The position numbers and the translations under genes were made by a program. DNA of 43,559 nt from a virus: IMG/VR virus record IMGVR_UViG_3300043436_000280, positions 1 through 43,559 of that record; one strand, given 5' to 3'. Of the stretch, positions 1 through 43,559 are shown piece after piece. The first letter of the stretch is position 1. Each line of letters starts with the position of its first letter. The notes under the pieces were generated by a model. It did no database searches, was not told where the DNA came from, and saw only the letters and a program-made list of their open reading frames with translations.

Positions 1-456
1 ATCAACATTATGTTTTGAAGCCACTAAGTTACACATTTTTATGAAGTAATCCTGAGAGTAGATATATTTCATATAGTTAATGTCCTTATGGACTATCTGT
101 ATATTCTCGCGAACATATCCTACTGCATTATCTATCCTGTCCAAAGATGCTGTGTCGTTAAACGAAATTGGGACACCAGACAAGGCGCAGACTTTATCTT
201 GCGCGATGTAGATGTCCCAAATTTCTTCTATTGTAATTGTAAACTCGTAATCTCTTTGCTTTGCCCTTCTAAGCTTTCCGTTAAACCATGCAACAGGAAT
301 GTCTTCGTAGTAATTATTTAAGCCTCTTAATGAGTTAGAGCAGCTTCTGCAAGGCACTTTATTCTTGTGTTTTCTATTCCTTTCAGACACCTCTTTATAT
401 GCCAGTTCTTTTTGGCATATTGGACAGAGGCGTATATGAGGTTTTTCGTTTACCAA
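1..456 (-). CDS. HNH-type endonuclease, partial (C-terminus beyond window)
   Basis: This reading frame runs off the left edge. I translated it by hand from a TTG at 456; no in-frame ATG precedes the first conserved cysteine. The N-terminus has a zinc-ribbon pattern, CPIC then CRSC about 25 residues later. It is followed by CALSGVPI and then by LDRIDNAVGYVRENIQIV and KDINYMK. This ASLDRID-GYxxxNxxxVH-xxN order is typical of free-standing phage HNH nucleases, which cut DNA and promote their own spread. A purine-rich AAGAAGG lies about 9 bases upstream of the TTG and supports that start. The start overlaps the end of the next gene upstream by a few bases. The catalytic region is present, but the end is missing from this window, so intactness cannot be judged. 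Confidence 0.7.
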   Translation of the reverse strand, partial: MVNEKPHIRLCPICQKELAYKEVSERNRKHKNKVPCRSCSNSLRGLNNYYEDIPVAWFNGKLRRAKQRDYEFTITIEEIWDIYIAQDKVCALSGVPISFNDTASLDRIDNAVGYVRENIQIVHKDINYMKYIYSQDYFIKMCNLVASKHNVD

Positions 457-1088
457 GCTACAGGACCTTCTTTTTGAATTTTATTAAGGTATTGGGTAGC
501 TTTTATTTCTTTTTCTTTTCTTGATAGAGAATCTGGAAGCTTGCTATTAAAGTCCATCATACGTTCTTTTATATATAAAGCTCTATCTAATCTTTCCCCT
601 CCTATATTCTTTCCAAGCAACATCCTTCTGTACGAATCCTCTTCTGTTTCATATTTCCCCGTAAGAGAGTTAACCTCTTTAGTTCCGTATGTACCTTTCA
701 ATAATTTCTGATAAGGATTACCTGCGTCTTCTTCAAGGTCGTATGTAGTTGTATTTACTCCAGAAAGATTAAGTTTCTTAGTAGGTTTCCCTCCTTTTGA
801 TGCTTTAGCTCCTTCATTTAAAAAAGCTGGAATTTCTCCTGGAGGAGTTTCTATTCCACCTTCTTCCATTAATTTCAAATAGTCTAAAACATTCTGAGGA
901 GTTTTTCCTGGTTTGCCTTTAGCTGCAGCTTGCAAGTATTGTGCTTCTGCTGGAGCTGCCGCAACAGACTGCTGTGCCTGTGCTTGAGATTGAGGAGACA
1001 TTCCAACCATAGAAGTCTGTGATACAGCTGTCTGAACTGGGTCAGGGTCAACTCTATTGAATAATAAATCTGATAAATTAGATAACAT
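450..1088 (-). CDS. Uncharacterised phage protein, 212 aa
   Basis: I do not recognise a family. The first 60 residues are rich in Gln, Ala and Ser (SQAQAQQSVAAAPAEA), so they are probably disordered. They are followed by a charged, mostly helical C-terminal half ending in ATQYLNKIQKEGPVAW. The gene sits at the downstream end of the minus-strand structural operon, two bases after the 103-residue gene, and its stop overlaps the start of the HNH gene. There is no signal peptide or membrane segment. A minor virion or head-maturation role is possible from context only. Confidence 0.7.
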   Translation of the reverse strand: MLSNLSDLLFNRVDPDPVQTAVSQTSMVGMSPQSQAQAQQSVAAAPAEAQYLQAAAKGKPGKTPQNVLDYLKLMEEGGIETPPGEIPAFLNEGAKASKGGKPTKKLNLSGVNTTTYDLEEDAGNPYQKLLKGTYGTKEVNSLTGKYETEEDSYRRMLLGKNIGGERLDRALYIKERMMDFNSKLPDSLSRKEKEIKATQYLNKIQKEGPVAW

Positions 1089-1090
1089 AA

Positions 1091-1402
1091 TTATGAACCT
1101 TTAACCCATTTTTTAGATGGGGATGCTGTTTTACTTGGACTCCATTTCGTAACATTGCTCCAATAGGCGGCACTCATTTTTCCTTTAGCAATGTTCTTTG
1201 CGTGACGAGACTTAAATGCCTCACGCTGACCAACTGTCTGGTTAGTTCTAACACCTGCTTGACCAAAGCGAATTAGCTTTACGCGGTCTCCTTCTTTAGC
1301 TAATACAATATGAGACTTACCATTATGAGTATCTCTTTTAGGCTTATTAACACCTGAGAGACCATACTTTTCTAGCTTATTCTTTATTGAATCGTTAATC
1401 AT
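1091..1402 (-). CDS. Small basic conserved phage protein, 103 aa
   Basis: The protein is strongly basic. Its core reads GKSHIVLAKEGDRVKLIRFG, then GQREAFKSRHAKNIAKGKMS and AAYWSNVTKW. I remember this pattern (KSHIVxxKxGDKxKxIRFGQxGVxTNQ, then KARHxKNIAKGKMSAAYWA) as a small conserved protein recurring in many aquatic phages, with no assigned function. The C-terminus is a Lys/Ser tail (SPSKTASPSKKWVKGS). The ATG overlaps the stop of a 20-codon reading frame upstream as TAATG. It lies in a run of tiny basic proteins, so nucleic-acid binding or packaging into the head is possible but unproven. Confidence 0.8.
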   Translation of the reverse strand: MINDSIKNKLEKYGLSGVNKPKRDTHNGKSHIVLAKEGDRVKLIRFGQAGVRTNQTVGQREAFKSRHAKNIAKGKMSAAYWSNVTKWSPSKTASPSKKWVKGS

Positions 1403-1464
1403 TATTTTTTTATCAATACAAGTTTCAACTCATTATTCTCTATTATAAAATCTAAAGAATACAT
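1402..1464 (-). CDS. Possible 20-residue peptide (candidate leader/coupling ORF)
   Basis: The only sequence between the 89-residue and 103-residue genes is an ATG-initiated frame, MYSLDFIIENNELKLVLIKK. It starts one base after the upstream stop and ends in TAATG, so its stop overlaps the next start codon. This tight packing matches the overlaps elsewhere in the operon. It may be a real micro-protein or only a device for coupling translation. No family is recognised. Confidence 0.35.
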   Translation of the reverse strand: MYSLDFIIENNELKLVLIKK

Positions 1465-1465
1465 A

Positions 1466-1735
1466 TTATCTAAAGTTTTTAGTCTTCTGCTTAATAGACT
1501 TTGGCTGAGATACGAACTGCTTTCCTTTTTTATTTCCCTCTGCCTTTGCTCTATTTGTCGCAGCTTTTTCTGAGGAAGATAAACTACTCCAAGCCGCCTC
1601 TGGTAAATATCTTTTTTTACCTTCAGATTTAACTTCTTTTGAAGAGCCTTTATCTTTATTGGCTTTCGTTCCTGAAGTCATCCATTTTTGAGCAGTCCAA
1701 TCTTTTAGACTCTTTTGCGATTTAGATAAACCCAT
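1466..1735 (-). CDS. Small basic protein resembling the DUF5872-type family, 89 aa
   Basis: The sequence has the pattern KSLKDWTAQKWMTSG, then KRYLPEAAWSSLSSSEKAAT and KGKQFVSQPKSIKQKTKNFR. From memory this matches a short conserved family found in phages, large algal viruses and some cells, which I believe is DUF5872; the exact family number should be checked. The function is unknown. About a quarter of the residues are Lys or Arg and there is no membrane segment. The fragment shows the family's usual order: a WTxQxW start, an RYLPxxA centre and a KxFxxQPKxI end. It belongs to a cluster of similarly small basic genes at the end of the late operon. Confidence 0.75.
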   Translation of the reverse strand: MGLSKSQKSLKDWTAQKWMTSGTKANKDKGSSKEVKSEGKKRYLPEAAWSSLSSSEKAATNRAKAEGNKKGKQFVSQPKSIKQKTKNFR

Positions 1736-1740
1736 AGTAT

Positions 1741-1920
1741 TTAGTTTTTATATCCGCCTCCCTTTGCCTTGTATTCTTTAGCAAGCATTTGTGCTTTTCT
1801 TGCGCTCCATTCGCCAGCATCTCCACCCTTTGAACTTGCTTTAATTTTACTAAATAAGGTTTTTCTCATAGCAGGTTTTGTATAATTACCTGCTTCGTTT
1901 ACCTTGCTTTTAGCTTTCAT
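1741..1920 (-). CDS. Small basic conserved phage protein, 59 aa
   Basis: I translated this gene by hand because it is short. It begins MKAKSKVNEAGNYTKPAMRK and continues TLFSKIKASSKGGDAGEWSA, then RKAQMLAKEYKAKGGGYKN. The pattern VNxAGNYTKPxMRKxLFxxI, KGGxxGxWSARKAQxLAKxY, GGGY is a widely seen short phage protein in my recollection, with unknown function. It fills the gap between the 89-residue gene and the Dps-like gene almost exactly, with one base before the Dps-like stop. The match to a recognisable conserved pattern makes it a real gene despite its length. Confidence 0.75.
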   Translation of the reverse strand: MKAKSKVNEAGNYTKPAMRKTLFSKIKASSKGGDAGEWSARKAQMLAKEYKAKGGGYKN

Positions 1921-1921
1921 A

Positions 1922-2386
1922 TTACTTAAAAGTTAATTGGTAGATAGTTTGACTTGTCAATACACTAATCTCATCTAAGATACTCGTTAGCGCAGAATTA
2001 CCCATTACAAACATTCTAGCATCACCTGATATATAAGCCTTGAATGACTCTAAAAAAGTAACAGGTGCATCCATCGTATAAGGCTTAACTTCCATCTCAC
2101 TTCCAACCATCATTCTACCGTAACTTCCTTGATATGTCTTAATAAACTTATCCATTAACTCATTAAACTCTTCATAGAATTTACCTAGTACCTTGTGTTC
2201 TACAGCTGAAGAAGTTTGCCAATGGAAAACTTTTGCCTGAGCAGATGCTTCTAACATCTCACATAACAATTCTTCTTGAGGATTTTCTTTTCCTTCTTTT
2301 TCTGAAGAAGACTCTGAGTAGTCATTCATTAAACTACCAAAGGCTACCGCCCTTTTGGCTTTCTGCATTTCTAATAGACTTGCCAT
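1922..2386 (-). CDS. Dps/ferritin-like protein (DUF5856-type), 154 aa
   Basis: After a variable first 35 residues the protein is predicted to be mostly helical. It carries a segment reading AKVFHWQTSSAVEHKVLGKF, then YEEFNELMDKFIKTYQGSYG, at about residues 51-93. The spacing of HW, EH, FYEE and MDKF resembles the ferroxidase helices of Dps and other small ferritins, and phage relatives are, from memory, classed as DUF5856. A Dps-type protein would bind iron or protect DNA, but whether the metal site is complete cannot be decided here. The neighbours are small basic proteins, so a role with packaged or host DNA is a reasonable guess. Confidence 0.65.
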   Translation of the reverse strand: MASLLEMQKAKRAVAFGSLMNDYSESSSEKEGKENPQEELLCEMLEASAQAKVFHWQTSSAVEHKVLGKFYEEFNELMDKFIKTYQGSYGRMMVGSEMEVKPYTMDAPVTFLESFKAYISGDARMFVMGNSALTSILDEISVLTSQTIYQLTFK

Positions 2387-2388
2387 AA

Positions 2389-2535
2389 TTACTTCTTATT
2401 TTTCGATGCAAGATACTTAAAATAATTCACTTGTTTTTCACGTTTTTCTATTCCTTCTTTAGTCTTAGCAGTTCCTAGGTTACGTCCAGTAGTTTTGGAG
2501 ACTAACTTGTAGCCTCCTTTTATTTTCTTTATCAT
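2389..2535 (-). CDS. Small basic protein, 48 aa
   Basis: I translated this gene by hand: MIKKIKGGYKLVSKTTGRNL, then GTAKTKEGIEKREKQVNYFK. The motif KGGYxLVSKxTGxNLGT followed by KxEGxxKRxxQVxYFK is familiar from small phage proteins of unknown function. The ATG overlaps the stop of the 1758-residue gene as TAATG, indicating translational coupling, and the stop lies two bases before the Dps-like start. About a third of the residues are Lys or Arg. Confidence 0.7.
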   Translation of the reverse strand: MIKKIKGGYKLVSKTTGRNLGTAKTKEGIEKREKQVNYFKYLASKNKK

Positions 2536-5500
2536 TATTTTATTTTTTTCAGTTTATTAAGTTTTTCAAGGATTTCCTGCGGCTGTTTAGCATAATCAAA
2601 TATTTCTACCGTAGCTGTTTCAGAATAATTATAGAAATCAGTATATGCTTTTTCAGCTTTTTCAATTTGAGAATTCTTAGACTCCTCACTTATTTCGCCA
2701 TTTCTGAATCTTTCTTCTATATTAAATACTTCTTTGTTCTTAGCAGAATTTCTTGCTTTAACATTATTAGCGATATCTTGAACATCGCGACTCATAGTAT
2801 TGAGATAATTTTCATATTTCTTTACTAAAACATCTGGCGTAATATCTTCATTCTTAATAGCAATACTTAATGCCGCACCCCAAGGATTTCTCATTCTTCC
2901 ATATAAATCTCCTTCTTGTTTAAATGCAGAGTTTATATCCTGAATCCAAGCTGCATATGGCGCTCCATAAGAACGACTTAGATACATAGCTTGATTAAAT
3001 GCCTTTTGATTAGGAGTTAATGTTTCTGAAACATATCTACTTGCTTTGGGGTCAGATATTCTCATACCATTCTGTGCTCTATCGGCAAGATATTGAGCAA
3101 TTGGTCCTAATAATGGGTCAGGAGATTGTAAACTATAACCTGTTCCAGCTATACCTTCTCCCTTTTTAAGATACTGAACGTGCAATGGTGCCCAATCAGA
3201 TATCTCACTCAATGTATTACCATTATATCCTTTGTCATAAACAGAATATGGTGATAAATATCTAGCTACGTTATATTCAGTTCCGTTAATCAACCACCCT
3301 GTGTCAAATAAGAATGACTTAGGGATATTTGGTCTGTTAGCTCTTGCTTCTTTTTCTTCCTCAGATTCTCCAGACATCTTAGAGAACGCCTTGTAAAGAC
3401 CTTGCATTAATGCAGCATTCATTAAATAATAGATTGGTCTATTCTTTAATGAATTATACATAATACGCATCGAATCAGCTTTAAACTTAACGAACTTATC
3501 TCCGAAAACAGGCAATTTAGATGCAGCATCCCAGGCTTTACCTACTGTATTGTAGTTTTGCATCTGTTCTGCAGTTTGCTTAATTGCGTCTTCCTTAGAT
3601 ACTCCCATATCATATACAAGACCTTTGTAGAATGATAATTTAGTTATATCGTCAGCTTTACTATATGTCTTTGCTACTAAATCATCAATAGTATTTATCT
3701 TCTCTCTAAACTTCTTGAATCTAGCATCTTCTGCAAGAGCAGATTTCTTACTATCTTCTGTTGCAACACTAACACCCATTAATCCAGCTTTAGTCAAAGC
3801 CTGCGCATCTTCATCATACTCAGCCAAAGACTTTCTTGCTGCAGCCCTATTTTTAATCATTGTTATAGGACCTACACCACCTTGTAAACCAAACGATATA
3901 CCAGATGTAATATTGGCTAAACGAGTAAGAGGGCTATACAATGTTTTAGACTTACTTAACCACTGTCTCATCCAAAGTCTATTGTAGAAATTTAAGCCTT
4001 TATTGATGTAGTCATTCATAAAGTCTGATACATAAGTAGTACCATACAATTGCTCATAAATCTGGATTGGTACATACTTGTTAGTAAGTGGTCCAAATCT
4101 TTTTTTACTACCAAATCCTTCTAATTTTCTGTAGAACTTTCTTACATCTTCTGGCACATCAGATAATTTATCATAAGACTTATATGATTCATCTTTGCTA
4201 ACCTTCTCAGCAAATTCCATTACAGCCATATTATGAGATATGGTTGCTAGTCTTTTAGAAGTAATATAGATAGGGTCTTCAGACTCTAAGTTAACTTCGC
4301 TGTATTCTTTTCTTTGCTTAAACATACTAAAGTCAACTCCTGCCCCAGCCTTGTTTATTGCATCATATAGCTCTTCGTTTTGTCTGTCCTCTATAACCTT
4401 ATACGCTCTAGCAAAGTATTTACCTTTGTTTTTCTCATACGTATATTGGTCAATAAAGTCATTTTTATAATGCCATTCGTGAATGAAGTCATTCATTGTA
4501 CGCAATGTATTATATAGACGCAACTCATTAACAGTTAAATCTTCAACTGTTTTAGGATAGAATTCTTTTGCTTCTTTTACTTTTTCTACGAATACCTCTG
4601 GGTCAATTAAAGAATGAACACGGAGTAATGACTTAACGTCATCTCCAATCATTGCATTTAAGTTGCGAGATACTTTATAAATCAAATTAGCATCATTACT
4701 CTTTTCGCCTGGCAATTCTCTTCTAGCCTTCTGAAATTCTTCAGTTGATGAAATATTTTTAACTAATACAGATAAAGAATTCTCTACTTCTTTTGCTGCG
4801 GCATTATTGGAATTTTGAGCAGCATACATCATTTTCTTGATATTGTCTTCTGTGTAGCCAAACGCAGATTTCCAAAGAGAATTTAATGATACCTCCTTTT
4901 CTACAGTATTACCAGATTTGTCTTTATCATTATATTTAACAATAGTAGCATCTCCAATCTTTCTAATACCAACAAATCCAGTAGCCTCAATCTTACTTAA
5001 AGCACGAGTAAACATATTGTCTACAATAACTTTATTAATATTTCTGTAAGACTTAATAGCTTTATCTATTAATCCTAACTCCTTAGCAGCATCTTCTACT
5101 TTAAGTTTCTCTGCGAAATAAGCAATCATTTCACGGGGATTAGTATATAATGTATCCATTACATACTCTTCTTTAGGTTTTTCTTCTGCAGGTTTTGCTT
5201 CTTCTTTAGCAGCTTCTGTTGCAGCAGGTTTGGTAAAAGTTTCTCCTTGTCCAAAATCGTAAGAATCAGCATCATCTATAATACTTTGTGCTTCTAACTT
5301 AGATTTAGCCATCAACTCACGACCTGTAACATTATTCTTTACGTACCAATTGCCATTAGCACCTTGTCTTTCTAAATCAGCTTTCCCTCCTCTATTGTCA
5401 ATAATCTCAAAGTCGCCAATCCATTGCTCTTTATTCTCAGGATTTGTTTCGTAAACAAATTCTTGTGCAATAGGTTGAGCCATTGTTTCTATTGTTGCTA

Positions 5501-7811
5501 GTTCTGCATCATATTTAGCATTAATAGCATTTATTTTTTTAGGTTTAGCAGGATTATTATTTGTCGATACAGATTTGCCATTTTGTAATCCATATGATTT
5601 TTCCAATAATTCAGAATTATTAAAAGTAATATCTTTGCCAGCTTTACCTAAAGGAAAAGTTTCTATTTTACCATCTGTTGTTAATTGAAGACGAACTTGC
5701 CTAGTTCCGTCAGCCATTGTTCTAACAACATATACAACAGGTTCATCACGAATATCTAACCCCTCAAAAGTTTCTTCAGATACGATTATTGAAGAAGCAT
5801 AAGGCTTTAATTCCTCTTGTCTTCTTCTTTCTACTTCCTCAACTTTACCTTCTTTGGTAGCGACTTGAGTTTCTGCTTGAATCGTTCCTTGCTCCACTTC
5901 TGCACTAACTTCAGCTTCTGGCTTAACAAATAATGAAGCTTTCTTCTCCTCTAATCCTCTTGTTATTACTTGCTTGTAAAGACCAGCAATATTATTATCA
6001 TACTCTTCTTTAGTAATTTTATCCGAATCTAATTGTTCGTCTAAATTTCTTTGAGCAGATTTCTCTTCCTTATTAAATTCAACAATAGAATTTTCGACTG
6101 GCTTGTTATTTACAGCCAATGAAACAGTATAATTATTTCCAGGCTCTAAATTAAATACAGGAGTATATGCTTTTTTATTTTCACCTAAGAAATCATCAAT
6201 AGCAGAGATGGCATTTTCTGTCGCCTCTATTTGCTTTGGAGGTAATACTGATGGAATCGTTGGTTCTCCTACAATAATAGCTTCACTTTTCTTAGCTGTT
6301 TCTAATTCGTTTACTAATGAATCTCTTTCAGAAACTAATCCTGAATACAAATCTTGTATAGCGCGTTTTTGCTGAGTAGCTTCTTCTGAGACATCATTTG
6401 ACGTCTTCATAATATCTAGCTTTTGCTCTACGTCATCAATCTGATTAGTTAATTCAAGAATCTGCTTGGTAACTGGAACTGGTGCTGCATCTAATTTTTC
6501 TACTAAAATAGCGTTGCGATTGTCATTCTCCTCTTTAAGATTCTTGATTTTAGTATTGATAACCTCTACAGATGGGTCATCCGCAGGCAATTGCTCTAAT
6601 ACAGTGTGTAATGACTGTATTTTATTAGAATTGTCTTTATTAGCGGCTTGATTTATTTGAGCTGCCTTATAGTAACTGTATGAAGATGAAGCGGCACTTG
6701 AGCCAATCTCAGCAATAGATTCCATTGCAACAGCGTCCCAATCTGAAACCTTGCCTTCTGAAACTAATTGAGCAGTTGCTTCTCCAACAGAACCACTGAC
6801 AGCTTCTGTGCCTGTAATTGCTGCAGCTGTAACTTTTTTAGCACCAGCTTCGGTCAATTCTTTGCCGTATTTAACAGCCATTTTCTCAGCTGCCTTAACT
6901 GCACCGACTCCTGCTTTAGATGCAAGACCAGCTGTCATAAAGTCAATAGCTCCAATAGTAAGACCGCGCTCAAGACCTTTTTGCTTAGCAGCCTCCATTA
7001 AATCTTTATCAGCCCAAGCTTTAGATAATTCCTTTGGATTAGTTAGGTCGTAACCTTTCTCCTCCATTGCTTCTATTACGGAACCTCCAAATTCGTTAGC
7101 ATAACTTGCTGCTGATTGATATCCAGCAACTGCTCCTAGAGGAGCGGTGAACTCTGCAAAGATGTTTCCAATAGCAGCTCCTGTTGCAGCACCAGGTAAA
7201 ATGCCCGCTGCACCTGATTTATAAGCACCAACACTTGATGCCAAGGAATTGACAATAGTTCCTGCAACTGTTTTAGTAGCAGATGTAATTGGGTCATCTT
7301 GTGAATCTAATCGTCTTTGTACAGACGAAGGCAATGATACGCTATTAATATCTTTTCTTAGAGAAGCAATTCTATCAAAGTCTGGTTTACTACCAATCGC
7401 ATTTGAAGTCGTTATCTCATCTCTTATAGCACCATTAAGTACCCCTTTATAAATTTCATTCTTAAAGAATACAGGAACGTCAACAATGTCTGCTGCGAAT
7501 TCACCTATCTTGCCATATTTCTTACCCCAGTCAGCGTAGCTAAGACCAAATAGTTGTCTTGGATTACCTCCCTCAGAACTCCCAGCCGTAGAACTTGTCT
7601 CGCCAGATAATCCCGTATCTTCTTTTTTTTTTAATGAGTCTAAACCAAATGAATCAAGTGCATCTACTTTTCCATTACTAAAAATGCCATATTCGCCATC
7701 TTCGCTTTTAACTACTTTAGCTCCAGCGGGGATTTCAATAACATTTTTAGATACAGAATCGTAGATTCCATAAGAACCATCTTCACTTTTTACTAGTCTT
7801 CTTTTTCCCAT
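2535..7811 (-). CDS. Giant internal virion / ejection-type protein, 1758 aa
   Basis: This is the second-largest gene in the window. The N-terminus holds two imperfect copies of a short repeat, VKSEDGSYGIYD and VKSEDGEYGIFS. A Gly/Ala-rich, weakly hydrophobic region follows (about residues 175-360, for example GAATGAAIGNIFAEF), then a coiled-coil, acidic and Lys/Glu-rich middle (about 390-900). The folded C-terminal half contains long helical blocks such as ELRLYNTLRTMNDFIHEWHY. Very long multi-domain proteins beside the tail genes of podoviruses are usually packaged in the head and ejected with DNA. Amphipathic stretches like this one suggest membrane passage. I see no polymerase, protease or lysozyme motif. 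It follows two other probable internal proteins and is coupled to a 48-residue gene. Confidence 0.75.
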   Translation of the reverse strand: MGKRRLVKSEDGSYGIYDSVSKNVIEIPAGAKVVKSEDGEYGIFSNGKVDALDSFGLDSLKKKEDTGLSGETSSTAGSSEGGNPRQLFGLSYADWGKKYGKIGEFAADIVDVPVFFKNEIYKGVLNGAIRDEITTSNAIGSKPDFDRIASLRKDINSVSLPSSVQRRLDSQDDPITSATKTVAGTIVNSLASSVGAYKSGAAGILPGAATGAAIGNIFAEFTAPLGAVAGYQSAASYANEFGGSVIEAMEEKGYDLTNPKELSKAWADKDLMEAAKQKGLERGLTIGAIDFMTAGLASKAGVGAVKAAEKMAVKYGKELTEAGAKKVTAAAITGTEAVSGSVGEATAQLVSEGKVSDWDAVAMESIAEIGSSAASSSYSYYKAAQINQAANKDNSNKIQSLHTVLEQLPADDPSVEVINTKIKNLKEENDNRNAILVEKLDAAPVPVTKQILELTNQIDDVEQKLDIMKTSNDVSEEATQQKRAIQDLYSGLVSERDSLVNELETAKKSEAIIVGEPTIPSVLPPKQIEATENAISAIDDFLGENKKAYTPVFNLEPGNNYTVSLAVNNKPVENSIVEFNKEEKSAQRNLDEQLDSDKITKEEYDNNIAGLYKQVITRGLEEKKASLFVKPEAEVSAEVEQGTIQAETQVATKEGKVEEVERRRQEELKPYASSIIVSEETFEGLDIRDEPVVYVVRTMADGTRQVRLQLTTDGKIETFPLGKAGKDITFNNSELLEKSYGLQNGKSVSTNNNPAKPKKINAINAKYDAELATIETMAQPIAQEFVYETNPENKEQWIGDFEIIDNRGGKADLERQGANGNWYVKNNVTGRELMAKSKLEAQSIIDDADSYDFGQGETFTKPAATEAAKEEAKPAEEKPKEEYVMDTLYTNPREMIAYFAEKLKVEDAAKELGLIDKAIKSYRNINKVIVDNMFTRALSKIEATGFVGIRKIGDATIVKYNDKDKSGNTVEKEVSLNSLWKSAFGYTEDNIKKMMYAAQNSNNAAAKEVENSLSVLVKNISSTEEFQKARRELPGEKSNDANLIYKVSRNLNAMIGDDVKSLLRVHSLIDPEVFVEKVKEAKEFYPKTVEDLTVNELRLYNTLRTMNDFIHEWHYKNDFIDQYTYEKNKGKYFARAYKVIEDRQNEELYDAINKAGAGVDFSMFKQRKEYSEVNLESEDPIYITSKRLATISHNMAVMEFAEKVSKDESYKSYDKLSDVPEDVRKFYRKLEGFGSKKRFGPLTNKYVPIQIYEQLYGTTYVSDFMNDYINKGLNFYNRLWMRQWLSKSKTLYSPLTRLANITSGISFGLQGGVGPITMIKNRAAARKSLAEYDEDAQALTKAGLMGVSVATEDSKKSALAEDARFKKFREKINTIDDLVAKTYSKADDITKLSFYKGLVYDMGVSKEDAIKQTAEQMQNYNTVGKAWDAASKLPVFGDKFVKFKADSMRIMYNSLKNRPIYYLMNAALMQGLYKAFSKMSGESEEEKEARANRPNIPKSFLFDTGWLINGTEYNVARYLSPYSVYDKGYNGNTLSEISDWAPLHVQYLKKGEGIAGTGYSLQSPDPLLGPIAQYLADRAQNGMRISDPKASRYVSETLTPNQKAFNQAMYLSRSYGAPYAAWIQDINSAFKQEGDLYGRMRNPWGAALSIAIKNEDITPDVLVKKYENYLNTMSRDVQDIANNVKARNSAKNKEVFNIEERFRNGEISEESKNSQIEKAEKAYTDFYNYSETATVEIFDYAKQPQEILEKLNKLKKIK

Positions 7812-7823
7812 TATGTTATTTTT

Positions 7824-9380
7824 TTACTCGTTAACCTCTGACCACTTTTTACCTCCAACTACAATAGTCCCTAACCCTTGAGGTTGTGTTGATGCAGCTG
7901 GTTTAGGCGCACTTTTTGCCTTTGGAGCATTAATGTAATTAATCAAATCATCCGCTGTTTTAGGTGCTCTATTAGCCCCAAATCCAGACAATAATTCATC
8001 TGTAGTTTTTGGTCTTGGCAATGAATTAAATAAAGTATATCCAGCTGTAATATTCGCTTGCTTGTCTGCCCCCATATTGTTTACAGCCATTTTAAAACTA
8101 GCTAAAGTATTATTATCAGCAGGGAATAATTGAACTCCTCCTGTAGGAACAAATACATTAGTCATAGCATCTGTCTTACCAGGAATGCCTTCTACCATTA
8201 ATTTCCCATCAGGACTCCACTTAAATTTGCTTGCTTTAATGTAAGATGTTTGACCTTTCGCTGTTTTAACAGGAACAGTTACTTCATCTCCAAAATAGAA
8301 TCCATCATTGGTAATTCCAAAGTCAGATAAACTTTTGCTTCCAATTTGTTCTCCTTTTGCTTTTTTCATCAATGCCAAATCCTTTTGAATAGCAACATTA
8401 GTCGCTTTAATAGCTGTCAATGTTTTTAATCTATCAAGGTTATATTCCTCTTGCATTGTATTTACTTTGAACTCAGCCGCTTCGGCTTGTGCTGCTTCAG
8501 TTCTTAATTTTTCAGCAGATGCAATTTGCTGTGGTTTAGCTATCATTGGAACTTTAGTAGTATAAAATTCCACTAATTGCTTGTCAGTTAAATTTTCGCC
8601 TGCAAATCCTGATTGACGGCGCATTGCTGCAAGCACGTCTGGATTAGTTGCCTTAAGTTGAGCAACAGTTCTATCTGCATAGTCAATAGTAGAAGTTGTG
8701 CCGTCAGCATTTTGAATAGTAACTGGAGCTGGAGGTATAAGTTTACCGCTTGCATCTGCATCCCATCCAACTGGCAATTCTCCTTGAACCCGAATTAAAT
8801 TACCTTTAGCATCTTTAACTTCCTTAAATAATGGCTGGTAAGGATTTGCTCCCACAAAAGATTTAGTAAACATCTTAGTAGCGTCTAAACTCTTAGCATA
8901 TGTATCTGCTAAAGCTGCCTGCAAATCACGAGGATTCTTAATCAAGTTCTCATCAGACATTTTAGCTGATAAATCCTTATAGAATCCTTCAAAGCTAGTT
9001 AAGTTTTCTTTGTTTGCTAATCCTATTTGAAGCATTCTTTCATACTCCTTAGCCCCTAAGTCATAACCTGTCTTAAGGTCTTTAATATCAGATACTGCTT
9101 GTCTAATTTCACCTAGTTTGCTATAGTCTAATTTGCCATTAGCAAGTATTGCTTGGCTTGCATTACCTAATAGAGTATTAGCCTTTGAAGTAATACTTTT
9201 TTGCCCATACATATTTAAGTCCTTCTTAAGAGCCTCTATATTTGCGAAAGTATTCTCAGCAAGGTCGTAGTCTCTTTTCTGTTGCTGAATTACTTGCGCA
9301 AAAATGTTTCCCATTGCAGAGCCTGCCTCTTGGAAGTCTTGCCTAATACTTTCTGCTGGGTTATAAACGAATCCTGCCAT
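7824..9380 (-). CDS. Probable internal virion protein, 518 aa
   Basis: The protein starts MAGFVYNPAESIRQDFQEAG and is largely helical with few cysteines. A Gln/Lys-rich coiled-coil-like first third is followed by a middle part with a beta-like patch at about 190-230 (VTIQNADGTTSTIDY). The end is Ala/Lys/Pro-rich (APKAKSAPKPAASTQPQG), with a short tail VVGGKKWSEVNE. There is no signal peptide or transmembrane segment. It lies between the 326-residue and 1758-residue genes with gaps of 2 and 12 bases. This trio downstream of the tail genes is where short-tailed phages encode internal core or ejection proteins, so the role is assigned from position and composition. Confidence 0.65.
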   Translation of the reverse strand: MAGFVYNPAESIRQDFQEAGSAMGNIFAQVIQQQKRDYDLAENTFANIEALKKDLNMYGQKSITSKANTLLGNASQAILANGKLDYSKLGEIRQAVSDIKDLKTGYDLGAKEYERMLQIGLANKENLTSFEGFYKDLSAKMSDENLIKNPRDLQAALADTYAKSLDATKMFTKSFVGANPYQPLFKEVKDAKGNLIRVQGELPVGWDADASGKLIPPAPVTIQNADGTTSTIDYADRTVAQLKATNPDVLAAMRRQSGFAGENLTDKQLVEFYTTKVPMIAKPQQIASAEKLRTEAAQAEAAEFKVNTMQEEYNLDRLKTLTAIKATNVAIQKDLALMKKAKGEQIGSKSLSDFGITNDGFYFGDEVTVPVKTAKGQTSYIKASKFKWSPDGKLMVEGIPGKTDAMTNVFVPTGGVQLFPADNNTLASFKMAVNNMGADKQANITAGYTLFNSLPRPKTTDELLSGFGANRAPKTADDLINYINAPKAKSAPKPAASTQPQGLGTIVVGGKKWSEVNE

Positions 9381-9382
9381 AA

Positions 9383-10363
9383 TTAACGAGGTTGCGGTAA
9401 ATTACCAAAAATATTAAATGGTTCATATGTTGGCATCATTGGGCTAGGAGCCGAATATGGACTAGCTGTTGATGAAGGAATTCTCGAACCAAGTTGTGAT
9501 GCTTGAGGAGATAAAAATGCCCCTAATCCTTGAAGTGGGGTAGATGCTGCTGCTGTAGCTCCTCCACCGCCGAATTGTCTTAATGCAGCTGAAGCTCCTG
9601 GCATATTTAATTGCTTTAAAGCACTCATTTGAGCAGCTTGATTCTGCATTCCCATTATTCCTCCACCAATTCCAGATGCTAATTTTCCAATACCTGAATA
9701 AATTGCTCCTCTAGCTTCTTCTAGTGCAGCTGCTTTAGCTTGCTCTCCCTCAAATAAGCTTTGATTAAGATTCATTTGCCCTTCAAGTTTATTCTGAGTG
9801 ACACCCATAATACCTGCTTGCTTAGCTGCTAAAGATTGAAACTCTAATCCTCTTTCTCTTGCAGATGCCGCAGCGGTTTGACCTAACGCAGCAAATTGCT
9901 GCTGTTGTGCTATATTCTGCGCTGCCATTTGCTCTTGAGCAGAACGAGCACTAATAGCATTTTGAGCAGCATTTTCTCCTTGTTGTGATAACAAAGCAGC
10001 AGTCATAATATCAGTTCCACTACCTGCTCCTCTTGTTGCAGCAGCTAATACATTAGCAGATGTTTGTGCAGCTTGGTCTCTAGCAATTTGTTCTCCAGCT
10101 CCACGAGACATACCAGATGCCATACGTTTAGCTAAATCAGCTTGTTGTTCTATTTTCTGAAAACGAGAAATATCCCCTTGGTATGTTGGAGCGCTTTTTG
10201 CTTGAGATAGCAAATCTCCGTAGCCTGCTTCGAAAGCACTTCTTTGTTGTCCAGCATAAACACCTTGATTAGCTAATTGTCTTTTTGCTTCATTTTTTTT
10301 ACCAACGGCTCCAATGATATTGGCAACTCCGCCTACTGCTCCTAAAATTAATGGTAATGCCAT
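9383..10363 (-). CDS. Probable internal virion / DNA-transfer protein, 326 aa
   Basis: The N-terminus is a Gly/Ala-rich hydrophobic segment (LPLILGAVGGVANIIGAVGK). It is followed by a long Ala/Gln-rich helical region (about residues 25-240) with many QQ and AA pairs, and a Pro/Ser-rich tail ending in FNIFGNLPQPR. This arrangement is typical of podoviral internal proteins that help carry DNA across the envelope, such as the P22 gp7/gp20 and T7 gp14 class, in general character rather than in sequence. A second Gly-rich hydrophobic stretch, GIGKLASGIGGGIMGM, occurs at about 225-240. The gene is co-transcribed with the large tail protein. Confidence 0.65.
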   Translation of the reverse strand: MALPLILGAVGGVANIIGAVGKKNEAKRQLANQGVYAGQQRSAFEAGYGDLLSQAKSAPTYQGDISRFQKIEQQADLAKRMASGMSRGAGEQIARDQAAQTSANVLAAATRGAGSGTDIMTAALLSQQGENAAQNAISARSAQEQMAAQNIAQQQQFAALGQTAAASARERGLEFQSLAAKQAGIMGVTQNKLEGQMNLNQSLFEGEQAKAAALEEARGAIYSGIGKLASGIGGGIMGMQNQAAQMSALKQLNMPGASAALRQFGGGGATAAASTPLQGLGAFLSPQASQLGSRIPSSTASPYSAPSPMMPTYEPFNIFGNLPQPR

Positions 10364-10375
10364 TTTATTGTATTG

Positions 10376-13300
10376 TTATGAGTGTCCTGATACTGCTTGT
10401 ACTTCTATGTCTAAGGAGTTCAATCTCATATTCTGAGTTTTATCCTTTAAAGATACAACAAAATTATTTAGATAGCCAATTATGTAGTTACCTGATATTA
10501 ATCCACCTGTCGATGAGCTATCTCTTAAGATATGCGCATACAATCTATTATCTTCTGCAATGAAGTTTGTTTCGTTTATTGCGCTTGCTTGACCATTCTC
10601 ATTAGATATAGCAATTGACAATAAAGATGCTTTAACTCCGTTATCTTGAGAGTAGTCCATAACGTTCATATCGTGCGTTACAGACACGTTTAGAGGCATA
10701 ATAGGCAATCCGCTGTTTAATGTAAAAGTAATCGTAGAATCAACAGCTGCTGCGCCTAAAAATGCGTTATATCCTGACTGAAGAGAAAGGTAAGCAACAC
10801 CGTTTTTAATAATCAACATCTTGTCTCCGTAACTTTCAGCGTAATCTGCTTTGAAAGAATATTCTGATATCCATCTTTTTAATGTATCTGAGTATCCAAT
10901 GGATGTTGTGTCTGAACCAATAGATACAAAGCACATATTATAGAATGGGTCAAAAGCAAACTTGGCGTTACCTGACTTAGTTAAGAAGTATGAGCGCATA
11001 TAAACATCGCTTACAAGCTCAATTCCTTGTTCATTATATTTAATGACTTTCTTGTTATAGTTATCCCACCACCAAACATTTCCTTTATAATTAAATACGG
11101 ATTGTTTTTCTTGTAATCCGTAATTAAATCCAAGGTTACGGATTGTGCCTATTATATTAGATGAAATAGATAATATACTCTGATTATTACTCTGTGTTAA
11201 TTCTTGCTCTCCTAGCAGCACATATGCTGCCTCATTTTGACATAACGCAAGTAACATATTACCGCTACCTTGTAAACGGGAAACTCTTTGCAATGATGTA
11301 ATCTCGCCATTTTCTACAGGAACGTCATCGCTATCTAAAGCAAAGAATGAGCTAAGGTTATTAATCTTAGTCCCTGCTACATAATTACCTCCGTAACGGA
11401 TGGTGTTCTTGCGTCCTGTTGGATTAAGATTCTTAGATACAAGCACAGTTGGCTTACCTGCTGAAGTATTCCAGAAAGGATTAGCAGTAGCTGTCGACGA
11501 TGCGCGTAAGACTAGCTTACTAGTAGTTCCTGATACGATTGAGTTAGCGTTATAAGTAGTTAATACAACAGGTTTAATTCTGTCTCCATTAAGAGTCGTA
11601 ATTATTCCGTTAGATACAGCTGTCTGCTTTGCTATGTTTATTAATGCAGCTTGAACATCTCCAGATGCTGTTAGCGTAAGCTTTAATTGAACATAAAACT
11701 TATCGTTAGCTGAAATATCAGCATAAGAACTTAATAGCAAATCTTGAGTTGCCGTTATATCTAAAACAGTGCCACCTCCTGGTGTATTAGATGTTAGCGT
11801 TCTTGTATCAATTACATATTCAGTTCCATAAGCTACCGCACTTCCATAAACGTTAGTTGTGTTGTTATATGGAACTCTATAAATCTGCGACTTTAACGCC
11901 CAGGTCATACTTCCTGATGGACTAGGAGGAATAGAGCTTAATACAAAAGTCTGGGTTGCTTTAACGTAATAATTAATTGTCAGCTTATTAGTTGATTCTT
12001 GGTCTGCAGCATCATAATATCCTGATATTCTTAACTCAGGACCAGTTGAACTAGATGCTCCTGATGAATCAATAAATACTGCCTCATCTGCATTAGCTCC
12101 AAATGTTGTATAAACAGGAATTAATAATACGTCTGTTGCGGTACCTGCGCCAGATAATGAAGACTGCATTGTTTCTGTTAACGCAGTATTTGCAACTGTA
12201 ACAGCATCATTAGCATAAACTGCTGGACTTGATTTAGACGTATTATAAATAAATGGAGCTGATGAATATACAGGTAAGTCAATCTTAGAGAATACCATAT
12301 CCCCTAATAGTTTGTTTGTATTTAAAGTTCCTGCACCAGAAATATCTTTATTAGTAGAAGCAGACCAAGATGTAATATCCATTAAATTCCCATATTCGTA
12401 GAATAATAATGATTCATCTTCTGGAACCTGCTTAGGTGTATAAATCTCAAAGTATAAATTCTTAGCATTTGGCACAATAGAGTTAACCATTGTACCCTTG
12501 TCGTATTTGCAGTATAAGAAGTTATCGCTTTGGCTATCTATCTTAAAATCAAATAATCCATTAGGTGTATTGATAGCAATTCTATCGTCTGCTGAGAAAT
12601 TATATATATAACCAGCTCTAAACATTCCCATTAAATCAACTACTAAAAACTTAACGTTTTTTAGTTGGTCAGATGTAATAGATTGAGAAATAGTCGTAAT
12701 CTCTGTAATAGCCTTTGTAGTAGCATCTGTTGTAAAAGAATTCAACTCAAAGAATATATTGCTTGCAAATCCTTCATAGATATATGACTTAGATATATTC
12801 TTAGTATATACTAATTGTGCATACTTTGCCCAGCTAGGTTTTACCCAGCCCGCATTCAATCCAACCCTAACTGTAGGTAAGATTGGGTAAGCAAATTTTC
12901 CTGTCTTAAACTTAACATACTTTTCAACTCCACGCGTCTTCATAGCTTCGTCATAGTAAGCTAATCCGATACCATATGTTGAATCATTAGCAAATGGCTT
13001 GTAATATGCAGTAGAAGTAGATTCTCTGCTACTAATGCCTGCCTCAGCTAAATTGCTAGAAGTTAAATATGTACCGTAAGTTCCTGATGTTGTAGAAGGT
13101 TGATAATCACTTCCTGATAATTCAGAAATAGTAAAATCTAAATTAGCCGAAGAAACATCATAATCATCAACAATATTGGCTAAGAAAACTCTATTCTTAG
13201 CTACTTCAATGTGTTTAGCACTTATGGGCACTGCGTCAAATGGCTTAGCCGTAGTTACTGTATCTAAACTTTCATATATCTGTCCTGTCCAGCTTAATCC

Positions 13301-14062
13301 TGTGTCAGTACCAATCTTAGCTGTATCAATGCGTCTCCAAATACCAGCATTGCCTATTCTGGCGTATAACTCAAAGTATTCTGCATTAGCAGGTGCTCCT
13401 GTAAATGAATAAGTAAAAGTATAGCTACTAACTCCGTCAGCACCTTTGTACATTTGAGAGTATGAACCTAAAGCGGAATACTCTCCTGAACGATATTGAT
13501 ATCTACTTGCAAATTGAAAATCTCTATTCTCTAAGAACTCTAATCCTGAATCAGCTGCACCTTGATTCTTCTCTACAGTAAATACATTGTTAGGAGTTCG
13601 CTTAGCTAATTTTAAATCTTCTATAGCAGGAGTTACCGCAGTAGACCATCCATCTAAAGAAAACAATAAAGGAGTTCCTGTTGCGTGATAATTCCAAACA
13701 ATATTACTATCTAATACTTTTAAGTCAGGAGCAAAGTCTGTAGATACACTATGAGTGTAACTAAGAATAAGGGCTTTAGAATCTAATGTTGTAGGTATTC
13801 TATAAATATATGCTGTAGTTGAATCTTTTGTCAACACATATATTTGATTATCAGCTGCTTGAAAAGTTACTTTAACAGTATGAGTTGAAAAGTTAATTCC
13901 AGCCGTAGTAATCGACTCAAGCATCTTAATTGCTCCAGCTCCTCCTGTTTTACCTGAATCAAAGATTATATTAGTTGCTGCCGTGTAATCGCCTTCAGGC
14001 AATAAATTCGGGTCAACATCTTTATTTAATCCGCCTGTAGCTTTTAAAGATACTTTAGCCAT
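10376..14062 (-). CDS. Large beta-rich tail protein ('stabilization'/hub type), 1228 aa
   Basis: The N-terminus carries the signature GGLNKDVDPNLLPEGDYTAA, then TNIIFDSGKTGGAGAIKMLE. I know this GGLNxDxDPxLLPxGDYxxAxN pattern from proteins annotated as tail or stabilization proteins in crAss-like and Cellulophaga podoviruses. The rest is rich in Ser, Thr, Tyr and Asn with many short beta-strand-like stretches, consistent with beta-propeller or beta-sandwich tail domains. There are no transmembrane segments. It is 8 bases downstream of the 252-residue adaptor gene and directly upstream of the internal proteins, as expected for a tail hub or muzzle component. The exact position in the tail cannot be assigned from sequence alone. 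Confidence 0.75.
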   Translation of the reverse strand: MAKVSLKATGGLNKDVDPNLLPEGDYTAATNIIFDSGKTGGAGAIKMLESITTAGINFSTHTVKVTFQAADNQIYVLTKDSTTAYIYRIPTTLDSKALILSYTHSVSTDFAPDLKVLDSNIVWNYHATGTPLLFSLDGWSTAVTPAIEDLKLAKRTPNNVFTVEKNQGAADSGLEFLENRDFQFASRYQYRSGEYSALGSYSQMYKGADGVSSYTFTYSFTGAPANAEYFELYARIGNAGIWRRIDTAKIGTDTGLSWTGQIYESLDTVTTAKPFDAVPISAKHIEVAKNRVFLANIVDDYDVSSANLDFTISELSGSDYQPSTTSGTYGTYLTSSNLAEAGISSRESTSTAYYKPFANDSTYGIGLAYYDEAMKTRGVEKYVKFKTGKFAYPILPTVRVGLNAGWVKPSWAKYAQLVYTKNISKSYIYEGFASNIFFELNSFTTDATTKAITEITTISQSITSDQLKNVKFLVVDLMGMFRAGYIYNFSADDRIAINTPNGLFDFKIDSQSDNFLYCKYDKGTMVNSIVPNAKNLYFEIYTPKQVPEDESLLFYEYGNLMDITSWSASTNKDISGAGTLNTNKLLGDMVFSKIDLPVYSSAPFIYNTSKSSPAVYANDAVTVANTALTETMQSSLSGAGTATDVLLIPVYTTFGANADEAVFIDSSGASSSTGPELRISGYYDAADQESTNKLTINYYVKATQTFVLSSIPPSPSGSMTWALKSQIYRVPYNNTTNVYGSAVAYGTEYVIDTRTLTSNTPGGGTVLDITATQDLLLSSYADISANDKFYVQLKLTLTASGDVQAALINIAKQTAVSNGIITTLNGDRIKPVVLTTYNANSIVSGTTSKLVLRASSTATANPFWNTSAGKPTVLVSKNLNPTGRKNTIRYGGNYVAGTKINNLSSFFALDSDDVPVENGEITSLQRVSRLQGSGNMLLALCQNEAAYVLLGEQELTQSNNQSILSISSNIIGTIRNLGFNYGLQEKQSVFNYKGNVWWWDNYNKKVIKYNEQGIELVSDVYMRSYFLTKSGNAKFAFDPFYNMCFVSIGSDTTSIGYSDTLKRWISEYSFKADYAESYGDKMLIIKNGVAYLSLQSGYNAFLGAAAVDSTITFTLNSGLPIMPLNVSVTHDMNVMDYSQDNGVKASLLSIAISNENGQASAINETNFIAEDNRLYAHILRDSSSTGGLISGNYIIGYLNNFVVSLKDKTQNMRLNSLDIEVQAVSGHS

Positions 14063-14070
14063 TATGTTAA

Positions 14071-14829
14071 TTAGTTTTTAAGTGCGCCATTGATACCATT
14101 TCTAATGAGTGCAATTATTTCTGCGTAATCCATTGCATTCATTCTAGCTCTAAAAATTCTACGAGCGTTAAGGTAATCTTGTTGCGCTAATTGATACTCT
14201 CCTAATCTTGCTTTCTCGGCTTTTGCTGCCATCATTACAATGTACTTACTTATTACGTCATTAGCGTATGGCGTTACAACGTTAGCTGTAGAGCGAGAAA
14301 CTCCTGTAGTAATGTAAGTTAATGTAACTTCAATCAAGTCCATTGTGTTGCTGAACACTAGTTCCGAATTAACAGTGTCAATATCGTAGGTCATTAAAGG
14401 ATTTCTTTGACGACCATAGAAGCGACCAATTAACTCACCTCTGGAGTTCATAGTCGCACCACCGCTAATTAAGTTATAATTAAATTCAGCATCGTAATTA
14501 ACTGATTGCTCTGCAGGATAAGGAATCTTATTGCCTTCCGAATCACGATTATATAGTTTATTTAAGTTATGAACTCGCTCTAATGGAAGAAGTTTCTCAC
14601 CGTACTTTCCAGATACAGCCACAACATCAACAAAGTCAGCAGGAAGAATGGCGCGACGATAGTCAGTAACACTAAGAACAACAGTCTTAACGTTGCCCAT
14701 ATCAAAGTCCATAGAGAGTTCATCTAAGCATCGCAGTCCGTGGTGTAAATATCTAGTATAATAATGCAAAGGTAAGCCGCTATCTAATAGCGTATCTCTT
14801 ACAATAACATCTAAACTCTTAGTCTTCAT
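14071..14829 (-). CDS. Head-tail ring/adaptor protein, 252 aa
   Basis: The N-terminus, LDVIVRDTLLDSGLPLHYYT, then RYLHHGLRCLDELSMDFD, is a helical start typical of podoviral ring or tubular adaptor proteins. A beta-rich centre follows, with DYRRAILPADFVDVVAVSGK at about residues 55-75. The end is a helix rich in Ala and Arg (LAQQDYLNARRIFRARMNAM), which in this class faces the tail channel. It is the last of three consecutive short genes (229, 211 and 252 residues) with the same design, probably stacked rings below the portal. It is separated from its neighbours by 2 and 8 bases. The function comes from fold-type and position. Confidence 0.65.
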   Translation of the reverse strand: MKTKSLDVIVRDTLLDSGLPLHYYTRYLHHGLRCLDELSMDFDMGNVKTVVLSVTDYRRAILPADFVDVVAVSGKYGEKLLPLERVHNLNKLYNRDSEGNKIPYPAEQSVNYDAEFNYNLISGGATMNSRGELIGRFYGRQRNPLMTYDIDTVNSELVFSNTMDLIEVTLTYITTGVSRSTANVVTPYANDVISKYIVMMAAKAEKARLGEYQLAQQDYLNARRIFRARMNAMDYAEIIALIRNGINGALKN

Positions 14830-14831
14830 TA

Positions 14832-15467
14832 TTATTGTTGTTTACTAGCAAGTTCTGCTTGTGATACTCGCCCGTTACTAATTGTCTGCAAAACATCGTC
14901 AATAATCGCAGATTCTACTTCTGGAGAAATAGGTAAAACATCATTATCTCCAATTTGACTAAAGTCCATAACTAATAAATTAACTACAACAGACGTAACG
15001 GTTCCGTTAGCTGTTAGCGTAATATTTTTAGTAAAGTAAACTCTTTTACCTTGTAAGTAATATCCAATCTTACCTTCTAAATAACTCAAATTAGCTCCTT
15101 GGAAGACAAGAACATCTTGAGCAGGAATAGGTATATAAGGAGTCATTGCTCCAGTAGCTGCTGCAATAGACCAAATGCCCATATCCATAGGCAATGTTAA
15201 TGGAATTGCAGGCAATGTTATATAAGAACGATTATTCCCTGTATCAGCTGTTACAGCACAAGTGTACTCAAGTAAGTTGCACTTAGGGACATCTACTAAA
15301 CCTGCCTTAAATGAATCTGCTACCTGTAGTTTAAGAACCTTATTGATGCTTTGATTCATAAGAAGATTAATCTCTCTTGTATCAATTACATCTGACAAGT
15401 TCTCTTTATCTATAAAACGAGCATATATTCTTTGAATTTGCTCGGATAATATATTTTTCGTGGTCAT
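14832..15467 (-). CDS. Head-tail ring/adaptor protein, 211 aa
   Basis: A helical N-terminus (ILSEQIQRIYARFIDKENLS, then INLLMNQSINKVLKLQVADS) precedes a beta-rich middle that includes NNRSYITLPAIPLTLPMDMG and GKIGYYLQGKRVYFTKNITL. The C-terminal helix contains LPISPEVESAIIDDVLQTIS. The sequence YITLPxxPLxLPxxxGIxxI is typical of crAss/phi14:2-type connector proteins in my recollection. It lies between two similar genes in the ring-protein operon with 2-base spacing on both sides. It has no membrane segment or catalytic motif. Confidence 0.65.
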   Translation of the reverse strand: MTTKNILSEQIQRIYARFIDKENLSDVIDTREINLLMNQSINKVLKLQVADSFKAGLVDVPKCNLLEYTCAVTADTGNNRSYITLPAIPLTLPMDMGIWSIAAATGAMTPYIPIPAQDVLVFQGANLSYLEGKIGYYLQGKRVYFTKNITLTANGTVTSVVVNLLVMDFSQIGDNDVLPISPEVESAIIDDVLQTISNGRVSQAELASKQQ

Positions 15468-15469
15468 AA

Positions 15470-16159
15470 TTATTGTTGGTCAGAGCGTTGGTTGTTATCT
15501 CTCATTGCTTCAGTAGACGCTACATCTCCATCTCTAAGTGAAACCCCTAGATACATTAATGCTCTAGTCATAATATCTGTAAAGTATCTGTCGTCTATAT
15601 CAATATCTACGCTTCCAGTTGGATTATAAGTAATGTTTCCTGAGCTAGTCGTAAATGCGAAAACAGCCTTTGCGGGCTTTCTCATATATACTAATGTGTA
15701 ATCATAAGTAACACCACTTGCAGGCACAGGGGCAAATTGAATCTTTGGTACATTAACAGATGATTCTTCTGCTACATAAATAGTTGCAGCAGGCTCATCT
15801 GTTGTAGGAAACAATATCTTACTATTTTGAACCTCTAAGAATTCATCCCAATTAAAGATACTGCCTTCTTTTGCACTTCCACTTATAGTCAAATAAATAG
15901 TCAATGCCTCTACATAATCTGTAGTAGACAAGTTTTGGGTTGCTGTAGACGAAGTTACAGAGAAAGACTTCCTCTTAATTAGTAAATGGTCAAAAGGAAA
16001 TTTGCCTGATTTCTTATACTTATATACAGTAGAATTTATCCAGTCAGATACACTACGATTAATCGCAATATCAATATCCCCTGGACTAACAAAACCGCTT
16101 TTATTCTTTTTTATAATGGAGCGGACAAAATCGTGCGCATCTTTAATAAGTATTGGCAT
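15470..16159 (-). CDS. Head-tail ring/adaptor protein, 229 aa
   Basis: This is the first gene of the ring/tail operon. The N-terminal helices (LIKDAHDFVRSIIKKNKSGF, then IDIAINRSVSDWINSTVYKY) are followed by a beta-domain, with PKIQFAPVPASGVTYDYTLV about two thirds of the way along. The C-terminal part has DIDIDDRYFTDIMTRALMYL. The segment PxIxFxPxPxxxxTYxYxLxY and the IDIxDRYxTDIxxRALxYLG end are characteristic of phage adaptor proteins that sit on the portal ring. A Bacteroidetes-type promoter lies 24-55 bases upstream, so this gene probably opens a transcript running through the tail and internal proteins. Confidence 0.65.
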   Translation of the reverse strand: MPILIKDAHDFVRSIIKKNKSGFVSPGDIDIAINRSVSDWINSTVYKYKKSGKFPFDHLLIKRKSFSVTSSTATQNLSTTDYVEALTIYLTISGSAKEGSIFNWDEFLEVQNSKILFPTTDEPAATIYVAEESSVNVPKIQFAPVPASGVTYDYTLVYMRKPAKAVFAFTTSSGNITYNPTGSVDIDIDDRYFTDIMTRALMYLGVSLRDGDVASTEAMRDNNQRSDQQ

Positions 16160-16182
16160 TATCCTATAATGTTATATTTATC

Positions 16183-16214
16183 CAAAGTTATGAAATTTTA
16201 TCTATAAAAGACAA
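16183..16214 (-). promoter_or_regulatory. Promoter of the ring/tail/internal-protein operon
   Basis: On the minus strand TTG (16212-16214), 21 bp and TAACTTTG (16183-16190) fit the Bacteroidetes -33/-7 consensus TTG-N19-21-TAnnTTTG. It lies 24 bases upstream of the ATG at 16159, just after the terminator hairpin at 16213-16241. This suggests independent transcription of the tail operon. Confidence 0.55.
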
Positions 16215-16241
16215 TGCCCTGGCTCATAGAACCAAGGCATT
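16213..16241 (-). terminator. Hairpin terminator after the 67-residue gene
   Basis: AATGCCCTGG pairs with the complementary arm CCAAGGCATT with one mismatch, around a 9-base loop. On the minus strand the hairpin is followed by a T-rich tract (CTTTTATAG). It lies 30 bases after the stop of the gene ending at 16271 and directly before the next promoter. Confidence 0.55.
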
Positions 16242-16270
16242 AGATAAACAACCTATATGAAAAAATTCTA

Positions 16271-16474
16271 CTACTTTCTTAATCTTGTAACAATCTCACT
16301 TAAAGCATCCAATACATTGGTTTCTAGTGCTAATTTTGATTCAACTGGAATTGTTTCAATACCATCTAGGATGTCTAAAAGAGTTTTAATTTTAGAATCT
16401 TGTATCCCAAGATACTTAATATGTTCCATCTCAATCTCGTTGATGGCATCTGAGGGAATCATAAATTGAATCAT
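16271..16474 (-). CDS. Uncharacterised small protein, 67 aa
   Basis: MIQFMIPSDAINEIEMEHIK, then YLGIQDSKIKTLLDILDGIE. The protein is acidic and appears fully helical, with no membrane segment or recognised family. The start is supported by the AACCAAACAA leader motif six bases upstream and a candidate -33/-7 pair before it. A hairpin terminator follows the stop, so it looks like a single-gene transcription unit. The opposite-strand frame over the same bases has Ser/Leu-rich content and no such signals. The job is unknown. Confidence 0.65.
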   Translation of the reverse strand: MIQFMIPSDAINEIEMEHIKYLGIQDSKIKTLLDILDGIETIPVESKLALETNVLDALSEIVTRLRK

Positions 16475-16480
16475 ATCTTT

Positions 16481-16525
16481 TTGTTTGGTTGAGTAAAGAT
16501 ACTTATAAATTTATTTTAGTCCCAA
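16481..16525 (-). promoter_or_regulatory. Candidate promoter and AACCAAACAA leader motif
   Basis: On the minus strand TTG (16523-16525), 21 bp and TATCTTTA (16494-16501) differ from the TAnnTTTG consensus only in the last base. Three bases further on is AACCAAACAA (16481-16490), the leader decamer shared by five late genes. The promoter overlaps the end of the 430-residue gene. Confidence 0.45.
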
Positions 16526-17795
16526 TCATACCTAAATAACTTTGCGGAATAATTGGGTTAGTATTAAATCCCGTTTTTAAAGCAAAATTAAACTTAAAGC
16601 GTTTAGTAAGTGCTATATCAAAGGATGCACCTGTAAGAATCCCTATATCATCTGATGTGACAAACTTCTGTTGTGCGGTCAAGTATCCAGTAGAGCTACC
16701 TGATAAATAAATATCTGGCGAAATAGTAAGTCTTTTGCTAACCTTAACAGGGACAGTATAGAATAGCATTATGTTATTACTGATGTTAAAGCCCGCATCT
16801 GCACCAGCAACACTAAGCGTATAGTTGGCTCCTGAGACACCGTATTTCCCCAAAGGTTGAATATGTGCAGCGGTAACAAATCCAAGCGTTGTACCGCCTA
16901 AATAAACGCCTGTGACGCCAAAGTTGGAGATAGATTGTAGCTTGCCTGAATTAAAGTTCATTAATGTGTATCTGCCTGACAAAGCAAACTGGTCAAACGT
17001 AGACCATATCATAGAAGATATACCCCACGAAGAGTTTCCCATTAGAGAACTTTGACTCATTCCTACGCTTGCGATAATAGAAACGATATCACTTGCTGGA
17101 GCGACTGTAAAGTCCGAGCTATATATAATCGGATTCGCCACAGCGTTCGATTTCTTGGACTCGCTTTTCTTTTCTGATTTAGATTCTTTCTTGCTTTCAC
17201 TTTTCGATTCGGATTTAGATTCAGACTTTTCTTCGCTTTTAGACTCGCTCTTAGACTCTGACTTTGTTTCTGACTTAGACTCTGTTTTAGGAGAGCTACT
17301 CTCGCCTTGAGATGAACTACTTGAACTGCTTTGTGATGAAGAGGTTGGCGCTGGGGCTGGTGTTGATGTTACTGCGCCACTTGCTGCAGAAGATGCTGCT
17401 CCTGATGCGGCTGAGGAGGCAGCTGATGTTGCCGCAGATGTTGCTGCTGAAGTAGCTGCTGCTGTTGCAGTTGCTGTTGCTGCAGATGTAGCTTGTGCAA
17501 CCGCTTGTTGAACAGCATTTGTAACTGTTTGTTGTACAGCAACGGTAGCTTGCGGACAAGGAAAGTTAATTGTCAATTCATTAATCCACGCCTGTAGCGC
17601 TCCTGTGGTAATATCGTTTGCCGTTACTACTCTGTACTGTCCTCTATAAACTACTGTTGTCCTACCGTTAGCAAGTGGCACCGCTACGGTTGTTACTTTT
17701 CCGCTACAAGGGTCTATGAAGACTTGTGTTAGTACTTGAGAATACGCGCAAATTTGTACTGTAAGTATAAGTATAAGCGCGTAAATAAACCGCAT
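16503..17795 (-). CDS. Secreted outer-membrane-like protein with Ser/Lys/Glu-rich linker, 430 aa
   Basis: Residues 1-19 form a signal peptide (MRFIYALILILTVQICAYSQ, likely cleaved before or after the final Gln). A small Cys-containing domain follows, with DPCSGKVTTVAVP and INFPCPQ. Next come an Ala/Thr/Ser-rich helix-like stretch (about 80-145), a Ser run, and a long KSESKSE repeat (about 165-215). The C-terminal 200 residues are beta-rich with alternating Tyr/Phe/Gly strands, ending in FNFALKTGFNTNPIIPQSYL and GMIGTKINL. This resembles a small outer-membrane barrel, though the last residue is Leu rather than the usual Phe. It would reach the host envelope rather than the virion interior. It is the last gene of the lysis/envelope block. 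Surface modification or superinfection exclusion is inference. Confidence 0.65.
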   Translation of the reverse strand: MRFIYALILILTVQICAYSQVLTQVFIDPCSGKVTTVAVPLANGRTTVVYRGQYRVVTANDITTGALQAWINELTINFPCPQATVAVQQTVTNAVQQAVAQATSAATATATAAATSAATSAATSAASSAASGAASSAASGAVTSTPAPAPTSSSQSSSSSSSQGESSSPKTESKSETKSESKSESKSEEKSESKSESKSESKKESKSEKKSESKKSNAVANPIIYSSDFTVAPASDIVSIIASVGMSQSSLMGNSSWGISSMIWSTFDQFALSGRYTLMNFNSGKLQSISNFGVTGVYLGGTTLGFVTAAHIQPLGKYGVSGANYTLSVAGADAGFNISNNIMLFYTVPVKVSKRLTISPDIYLSGSSTGYLTAQQKFVTSDDIGILTGASFDIALTKRFKFNFALKTGFNTNPIIPQSYLGMIGTKINL

Positions 17796-17797
17796 AG

Positions 17798-18457
17798 TTA
17801 AGTATCTTTATTGTCTCCCACTCTAATAAATGTATATCCACCAGCAGATTTTCTGCAAGTTTTACCAAGTACTATTGCGTTTATTGATTGATGACAAACA
17901 TTTAATTCTTTCCCTGCTTTTTTTGTAGAAATAAATGTGCCTATTAATTCTTTTGTTTTTTTATCATATGCATTAATATAGCCTTTCCAACTAGGGTTAT
18001 TTATTCCTGACATCCTTACCGATTGCTCAGGGCATTTTTTCCCAAACATACCATTCTTTTCTCCAGTTAGCAAACCTTTCATAGAACTGCTTTGCTTAGG
18101 TCTTTTTCTCCCAATACTGTTAGCTATTCGCTTTTCTATCATTTCTTTTGGCTGTTTCTTCCCAGTCCAAAATCCTATTATTCCGTGTGTGCCATCTCCG
18201 CCATCTGTCATATTAGATAAACACCCATTCTTTAAATCTATCCTACCATATTTGGATATTAATTCAACTTCAATTATCAAAGCCTCCTCCCAAGATATAT
18301 TATCATATATTATCTCTACTCTGTATGACGTTTTATTGGCTATCTTTTTCCAAATAGCATTTCTATTTTTAGAATATGGTCGAATATTATTATTAGATAT
18401 ACCAATATAGAATACCTCTTCTTTGTCTTCTCTAATATGCTGATAAACTAATGCCAT
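17798..18457 (-). CDS. GIY-YIG homing endonuclease with NUMOD repeats, 219 aa
   Basis: The N-terminal nuclease domain has VYQHIREDKEEVFYIGI (the GIY and YIG strands at residues 4-19), then WKKIA and EEALIIEVELISKYGRIDL, which carries a catalytic-type Glu. It is followed by LSNMTDGGDGTHG. Two NUMOD3-like copies come next (KKQPKEMIEKRI...GRKRPK and KNGMFGKKCPEQSVRMSG). The C-terminus resembles a NUMOD1 helix-turn-helix (GTFISTKKAGKELNVCHQSI). This order is standard for free-standing phage homing endonucleases. It sits between the outer-membrane-like gene (2 bases away) and the CsgG-like gene. It appears full length and intact, with no flanking intron visible. Confidence 0.85.
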   Translation of the reverse strand: MALVYQHIREDKEEVFYIGISNNNIRPYSKNRNAIWKKIANKTSYRVEIIYDNISWEEALIIEVELISKYGRIDLKNGCLSNMTDGGDGTHGIIGFWTGKKQPKEMIEKRIANSIGRKRPKQSSSMKGLLTGEKNGMFGKKCPEQSVRMSGINNPSWKGYINAYDKKTKELIGTFISTKKAGKELNVCHQSINAIVLGKTCRKSAGGYTFIRVGDNKDT

Positions 18458-18471
18458 CTTTTATGTTTTCC

Positions 18472-18479
18472 CAAATATA
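18472..18479 (-). promoter_or_regulatory. Candidate -7 box before the GIY-YIG gene
   Basis: The minus-strand TATATTTG matches TAnnTTTG and lies 14 bases before the ATG at 18457. No convincing TTTG is found 19-21 bases further upstream, so only half of a promoter is supported. Confidence 0.3.
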
Positions 18480-18513
18480 CATAAAAGTGTTTACTCATGC
18501 TATTATTGCAACA

Positions 18514-19221
18514 TTATTTTTTATAGATACCTTTCTTAATCATTCTAACTAAGATTCTAGCGCAAGCAATATCTAAGGCTTTCTTTGTGGACGTACCAAT
18601 AGTAGATTGATTAAACTTAACTTCACTAAGATTAGCATCATTAAGTAATGACGCTTCTTTAGTTGTCTTTGCATCTCCTAATCCTGATGCAGCAAAAATT
18701 TCACCAGTCTCAGAATCTGTAAATCTCACTTGTAAGCCTAGTCGAGTTACGACAGTCTGCTTTACTCCATCTTTAAACGATATAGATTCATCTTCACTAA
18801 TAGAGAAGTCGTAGCACTCAATCGTCACGAAGTATTTGGCTAACTTAATTTTACCTCTTCCGTCTAGTTTGTTTTCAGAGATGCCAGCCTGAGAAGCCTG
18901 AAATTGCTTAACCATTCTCTGCTTTATCTCTCCCTTATCTTCAGTGAACGTAAAACGGTTAAGGTTCTCTAAGTATTCCATTGATATATTAGCTACACCA
19001 AGTCCAACTTTCTTCTCCTTTAGTTCTGGGTACTGCTCATATATTTCGTCGCTTATGCCGCATTTAAGGATTTGTATCGGTATAGTCGGACCTTCATAGT
19101 CCATTAATGAATCGATATTAATCTTCTTCTCGAATGATGCTGTGTAAGCTTCTGTCTTAACAGAGGCTACTTGAGCAGTTGCTCCAAATGAAGCTAGTAA
19201 TAGAATTAATATCTTCTTCAT
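18514..19221 (-). CDS. CsgG-like secreted protein, 235 aa
   Basis: Residues 1-16 are a signal peptide (MKKILILLLASFGATAQ) without a lipobox Cys. The mature protein has KKVGLGVANISMEYLENLNR, then IKQRMVKQFQASQAG and AKYFVTIECYDFSISEDE. It ends with RLGLQVRFTDSETGEIFAAS and FNQSTIGTSTKKALDIACAR. The run of VTIxxxxFS, xxRLxxxxxDSxTGEI and F..STIGxxTxKA matches the CsgG core. In bacteria CsgG forms the nonameric outer-membrane curli secretion pore and is a lipoprotein, so the missing anchor Cys is unusual. It is followed by the GIY-YIG gene and preceded by a 161-base gap. The family call is good; pore formation in this phage is not shown. Confidence 0.7.
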   Translation of the reverse strand: MKKILILLLASFGATAQVASVKTEAYTASFEKKINIDSLMDYEGPTIPIQILKCGISDEIYEQYPELKEKKVGLGVANISMEYLENLNRFTFTEDKGEIKQRMVKQFQASQAGISENKLDGRGKIKLAKYFVTIECYDFSISEDESISFKDGVKQTVVTRLGLQVRFTDSETGEIFAASGLGDAKTTKEASLLNDANLSEVKFNQSTIGTSTKKALDIACARILVRMIKKGIYKK

Positions 19222-19382
19222 AACGTTAATTATGTTTTACAAAATTTACAAATATGTAAATTGTAGCTTTCCTTATTATCAAAACTTGTCAAAAACTACA
19301 AGTTTCGTCAATAGTGTATATTAGTAATGCAAACCATCGGTTTGGATAATTATCATTTACCCGCCAATATTGGTTTGGATTT
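19222..19382 (-). promoter_or_regulatory. Intergenic region with hairpins before the CsgG-like gene
   Basis: Three inverted repeats are visible. They are CAAACC-ATC-GGTTTG (19330-19344), AAACTTGT-N8-ACAAGTTT (19282-19305, followed by T-rich sequence on the minus strand) and TTTACA-AATA-TGTAAA (19245-19260). A GGTTTGGAT sequence is repeated directly at about 19338 and 19371. The second hairpin could end the transcript of the membrane-protein gene, and the third lies close to the CsgG-like start. I found no exact TAnnTTTG box. Confidence 0.4.
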
Positions 19383-19691
19383 TTACCACTTAGGTTCTTC
19401 TTGTAATGCTTCTTTTTCAGTTTTCTTCTTGGGTGCCGCTGGTTTTTCTACAACCCGCTCAACAACTCTTGTGCCGCCTGCACTCGCAGCTTGCTTTTGT
19501 TGTTGCGTATTATTAGTTGTAATGTTAATTACGGGAGCTGGAGCTGTTACTGCCGCTGGTGCAGCTACTGCTTCTTCTTCGCCTGTTAATTGTTTTGTCA
19601 CATAACCGCCTATACCTAGTGCGATTGTACTTGCTAGTCCGATAAGAATGCTCTTTAACGAACCTCCTGAGTTTTCTGATTCTTCTGCCAT
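19383..19691 (-). CDS. Membrane-anchored Pro/Ala-rich protein, 102 aa
   Basis: After a short polar start (MAEESENSGGS) there is one transmembrane helix (LKSILIGLASTIALGIGGYV). A flexible Ala/Pro/Val and Gln/Asn linker follows (VTAPAPVINITTNNTQQQKQ), then a basic C-terminus (RVVERVVEKPAAPKKKTEKE). A single N-terminal helix with a Pro-rich tail is the shape of an inner-membrane protein reaching into or across the periplasm, as in spanin or TonB-like linkers. I know of no exact family. It lies directly after the lipoprotein gene in the lysis/envelope block, so an envelope-spanning partner role is plausible. Confidence 0.6.
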   Translation of the reverse strand: MAEESENSGGSLKSILIGLASTIALGIGGYVTKQLTGEEEAVAAPAAVTAPAPVINITTNNTQQQKQAASAGGTRVVERVVEKPAAPKKKTEKEALQEEPKW

Positions 19692-19692
19692 T

Positions 19693-20046
19693 TTAATTAA
19701 TTATTAAAGGTTTTTTAATTGTTACACCCGATACATCAGTTAATGTAAGGTCATATAACCCACGGGAGATTGTATCCAACTGGATACTTTTTATTGTAGC
19801 TACAGACGATGCTGTAAAGCCAACTGTTTTAAGTGGTTCGGTAGACCCAAACTTATATACCTGAATAGAGTATTTAGCTCCTACTACCGTATTTGCTACA
19901 ATAGTTGCTTGCTTACCATCTACAACCAGACTAGTAATATCTGTTAGTTGTGGAATCGAACCAAGGCTCGTTTCCTTTTCTAACACTTCAATATCTTGGC
20001 AAGCTGCCAGCATCACTATCAACAAAAATGCTATCGTCTTCTTCAT
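19693..20046 (-). CDS. Phage-encoded lipoprotein, 117 aa
   Basis: The signal sequence MKKTIAFLLIVMLAAC ends in a clear lipobox (LAAC, Cys16). After Cys the sequence is QDIEVLEKE. Acidic residues close behind the lipidated Cys are the feature that sends some Bacteroidetes lipoproteins to the cell surface, so outer-leaflet display is possible. The remaining 95 residues look like one beta-sandwich (GKQATIVANTVVGAKYSIQV, then ISRGLYDLTLTDVSGVTIKK). There are seven bases between it and the cohesin-like gene upstream and two to the next gene downstream. It could be the outer-membrane half of a two-component spanin or a surface factor. Confidence 0.65.
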   Translation of the reverse strand: MKKTIAFLLIVMLAACQDIEVLEKETSLGSIPQLTDITSLVVDGKQATIVANTVVGAKYSIQVYKFGSTEPLKTVGFTASSVATIKSIQLDTISRGLYDLTLTDVSGVTIKKPLIIN

Positions 20047-20052
20047 GTTAAC

Positions 20053-21828
20053 TTAAAAGTTATTTATTCCTGTTAATTTTATAACCTCTAGGTTTAATTT
20101 AATACCTAGCTGATATCCTGTCTTAGATGCCGCATCCATATTAGGAGACACGCGAATAAAAGTATTTATGTCAGCTCCGTTGCCTATAGTCTCGAACTTT
20201 AACTTGAACGGAGTAAATTCTCCTGTCACAGGGTTCTTTATGTCTTTGTCTATAGCACCAATTCTTACTTTGCCGTCTTTATTCTGTACAAAAGTGTACC
20301 AAGTGTTAGGCAGTTCGTTTAACAGTGCTACAAATTTAACTTTTGTTGGGTCATAAATGAACTCAAATTGTAGTGCTGCAACATTACTTGCTCCTGTATT
20401 TACTTTAACAGGTATCTCAAAACTATTAGTTGTTACAGTTTTACCAAAAATTGTAACATCAATAGATGGAATAAATTGAGGCGTGTTAATTAAAAGATGG
20501 GCTTTCTGTGTCATATCTAGGTTTTTCTTTAAACTAGGCACTGCATTAGTAGCAATAGCATTATTGATAACAACCTGCGAGCTATGACTTCTATTGATAT
20601 CTCCTGGAATTAAGAATCTAAGCTTTAAGGGAAGATTTTTGCCAATCTCAGCTGTCTTAAAGCGTACATAATTTTTATCTACATCTTTCCAATTTGCTGC
20701 TGTCATCTTGTTAAACGTAGAGTCTGTAAATGTAGGCACACTCATATACATATCTGTACCAGCGGCATAGTTAGCTGGAAGCGTAACTAAGTTTTCTACA
20801 CCAGTTACTTGTGCATATAATCGAACTAAATCTCCTCCGTCAAATTTATCGTTATAATTTACGTCTGCAGCATAATATCCTGCGCCTGTGATAATGTTCT
20901 GATTCTTAAACGTTCCGTCTAGGTTCTGTGTAACAAACTCAGCCTGCGCAGTTGTGTAGTCAGAGACAGATACTGCAGAATTAGATAGCTCCTTAATACT
21001 ATCCATATTAAATAGCGTCCTAACGTGATAAACGGTATTAGGTTGGAATCTAGTCTGGTCTACAGGAATTGTACCATCAGACAATGCATCTACTAGGTAA
21101 GTTGTATTAGCAACTGAGTCTGTAAAGGCAATTCTAGTTAGTGACTGAGCGTCCGTATTTGCGTTGTAATCAATGCTTGCTGTAACATACTTAGTAGCAG
21201 TTGGGTCTAGCATAATAACGCTTGTAAGAGGCGTTGTCATTAATGTAGCTCCAGATGTTCCATTCTGATTAAACGCTGCTGCAAAGTTCATTGCAATCGG
21301 ATTCCAAGCGTATCCAGGAGCATCTGTTTTTAATTTAAACTTAAGGACAAGTAGTCTATCCTTTCCTAAGCCACCTGATGCAATAGACCAGTTAAGATAC
21401 ACACGAAGAATTGACTTTGAGCCTCCTTGAGTATAATTATATTGAGCATTAATATAATTAGTGTTACCGTTATCTGTAGTGTTCTGGTTTGTTTTATTGT
21501 AGCTATACCCAGTATAATCTTGATGACTCATTGATATTTGAGAACCGTAAGGTATAATACCTCCGTTACCCATAGTTCCTGTATGGTTAACGCTTATAAA
21601 TTGAAATGCCGTGTTCTGATACTCAAAGTCAAAGTATAGCGCGCGAGTAGAGGTGTTGCTATTCCCGTCTGCCATCACAGTTACAAGGAACTCGTCGCCT
21701 TTGTTGATTACAGCACCGTTAACGTTAGTGTTAGTGTTTGCATTTTGCAAACTTAATTTAACTGTTTGAGCAGATGTGCTGTAGGTAAGCAGCAGAATTG
21801 CTGCAAGGATAAAGCATAGTTTTTTCAT
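20053..21828 (-). CDS. Secreted cohesin/dockerin-like protein, 591 aa
   Basis: Residues 1-20 form a signal peptide. Residues about 22-210 and 455-591 each resemble cohesin-type beta-sandwiches: KGDEFLVTVMADGNSNTSTR and ALYFDFEYQNTAFQFISV, then EIPVKVNTGASNVAALQFEF and IYDPTKVKFV. Between them DVNYNDKFDGGDLVRLYAQV has Asp322, Asn324, Asn326 and Asp333 at loop positions 1, 3, 5 and 12 of a dockerin EF-hand. PGDINRSHSS at 408 is a weaker second candidate. In cellulosomes cohesins bind dockerins. Here both occur in one chain, so self-assembly or calcium-stabilised folding is a guess. The start overlaps the stop of the periplasmic-protein gene upstream. Confidence 0.65.
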   Translation of the reverse strand: MKKLCFILAAILLLTYSTSAQTVKLSLQNANTNTNVNGAVINKGDEFLVTVMADGNSNTSTRALYFDFEYQNTAFQFISVNHTGTMGNGGIIPYGSQISMSHQDYTGYSYNKTNQNTTDNGNTNYINAQYNYTQGGSKSILRVYLNWSIASGGLGKDRLLVLKFKLKTDAPGYAWNPIAMNFAAAFNQNGTSGATLMTTPLTSVIMLDPTATKYVTASIDYNANTDAQSLTRIAFTDSVANTTYLVDALSDGTIPVDQTRFQPNTVYHVRTLFNMDSIKELSNSAVSVSDYTTAQAEFVTQNLDGTFKNQNIITGAGYYAADVNYNDKFDGGDLVRLYAQVTGVENLVTLPANYAAGTDMYMSVPTFTDSTFNKMTAANWKDVDKNYVRFKTAEIGKNLPLKLRFLIPGDINRSHSSQVVINNAIATNAVPSLKKNLDMTQKAHLLINTPQFIPSIDVTIFGKTVTTNSFEIPVKVNTGASNVAALQFEFIYDPTKVKFVALLNELPNTWYTFVQNKDGKVRIGAIDKDIKNPVTGEFTPFKLKFETIGNGADINTFIRVSPNMDAASKTGYQLGIKLNLEVIKLTGINNF

Positions 21829-22286
21829 TATAATAGCTTAGTGATTAAGGTGTTACAAGATTTCTTTAATGCAGAACTCAAGTTGGTTTGATTAAACTTA
21901 CCACCCTCGTCAATTAACAATGCAGACATTGAAACTTCTGCTGCTTGCTCCTCTACGATAACGGTCTTCTTAACCTTGCCATCCTGTATTAATCTTCCTC
22001 TCATTCTAATAACTACAGCTTCCTTATTGTTGTGGAATACTGATAGGTTAGATTGAGTTTTCAATACGTCTAAATAAAGAATCTCTACCTTAATCTGAGT
22101 TGGTGCGCTATCGGAAACATCGTGTCCTGCTTCTTGCAAGAACTCCTCTAACATATTCTTAACACCAAACTCTAAGTTTCTATTGCCAGCAAGAGCGCCA
22201 ATCTGTACATTATTCTGTACAGATGCTACAGTTATTTCTGTGGGCTTCATAAACCAAAATAACAATATGCTAAGCAATAGTCTCAT
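21828..22286 (-). CDS. Small exported protein, CsgG/LptE-like fold candidate, 152 aa
   Basis: The N-terminus MRLLLSILLFWFMKPTEITV is hydrophobic and could be a signal peptide or membrane anchor. The following domain alternates strands and helices: NLEFGVKNMLEEFLQEAGHD, then PTQIKVEILYLDVLKTQ and AVVIRMRGRLIQDGKVKKTV. It ends with ALKKSCNTLITKLL. The pattern (a GVKxxLEExLxxxG helix, an IKVEIxYLDV strand, a basic hairpin, a final helix) recalls small envelope proteins such as YajG/LptE and the N-terminal part of CsgG. The similarity is one of architecture and could be wrong. It is the first gene after the endolysin and a 41-residue gene. Confidence 0.55.
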   Translation of the reverse strand: MRLLLSILLFWFMKPTEITVASVQNNVQIGALAGNRNLEFGVKNMLEEFLQEAGHDVSDSAPTQIKVEILYLDVLKTQSNLSVFHNNKEAVVIRMRGRLIQDGKVKKTVIVEEQAAEVSMSALLIDEGGKFNQTNLSSALKKSCNTLITKLL

Positions 22287-22288
22287 AA

Positions 22289-22414
22289 TTATCCTTGCCC
22301 ACGCGAGGGTTTAGATGGGCTTTCTTTTGGACCATTTGTCTTCTTGTGCTTGCCGTTGCGACGTACACCAAATACAACCTTTCTATTCTCCGATGATGGT
22401 TTTTGCTTTGCCAT
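22289..22414 (-). CDS. Small basic protein, 41 aa
   Basis: I translated this by hand: MAKQKPSSENRKVVFGVRRN, then GKHKKTNGPKESPSKPSRGQ. The protein is strongly basic and short, ends in RGQG, and has a KPSSENR-V-G-RR-GKHKK-GPKE pattern that I recall from other Bacteroidetes phages, with no known function. The ATG overlaps the endolysin stop as TAATG. The stop lies two bases before the next start. A transcript-coupled accessory of the lysis genes is as far as the context goes. Confidence 0.65.
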   Translation of the reverse strand: MAKQKPSSENRKVVFGVRRNGKHKKTNGPKESPSKPSRGQG

Positions 22415-23265
22415 TATGCTAGTAAATGATAAAACTCGTTAAAATGCTTTTGGCGGTCAGCTAAACCAATAGTTCCACCGTTTACACGCTTAGTTACAGA
22501 AGTAACAGTTGCCATATCAGCACCCCTATCACAGATAGCCCATAAACCATTCTTCTTAAAGAAAAATGCTGCGGAGGCTAGTGCATATTTAGTTGCTACT
22601 AAGTCTGGATTAGCCGTAATATCTTCAGGAACCGTAGCATCAAATGCTTTGTAGTTTTCTTTTCCTGTCAATTGGATATAACCTCTTCCGCGGTATTTCC
22701 ATCCCTCACCAGATGCTTCGTTTCCATTACCCATACGATTAGCATAAACCTTGTTGGCAATCTTCTCTGGCTTGCGTTCGTATTGCATTGCAACAGTTAC
22801 GCTAGGGAAATACTTACGGAAGATTCCGCATAATCCTTTAGCTGAGTAGTTAAGGTTTTCCTGTGTAGCTCTAAAGCCACCTGACTCATGCCCACATTGA
22901 GAAAGAAAGTGTGCTAATCTTAATGGAGTTGTAATTCCAAAACGAGCAGCCGTATCAGGTATTGCGTCAATAACAGCTTGAGGAACGTGTCCTTTAAGAG
23001 CATCTAGCTTAAATCCTTGTGCTACAGGTGCCACAGTTGGAGCAGGAGCTACGATTGGAGCTGGAGCAGGGGTTTCTACTACTGGAGCAAACATCTTCGC
23101 CCATGTCGCATCTCCTACAATCCCATCTGGCGTCAAACCGTGGGCAGACTGCCAACCTTTAACAGCTGCCTCTGTCTTAGGACCAAACTTGCCAATAGGG
23201 TCTACGCCAAGCTTAACTTGTAGCTTAGTGACGTCCTCCCCAAATGAACCTAGTCTTAATAGCAT
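22414..23265 (-). CDS. Endolysin: peptidoglycan-binding domain plus GH19 lysozyme/chitinase domain, 283 aa
   Basis: Residues 1-60 are a PG_binding_1 domain (LRLGSFGEDVTKLQVKLGVD, then GPKTEAAVKGWQSAHGL and DGIVGDATW). A Pro/Ala linker (62-83) leads to a glycoside hydrolase 19 catalytic domain (about 95-283). Glu127 in HESGGF and Glu187 in ASGEGWKYRGRGYIQLTG are the expected catalytic acid and base. The substrate is peptidoglycan glycan strands. There is no N-terminal signal, so holin-dependent release is expected, and holin-like genes lie upstream in the same operon. The length is usual for a two-domain phage lysin. It overlaps the 41-residue gene by coupling. Confidence 0.9.
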   Translation of the reverse strand: MLLRLGSFGEDVTKLQVKLGVDPIGKFGPKTEAAVKGWQSAHGLTPDGIVGDATWAKMFAPVVETPAPAPIVAPAPTVAPVAQGFKLDALKGHVPQAVIDAIPDTAARFGITTPLRLAHFLSQCGHESGGFRATQENLNYSAKGLCGIFRKYFPSVTVAMQYERKPEKIANKVYANRMGNGNEASGEGWKYRGRGYIQLTGKENYKAFDATVPEDITANPDLVATKYALASAAFFFKKNGLWAICDRGADMATVTSVTKRVNGGTIGLADRQKHFNEFYHLLA

Positions 23266-23266
23266 A

Positions 23267-23455
23267 TTACTTCTTTTTCTTAGCGTAGTATTTTTTCTTT
23301 GGTTTTGTTGCTACGATTCTTTCTGCAATTTCAATAGCCGCTTTCTCAAACTCTTCGTTATCAACTGCCGCTTCTTTAATTTCTTCTACGATTTTGTCGA
23401 TAGCTTTCTTCTTCTCAGGGAAAAAGAATGCTTTAATACATCTGATTAAATACAT
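23267..23455 (-). CDS. Uncharacterised small charged protein, 62 aa
   Basis: MYLIRCIKAFFFPEKKKAID begins with a short hydrophobic patch that is too weak for a confident membrane helix. An acidic helix follows (EEIKEAAVDNEEFEKAAIEI) and the end is poly-Lys (TKPKKKYYAKKKK). The gene fits tightly between the endolysin and the 201-residue gene with one base on each side. I do not recognise a family. Its position in the lysis operon suggests an accessory role only. Confidence 0.55.
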   Translation of the reverse strand: MYLIRCIKAFFFPEKKKAIDKIVEEIKEAAVDNEEFEKAAIEIAERIVATKPKKKYYAKKKK

Positions 23456-23456
23456 T

Positions 23457-24062
23457 TTATTTTAGTTTATAGTAATAACCAACGCCGTACATAACTTTAC
23501 CGTCTAAATCAACGGACGCTTTAACGTTATACAGCTGGTCTTTTTTTGTTTTAAATATCATTCCTGCCTCAGCACCCCTTATACCAATAGTGTTGTTAAT
23601 GACAATACCTCCTCCAACAAATAGGTTACGGGTAGGTGGTGCATACTTAGTAATAGTTTTAGTTTCTTTAACAACTGGTATATCAAAATTATCACGCGTT
23701 CTTCTATATGCTATCTTGTTTTCTTTTACTGAGTCTAGTAACGCAATGTATCCATATGTGCCTACGCGAATAGTATCGTGGTAGACCATCTTATTTAGAT
23801 AGAGTTGTAATAACGCCACATACTGTTGCTTTAATTTAGCATAGTTCGTGTCAGGTAACATCTCTGGTTTAGACGCAACCTCCACAATAACCTCGTAAGG
23901 TACAGGAACCTTTCTAACTATTAATGAATCGTATTTCTGCCAAGCTGTATCGTGTACAACTAGTGTATCATTAGGACGAGCTTCTCCTGCTTCCATATGC
24001 TTTGTGTAAGCATAGAAGATAGCAATCATACAACACACAAATAGGGCTATATTAACCTTCAT
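23457..24062 (-). CDS. Membrane-anchored lysis-region protein, 201 aa
   Basis: One N-terminal transmembrane helix or uncleaved signal (KVNIALFVCCMIAIFYAYTK) is followed by a long periplasmic-type region. That region is charged and helical (YAKLKQQYVALLQLYLNKMV) and has a YDSLIVRKVPVPYEVIVEV stretch. The last 55 residues are beta-rich with Gly and Asn (RNLFVGGGIVINNTIGIRGA, then GKVMYGVGYYYKLK), like a short barrel or outer-membrane binding segment. An anchored protein with periplasmic helices and a beta-rich end could bridge the two membranes like a unimolecular spanin, but no family is recognised. The start overlaps the holin-like gene. Confidence 0.6.
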   Translation of the reverse strand: MKVNIALFVCCMIAIFYAYTKHMEAGEARPNDTLVVHDTAWQKYDSLIVRKVPVPYEVIVEVASKPEMLPDTNYAKLKQQYVALLQLYLNKMVYHDTIRVGTYGYIALLDSVKENKIAYRRTRDNFDIPVVKETKTITKYAPPTRNLFVGGGIVINNTIGIRGAEAGMIFKTKKDQLYNVKASVDLDGKVMYGVGYYYKLK

Positions 24063-24342
24063 CTTCTGGAAGCGGAGCTAATCCGCCAGGTAAGTTCTTT
24101 TCGCGCTCAGCATCTGTCTTACGGTTTTGCACTTTCTCGTAAGATGAGATACCAAAACAACCAGCTGTTAATGCAGCGAATACTTCTAAGATGATTGGTT
24201 CAATAACGAACTGCTGACCAAAGTATCCTGTTGCAATATCTACTAATCCGTAGATAAAAAGAACTAAGAAAGATAAAAATCCTAGAACAGATTTTTCGTT
24301 GATGTCGTTGTCGTCAGAGAACAACTGTTTGATAAATGACAT
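24052..24342 (-). CDS. Holin-like membrane protein, 96 aa
   Basis: Two transmembrane helices are visible: SVLGFLSFLVLFIYGLVDIA and IILEVFAALTAGCFGISSYE. Between them lies a short loop (TGYFGQQFVIEP), and the C-terminus is charged (NRKTDAEREKNLPGG). A two-helix protein under 100 residues immediately upstream of a lysis gene set is the usual holin design. Holins open the inner membrane for endolysin release. The N-terminal segment SFIKQLFSDDNDINEKS is polar. The tail overlaps the next gene by 11 bases. Confidence 0.65.
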   Translation of the reverse strand: MSFIKQLFSDDNDINEKSVLGFLSFLVLFIYGLVDIATGYFGQQFVIEPIILEVFAALTAGCFGISSYEKVQNRKTDAEREKNLPGGLAPLPEDEG

Positions 24343-24381
24343 AATTTTTAGTGAGTTAGGTATATAAATGCTTGTTGTTTT

Positions 24382-24660
24382 CTACGAGTAAACTTTGTCG
24401 TCTTCGTCTGGCTTGATTGCCACTACTTGACGCATATCTACCTGAAGTGGTAGCTTAGAAGGAGGGGTTGGTAATCGTAATCCTGTTTTGTAGATTTCGC
24501 GCTCTAGGTTGTCTATCCTTGTCTTGTCTACATTTGATTGCACAATTAATTGTTTGATGTCCGCTTTCATTTCGCTGACGTCGTGCCAAATCATTATCGA
24601 CATAATCGAAATTACTGTCGGGAATAAATAAGCTTTTAATTGCTCAATAGTATTGTCCAT
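24382..24660 (-). CDS. Single-helix membrane protein with coiled coil, 92 aa
   Basis: There is an N-terminal transmembrane helix (AYLFPTVISIMSIMIWHDVS). It is followed by a coiled-coil region (MKADIKQLIVQSNVDKTRID) and a Pro-rich linker (LRLPTPPSKLPLQ), ending in an acidic tail. This is the shape of an antiholin, holin accessory or inner-membrane spanin. A strong -33/-7 promoter ends 19 bases upstream of its ATG, so it is the first gene of the lysis/envelope transcript. No family is recognised. Confidence 0.6.
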   Translation of the reverse strand: MDNTIEQLKAYLFPTVISIMSIMIWHDVSEMKADIKQLIVQSNVDKTRIDNLEREIYKTGLRLPTPPSKLPLQVDMRQVVAIKPDEDDKVYS

Positions 24661-24679
24661 TCTTCTAAGATATCTATAA

Positions 24680-24710
24680 CAAAGATAGTGGTCTTTTATA
24701 CTACCGCAAA
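24680..24710 (-). promoter_or_regulatory. Promoter of the lysis/envelope operon
   Basis: The minus strand has TTTG (24707-24710), exactly 19 bp, then TATCTTTG (24680-24687). This is a full match to the Bacteroidetes consensus and the best promoter in the window. It overlaps the end of the 41-residue gene and lies 19 bases before the ATG at 24660. Confidence 0.7.
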
Positions 24711-24826
24711 ACCTTTTTGTAGGTAAACACTTCTTTATTAGGATTCTTAATAATACGATAAGACAAAAGGGCGACTGCTACTATGCAAATCGCCCCGTAT
24801 ATAATACTTGATAAGATAATATCCAT
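24701..24826 (-). CDS. Small membrane protein, 41 aa
   Basis: I translated this by hand: MDIILSSIIYGAICIVAVAL, then LSYRIIKNPNKEVFTYKKVL, then R. It is one transmembrane helix with a basic cytoplasmic tail. The ATG overlaps the stop of the 144-residue gene as TAATG, and the end contains the -33 box of the next promoter. No family is recognised. By size and place it could be a holin modulator, but this is only a guess. Confidence 0.55.
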   Translation of the reverse strand: MDIILSSIIYGAICIVAVALLSYRIIKNPNKEVFTYKKVLR

Positions 24827-25260
24827 TACTCTTCTTTAACTAATTTAAAGATTAAATTGTATCTACCCTCACTAGAAATCTCAGCTAAGTCTTCTAAAGG
24901 GATAGGGTTGTAATCAAATTCCTTCTCTTCAGCTAACAATGAATTTACTTCGCTTACGAAAGAGATATATTCCTTAGTAGGCTTTGTTCTATCTTCGTCA
25001 TCAAAAGCAACAATAGAAATCGTTCCATTCTCACCTTCTGTTCCGTGTTTCTTAATTAACTCTTCTCTTAATGTGTCAATAGTTTTCTTCTCAGAAGCTA
25101 ATTTATCAGACAACTTAGTCAACCAGTACTTGGTCTTTAAACTCATCTTTTCAGACAAAAGTCCTTTAAAAAGAACCTCCTGTGTCTGCTGGTTTACTAT
25201 ACCATTTAATTCTGCTTCTAAAGCTAATGCGTCGTTAAGACTTAACGTAATTTTTTCCAT
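24826..25260 (-). CDS. Uncharacterised helical protein, 144 aa
   Basis: The first half is a coiled-coil-like helix: ITLSLNDALALEAELNGIVN, then KGLLSEKMSLKTKYWLTKLS. A beta-like segment (GTISIVAFDDEDRTKPTKEY) and an acidic C-terminus follow. The pattern 'LLSEKxSLKxKYWLxKLxxKL' recalls short phage proteins of unknown function found beside tail-fibre genes. A -7 box and the AACCAAACAA leader lie just upstream, so it probably opens a short transcript with the 41-residue gene. The role is unknown. Confidence 0.65.
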   Translation of the reverse strand: MEKITLSLNDALALEAELNGIVNQQTQEVLFKGLLSEKMSLKTKYWLTKLSDKLASEKKTIDTLREELIKKHGTEGENGTISIVAFDDEDRTKPTKEYISFVSEVNSLLAEEKEFDYNPIPLEDLAEISSEGRYNLIFKLVKEE

Positions 25261-25264
25261 TTCT

Positions 25265-25290
25265 TTGTTTGGTTATTTTTGACAAATATA
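25265..25290 (-). promoter_or_regulatory. -7 box and AACCAAACAA leader before the 144-residue gene
   Basis: The minus strand has TATATTTG (25283-25290), eight bases, then AACCAAACAA (25265-25274), then the ATG four bases later at 25260. No TTG sits at the right distance upstream, so the promoter is only half supported. The leader motif is exact. Confidence 0.45.
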
Positions 25291-25294
25291 ATAA

Positions 25295-25699
25295 TTATTC
25301 AGGAATAGTTTCTTCTTCCGTTGTAGGTTCTTCTGAAGTTGTTTCTTCTTCAGTAGTTTCTTCTACTACAACTACTGGAACCCAAGGTAAAGCGTATGCC
25401 ACAATTGGGGGTGTTAAAAAGTTTTGAATCTGAGCGTCTAAATTCGCCTCGATTGCTTCACAGTCTAAACCAGCCGTAAGCCAACCTTCTACCATTTCCT
25501 TAGTAACTTCTTCATAAGGTGTAAAGCTTGCTTCGTGTGGTGCGTCTACGGATAACGCCCCATAGGTGTCTGCTGTAAATACAGCAGCTCCGTCTACTTG
25601 ATGAGTCTTTTGTGCTCTCCAGTGAATTGTAGAAATTACTTTTTCCATTCCATTTAAAGTAGGAATAGAGTCTAATTGGGATATTACGAAATTTATCAT
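25295..25699 (-). CDS. Fibre-region protein of the DUF7936-like type, 134 aa
   Basis: The sequence NFVISQLDSIPTLNGMEKVI, then STIHWRAQKT and TADTYGALSVDAP leads to FTPYEEVTKEMVEGWL and a PPIVAYALPWVP segment. This order (V-xxLDxxP-x-GxxxVxxxIHWR, xxxYGxxxV, F-PYxxxTxxxVxGW, NPPxxxxxLPW) occurs in short proteins beside tail fibres of many aquatic phages; I believe it is DUF7936. The function is unknown. The last 22 residues are a Glu/Thr tract. It sits 31 bases after the fibre-associated gene. Confidence 0.65.
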   Translation of the reverse strand: MINFVISQLDSIPTLNGMEKVISTIHWRAQKTHQVDGAAVFTADTYGALSVDAPHEASFTPYEEVTKEMVEGWLTAGLDCEAIEANLDAQIQNFLTPPIVAYALPWVPVVVVEETTEEETTSEEPTTEEETIPE

Positions 25700-25730
25700 T
25701 GTATATTATTATTTATTTTAAAGTTTAAAA

Positions 25731-26177
25731 TTAAGAAGGACAATTAGTTTGACCGCTAACTATCTGAATACTTCCATTATATCCTGAAGGTATATTAGTT
25801 TGTGGTCCTTGTGAATTACCATTATAATAGTAATATGTCGGAGTGCTACTTGGTAAAATATAACGCTGAGCATATCCTAGCGTTGGAGCAATTCTAGTCC
25901 AAGCATCTGCAGCTCCATTACAAGAAGTCAGCTGATAATAAGTATAAACTACAGCTTGTAATTGGCTTTTAACTACTAGCTCATTACTAGGAACTCCAGA
26001 CAAAGGAGCTGATTGAATTTCTACATAGGATTGAATTAATCCAGCTGTAACACATCTACCCTCTGGAACTCCAGAAGGCGGGATATCTAATAACTTCAAA
26101 AATACTCCATTATCACAAGCATTTTTTAAGCTATCCCAGGATACCGTTTGATTAGAAAGTACTGAATTCCATTGCAT
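25731..26177 (-). CDS. Fibre-associated protein, 148 aa
   Basis: The N-terminus, MQWNSVLSNQTVSWDSLKNA, is followed by Gly/Ser/Pro/Tyr-rich beta sequence (LQAVVYTYYQLTSCNGAADA, then YYYYNGNSQGPQTNIPSGYN). I recall the QWNxVLSxQxVSWxxLxxA opening from small proteins after Bacteroidetes phage fibres. Tyr and Asn richness suits an adhesin or a host-recognition tip. The gene starts two bases after the giant fibre gene and is co-transcribed with it. There is no signal peptide. A fibre-tip or receptor-binding accessory role is inferred from position. Confidence 0.6.
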   Translation of the reverse strand: MQWNSVLSNQTVSWDSLKNACDNGVFLKLLDIPPSGVPEGRCVTAGLIQSYVEIQSAPLSGVPSNELVVKSQLQAVVYTYYQLTSCNGAADAWTRIAPTLGYAQRYILPSSTPTYYYYNGNSQGPQTNIPSGYNGSIQIVSGQTNCPS

Positions 26178-26179
26178 AA

Positions 26180-29100
26180 TTATAACAAGTTTAATTGTGC
26201 TTCTAGTTCTTCTACTCTTTTTTCAAGTCTAGCTATTTTCGCAGTGTGTACTTCGCGGTAAGAAAGACTTAATAATCCGTCCGCGCCTTTACTTACTGCG
26301 CTAGGTAATATGCCTTGTAAATCTTGAGCAAAATAACCTAGTTCCTCAACTCCATTCTTTAGGTATAGCTTTGCGGTTACGCTTTCAATTCCTTTAGTCT
26401 GGTAATTATCCTCGATTAAAGTCTTGATAGTCTTGTCCGAAGATTCAAAGAATGAACTGGCAGTCATTGAGCTACGGATAGTTAAAGCTCCATCACCATT
26501 TAATAAAAATCTACCGCCACCAATTCCTGGATAATCTACCGAGATGTTTCCAGTACCTCCAATTGATAAAGCATTTTGACCTGCGTCTGCCTCAATCCTT
26601 AATCCAGGTGAGCTAGTCGCCGCAACGACATATAATCTTGTTGCTCCTGGCGTAGTCGTTCCAATTCCTACATTTCCAGTTGAATAAGATATTCTTAAAT
26701 TAGAAGTAGCAGTGCTATGGTTGTAAATTTCTAAATCTGTGTTTGTTCCAGTTGCTCCACTTCCTACATACCAATTATTAGCCCCAGCCGTTCTAAATCT
26801 TAATCCATTACTGCCAGAAGAAGAACCTCTGTCTATTGCTAAAGAAACTGACTGAGTTCCATTACCTACTATTACATCCCCCCCACTAGTAATCCGCATA
26901 CGTTCGGTATCATTAGTAGTAAACCTCATAGCGGCAGTAGCATCAATAGCATCGATACTTGCCATATTACCTGTTCCGCTTAAATTTACTCCAAATCCAC
27001 TTGGATTTCTAACTGCTAAAACACCTCCATTTGTATTTCCTGCAATTGTTAATGTATTGTATCCACTATAAGATACAGGCGAAGTCGTTCCGATTCCTAC
27101 GTTGCCAGCGCTAGTTATTCTTAATCTCTCTGTATTGTTAGTTCCAAATCCTAAATCCTTCGCACCTCTAGCATTTATTCCAAAATTAGTAGCACCTCCA
27201 CTTCCAAAAATCTGTTGAAGTGTACCAATGTCGGCAATAGTAGTACCATTTGTTCCCCAAGTCATATAACCACCATTTGCGTTTGTACTATTAAAAGACG
27301 CAATTTGACCTCCAGATTGAGTAATTGTTAAAAATGCAGCTTGTGCATTACCGCTAAACGTTGCACTTGTAGCCGCAATTGAACTCGAAAACGTAGCTGC
27401 GCCTGAAGAGAAAATAGTAGCTTTTGTCCCACTTGAATCTGCAAATCTTAAAAAGTGATTTGTTGTATTATTAGGGGCAGCATTAGGGAAAGATATTTCA
27501 ACTCCATAAGGAGACGCTGCAGTATTTTGAATAATTAAAGCATTGTTATCTCCAAGGCTACTTAATATTCTCGAAGTACCATTTCCATTAAATCTACCAG
27601 TTCCTGTTACATCAAATTTAAATCCTGCATCAGCAGTATTCCCGATGATTACGTTTCCATTACTTAAAATAACTAATCTTGCAGTAATTGGTGAGCCTCC
27701 TGCAGCATTTGAGCTTTTAATCACAAAATCTCCTTCGATTTGGTCTTCTGTTGCAATAGCCCAATTTCTTCTTAATGTTGGATTAGAAGTTAAACTTGTT
27801 TTTAATAAAATCTCAGCACCTGCCCCCGTTCCTCCATCTGCAACAAATTGAGATTTTCCTCCGCTTGCTGTAACACTACTAGAAAATGTAGCTGCACCTG
27901 AAGCAGTAAATCTTATTATTTCACCACTAGCTGACCTAATTACTAAATCGTCGCTTGATATTGCTCTACCAAAATACATATCAGTAGCAGAAACACCTTG
28001 GAAATTTATTCCATTGTAATTATTTGTAGAGCCTCCCCATCCTAAATATAATCCTGTACCAGTACTTGGTGCAGAAGTTGAAGTAGCTCTTGCTGTCAAT
28101 TGACCTGTAAAACTTGCAGTAGTCCCATTCAGAGCTCCAGTAAGTGTGCCTCCGCCTATTGGTAAATATAACCCAGCGTGATTACCCCACCCAAAAGCTG
28201 TATTCCAATTACTAGAGTTATCAGTTATCGAAGTACCCCAAGCAGAACCAGTAGAAGTTACAATACCAGCGCCTGGATAAGTAAAGGAAAGTCCAGTACT
28301 TACCGAGCCGTCCGCCATTAAATACTCAGAAGAAGTACCACTAGCTTTAATAAATGCATTTGCAGTAATAGTACTTTTTAAAAGTGTAGCTCCTAAGTGA
28401 TTAACAGTAATAAGAGAAACCCCTCCCCTATCAACTCTGAAAGGAGTTCCAGTTGAACCAGAAGCAATGTTTACATACAATCCATTAGCACCTGCTGCCT
28501 CTGTAGTATTTGTGACAGATAAAACATAACCAGAGCTTAAGCTATTAGTTAGAGAGCCTCCCGTTAAAGGTAGGTAATTATCTAACGCACCAGTTGTGAT
28601 AAATGTTCTTACGTCAACAGAACCATCTGCTTTTAAAAATCCAGCTGAAGAACCACTAGGTATTGCAAAAGAAGTAGCAGTTACACTACTAGAGAAAGTA
28701 GCACTTGTTCCACCTAAAGCGCCTGTAAGGGTACCTCCTGATAAAGTCAGGTATGTTTCATTAACGTAGCTTATAGTTGTACCTGAAATCTTAACAAATC
28801 CAGTACCAGAAGTAAATGCTGGTTGACCACCTAATCCCGCAATGGTATAATTAGGTATATTTAAAACATTAGATGCTAAAGTAGCAGCACCACTGTTCCC
28901 TGTTGTTGTAAGAGAACTAATACGAGCTGAATATGCCGCATTCCAATTAGCAGAATTATCATCTATTGAAGTAAGCCATCCGCCTCCACCAGATACCGCT
29001 ATTCCAATGCCTGGATAATTAAATACTGCGCCAGTAGTTACAGAACCGTCAGCCATCAAGAACTGCTCTGAAGTTCCTCCCCTCTTAATAAATGAAGTAG

Positions 29101-31894
29101 CAATCATACTATTGCCAACACCCGCACTAATATTACCTGTTTCTTGTATTAATAATTTATAAGCTCCTGAAGTTTGATTTAAAATATAGAAATTACCTTC
29201 ATCTATAAAAATCGTATAATCTGGATTGCTATCAGTATCTGTAAAATACAATCTTGGGTTAGTCCCGCTAATATATATATTATCAGTAAATACAGGATTT
29301 GTAAGGCTTGCTTTTCCATTAAATGTAATCCAATCAGCAGACGACAAAGCACCTCTATTAGTAGCAGATGCAGTAGGTAGATTAAAAGTATGTGTAGCTG
29401 TTGAACTTGATATGTTAAAATCAGTACCACTTGTGCCTGTTGCAAAATATTGTACTTGTGCAGTTAAGCCATTTAAAGCACTTAATCCTGAACTAAATGT
29501 AGTTACAACTTGACAAAGATGTCCATTCTCTGTATGTAATGTAATTGTCCTTCCTGCCGTATTTACATAAATACGAATTGCCAATCTATCTGTTAATGTT
29601 AATGTTGTTTGCGGAACCGCTAATGCACTAAAATAAGCCTCAATGTTTGCTCCATCATTAATCAATTTAGGTGTACCGCTATTTGATGCAATAAGAGTAA
29701 ATGTAGTGCCATCATATTTGTACAACTCAATGTAAAAACTTGGACTACCTCCACCATTTGATGCCTGTAAATATGTTTCAAAATTCCAATTACCCGCAGG
29801 AATATTCAATAAAGCAGGGTCATTAGCATCAGTTAAAAATGATGCAATATATCCGTTTGAACTTCTTGAAAAATCTGTACCAGCACCTATAATTGGCACT
29901 TTATTCATTTCATAATAAGTAACTCCACCTATTGTACCTTGATTTATTGAACCATTTAAATAATAAGATACACCACCTCCACCACCACCACCACCTGCTG
30001 GCAAAACAGCTAAAGTACCATCACCTCTAATATATTGAGAAGCTAACCCTGTTGGATTATTAAATTTGGCATTTAAAGCATCTTGTAAATCTGTCTGATT
30101 AGATAATGTTCCTGTAATTCCTCCCCAAACAGTTCCAACAGTAGGAGATATTTCTACATATACACTTCCTGTCCAACGATAGATTTTATTAGTATCTAAT
30201 GTAATATAAATCTTTCCAGTCTCACCTGTTGCAGGTAATGCTGCTACGTTAGCCGCTTCTAATACATCATCAACATAAGAAGGAAGCTGCGTAGAAGGAA
30301 CTTTACCTGTACTATCTAATCCAGCATATCCATTATTAACTCCTTTGTTAGCAGCATTCTCAGGAGTAAATCCTAAAGCAGTAGTTATTTGACCAGAATT
30401 GATTCCTGTTAAATAAACAGATGTATCAAGTTCGTAAGTATTAGCAGCAGTCTTTCTTATCAAACCACTTGTCCCAGCTAATTCCGCAATTGCAGTTAAA
30501 TCAGCATCTAATGTTTGATAAGATGTCGTATCTAAAGTCCAAGTGTTAGCAGATGTTTTCTTTAAAAATCCACTTGTTCCAGCTAATGCTGCAATAGCAG
30601 TTAAGTCTGCGTCTAATACTTGATAAGATGTAGTATCTAAACTCCAAGTATTTGCAGATACCTTGGTCAAAATACCAGCTGCTCCAGCAAGAGCTGCAAT
30701 AGCAGTTAAGTCGCCATCTAAAGGTTGATAATTAGAAGATGCAGAACCTGTTGTTAAGTAGGTATTTGCATCAACACTCCCGTCTGCCTTTAAAAACTGA
30801 GAAGATATGCCACCTGATTTAACAATGGATGTGCCTTGGATAGTTCCATTAACATCTAATGTAGTTGTAGGCGTTTTACCAATACCAATTCTATTAGTAT
30901 CTTCTTTAATAATGCTATCTCCAAGGGTCGCAGTTCCTGTAAACTTAGGAATAGTTCCAGTTGTACCAGAACCAGTTAAAGATGTAGTGAAATTAATAGT
31001 AAACGGCAACATCTGAGTTGCCTTGTATGTATAAGAACTTGCAGGAGGAAGTAATCCTAATAATTGGTCTAAAATAGCTTTAGAGCCATCAAGTGTAGTA
31101 GTTTGATATCTAGCAATAATATGAGAATACAATGCTAATACTAAATCGTATTGCTCATTCATTATCTCATACTGACTAGGATTGGTTGACTTATATGCCT
31201 CAATCTGGTCTTTATAGGTATTCATTAAAGCAACTAACTCATCTTGAGTAGGAGCTTCTCTTACGTCAAATGTTTCTTGCAGTAAATCTGTATAAGCAAC
31301 AGTCAACCAAGACTTAGAAGTGTGCGTATAAGCCACCGAAATATCAGAGTTGACAAGATATATACCCTCGTAGTATTTCGTTAAGTGAGAGGGCGTTAAA
31401 ATGTCTCCTACACTAGTCTTTGTAATTACTCCTACCTCACTTGTTGAAGGAGTTGTTGTATAAAAGTTTCTAGTTAAAACTCCTGTAAAACTACCCGAAG
31501 TTTCATAAGCAGTTAAGTCCTTAAATTGAACCTCTGGTAAAACAACATCTGAATCATTAATGATTGTTTTAGCAGGTTTCTCCCAGTTAAAGTCAAACGT
31601 TTCCGTTTTATTATATTCGTTTAAAGACGTATCTAAGGCAACATAATTAATTACATATGTTCCAGTTAAGACAGTATTATCAATATCTGTTATTAAAGAT
31701 ATGCTTGTATTTCCTCCTGGAGCACTAATCTCAGGTGATGAAAAGTCTGTGTTTGATACCACAGAGCCATCTGGGAACGTAACTATAAAGTTACCTTTAG
31801 ATAAGGTAAACCCTGTTGATGTATCTGTTAAACGTAAAACCCTAGTCGAGGTCTTTTCGTTTACAATAAATTGTGCTGAAAAATTTATAGCCAT
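26180..31894 (-). CDS. Giant tail fibre with C-terminal S74 intramolecular chaperone, 1904 aa
   Basis: The N-terminal ~300 residues form beta domains, with TSTRVLRLTDTSTGFTLSKG near the start. Three tandem copies of a 35-residue repeat follow (LTAIAALAGTSGFLKKTSAN type, about residues 385-495). Long fibre repeats come next, with recurring FLKADGSVD / FLMADGSV and ATFSSSVTA motifs and GNVGIGTTSP turns. The last 87 residues match Peptidase_S74: SSDKTIKTLIED, then GYFAQDLQGILPSAV and SLSYREVHTAKIARLEKRVE, a C-terminal coiled coil. These domains trimerise fibres and cleave themselves off at the Ser of the (S)SDK motif (about 1818). It binds the host cell surface. A -7 box precedes the ATG. Confidence 0.9.
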   Translation of the reverse strand: MAINFSAQFIVNEKTSTRVLRLTDTSTGFTLSKGNFIVTFPDGSVVSNTDFSSPEISAPGGNTSISLITDIDNTVLTGTYVINYVALDTSLNEYNKTETFDFNWEKPAKTIINDSDVVLPEVQFKDLTAYETSGSFTGVLTRNFYTTTPSTSEVGVITKTSVGDILTPSHLTKYYEGIYLVNSDISVAYTHTSKSWLTVAYTDLLQETFDVREAPTQDELVALMNTYKDQIEAYKSTNPSQYEIMNEQYDLVLALYSHIIARYQTTTLDGSKAILDQLLGLLPPASSYTYKATQMLPFTINFTTSLTGSGTTGTIPKFTGTATLGDSIIKEDTNRIGIGKTPTTTLDVNGTIQGTSIVKSGGISSQFLKADGSVDANTYLTTGSASSNYQPLDGDLTAIAALAGAAGILTKVSANTWSLDTTSYQVLDADLTAIAALAGTSGFLKKTSANTWTLDTTSYQTLDADLTAIAELAGTSGLIRKTAANTYELDTSVYLTGINSGQITTALGFTPENAANKGVNNGYAGLDSTGKVPSTQLPSYVDDVLEAANVAALPATGETGKIYITLDTNKIYRWTGSVYVEISPTVGTVWGGITGTLSNQTDLQDALNAKFNNPTGLASQYIRGDGTLAVLPAGGGGGGGGVSYYLNGSINQGTIGGVTYYEMNKVPIIGAGTDFSRSSNGYIASFLTDANDPALLNIPAGNWNFETYLQASNGGGSPSFYIELYKYDGTTFTLIASNSGTPKLINDGANIEAYFSALAVPQTTLTLTDRLAIRIYVNTAGRTITLHTENGHLCQVVTTFSSGLSALNGLTAQVQYFATGTSGTDFNISSSTATHTFNLPTASATNRGALSSADWITFNGKASLTNPVFTDNIYISGTNPRLYFTDTDSNPDYTIFIDEGNFYILNQTSGAYKLLIQETGNISAGVGNSMIATSFIKRGGTSEQFLMADGSVTTGAVFNYPGIGIAVSGGGGWLTSIDDNSANWNAAYSARISSLTTTGNSGAATLASNVLNIPNYTIAGLGGQPAFTSGTGFVKISGTTISYVNETYLTLSGGTLTGALGGTSATFSSSVTATSFAIPSGSSAGFLKADGSVDVRTFITTGALDNYLPLTGGSLTNSLSSGYVLSVTNTTEAAGANGLYVNIASGSTGTPFRVDRGGVSLITVNHLGATLLKSTITANAFIKASGTSSEYLMADGSVSTGLSFTYPGAGIVTSTGSAWGTSITDNSSNWNTAFGWGNHAGLYLPIGGGTLTGALNGTTASFTGQLTARATSTSAPSTGTGLYLGWGGSTNNYNGINFQGVSATDMYFGRAISSDDLVIRSASGEIIRFTASGAATFSSSVTASGGKSQFVADGGTGAGAEILLKTSLTSNPTLRRNWAIATEDQIEGDFVIKSSNAAGGSPITARLVILSNGNVIIGNTADAGFKFDVTGTGRFNGNGTSRILSSLGDNNALIIQNTAASPYGVEISFPNAAPNNTTNHFLRFADSSGTKATIFSSGAATFSSSIAATSATFSGNAQAAFLTITQSGGQIASFNSTNANGGYMTWGTNGTTIADIGTLQQIFGSGGATNFGINARGAKDLGFGTNNTERLRITSAGNVGIGTTSPVSYSGYNTLTIAGNTNGGVLAVRNPSGFGVNLSGTGNMASIDAIDATAAMRFTTNDTERMRITSGGDVIVGNGTQSVSLAIDRGSSSGSNGLRFRTAGANNWYVGSGATGTNTDLEIYNHSTATSNLRISYSTGNVGIGTTTPGATRLYVVAATSSPGLRIEADAGQNALSIGGTGNISVDYPGIGGGRFLLNGDGALTIRSSMTASSFFESSDKTIKTLIEDNYQTKGIESVTAKLYLKNGVEELGYFAQDLQGILPSAVSKGADGLLSLSYREVHTAKIARLEKRVEELEAQLNLL
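30416..30730. repeat. Three tandem ~105 bp coding repeats in the fibre gene
   Basis: The sequence encodes three 35-residue units of the form YQxLDADLTAIAALAGTSGF, then LKKTSANTWTLDTTS. The units differ by a few residues. This is the only exact tandem repeat in the fibre and would let its length change by recombination. Confidence 0.7.
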
Positions 31895-31916
31895 ATTGAG
31901 CCTAGGATAATTTGTT

Positions 31917-31924
31917 CAAATATA
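31917..31924 (-). promoter_or_regulatory. Candidate -7 box of the fibre transcript
   Basis: The minus-strand TATATTTG lies 22 bases before the fibre ATG, directly after the terminator at 31955-31973. The -33 position is a T-run rather than TTG, so the match is partial. Confidence 0.4.
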
Positions 31925-31954
31925 CAATAAATAAAATTGCTATAAAAAAGAAAA

Positions 31955-31973
31955 GCGTTACAATATGTAACGC
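31955..31973 (-). terminator. Rho-independent terminator
   Basis: A perfect 7-bp stem GCGTTAC/GTAACGC encloses a 5-base loop. On the minus strand it is followed by TTTTCTTTTTTATA. It lies 43 bases after the stop of the 272-residue gene and separates it from the fibre gene. Confidence 0.8.
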
Positions 31974-32016
31974 CTTCTTATTAACCCAACCAAACAAATC
32001 AATCCTGTAATCGGAT

Positions 32017-32835
32017 TTAGCCTACACGGCTCTTGATGGCTTCTAGCTCATCTGGATTTGTTTCTAATAAATGGTCGGCTAATTCCTTAAAGTAATTCTT
32101 GTCCTTACCTTTAACGTAAGTAAAGATTACCTTTCCTGTTTCAACCCATTTAAAGCATGATGCGTTCACATCATTCTTAATAATATTCTTTTTAACAGCG
32201 TCCTTCAACGCAGTCTCATTCACTAAAGAAGCTCTTTCAACAACTTCTAAGAACTCTTCTGGATAATCTCCAGCATAATCCTCTAACTCATTACGCAATT
32301 CATCATTACTTTCAGCGTCAATACCAAGCGCCAAAGCTACCTCTCTTGCCTTAGTGTCATCTAAATCTAACGCTAAGTTAACTGCTTTTACGATTAATTT
32401 ACGCAAGTTTCTTTCAGTCTTAGCTTCTTTCTGTGCATCAATGCGAGAAAATAATGCTTCGTAGTCATTAGCATTTCTATCAGGGTTTGATTCGTTATAA
32501 TTACATAACTCTACATACTGATAGATTTTCTGATGCAACGGGTTATTACCATTTAAAAATAAGTAACCCATATTTGATGCATTAAAAATAATGTTAATAA
32601 ATATAGCATTGCCTTCTAAGTCTGTACGCTCAATGGCTGCAATATTAACAAACTCTCCTGTACCTTTGTCTAAAATAGTGTCTGTTGCACGAATCTGTAA
32701 TGCAGATGGCATTAAAAACTTTCCTGCATTATCTGGGTCAGGGCGAACATTAAGTACTCTGTAAATAGCTCTTTCATCTGGCTTGAGCTTTCTAATCATC
32801 TTCTCTGATAGAAGATTAAAATCGGATGCTTTCAT
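32017..32835 (-). CDS. Conserved-type phage protein near the capsid gene, 272 aa
   Basis: MKASDFNLLSEKMIRKLKPD opens the protein. A beta-rich part follows (RATDTILDKGTGEFVNIAAI, then FINIIFNASNMGYLFLNGNN). The second half is an acidic helical region containing ARRE-like charge patterns and NDELRNELEDYAGDYPEEFL, ending in VETGKVIFTYVKGKDKNYFK. I do not recognise a domain. It follows the capsid operon (after an HNH gene) and is followed by a strong terminator. The AACCAAACAA leader lies eight bases upstream. Its place between capsid and fibre genes makes a virion role likely. Gene-order comparison with crAss-like phages would be the test. Confidence 0.6.
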   Translation of the reverse strand: MKASDFNLLSEKMIRKLKPDERAIYRVLNVRPDPDNAGKFLMPSALQIRATDTILDKGTGEFVNIAAIERTDLEGNAIFINIIFNASNMGYLFLNGNNPLHQKIYQYVELCNYNESNPDRNANDYEALFSRIDAQKEAKTERNLRKLIVKAVNLALDLDDTKAREVALALGIDAESNDELRNELEDYAGDYPEEFLEVVERASLVNETALKDAVKKNIIKNDVNASCFKWVETGKVIFTYVKGKDKNYFKELADHLLETNPDELEAIKSRVG

Positions 32836-32840
32836 TTTTA

Positions 32841-33584
32841 TTATTGTTTGGTTTTATAATTTACTCCTTCAAAGGTAGCTCCTTTGGATAAATTATCCAA
32901 GCACCATAAAGGTTGTAGATTGGTGTAGTGGTTTAGCGCAATAATATCTTCCTCGCAAGTTGCTGATGCTAAAGGTTTAATGTGGTCGATGTGAATCTCT
33001 CCAGCAACAAACGCTTCCCAAGTCATACCATCTTTAAATTGAGATACTATGTGTTCGCGAACTGCTTCCCAATCTGCTCCAATGATTTGATTGGTTTTAC
33101 GAGCTTTATCTTGTCTTAATCTAGCAAATCCACCTTTTATTAATAACCTAATTCGTTCCTTAAATATTCTTAATGGGTCTGATTTAATAAACTCCATTTT
33201 TTTTGCACTAAGTCTTTTAACGTTATTTCTGTGATATTCCCTATTTTTAGCTTTAACTTTTTCTAAATTCTTTTCTCTGTATTCTCGAGATTGCTTATTC
33301 TTTATTTCTTTGTTAGCTAAGTGATATTCTTTTCTCTTGACTAATATTTCTTCTTTTTTACGAAGATAGTATTCTTTTTTCTGAGCAAGCTTTTTAGCCT
33401 TATTTTCTTCATAAGCGCGCTTATCAGATTCTTTCTTTTTTTCTGGATTATTAATAAAGTATTGTTTAATCCTTTGACTCGTGCAGATTTTACAAGAAGA
33501 GCGACGACCATCTTTCTTGCTATTTTTTTCAACTGCAAATTCTGTTAGCAGCTTTTCTTGTCCGCACATTGTACATTTTTTCAT
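32841..33584 (-). CDS. HNH homing endonuclease, 247 aa
   Basis: The ATG at 33584 gives MKKCTMCGQEKLLTEFAVEK, with a CxxC zinc knuckle and a second knuckle CKIC at about 35. A long Lys/Glu/Arg helical linker (about 45-130) leads to an HNH core, HIDHIKPLASATCEEDIIAL, then NHYTNLQPLWCLDNLSKGA. It has the expected His, Asp-His and Asn residues. A longer TTG start at 33608 is unlikely because the TATCTTTG promoter box covers it. The gene lies between the capsid terminator and the 272-residue gene, whose leader motif is encoded inside the last codons of this gene. This looks like an insertion into a late operon, and the gene appears intact. Confidence 0.85.
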   Translation of the reverse strand: MKKCTMCGQEKLLTEFAVEKNSKKDGRRSSCKICTSQRIKQYFINNPEKKKESDKRAYEENKAKKLAQKKEYYLRKKEEILVKRKEYHLANKEIKNKQSREYREKNLEKVKAKNREYHRNNVKRLSAKKMEFIKSDPLRIFKERIRLLIKGGFARLRQDKARKTNQIIGADWEAVREHIVSQFKDGMTWEAFVAGEIHIDHIKPLASATCEEDIIALNHYTNLQPLWCLDNLSKGATFEGVNYKTKQ

Positions 33585-33605
33585 ATCATTTATTGTTTTA
33601 TGTAA

Positions 33606-33636
33606 CAAAGATAGAGAGAAAAAATATTAAGAACAA
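33606..33636 (-). promoter_or_regulatory. Promoter before the HNH gene
   Basis: The minus strand has TTG (33634-33636), 20 bp, TATCTTTG (33606-33613), matching the Bacteroidetes consensus. It lies 21 bases before the ATG at 33584 and directly after the capsid terminator. It probably also serves the 272-residue gene. Confidence 0.6.
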
Positions 33637-33650
33637 GAAAAATTAAAACA

Positions 33651-33679
33651 AAAAAGGGAAGAATTTCTTCCTCCCTTTT
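33651..33679 (-). terminator. Rho-independent terminator after the capsid gene
   Basis: The minus-strand AAAAGGGAGGAAG pairs with CTTCCCTTTTTT around a 5-base loop, with one bulged A, and runs into TTTTTTGTTTT. It lies 21 bases after the capsid stop. Confidence 0.75.
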
Positions 33680-33699
33680 AAGCTAAACATTAATGAAAA

Positions 33700-35031
33700 T
33701 TATACGCTGTACTTCACGAAATGCTCGTTTCCGACTGTCTCAAGCCCCTCGATAGAACTGTACACAATATCAAGTGTATCAGTATCTGAAGTTGGAGTTG
33801 GAGCTAATCCGCCGAGCATTTTTTCCCTAAAACGACTGTTAACGCCATCTGGCATCTCTAAGTAACGCATCATCATACGGTCTACTTGACCACCACCTTG
33901 CTCAACTTTAATCTTTCCAGCAGGAACTAAGTAAGCCTCTTTAGAGAATACTGTAGCACCACCTACTGAAGTGATTTGTGGGTGAGATAAAGCGTTAAGA
34001 CGCTTCTTGTGGAAAGTACGTCCGTAAGCAGCGATAGAGTTAACACCTAATGCTAAAGCGATATCTTTTTTACCACCGAATGAAGCATAGTTAATACCTC
34101 CGTTGATGAACTGAGTCGCAGCTGTGATAGTTGTATCAAAAGCGTTATCGAAATCAGCTCCAGCCCATAATAAGTACTCAGAAGGGCAACGGTTAGCATC
34201 CATCAAACGAGATAATGCAGATAAGTCAGCTAATCCAACTGTGTTTGAAGTTCCTGTAGAAGAAGAAATACCACCTGCGTTAACAATAGTATCGCGTAAA
34301 CCACGAGTTGTATTGATAGCGTTACCAGAAGCATCAGTTAAACCTGCAGACTCACGACCAAACAATACTGCATAAAGGATGTCCATACGGTGCTTTAAAT
34401 ACGCATCGTGCTGCTGCTTTAAGAAGTAGTAAGGCTTTCCTTTAAACTCAACCTCAATCTTAGAACCGTAAGCGATATCTGTGATAGAAGTTTTAGTTTT
34501 GAAAATCTGTAACTTGTTAGAACGCTTAATCAAGTCAGACTTACGCATTTGGTTAGAACCAGTTCCTTCCGCGTATGCGTTAGACATAAATGATAACTTA
34601 GAACCAGTTGTAGCAGCAGGAATTGCATCTGCAGAGTTAACTGGCTTAACAGTAAGAACGAAGTCTGTAGCAGAAGAAATAGCTGATACATAACCAACGA
34701 TACCGTTAGCGAACAAAATCAATTCACCTACTAATGGCTTAACAGAAGTTGCGCCAACGCAAGTAATATCTACAGCAGCACCAGCTGAACCCGCAGAAGT
34801 ACCTGGAGTTTTAACTGTAGCAGTAGCATATAAGAAGTTGTTTTGTACTGTGAAGTATTCAGTTTGAGCAGAAGCTTTTGACTTACCTGTCCAATCTAAT
34901 ACGTCCAACATAGACGCCTCTTCATCATAGATGTCAAGTACGTCCTTTAAAATTTCACGTTGCTCTAACGTGTTTGTGAATGAAACAGTCGACAAGAATG
35001 TTCTGTCGATGTTACCTGCTGCGATAGCCAT
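33700..35031 (-). CDS. Major capsid protein, 443 aa
   Basis: The start, MAIAAGNIDRTFLSTVSFTN, leads into an N-terminal arm (LEQREILKDVLDIYDEEASM). Next come a beta domain with KPLVGELILFANGIVGYVSA and a helical spine with KPYYFLKQQHDAYLKHRMDI. The C-terminal half includes EYLLWAGADFDNAFDTTITA and GGQVDRMMMRYLEMPDGVNS. This order fits the HK97-fold capsid proteins of crAss-like and related Bacteroidetes podoviruses. Composition is neutral with many Gly, Ala and Ser, as for an abundant structural protein. It follows the scaffold gene and ends at a terminator, the usual arrangement. Identification is from context plus pattern; I could not do a structure comparison. Confidence 0.8.
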   Translation of the reverse strand: MAIAAGNIDRTFLSTVSFTNTLEQREILKDVLDIYDEEASMLDVLDWTGKSKASAQTEYFTVQNNFLYATATVKTPGTSAGSAGAAVDITCVGATSVKPLVGELILFANGIVGYVSAISSATDFVLTVKPVNSADAIPAATTGSKLSFMSNAYAEGTGSNQMRKSDLIKRSNKLQIFKTKTSITDIAYGSKIEVEFKGKPYYFLKQQHDAYLKHRMDILYAVLFGRESAGLTDASGNAINTTRGLRDTIVNAGGISSSTGTSNTVGLADLSALSRLMDANRCPSEYLLWAGADFDNAFDTTITAATQFINGGINYASFGGKKDIALALGVNSIAAYGRTFHKKRLNALSHPQITSVGGATVFSKEAYLVPAGKIKVEQGGGQVDRMMMRYLEMPDGVNSRFREKMLGGLAPTPTSDTDTLDIVYSSIEGLETVGNEHFVKYSV

Positions 35032-35057
35032 GTTTTAAATAATTTAATTGTTAAACA

Positions 35058-36128
35058 CTATTTTTTAGTAATAGTCATACCTTGTAAGAATCCAATTGGG
35101 TCATCTGATGGTCTTTCAATACTGTTAGACTCAACAACCGTCTTGTTAATCGTCGGAGGTACAACATTCTTTAGTTCAGACTCCATCGCCTTGCGTCCTA
35201 AAGACTTTCCGTGTTTAATTAACTCGCTTATAAATTGAGTTGGATTCTGTGCGAATGCAACTGTTTTTGTCCACTTATCCCAATCAACACTTCCGTCTTT
35301 TGCAAAGATGGAAAGAAACTTGTTTGAGTCTAGTGCATAATCAACTACATCGTTTGGATTTTGAATCTGGTAATTAATACCTTCTCCGTTAGCTCCAACT
35401 TTAATAATGTTGTCTTTAATTACACTTGATACTCCTTCACTGATAATTTTTCTGCTCTGTTCTTGTTGAGCAGCAAGCTCTTCTTGCGAAGGACCTGTTG
35501 ACGCTTGTGGTGATTGAACATTGTTTAGGAACTGTTGTTGCTCCTCAATAAAAGTCTTTCTTAGCTTTTGTGCATCTCGCTTTAACAAAGCTTCTCCGAC
35601 TTCCTTGTCTTCCTCATCATACGCATCTAACCCGTATTTTTCTAGCTCCTTGTCAAACAGTTTCTGTCTTGCTTTAGGGCTTAAGTCAGCGTTCTCTGTG
35701 TCGAACTTAACTTTAAGCACCTCTAAGTCAGTCATCTCTGTGTAATCGACTTCAGTTGCTCTTAAGAAGGGCTGTAGTGTACCATACGTCTCGTAGTACT
35801 GTACTGCCTTTTCAATGAACGGGTCTTTAAACTGATACTGCGCTTTTGGTTGTTCTTCTGGAACAGATTCTGTGTCATCCTGAGTCGTATCAGGTTCTTG
35901 AACTACAGTTTCTTCTGCGTATCCTTCGGTACTTTCCTCTTGCGAAGTATTTTCTACTGAATCCTCAACATTTTGAGGCTCATTATCTTCATTAGAAACA
36001 TCAACTCCTTCAACTTCAGTAGCATCATCTTCGCTACTAGTTTCTTCGGAAGTCGTTGTTGTCTCTTCTGTTGCTTCAATTGGTTCGTTTTTAGACAATA
36101 AATCGTCTAGGTTAATTGGCTCTGCCAT
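35058..36128 (-). CDS. Scaffolding-type protein, 356 aa
   Basis: The first 95 residues are extremely acidic and Thr/Ser/Glu-rich (EATEETTTTSEETSSEDDAT), clearly disordered. Then come helices: PFIEKAVQYYETYGTLQPFL, then TFIEEQQQFLNNVQS. The end is a basic segment with GKSLGRKAMESELKNVVPPT. An acidic N-terminus, helical centre and basic C-terminus directly upstream of the capsid gene is the classic internal scaffold layout, which guides shell assembly and then leaves. The gene starts after a good promoter and leader motif and overlaps nothing. No protease motif is visible. Confidence 0.75.
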   Translation of the reverse strand: MAEPINLDDLLSKNEPIEATEETTTTSEETSSEDDATEVEGVDVSNEDNEPQNVEDSVENTSQEESTEGYAEETVVQEPDTTQDDTESVPEEQPKAQYQFKDPFIEKAVQYYETYGTLQPFLRATEVDYTEMTDLEVLKVKFDTENADLSPKARQKLFDKELEKYGLDAYDEEDKEVGEALLKRDAQKLRKTFIEEQQQFLNNVQSPQASTGPSQEELAAQQEQSRKIISEGVSSVIKDNIIKVGANGEGINYQIQNPNDVVDYALDSNKFLSIFAKDGSVDWDKWTKTVAFAQNPTQFISELIKHGKSLGRKAMESELKNVVPPTINKTVVESNSIERPSDDPIGFLQGMTITKK

Positions 36129-36137
36129 ATTATTTTA

Positions 36138-36182
36138 TTGTTTGGTTATGCAAATGTATAAACTATTCCTATTTATTTCCAA
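36138..36182 (-). promoter_or_regulatory. Promoter and leader motif of the scaffold-capsid operon
   Basis: The minus strand has TTG (36180-36182), 21 bp, TACATTTG (36151-36158), then after three bases AACCAAACAA (36138-36147), nine bases before the ATG at 36128. It lies within the 3' end of the portal gene, giving capsid genes an extra transcript. Confidence 0.6.
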
Positions 36183-38463
36183 CTGGTTTTTCGCTCTTTT
36201 TAATCTGGGCAATATATTCTCGGCTGTCTGCCTCAATCTTAGCCGTATTAATTTTGCCCTCAAGTTTACCTTGCTCAATCATTGCCTCATTCTGCAACTT
36301 CATTGCAAGCAATTGAGACTCTAATTGTTTTTCAAGCTGTAAGTATTGAGACTTAAGATTAATTTCCATCTGAAGAGTTTGTTGCTTAGCGGCTTCTGCT
36401 GCTTGAGCTGATTGCATCTGAATTTGTCCATTCATTTGCTGTTGTTCTAAAGCACGTTTCTGCTTTTCTTGCTCGTTCTGTTTAATCTTGTATGCAAGCA
36501 TTACCTCAGCATACTTCATATTCTCAAGGTTCTCTAGCATAATTGCGTCTGCTAAAGTAATTTGTCCAGATTGAATTGCTAAGTTTATTCTTTGTGCAAG
36601 TTTCTCTTTCTCAAACTCCGTTGGTTTCTGAGAAACAACCAATCCGCACTCGTGTGCACTTGTGTTAGGGTCTAATTTAAAGAATTGAACTGATGAACTA
36701 CCTAGTGCACGGATATATCCTTCAATACCACCATTCTCTACAGAATCTTGAATACGAAGTGTTAAGCTATAACATAACTTCTCTAGTAACTCTCTTTCAG
36801 CACGTTTAATAAAGTCTAAAGAGTTGTTAGTAGATTCAGACGCGTACTTCGCCACACCATTTAATGTACGCGGGTCAGGTGTTGAACCGTCAGTAATCTC
36901 ATTAAATCCTAAAATGTCGCGAAGTAACTGGATATTATTAGTAATAATGTTGAAGTATTGTACCGCTTCATTACCAATACCGTTGTCAAGCTCTTCAATA
37001 GGCTTATAATTACTAGCGTTACCTTCGTCAGACAATCTACGGTAAACTAAGTTACCTGTCTGGTTGTATAGGTCAATGATTTCCATTGGCTTAAGAGCTT
37101 TACCACCCTTACCAATAGGCACACTTTCTAACGCGCCAATTTCAATCATAATACCACGAGGACGTGCGCGTAGCATCACATTCTGTAGTTTGTACCACGC
37201 TAACTGAATCTGGTCAGCAATAGCTTTCATTTGACTACCTAACGAGTAGGTAACCATCTGATAGATGTTAGGCGCCACAACGTGGTAAGACAAAGACGTA
37301 TTAGTCAAATCTGACTTAGCGCGCTTCATATTTGTAGCTAACTTGCAGTCAAAGAATACATCGCTGTCAACAATCCACTTACCTTGGTAAACTACCTTAT
37401 AGTCTGTCTTAGAATATTTTTTATCTTTGCGGTTTCCTTTAATTTTGGAAGCACGACCTACAACAATGTTGCCTTTTGAGTTAACACGCTCTTCTAAGAT
37501 TAAGCTATTAACTGAGTAGAACTCAATATCTAATACTGAAATACGGAAACCATCGTAGTTACGAGTTTGATTAAAACCAGTGTTCTTAACTAACGTTGGA
37601 TTACCCATCTTGTTAGTGTACTTAGTTGCAATCATTTCATACTGCTCAGCAGTAATCTGGTCGCCAGCTAGTTCTTTTAAGTCAGCAATTGTCATCTCTA
37701 CTACTTCGCCCATATACTGAACATCCTTAAATGATGGATTAGTCGTATAAGACATAACCATATTAGAAGGATTTACGCGACGAAGTTTAATATTGCCAGC
37801 AGCGTCAAAGTATTCTCTGTATCCAGCAATACCAAAGTCGTGTAGGTCTTCTATAGCTTGAGCGCGTTCTTGTGGAAAGCTATTCATATTTAACACAAGG
37901 TCAATAGCTTGCTCCATTTCAATAGCCATTCTATGCTTATATGAGTAATTCATATACATATCAAGCTCCTGAAGATTAGCTGCATCTATATCTGCTTCAG
38001 GAATCAACGCTGGGTCAACACCTTGCTTTTCAAATTCTTCTTTAAGGATTAACTTAGCCGCATTATCTGCGTAGAATTTATTCTTATCATCTTGTGCGAT
38101 AGGGTCAATTGCATCTACAGAAATATTGAAGTCAGACTTCATTAGTGTAGCAAGAGCAATACGACGGAACTTAGGGATAATAGGAAGAATGTCCCAGCTT
38201 ATGTTAGCTGTTGACTGGTCTTCATTAGCAGTGGACGATGGGTTAACCAACTTCTTATATCTGCTAATAGACTGTTTACCAAGCATATAAAGCTTGATTT
38301 CGTGATAGTTTTCGCGACCATTGTATAATTGATTAGGGTAATAGGTTCCAAAGTCTCGCCACGCAGCTTTAATGTATTGTGAAATCCAGTTCTTGTCTTT
38401 CTTCTCGGTTTCGATTAAATGACTTGGGAAGTCCATATTCTTTGGTACATCTTGTTCCATCAT
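36169..38463 (-). CDS. Portal protein, 764 aa
   Basis: The centre contains RRVNPSNMVMSYTTNPSFKD, then VQYMGEVVEMTIADL. About two thirds along is LLRDILGFNEITDGSTPDPR, then TLNGVAKYASESTNNSLDFI. The GxNEITDGSTPxxxTL motif is characteristic of portals of crAss-like phages in my recollection. The wing and stem region is helical, and the C-terminal 150 residues are a long Gln/Glu/Lys coiled coil (KRALEQQQMNGQIQMQSAQA) ending in KSEKPVGNK. Twelve copies would form the DNA channel at one vertex. It lies three bases after the large terminase, the usual order, and its length matches crAss-type portals. Confidence 0.85.
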   Translation of the reverse strand: MMEQDVPKNMDFPSHLIETEKKDKNWISQYIKAAWRDFGTYYPNQLYNGRENYHEIKLYMLGKQSISRYKKLVNPSSTANEDQSTANISWDILPIIPKFRRIALATLMKSDFNISVDAIDPIAQDDKNKFYADNAAKLILKEEFEKQGVDPALIPEADIDAANLQELDMYMNYSYKHRMAIEMEQAIDLVLNMNSFPQERAQAIEDLHDFGIAGYREYFDAAGNIKLRRVNPSNMVMSYTTNPSFKDVQYMGEVVEMTIADLKELAGDQITAEQYEMIATKYTNKMGNPTLVKNTGFNQTRNYDGFRISVLDIEFYSVNSLILEERVNSKGNIVVGRASKIKGNRKDKKYSKTDYKVVYQGKWIVDSDVFFDCKLATNMKRAKSDLTNTSLSYHVVAPNIYQMVTYSLGSQMKAIADQIQLAWYKLQNVMLRARPRGIMIEIGALESVPIGKGGKALKPMEIIDLYNQTGNLVYRRLSDEGNASNYKPIEELDNGIGNEAVQYFNIITNNIQLLRDILGFNEITDGSTPDPRTLNGVAKYASESTNNSLDFIKRAERELLEKLCYSLTLRIQDSVENGGIEGYIRALGSSSVQFFKLDPNTSAHECGLVVSQKPTEFEKEKLAQRINLAIQSGQITLADAIMLENLENMKYAEVMLAYKIKQNEQEKQKRALEQQQMNGQIQMQSAQAAEAAKQQTLQMEINLKSQYLQLEKQLESQLLAMKLQNEAMIEQGKLEGKINTAKIEADSREYIAQIKKSEKPVGNK

Positions 38464-38466
38464 AGC

Positions 38467-40476
38467 TTAAAATGGGAATATCTCCCTTATATCGTATATT
38501 TTCTGTTTTTGCTCTACTCTTTCACTAAATTTAGACTTGTTAGCCTGTATTAATGTGTAACCAGATGCCATCGCGGCATCAAACTTGGTTGTCTTATTAA
38601 TATCAAAAGTTAACCAGTCTTTTAATAATCGCATAAAGATAACCTTTTCTACGTTCTCTGTAATATAACTTTCTGTGACTTCTGCAATCTGCTGATGCGT
38701 CTTAACTGTTGCAGAGATTCCATACTTATTTGCACCAGGTAATTTAACTAAAAATTTCTCATATCCCCTGTACTCAAAGTACTTAATCAATCCAACCTTG
38801 TTATCCTCGGACAATATCTCGCATCCAAAGAAATGACAAAGCTTAATCATATCCTCGTAGAATATCTCAGCCTTCTCAGGTCTGTTAAGGTATTCAACTA
38901 AGAACGTCTCACTAAACTCATCTACCGCATCATATCTCCTGTACACATAACACGCGCCATCTGACCGCTCCTTACTTGTTGTAATGCTATGGTCAAAGGG
39001 GTCAACTGCTATCGCGTACTTCTTACTTTGCTTAGGCACCTTGCGGCTACCAAACTCCTCTACTTGGTTAAAGTTAGCGTAGTCGTATATGTTAAGCTTC
39101 TTATGAACCAAGAACTTTCCATTAGACGTCTCGTTGAAAACAACCCTACTGTCACGCTCTGCTTTTTCCCAAACAAATTCTCCACGCAAATATAAATCTT
39201 TTTCAGCAATCCACGATATAGATTCCATCTGTCTGTTCAATGCCATCGCATCATACAAACAAGTCTCTGCCTCACTAAAGAATGCCTCACCTATTGTAAA
39301 AGGGTTCTTGCGTATAAAAGAAGCCAATGCGCGCGGGTCAGACTCCAAAGCAGCGCGTTCTGCCATATAAAATTCTTTTGCCTTTTCTTCGTCAGCTTGA
39401 CCAAACTTGTCGTAGAACAATGTCTTATAAGCAGGCATAAAGTACTGGTACAATCCTGAACGTGTTCTGCCATTCTTATTCTTTTCGTTTTGATTAGATG
39501 CATCCCACAGCATCTTAAAGGATTCTCCACCGTCCTCCATCTCCTCGACGGTAGTGGTGTACAAAGCCTTACCAATAATATTCTCTTCCTGTTGGAGACA
39601 GAACTGTAAGACTTGATGTCTGTCGTACACGTCAACGTTCTTTGTCTTACCTGCCTCGTCTCCTAAGTATCTGTGGAGCTTCATACCATCGTAAGCAAAC
39701 TTGTCCGCAGACTTAAATGTAATAGAAGATTCTAGTTCAATCTTTTCTGCAAAAACATCATCATCCTTGCCTCGCTTATTAGTCTTAAAGAAACGAAGTT
39801 CTCCTTTAGGAGTCATACCCTTCTCAGTATCGTAAATCGGAACAAAGAAATCAGGTAGGTATTTAAATGGCATCACCACTCCTTTAGCAAATACATTCTC
39901 CTTAGCATCCTCAAATGTCTTCGATTGGATGCCAGCGTTCTTGTTCTTGCTTCGAGATGTTAACTCAAAAAGGAATGCTCCTGCTCGCATAGTCTTTCCT
40001 TGACGACGTTTGGTTACCTCAACCATTCCTAAACAATTAGGGTCTTGCACACAGTACTCCAAGAACATAAAGAAGTCTCTGTCAGTCATCCTAAAAGAAG
40101 GATATCCTACGTCAAGTTTCCAATGCACCAAGTAGAAGTAATGTAAGCCTGTTATGTAAGTAGCGTGACCGTTGTTGTAGAACCAGAATCCATTAAGCCT
40201 CCTATCCCATTCTTGGTTGCGGTATTCTTGCAGCTCAGGATTATAATATCCTGGACTTGACTTTTGAGCCGCAATCTCTTTCTTACGTTTTGTTTCGTAG
40301 TCTTTAGGCGGCTCAGGTCTCTCCCAGTACTGGTAGTCCTTCTTAACAGAACGAGACATTATCTCGCGCTTCTCCCATTGGTTAGTAATAATGTTAAACA
40401 CATAACCATTCGGCGGTATGTTTACCTTGATACCATTTATCTCGTACTCTTTTCCTTTTGGATGCTTCCTATACAT
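38467..40476 (-). CDS. terL: Terminase large subunit, 669 aa
   Basis: The ATPase domain has a Walker A region EVTKRRQGKT (about residues 153-162) and a Walker B LHRYLGDEAGK (267-277). The nuclease domain has Asp492 in AIAVDPFDHS, Glu557/Asp558 in CEILSEDNK and Asp633 in TTKFDAAMAS, the expected acidic triad of the RNase H-like fold. It packages DNA into the procapsid and cuts it. The N-terminal ~100 residues (PKGKEYEINGIKVNIPPNGY) precede the ATPase core as an extension. The start overlaps the upstream gene by a few bases. Length and motif order are normal. Confidence 0.95.
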   Translation of the reverse strand: MYRKHPKGKEYEINGIKVNIPPNGYVFNIITNQWEKREIMSRSVKKDYQYWERPEPPKDYETKRKKEIAAQKSSPGYYNPELQEYRNQEWDRRLNGFWFYNNGHATYITGLHYFYLVHWKLDVGYPSFRMTDRDFFMFLEYCVQDPNCLGMVEVTKRRQGKTMRAGAFLFELTSRSKNKNAGIQSKTFEDAKENVFAKGVVMPFKYLPDFFVPIYDTEKGMTPKGELRFFKTNKRGKDDDVFAEKIELESSITFKSADKFAYDGMKLHRYLGDEAGKTKNVDVYDRHQVLQFCLQQEENIIGKALYTTTVEEMEDGGESFKMLWDASNQNEKNKNGRTRSGLYQYFMPAYKTLFYDKFGQADEEKAKEFYMAERAALESDPRALASFIRKNPFTIGEAFFSEAETCLYDAMALNRQMESISWIAEKDLYLRGEFVWEKAERDSRVVFNETSNGKFLVHKKLNIYDYANFNQVEEFGSRKVPKQSKKYAIAVDPFDHSITTSKERSDGACYVYRRYDAVDEFSETFLVEYLNRPEKAEIFYEDMIKLCHFFGCEILSEDNKVGLIKYFEYRGYEKFLVKLPGANKYGISATVKTHQQIAEVTESYITENVEKVIFMRLLKDWLTFDINKTTKFDAAMASGYTLIQANKSKFSERVEQKQKIYDIREIFPF

Positions 40477-41029
40477 TTGCTATTGCTTCAGGCGTTAGGT
40501 TAAGAATTTCATTCTTCTTCTCTTTAGTATCGCCAAAGAGCTTATCTTCGTATGCATCTATTCTTTTAATGATAGCATCACACTCCTGCATCAACTTGGT
40601 TTTAATTTCAAGTGCTTGCAGTTTATCTTTGTCATTTTTAAAATCCTTGATAGGAGTTAACAACTCTTGTTGGTACTGCCACAACACTTCTTCGTTAGCG
40701 GCTAATACTGACCACACCTTGGACGATTGATGGCGTAGGTAGGAGTTTATATATCCAAGGATATTATTGTCTCTTAAATCAAAGATATCAGCTGTGTCTG
40801 TTTTAATACCCGCCATTTCAGCAGCCTCCTCCTTACGCTCCTGTATGTTAGATATCTTTAATCGCAGCGGACTCTTCTGGTCGTATATCAGTGCAACGTA
40901 AATAAGGATTGGAATATCCGAACTGGGTGGGTTGCCAAATATCTGTTTGATAATTGGATTTTTAGCAAGGTTGCTATCATAGATAGGTATTGCTAAATCT
41001 GAAAAATCTTCTTTATTAAATAATGCCAT
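40469..41029 (-). CDS. Putative terminase small subunit, 186 aa
   Basis: The protein begins with FNKEDFSDLAIPIYDSNLAK and FGNPPSSDIPILIYVALIYD. A helical coiled-coil second half follows (LWQYQQELLTPIKDFKNDKD, then LQALEIKTKLMQECDAIIKR), ending in KKNEILNLTPEAIANV. It overlaps the start of the large terminase by eight bases, the usual place for the small subunit, which recognises the packaging site. An AGGAG sequence 10 bases before the ATG is one of the few Shine-Dalgarno-like sites in the window. No helix-turn-helix is certain, so the name rests on position and helical oligomerising character. Confidence 0.5.
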   Translation of the reverse strand: MALFNKEDFSDLAIPIYDSNLAKNPIIKQIFGNPPSSDIPILIYVALIYDQKSPLRLKISNIQERKEEAAEMAGIKTDTADIFDLRDNNILGYINSYLRHQSSKVWSVLAANEEVLWQYQQELLTPIKDFKNDKDKLQALEIKTKLMQECDAIIKRIDAYEDKLFGDTKEKKNEILNLTPEAIANV

Positions 41030-41200
41030 ATCTGTTATGCTCCTACTATATGTTACGTGGTATTAAAACTTGGCGGCGGCGCGGCGTCCCAATTCTTTTT
41101 CTCCTTCGGAGGTCTTCTCTTTTAGGGTGATAAAAGTCTTTTGCTCCGCGACATATATAATATCTATTATACTTATTTATTTACCTTATATATTATGTGG
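41030..41200. other. Non-coding gap with GC-rich patch before the small terminase
   Basis: This stretch holds a CG-rich run (GGCGGCGGCGCGGCG, about 41072-41086), a CTCC-TTC-GGAG hairpin near 41100-41110 and AT-rich sequence after 41140. A minus-strand frame reads VAEQKTFITLKEKTSEGEKE, then LGRRAAAKF, stop, but it has no usable start codon. It may be the remnant of a gene. Confidence 0.4.
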
Positions 41201-41316
41201 TAAAATTCAACCATAGGGTATGGTCATTTTTTACCAGAGGGTATGGTCAAATTCAACCATAGGGGGTATGGTCATTTTTTACCAGAGGGGTATGGTAAAA
41301 TTCAACCATAGGGTAT
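41201..41316. repeat. 2.4 tandem copies of a 47-49 bp palindromic repeat
   Basis: The unit has the order AAATTCA-ACCATAGGGTATGGT-CATTTTTT-ACCAGAGGGTATGGT. Copies start at 41201, 41248 and 41297 (partial). Each contains a perfect hairpin, ACCATA-GGG-TATGGT, and an imperfect one, ACCAGAGGGTATGGT, about 24 bp apart. The array begins at the stop of the 214-residue gene and lies about 170 bp upstream of the putative small terminase. A packaging site, regulatory site or iteron-type array is possible. Confidence 0.8.
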
Positions 41317-41960
41317 CAGTCTTTAGAACATAAAATATCCCCCTGACGCACTGTATAGTACTCTTTTCCCTCGATGGTATTTTTAAAATTTGAATTTTTA
41401 TTCAAGATTACTAATGCACCTCTGCCTATTTTCAACTCATCTTCTCCAACTAATGGTCGACCAATGTGAGACAATCGAGCGAACTTAGTTGATGGCTTTT
41501 TATTGATACCAATTACTAGTCCAGATGCCGATGTTATAGCTTCAATTTTCTGACCATCAACTTCAACTTGATTGAAATCTTCCTCAACCACCGTTTCACA
41601 TAAAGTCCAGCCACCAACAGGTAATATATTACCACTCCTAACGACACAAAATATCCAATAATAAGGTACTTTATAATAGTTGCCGTAGATACAGTTCGTT
41701 TCATCGGATGTAGTTAAGTAATGAAAGTAAATAATGTCTCCAACCTGCACTTCTTTTTCTATCTCAAAAGACTCTTCGTTATAAGCTTTCCCTTCTGGCA
41801 CAGCTATTACGCGACCATATATTCTAGCGTACTGCGTAGGATTAAATTCAGGGTCTATATGGAGCTTTAAATTACCGTATTGGACAGTGTCATCCATTGA
41901 AGCACCAACCTCAACCACAACAGTATTTGGTGGCGATTTTTTGATATCGTAAGTAAGCAT
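41316..41960 (-). CDS. Uncharacterised beta-rich protein, 214 aa
   Basis: This is the first gene on the late strand. It is beta-rich throughout, with PPNTVVVEVGASMDDTVQYG, then ARIYGRVIAVPEGKAYNEES, VQVGDIIYFHYLTTSDETN and LSHIGRPLVGEDELKIGRGA. The arrangement VxVGDxIYFHY...GDILCSK recalls small barrel domains of the GroES/chaperonin-10 kind, and some phages encode such proteins, but I cannot confirm it. A canonical-looking promoter and the leader motif lie just upstream. The stop is the first base of the repeat array. No membrane segment or catalytic motif is seen. Confidence 0.6.
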   Translation of the reverse strand: MLTYDIKKSPPNTVVVEVGASMDDTVQYGNLKLHIDPEFNPTQYARIYGRVIAVPEGKAYNEESFEIEKEVQVGDIIYFHYLTTSDETNCIYGNYYKVPYYWIFCVVRSGNILPVGGWTLCETVVEEDFNQVEVDGQKIEAITSASGLVIGINKKPSTKFARLSHIGRPLVGEDELKIGRGALVILNKNSNFKNTIEGKEYYTVRQGDILCSKD

Positions 41961-41968
41961 TAAAATGT

Positions 41969-42017
41969 TTGTTTGGTTTGTAAACGTAAATATATACAGA
42001 TATTACCATAATGTCAA
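41969..42017 (-). promoter_or_regulatory. Late-strand promoter with leader motif
   Basis: The minus strand has TTGACA (42012-42017), 17 bp, TATATT, and also TTG-N20-TATATTTA (41987-41994). The AACCAAACAA motif (41969-41978) follows eight bases after the -7 box, then the ATG at 41960. This fits both the classical sigma-70 and the Bacteroidetes patterns. Confidence 0.6.
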
Positions 42018-42154
42018 TTTTAGAAGCGTGTAGTTGTTTGTTGAAGGTTATATATATTATCCGACCACTCGCCACACAATACGACAAACGGGATTTTTCG
42101 AGGGGGTGGGGTCTGTTTTACGTTTTCAAATTCCAAAATTTGACCCCTGCCTAT

Positions 42155-42171
42155 TGTATCTCTTTGATACA
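42155..42171. promoter_or_regulatory. Palindromic operator-like site 1
   Basis: TGTATC-TCTTT-GATACA is a perfect 6-bp inverted repeat followed by TTA. A related copy lies 49 bp away at 42204. The pair would suit a dimeric regulator. Confidence 0.45.
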
Positions 42172-42203
42172 TTAATGCTTTTGCAACAGTATTGCATTAT
42201 CAT

Positions 42204-42220
42204 TGTATCATTTTGGTACA
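42204..42220. promoter_or_regulatory. Palindromic operator-like site 2
   Basis: TGTATC-ATTTT-GGTACA is an imperfect copy of the site at 42155, with the same flanks (ATTG before, TTA after). Between the two sites TGCA-N7-TGCA (42182-42196) forms a third small inverted repeat. Confidence 0.45.
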
Positions 42221-42467
42221 TTATATCCTTTGCCACTCTTTATACTGTTGGAAAAGTTACTCCGCCCACGGGATAAAGTCGACAAAGTTTTTGCAGGGCG
42301 GGGGCTTGTTTGTCCTGAATTATCCGCCCCAAAATAACCCACCTAACATACCCCGCCACAATTACTGCAAAATGGGGTATATTTTTAGGCATATTACAGG
42401 ACAAAAGAAACCCCCTTTTTTATCTATTTTTATTGTACTTTATTTAGAATTCATTGTATTCTCATTT

Positions 42468-42498
42468 TTTCGTCGACACATTCCGCCATTTCGTCGAC
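42468..42498. promoter_or_regulatory. Direct repeat TTTCGTCGAC upstream of the plus-strand promoter
   Basis: Two copies (42468-42477 and 42489-42498) start 21 bp apart, exactly two helical turns, six bases before the -33 box at 42504. A third GTCGAC is at 42278. This arrangement suits an activator or repressor. Confidence 0.45.
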
Positions 42499-42503
42499 TA
42501 TTA

Positions 42504-42536
42504 TTTGCAGGTTAATTGTCCTTTGTATTAAGTTTG
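42504..42536 (+). promoter_or_regulatory. Promoter of the early (plus) arm
   Basis: TTTG (42504-42507), 21 bp and TAAGTTTG (42529-42536) match the Bacteroidetes consensus. The A/C-rich leader (CAAACACAACAAAAACATAA) runs 35 bases to the ATG at 42571. Confidence 0.65.
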
Positions 42537-42570
42537 GGACATAATCAAACACAACAAAAACATAAACAAA

Positions 42571-43023
42571 ATGAAAACTTACAAGTCAAACAAACATCTA
42601 GTAAACGCTTTCGCTACATTCCAATCTTTTGACGGCAAGGCAAATAACATTTATTTCAGCCGTACTACTATCTTTTCATACGGCTATCATTTCCCTATTG
42701 CAACACGGACGGACGAAGCTACATTTTTCAACATTAGCAAGTATTCAAACACTACGGCAAAACATCAGGCTTTAGTACGTGGTGCTTTATCGAGATACGA
42801 TAAAAACTTTATCGAGTGCATCAAAGTACCTACGACTTCAGATATTGAGTGTAATAATTTAGAGACAACACACGCAAATAACCTTAGTTATTGGTCTACG
42901 TATATAAATAACTTAAACGAAGAAATCGCGAATACCCGCGTAAAAAATAAGGAGGCTCGCTTAATTAAAATCGCTGAACTAGAAGCTAATAGAGATGCAT
43001 ATAAAAAGTATTTTAATATCTAA
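42571..43023 (+). CDS. Uncharacterised early phage protein, 150 aa
   Basis: This is the first gene of the plus arm. The first half contains NIYFSRTTIFSYGYHFPIAT and then FFNISKYSNTTAKHQALVRG. A motif of this type, SYGxHFPIA followed by YSxTTxKHxxxVRxA, is familiar to me from small phage proteins of unknown function. The C-terminal third is a coiled coil (NLNEEIANTRVKNKEARLIK, then IAELEANRDAYKKYF). It follows a good promoter. There is no nuclease, membrane or DNA-binding motif that I can name. Early host-takeover genes are often this kind of small protein, which is inference. Confidence 0.75.
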   Translation: MKTYKSNKHLVNAFATFQSFDGKANNIYFSRTTIFSYGYHFPIATRTDEATFFNISKYSNTTAKHQALVRGALSRYDKNFIECIKVPTTSDIECNNLETTHANNLSYWSTYINNLNEEIANTRVKNKEARLIKIAELEANRDAYKKYFNI

Positions 43024-43040
43024 TCTATATAAAAAAATCA

Positions 43041-43057
43041 GGGGGTTAATAGCCCCC
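43041..43057 (+). other. GGGGG/CCCCC stem-loop before the 72-residue gene
   Basis: GGGGG (43041-43045), loop TTAATAG, CCCCC (43053-43057), then ATTAAATAAACACAAAATG. A near copy precedes the next gene. It lacks a T-run, so it is not a simple terminator. It could be an mRNA processing or translation signal. Confidence 0.55.
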
Positions 43058-43073
43058 ATTAAATAAACACAAA

Positions 43074-43292
43074 ATGAAAACAATTTACACATACCAAACA
43101 AACAAGGGGCTAAACGTGGAAACGTTTAATAGTAAAAAGGGTAGTATTACTCTTTTTCAAAACGGGGCTTTTATGTACGAATATAATATAGAGAATTTCG
43201 GGAATTTAGATGTAAAATTTCAGGAATGGCAATTATTAAAAGCCCTTAGCGAATGGGGGTGCACATACGAAAAACAAGTAATAGAGGACTAA
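43074..43292 (+). CDS. Uncharacterised early phage protein, 72 aa
   Basis: MKTIYTYQTNKGLNVETFNS, then KKGSITLFQNGAFMYEYNIE, a small alpha-beta protein with an aromatic-rich end (FQEWQLLKALSEWGCTYEKQ). I recognise no family. It lies 50 bases after the 150-residue gene, with a GC stem-loop and the A-rich leader AAATAAACACAAA directly before the ATG. The small size and plus-strand position are typical of early accessory genes. Confidence 0.65.
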   Translation: MKTIYTYQTNKGLNVETFNSKKGSITLFQNGAFMYEYNIENFGNLDVKFQEWQLLKALSEWGCTYEKQVIED

Positions 43293-43301
43293 ACAATTAA
43301 C

Positions 43302-43319
43302 GGGGGTTTAATCGCCCCC
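43302..43319 (+). other. GGGGG/CCCCC stem-loop before the 33-residue gene
   Basis: GGGGG (43302-43306), loop TTTAATCG, CCCCC (43315-43319), then ACTAAACAGAACACAATG. It repeats the structure and flanks of the 43041 element: 5-bp G/C stem, TTAAT-type loop, A/C-rich leader and ATG within 17 bases. Confidence 0.55.
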
Positions 43320-43334
43320 ACTAAACAGAACACA

Positions 43335-43436
43335 ATGAGAAACACGCTAAACACTCTACAAATTATTTACGCCCTTGTTGCTGTATATATGTTAACAAGA
43401 GCGGGACTAGAAATTATCAACATTTTAAACGCTTAA
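43335..43436 (+). CDS. Small membrane protein, 33 aa
   Basis: I translated this by hand: MRNTLNTLQIIYALVAVYML, then TRAGLEIINILNA. It has one probable transmembrane helix. It is preceded by the repeated stem-loop and ACACA leader and is followed five bases later by the next start codon. No family is recognised. The conserved leader makes translation likely. Confidence 0.55.
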   Translation: MRNTLNTLQIIYALVAVYMLTRAGLEIINILNA

Positions 43437-43441
43437 ACATT

Positions 43442-43559
43442 ATGAAAACATTAAACAAGATTATAATCTACTTTTTAGGCGAAGACGCCGAACAAGACAA
43501 AGGCGAATTATTAACGGCTTTATTAATTGCCACCCTTTGTGCCTTTTTACTCCCATTAT
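43442..43559 (+). CDS. Membrane protein, partial (runs off the right edge)
   Basis: The visible part reads MKTLNKIIIYFLGEDAEQDK, then GELLTALLIATLCAFLLP and continues past the window. A hydrophobic helix is starting at about residue 22 after a polar loop. It begins five bases after the previous stop, so it is co-transcribed. Nothing more can be said without the rest. Confidence 0.55.
   Translation, partial: MKTLNKIIIYFLGEDAEQDKGELLTALLIATLCAFLLPL

Follow-up and report, generated by a model that had tools for sequence, protein, structure and literature searches.

A conserved gene module of Bacteroidota phages encodes a predicted CsgG-fold protein, a predicted outer-membrane barrel and cohesin/lectin-type exported proteins

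Gene content of the envelope locus

The window analysed here, a 43,559-nucleotide stretch of viral DNA (IMG/VR record IMGVR_UViG_3300043436_000280, positions 1 to 43,559), carries a 5.8 kb region (16503-22286) which an earlier sequence-only reading had described as an envelope module of proteins with export signals plus one inner-membrane linker. We found all six envelope proteins in this region, with every gene on the minus strand. The six genes belong together, but the interval as a whole is not the module, as it also contains a GIY-YIG/NUMOD1 homing endonuclease gene (17798..18457, minus strand; Pfam NUMOD1, 1.1e-6). This gene is missing at the same position in the close relative L005 and is a mobile insertion outside the module proper. 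An endolysin gene (22414..23265, minus strand; PG_binding_1 plus GH19-type by Pfam/PHROGs) lies directly upstream of the module in transcription order, and the nearby p96 (24052..24342, minus strand) encodes a protein with two transmembrane segments that had no Pfam match and appears holin-like from its sequence.

The protein csgG235 (235 aa; 18514..19221, minus strand) carries a signal peptide. Searches of PHROGs, Pfam and PDB sequences with this protein and its alignment returned no match, and none of 21 family members matched Pfam CsgG (PF03783). Because the sequence searches gave nothing, the fold assignment was made from an AF2 model (pLDDT 76.4, pTM 0.71), whose best PDB match was CsgG (Foldseek 6l7c/4uv2/4uv3; E ~1e-6, prob 1.0, TM ~0.5) and which also matched phage CsgG (Foldseek E 2.8e-7), supporting a predicted CsgG fold. 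An alignment of 22 homologues shows no lipobox Cys at the start of the mature protein; alignments were used for this purpose instead of a crude lipobox count (28/131), which catches Cys inside the hydrophobic core. Both results agree with the CsgG core without a lipobox Cys that had been proposed. The monomer prediction shows one long hairpin (130-169), not two, on which the invariant D144/E145 sit. The csgG235 profile had no significant match to genuine Flavobacteriaceae CsgG (hhalign prob 0.5%), and the comparison with other CsgG-domain proteins of Flavobacteriaceae was negative as well. The short periplasmic protein lptE152 (152 aa; 21828..22286, minus strand) is CsgG/LptE/YajG-like, with an N-terminal signal or membrane anchor. 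It matched Pfam Lipoprotein_16 weakly (E 7e-4) and is paralogous to the csgG235 family (profile comparison E 2.1e-5; a KFNQ..KKA motif common to both), consistent with its description as a small CsgG/LptE-shaped protein.

The product of barrel430 (16503..17795, minus strand) consists of a signal peptide, a small domain in which Cys30 and Cys80 are invariant, an Ala-rich helix, an S/K/E-rich disordered linker and an outer-membrane beta-barrel. AF2 placed twelve beta strands at residues 223-429 (pLDDT mostly 80-90), and Foldseek retrieved FapF as the best match to the model, followed by other outer-membrane barrels. The beta-barrel-like protein with a Ser/Lys/Glu linker anticipated from the sequence is therefore predicted to be a 12-stranded outer-membrane barrel. 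The inner-membrane linker was recovered as tm102 (19383..19691, minus strand), with one N-terminal transmembrane segment and an N/Q-rich periplasmic tail, an architecture conserved across loci.

The adjacent lipo117 (19693..20046, minus strand) is a lipoprotein, as had been claimed, with its lipobox Cys16 invariant in 28/28 homologues. Its body is similar to the C-terminal sorting domain (CTD) of type IX secretion (T9SS) cargo: Por_Secre_tail matched 9/28 homologues (best 5.8e-6), and a CTD HMM matched three family members at 0.0008-0.0011, while hhalign of the single sequence against the CTD from immuto gave no useful signal (prob 6%). Moreover, of 118 scored loci, 49 have a lipo117-type lipoprotein and 53 a T9SS sorting domain. 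The two are alternatives, and the single apparent overlap is explained by the lipoprotein itself. The likeness of lipo117 to a sorting domain is suggested because the Pfam matches, the CTD HMM and this mutual exclusion point the same way.

Adhesin domains of the cohesin protein and its relatives

The largest product, coh591 (20053..21828, minus strand), is a secreted adhesin-like protein with an N-terminal beta region, a dockerin-like EF-hand module and a C-terminal cohesin. Cohesin-like domains had been suspected at both ends. The C-terminal one was confirmed by Pfam Cohesin at 469-540 (E 1.2e-5, above the gathering cut-off), a domain present in 24/28 coh591 homologues, whereas the N-terminal end gave only a weak match (hhalign prob 52%). 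The suspected dockerin-like EF-hand was also found: the loop lies at residues 322-333 (DVNYNDKFDGGD), and the middle of the protein (~226-449) matched the dockerin-like module of a jumbo-phage homologue (prob 94%, E 1.1e-7). With respect to the paired dockerin Ca loops, this is the one good loop in coh591.

We tallied Pfam domains in a sample of 75 proteins at the cohesin/lectin position. Lectin_C was found in 33, Cohesin in 29, Por_Secre_tail in 23, Laminin_G_3 and Dockerin_1 in 7 each, PA14 in 2, and CHU_C and the SprB repeat in 1 each. Lectin and dockerin-like domains are either fused to the cohesin protein or carried by a second protein. The T9SS sorting domain on 23/75 homologues includes that on gp015 of Flavobacterium phage immuto, while Pfam detected none on the window's own cohesin protein. 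Judged from these domains of its relatives, the exported part of the module shows the features of a putative adhesin. No domain common to the immuto lectin protein and the immuto tail fibres was detectable. The idea that the lectin is a copy of a tail fibre was rejected since there was no similarity within immuto, and the sequences lend no support to the proposal that it binds the virion's receptor.

Conservation and distribution of the module

We found the same gene cluster in other phages of Bacteroidota, a large group of bacteria from waters and guts, including immuto, with synteny in 112 viral contigs that had enough flank to be scored for co-occurrence. The CsgG, LptE-like and barrel genes occur together in 112/112 of these contigs, the linker in 109/112 and the cohesin gene in 105/112. 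The gene set is a real unit, conserved in more than 100 contigs, far beyond chance. A holin-like gene lies within 10 kb of the module in 97/112 loci and an endolysin gene in 80/112, nearly always on the module's strand, and relatives of p96 are located inside the module in large phages.

A csgG235-like protein is encoded in at least 507 IMG/VR contigs and in one isolated phage species, immuto, whereas a search of 84,980 species genomes gave two contigs, both from MAGs. In the host family, the only positive genome out of 397 was the query MAG itself. A host origin of csgG235 was rejected on the basis of these two matches, with L112 found on a contig of 254 kb that also encodes an endolysin. Carriers span a phi38:1-like podovirus group (by the window's portal), the myovirus immuto and contigs of more than 300 kb. 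The slowest-evolving part of the module is csgG235: at a CsgG identity of ~0.75, median identities were 0.42 for lptE, 0.25 for the cohesin protein and 0.18 for the barrel. At the level of sequence, the machine is conserved and the cargo variable.

Possible function of the module

From the sequences and predicted structures we infer that this is a phage-specific envelope module by which the infected Bacteroidota cell displays an adhesin on its own surface to mask receptors, a reading that we favour tentatively and rate at somewhat below an even chance. The cohesin protein may reach the outer face through the host type IX system where it carries a sorting domain; elsewhere, as in the window, the sorting-domain-like lipoprotein would hold it at the outer membrane. 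The barrel and CsgG-fold rings, with the linker as their tether in the inner membrane, may form an anchor or assembly platform, and cohesin-dockerin-like contacts would build the lectin heads into a layer. Surface glycans would then be masked, keeping competing phages, or the progeny once released, from adsorbing to the dying cell and its debris. The display probably serves receptor masking/superinfection exclusion or cell capture, and an exclusion role is plausible; the neighbouring holin-like and endolysin genes, however, suggest late expression, when exclusion would matter less. We further propose, with more doubt, a phage-built surface organelle in which a base spanning the envelope, made of CsgG-fold rings, linker and 12-stranded barrel, may anchor a cellulosome-like cohesin/dockerin scaffold with exchangeable lectin heads, delivered by the host T9SS or held by its own lipoprotein anchor and exchanged between Bacteroidota podoviruses, myoviruses and jumbo phages.

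The T9SS sorting domains and lectin domains on homologous proteins much strengthen one part of the function first suggested, namely a surface layer or a structure in the outer membrane of a Bacteroidota cell, which is supported. Another part, curli-like export with a CsgG-fold outer-membrane pore secreting the cohesin protein, is not supported as such and is improbable. It could draw on the Foldseek match of csgG235, on the resemblance of barrel430 to the amyloid exporter barrel FapF and on the complete curli modules carried by pelagiphages (PMC9599517), but csgG235 would not be lipidated and has no significant profile match to cellular CsgG, its invariant D144/E145 lie on a single predicted hairpin, and Pfam detected no CsgA/B/E/F among the module proteins or the products of adjacent genes. 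Many cargos carry a T9SS sorting domain instead, found in 53/118 scored loci. A role at the end of lysis is also unlikely, though less so: here tm102 and lipo117 would act as a spanin-like pair, and the CsgG-fold rings and barrel would open holes in the outer membrane or rip it once the endolysin has acted. The gene neighbourhood, with the module directly after the endolysin gene in the window, gives this role circumstantial support; a membrane protein with a periplasmic tail beside an outer-membrane lipoprotein, near an endolysin, is the layout of spanins (Rz/Rz1), and lysis has been proposed for phage CsgGF (PMC9004378). Spanins, however, need only one or two proteins and no lectin/cohesin head, while this module has six or more proteins with adhesin heads and lacks lipo117 in the CTD-bearing half of loci. 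A further point against the lysis role is that immuto carries a separate lysis cassette, with the holin gp190, the endolysin gp191 and the i-spanin-like gp187. This cassette lies at 43.7-46.2 kb, whereas the module is found at 10.5-16.4 kb.

Two other readings concern where the lectins act. Displayed lectins might stick infected cells to particles or to neighbouring cells and thereby bring the progeny into contact with new hosts, as raised for pelagiphage curli (PMC7029224); the variable lectin, PA14 and laminin-G domains would suit such sibling capture, but identical data fit receptor masking, and we give it only a small chance. Decoration of the virion by module proteins is very improbable. 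Lectin-fold domains do occur in some phage receptor-binding proteins, but the signal peptides, lipobox, outer-membrane barrel and T9SS domains speak against it, and in immuto the module lies outside the structural block.

Receptor masking by a displayed adhesin may be a common Bacteroidota phage strategy that has been overlooked, since the CsgG-like marker occurs in at least 507 viral contigs and is unannotated in the sole cultured carrier, immuto, where the annotation names just the lectin protein and the cohesin protein. Immuto offers a testable system for phage remodelling of an infected Gram-negative cell surface.

Comparison with known systems

We found no earlier description of the gene set in the literature, and nothing relevant on phage cohesin or on CsgG plus cohesin. 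Cohesin domains and dockerin-like EF-hands, which occur here on exported proteins either fused or separate, recall cellulosome-type assembly and may bind each other in the same way; no catalytic subunits were found. Like FapF of Pseudomonas, barrel430 has a 12-stranded barrel behind a periplasmic helix and linker; this likeness is one of fold alone (TM 0.5-0.6 of target, identity 6-9%), and other outer-membrane barrels score nearly as high. Sorting-domain genes of Bacteroidota phages, including one for a PA14 protein, have been described as highly variable T9SS cargo between cryophage strains, with a suggested exclusion role; the passages considered from that report describe no CsgG/barrel/linker module (PMC7468147).

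The curli (type VIII) modules of pelagiphages and methylophages encode CsgG, CsgF, CsgA/B and FecR (PMC9599517, PMC7029224, PMC9004378). They share with the present module a phage CsgG-fold protein together with an exported surface protein, common to several phage families. In contrast, the present module belongs to another host phylum, lacks CsgF, CsgA/B and FecR, and adds the cohesin/dockerin/lectin proteins, barrel, linker and T9SS domain. Its CsgG-fold protein also differs in having no significant HMM match to CsgG, in a comparison that covered cellular CsgG. Beside the pelagiphage curli modules, phages would thus have recruited a CsgG-fold protein a second time, apparently independently.

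Distribution and organization of the module

The portal protein of the window (an IMG/VR virus record of 43,559 bases) was closest to those of Cellulophaga phages phi38:1/phi40:1, Flavobacterium elemo phages and an uncultured caudovirus (25-29% identity), and TerL and several virion proteins matched PHROGs, so we assigned the window to a tailed phage of Bacteroidota, with a host probably belonging to Flavobacteriales. The module and its neighbours lie on the minus strand in the order endolysin, lptE152 (a short CsgG-like protein, 21828-22286), coh591 (cohesin/dockerin-like, 20053-21828), lipo117 (lipoprotein, 19693-20046), tm102 (inner-membrane linker, 19383-19691), csgG235 (18514-19221), a GIY-YIG/NUMOD1 homing endonuclease adjoining it (17798-18457) and barrel430 (16503-17795). 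Neighbouring genes overlap or are spaced by a few bases; longer gaps precede only lptE152 (about 128 bp), csgG235 (161 bp) and the endonuclease (56 bp). Two more small proteins near the endolysin (23457-24062 and 24382-24660), each with an N-terminal TM and a periplasmic tail, are candidate i-spanins. The window also encodes a 1904-aa protein (26180-31894) with a peptidase-family stretch at 509-584 and a virion-structural/tail-fibre-like C-terminus, and a GroES-like co-chaperonin near the packaging genes (41316-41960; PHROG match 2e-10).

Loci were collected with csgG235, coh591 and the CsgG-like protein of Flavobacterium phage immuto as queries, and co-occurrence was scored in the 112 loci with at least 6 kb on each side of csgG. 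Genes for lptE and the barrel were present in all 112, the linker in 109 and the cohesin protein in 105. An alignment scan of IMG/VR found at least 507 csgG235 relatives, on contigs up to >300 kb, while the species-genome collection held two, both on MAG contigs. The longer, a 254-kb contig (L112) in MAG CAIWBA010000291.1 with an endolysin nearby, is probably a jumbo phage contig mis-binned into a Bacteroidetes MAG; it also encodes a ribose-phosphate pyrophosphokinase-like gene and, after the module, a second barrel and dockerin-like protein. Only 1 of 397 host-family genomes carried a relative, and this was a MAG already among the species-genome matches. Immuto was the only carrier in 50,697 phage records (four immuto records). 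The module is thus a real, phage-specific unit.

CsgG-like core and predicted outer-membrane barrel

Sequence-based searches gave no match for the fold of csgG235. AF2 modelling on 22 homologous phage proteins gave a model (mean pLDDT 76.4, pTM 0.71) with the order beta-helix-beta-helix-long beta hairpin-beta-helix. Its top PDB matches were CsgG (E 1e-6 to 1e-5, probability 1.00, TM ~0.5, though at a large rmsd); PelC, HpaA, FlgT and LptE, which belong to the same fold group, came next. Among viral proteins, one phage protein annotated as CsgG was the sole strong match. Based on these matches, the predicted core fold is CsgG-like. No lipobox was found in csgG235, and the model has one long hairpin (residues 130-169), carrying the invariant D144 and E145, whereas CsgG has two membrane hairpins; we therefore regard csgG235 as a putative pore only. 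In a profile comparison the lptE152 protein, likely a paralogue, matched the csgG235 family (E 2.1e-5), with which it shares a KFNQ...KKA motif; it also matched Lipoprotein_16 weakly. Since several of its homologues start with a long hydrophobic anchor and not a clean signal peptide, lptE152 may be anchored in the inner membrane.

For barrel430, AF2 predicted twelve strands (residues 223-429, pLDDT mostly 80-90), preceded by an Ala-rich helix and a disordered S/K/E linker. Foldseek ranked FapF, which exports amyloid in Pseudomonas, highest, with OmpG, NanC, KdgM and others scoring almost as well, so the model supports an outer-membrane barrel and gives no support for FapF specifically.

Exported adhesin-like proteins and their possible anchoring

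The immuto module (gp013-gp019) encodes a C-type lectin with a dockerin-like tail (gp013), a beta-domain protein with a tail related to that of gp013 (gp014; E 2.6e-8) and a cohesin protein with a T9SS sorting domain, or CTD (gp015). In jumbo-size contigs the gp014 and gp015 equivalents are fused as a single protein (E 1e-29 to 3e-34 in profile comparisons), and coh591 has the same order, a dockerin-like module (E 1.1e-7) followed by a cohesin. Among 75 sampled proteins from the cohesin and lectin positions we identified Lectin_C (33), Cohesin (29) and Por_Secre_tail (23), and more rarely Laminin_G_3, Dockerin_1, PA14, GEVED, CHU_C and the SprB repeat; such domains are typical of Bacteroidota surface adhesins. 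The sequence-only reading is supported as regards a CsgG core without a lipobox cysteine, a barrel-like protein with a Ser/Lys/Glu linker and a secreted protein with cohesin and dockerin-like parts.

The lipobox cysteine of lipo117 was invariant (28/28), and 9 of the 28 homologues matched Por_Secre_tail (best 5.8e-6). Across 118 loci, 49 carried only the lipoprotein, 53 only the CTD, 15 neither and one both. In this last locus (L015) the CTD score comes from the lipoprotein, and among the 15 several contain a weaker lipo-like gene close to that of the cohesin protein. These states track phage lineages, and so do not represent many independent events. A cohesin protein without a T9SS tail may be held by a lipid-anchored version of the sorting domain.

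Divergence and probable exchange of csgG

At a csgG identity of ~0.75, median identities were 0.42 for lptE, 0.25 for the cohesin protein and 0.18 for the barrel. Divergence is thus greatest in the components that face outward, and the CsgG-fold protein stays nearly constant. Compared with its close relative L005, the window shows ~83-92% nucleotide identity in the flanks (around 87%) and 75.7% in csgG235 alone; the drop covers exactly csgG235, adjoining the homing endonuclease, which is missing in L005. In the tree, the window csgG clusters with loci lacking the window's structural genes, and its genome relatives fall outside (support 0.95). Together these observations fit an allele swap by co-conversion with the endonuclease, and suggest that csgG alleles are interchangeable in function between unrelated phages. 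Related endonucleases occur elsewhere in or near the module, between the lipo and tm genes (L004, L084) and in L155 and L157; homing endonucleases may thus prefer this conserved module as a target.

Possible function of the module

We tentatively propose, at somewhat less than even confidence, that a lectin/cohesin layer would be displayed on the infected-cell surface on a base spanning the envelope, where it may mask receptors or exclude other phages; surface display as such is well supported by the domains. As the main alternative, the module may breach the outer membrane during lysis; a role in lysis was among those suggested by the sequence-only reading. The gene neighbourhood speaks for it, with holin-like genes in 97 and an endolysin in 80 of the 112 loci, nearly always on the same strand as the module, but it is weakened by immuto, whose holin (gp190), endolysin (gp191) and i-spanin-like protein (gp187) are encoded separately. 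Between its holin and i-spanin-like genes, immuto also encodes an Ala/Gly/His-rich repetitive protein (gp188; L292:44984-45823).

Among comparable phage systems, exclusion and sibling capture are among the roles proposed for pelagiphage curli (PMC9599517; PMC7029224), lysis control has been proposed for phage CsgGF (PMC9004378), and the Cryophage T9SS cargos have been linked to competition or exclusion (PMC7468147). The module does not figure in these accounts as far as the literature searched shows; as phage-encoded remodelling of the host surface it would be known in kind, but made from a new combination of parts. It has the predicted CsgG fold in common with curli (type VIII) systems but differs from them in the sequence, lipidation and partner features examined; we therefore did not class it as a type VIII system, and curli-like export of the cohesin protein, one of the ideas of the sequence-only reading, gained no support in that form. 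Relatives of the module do have the features of T9SS cargos and cohesins.
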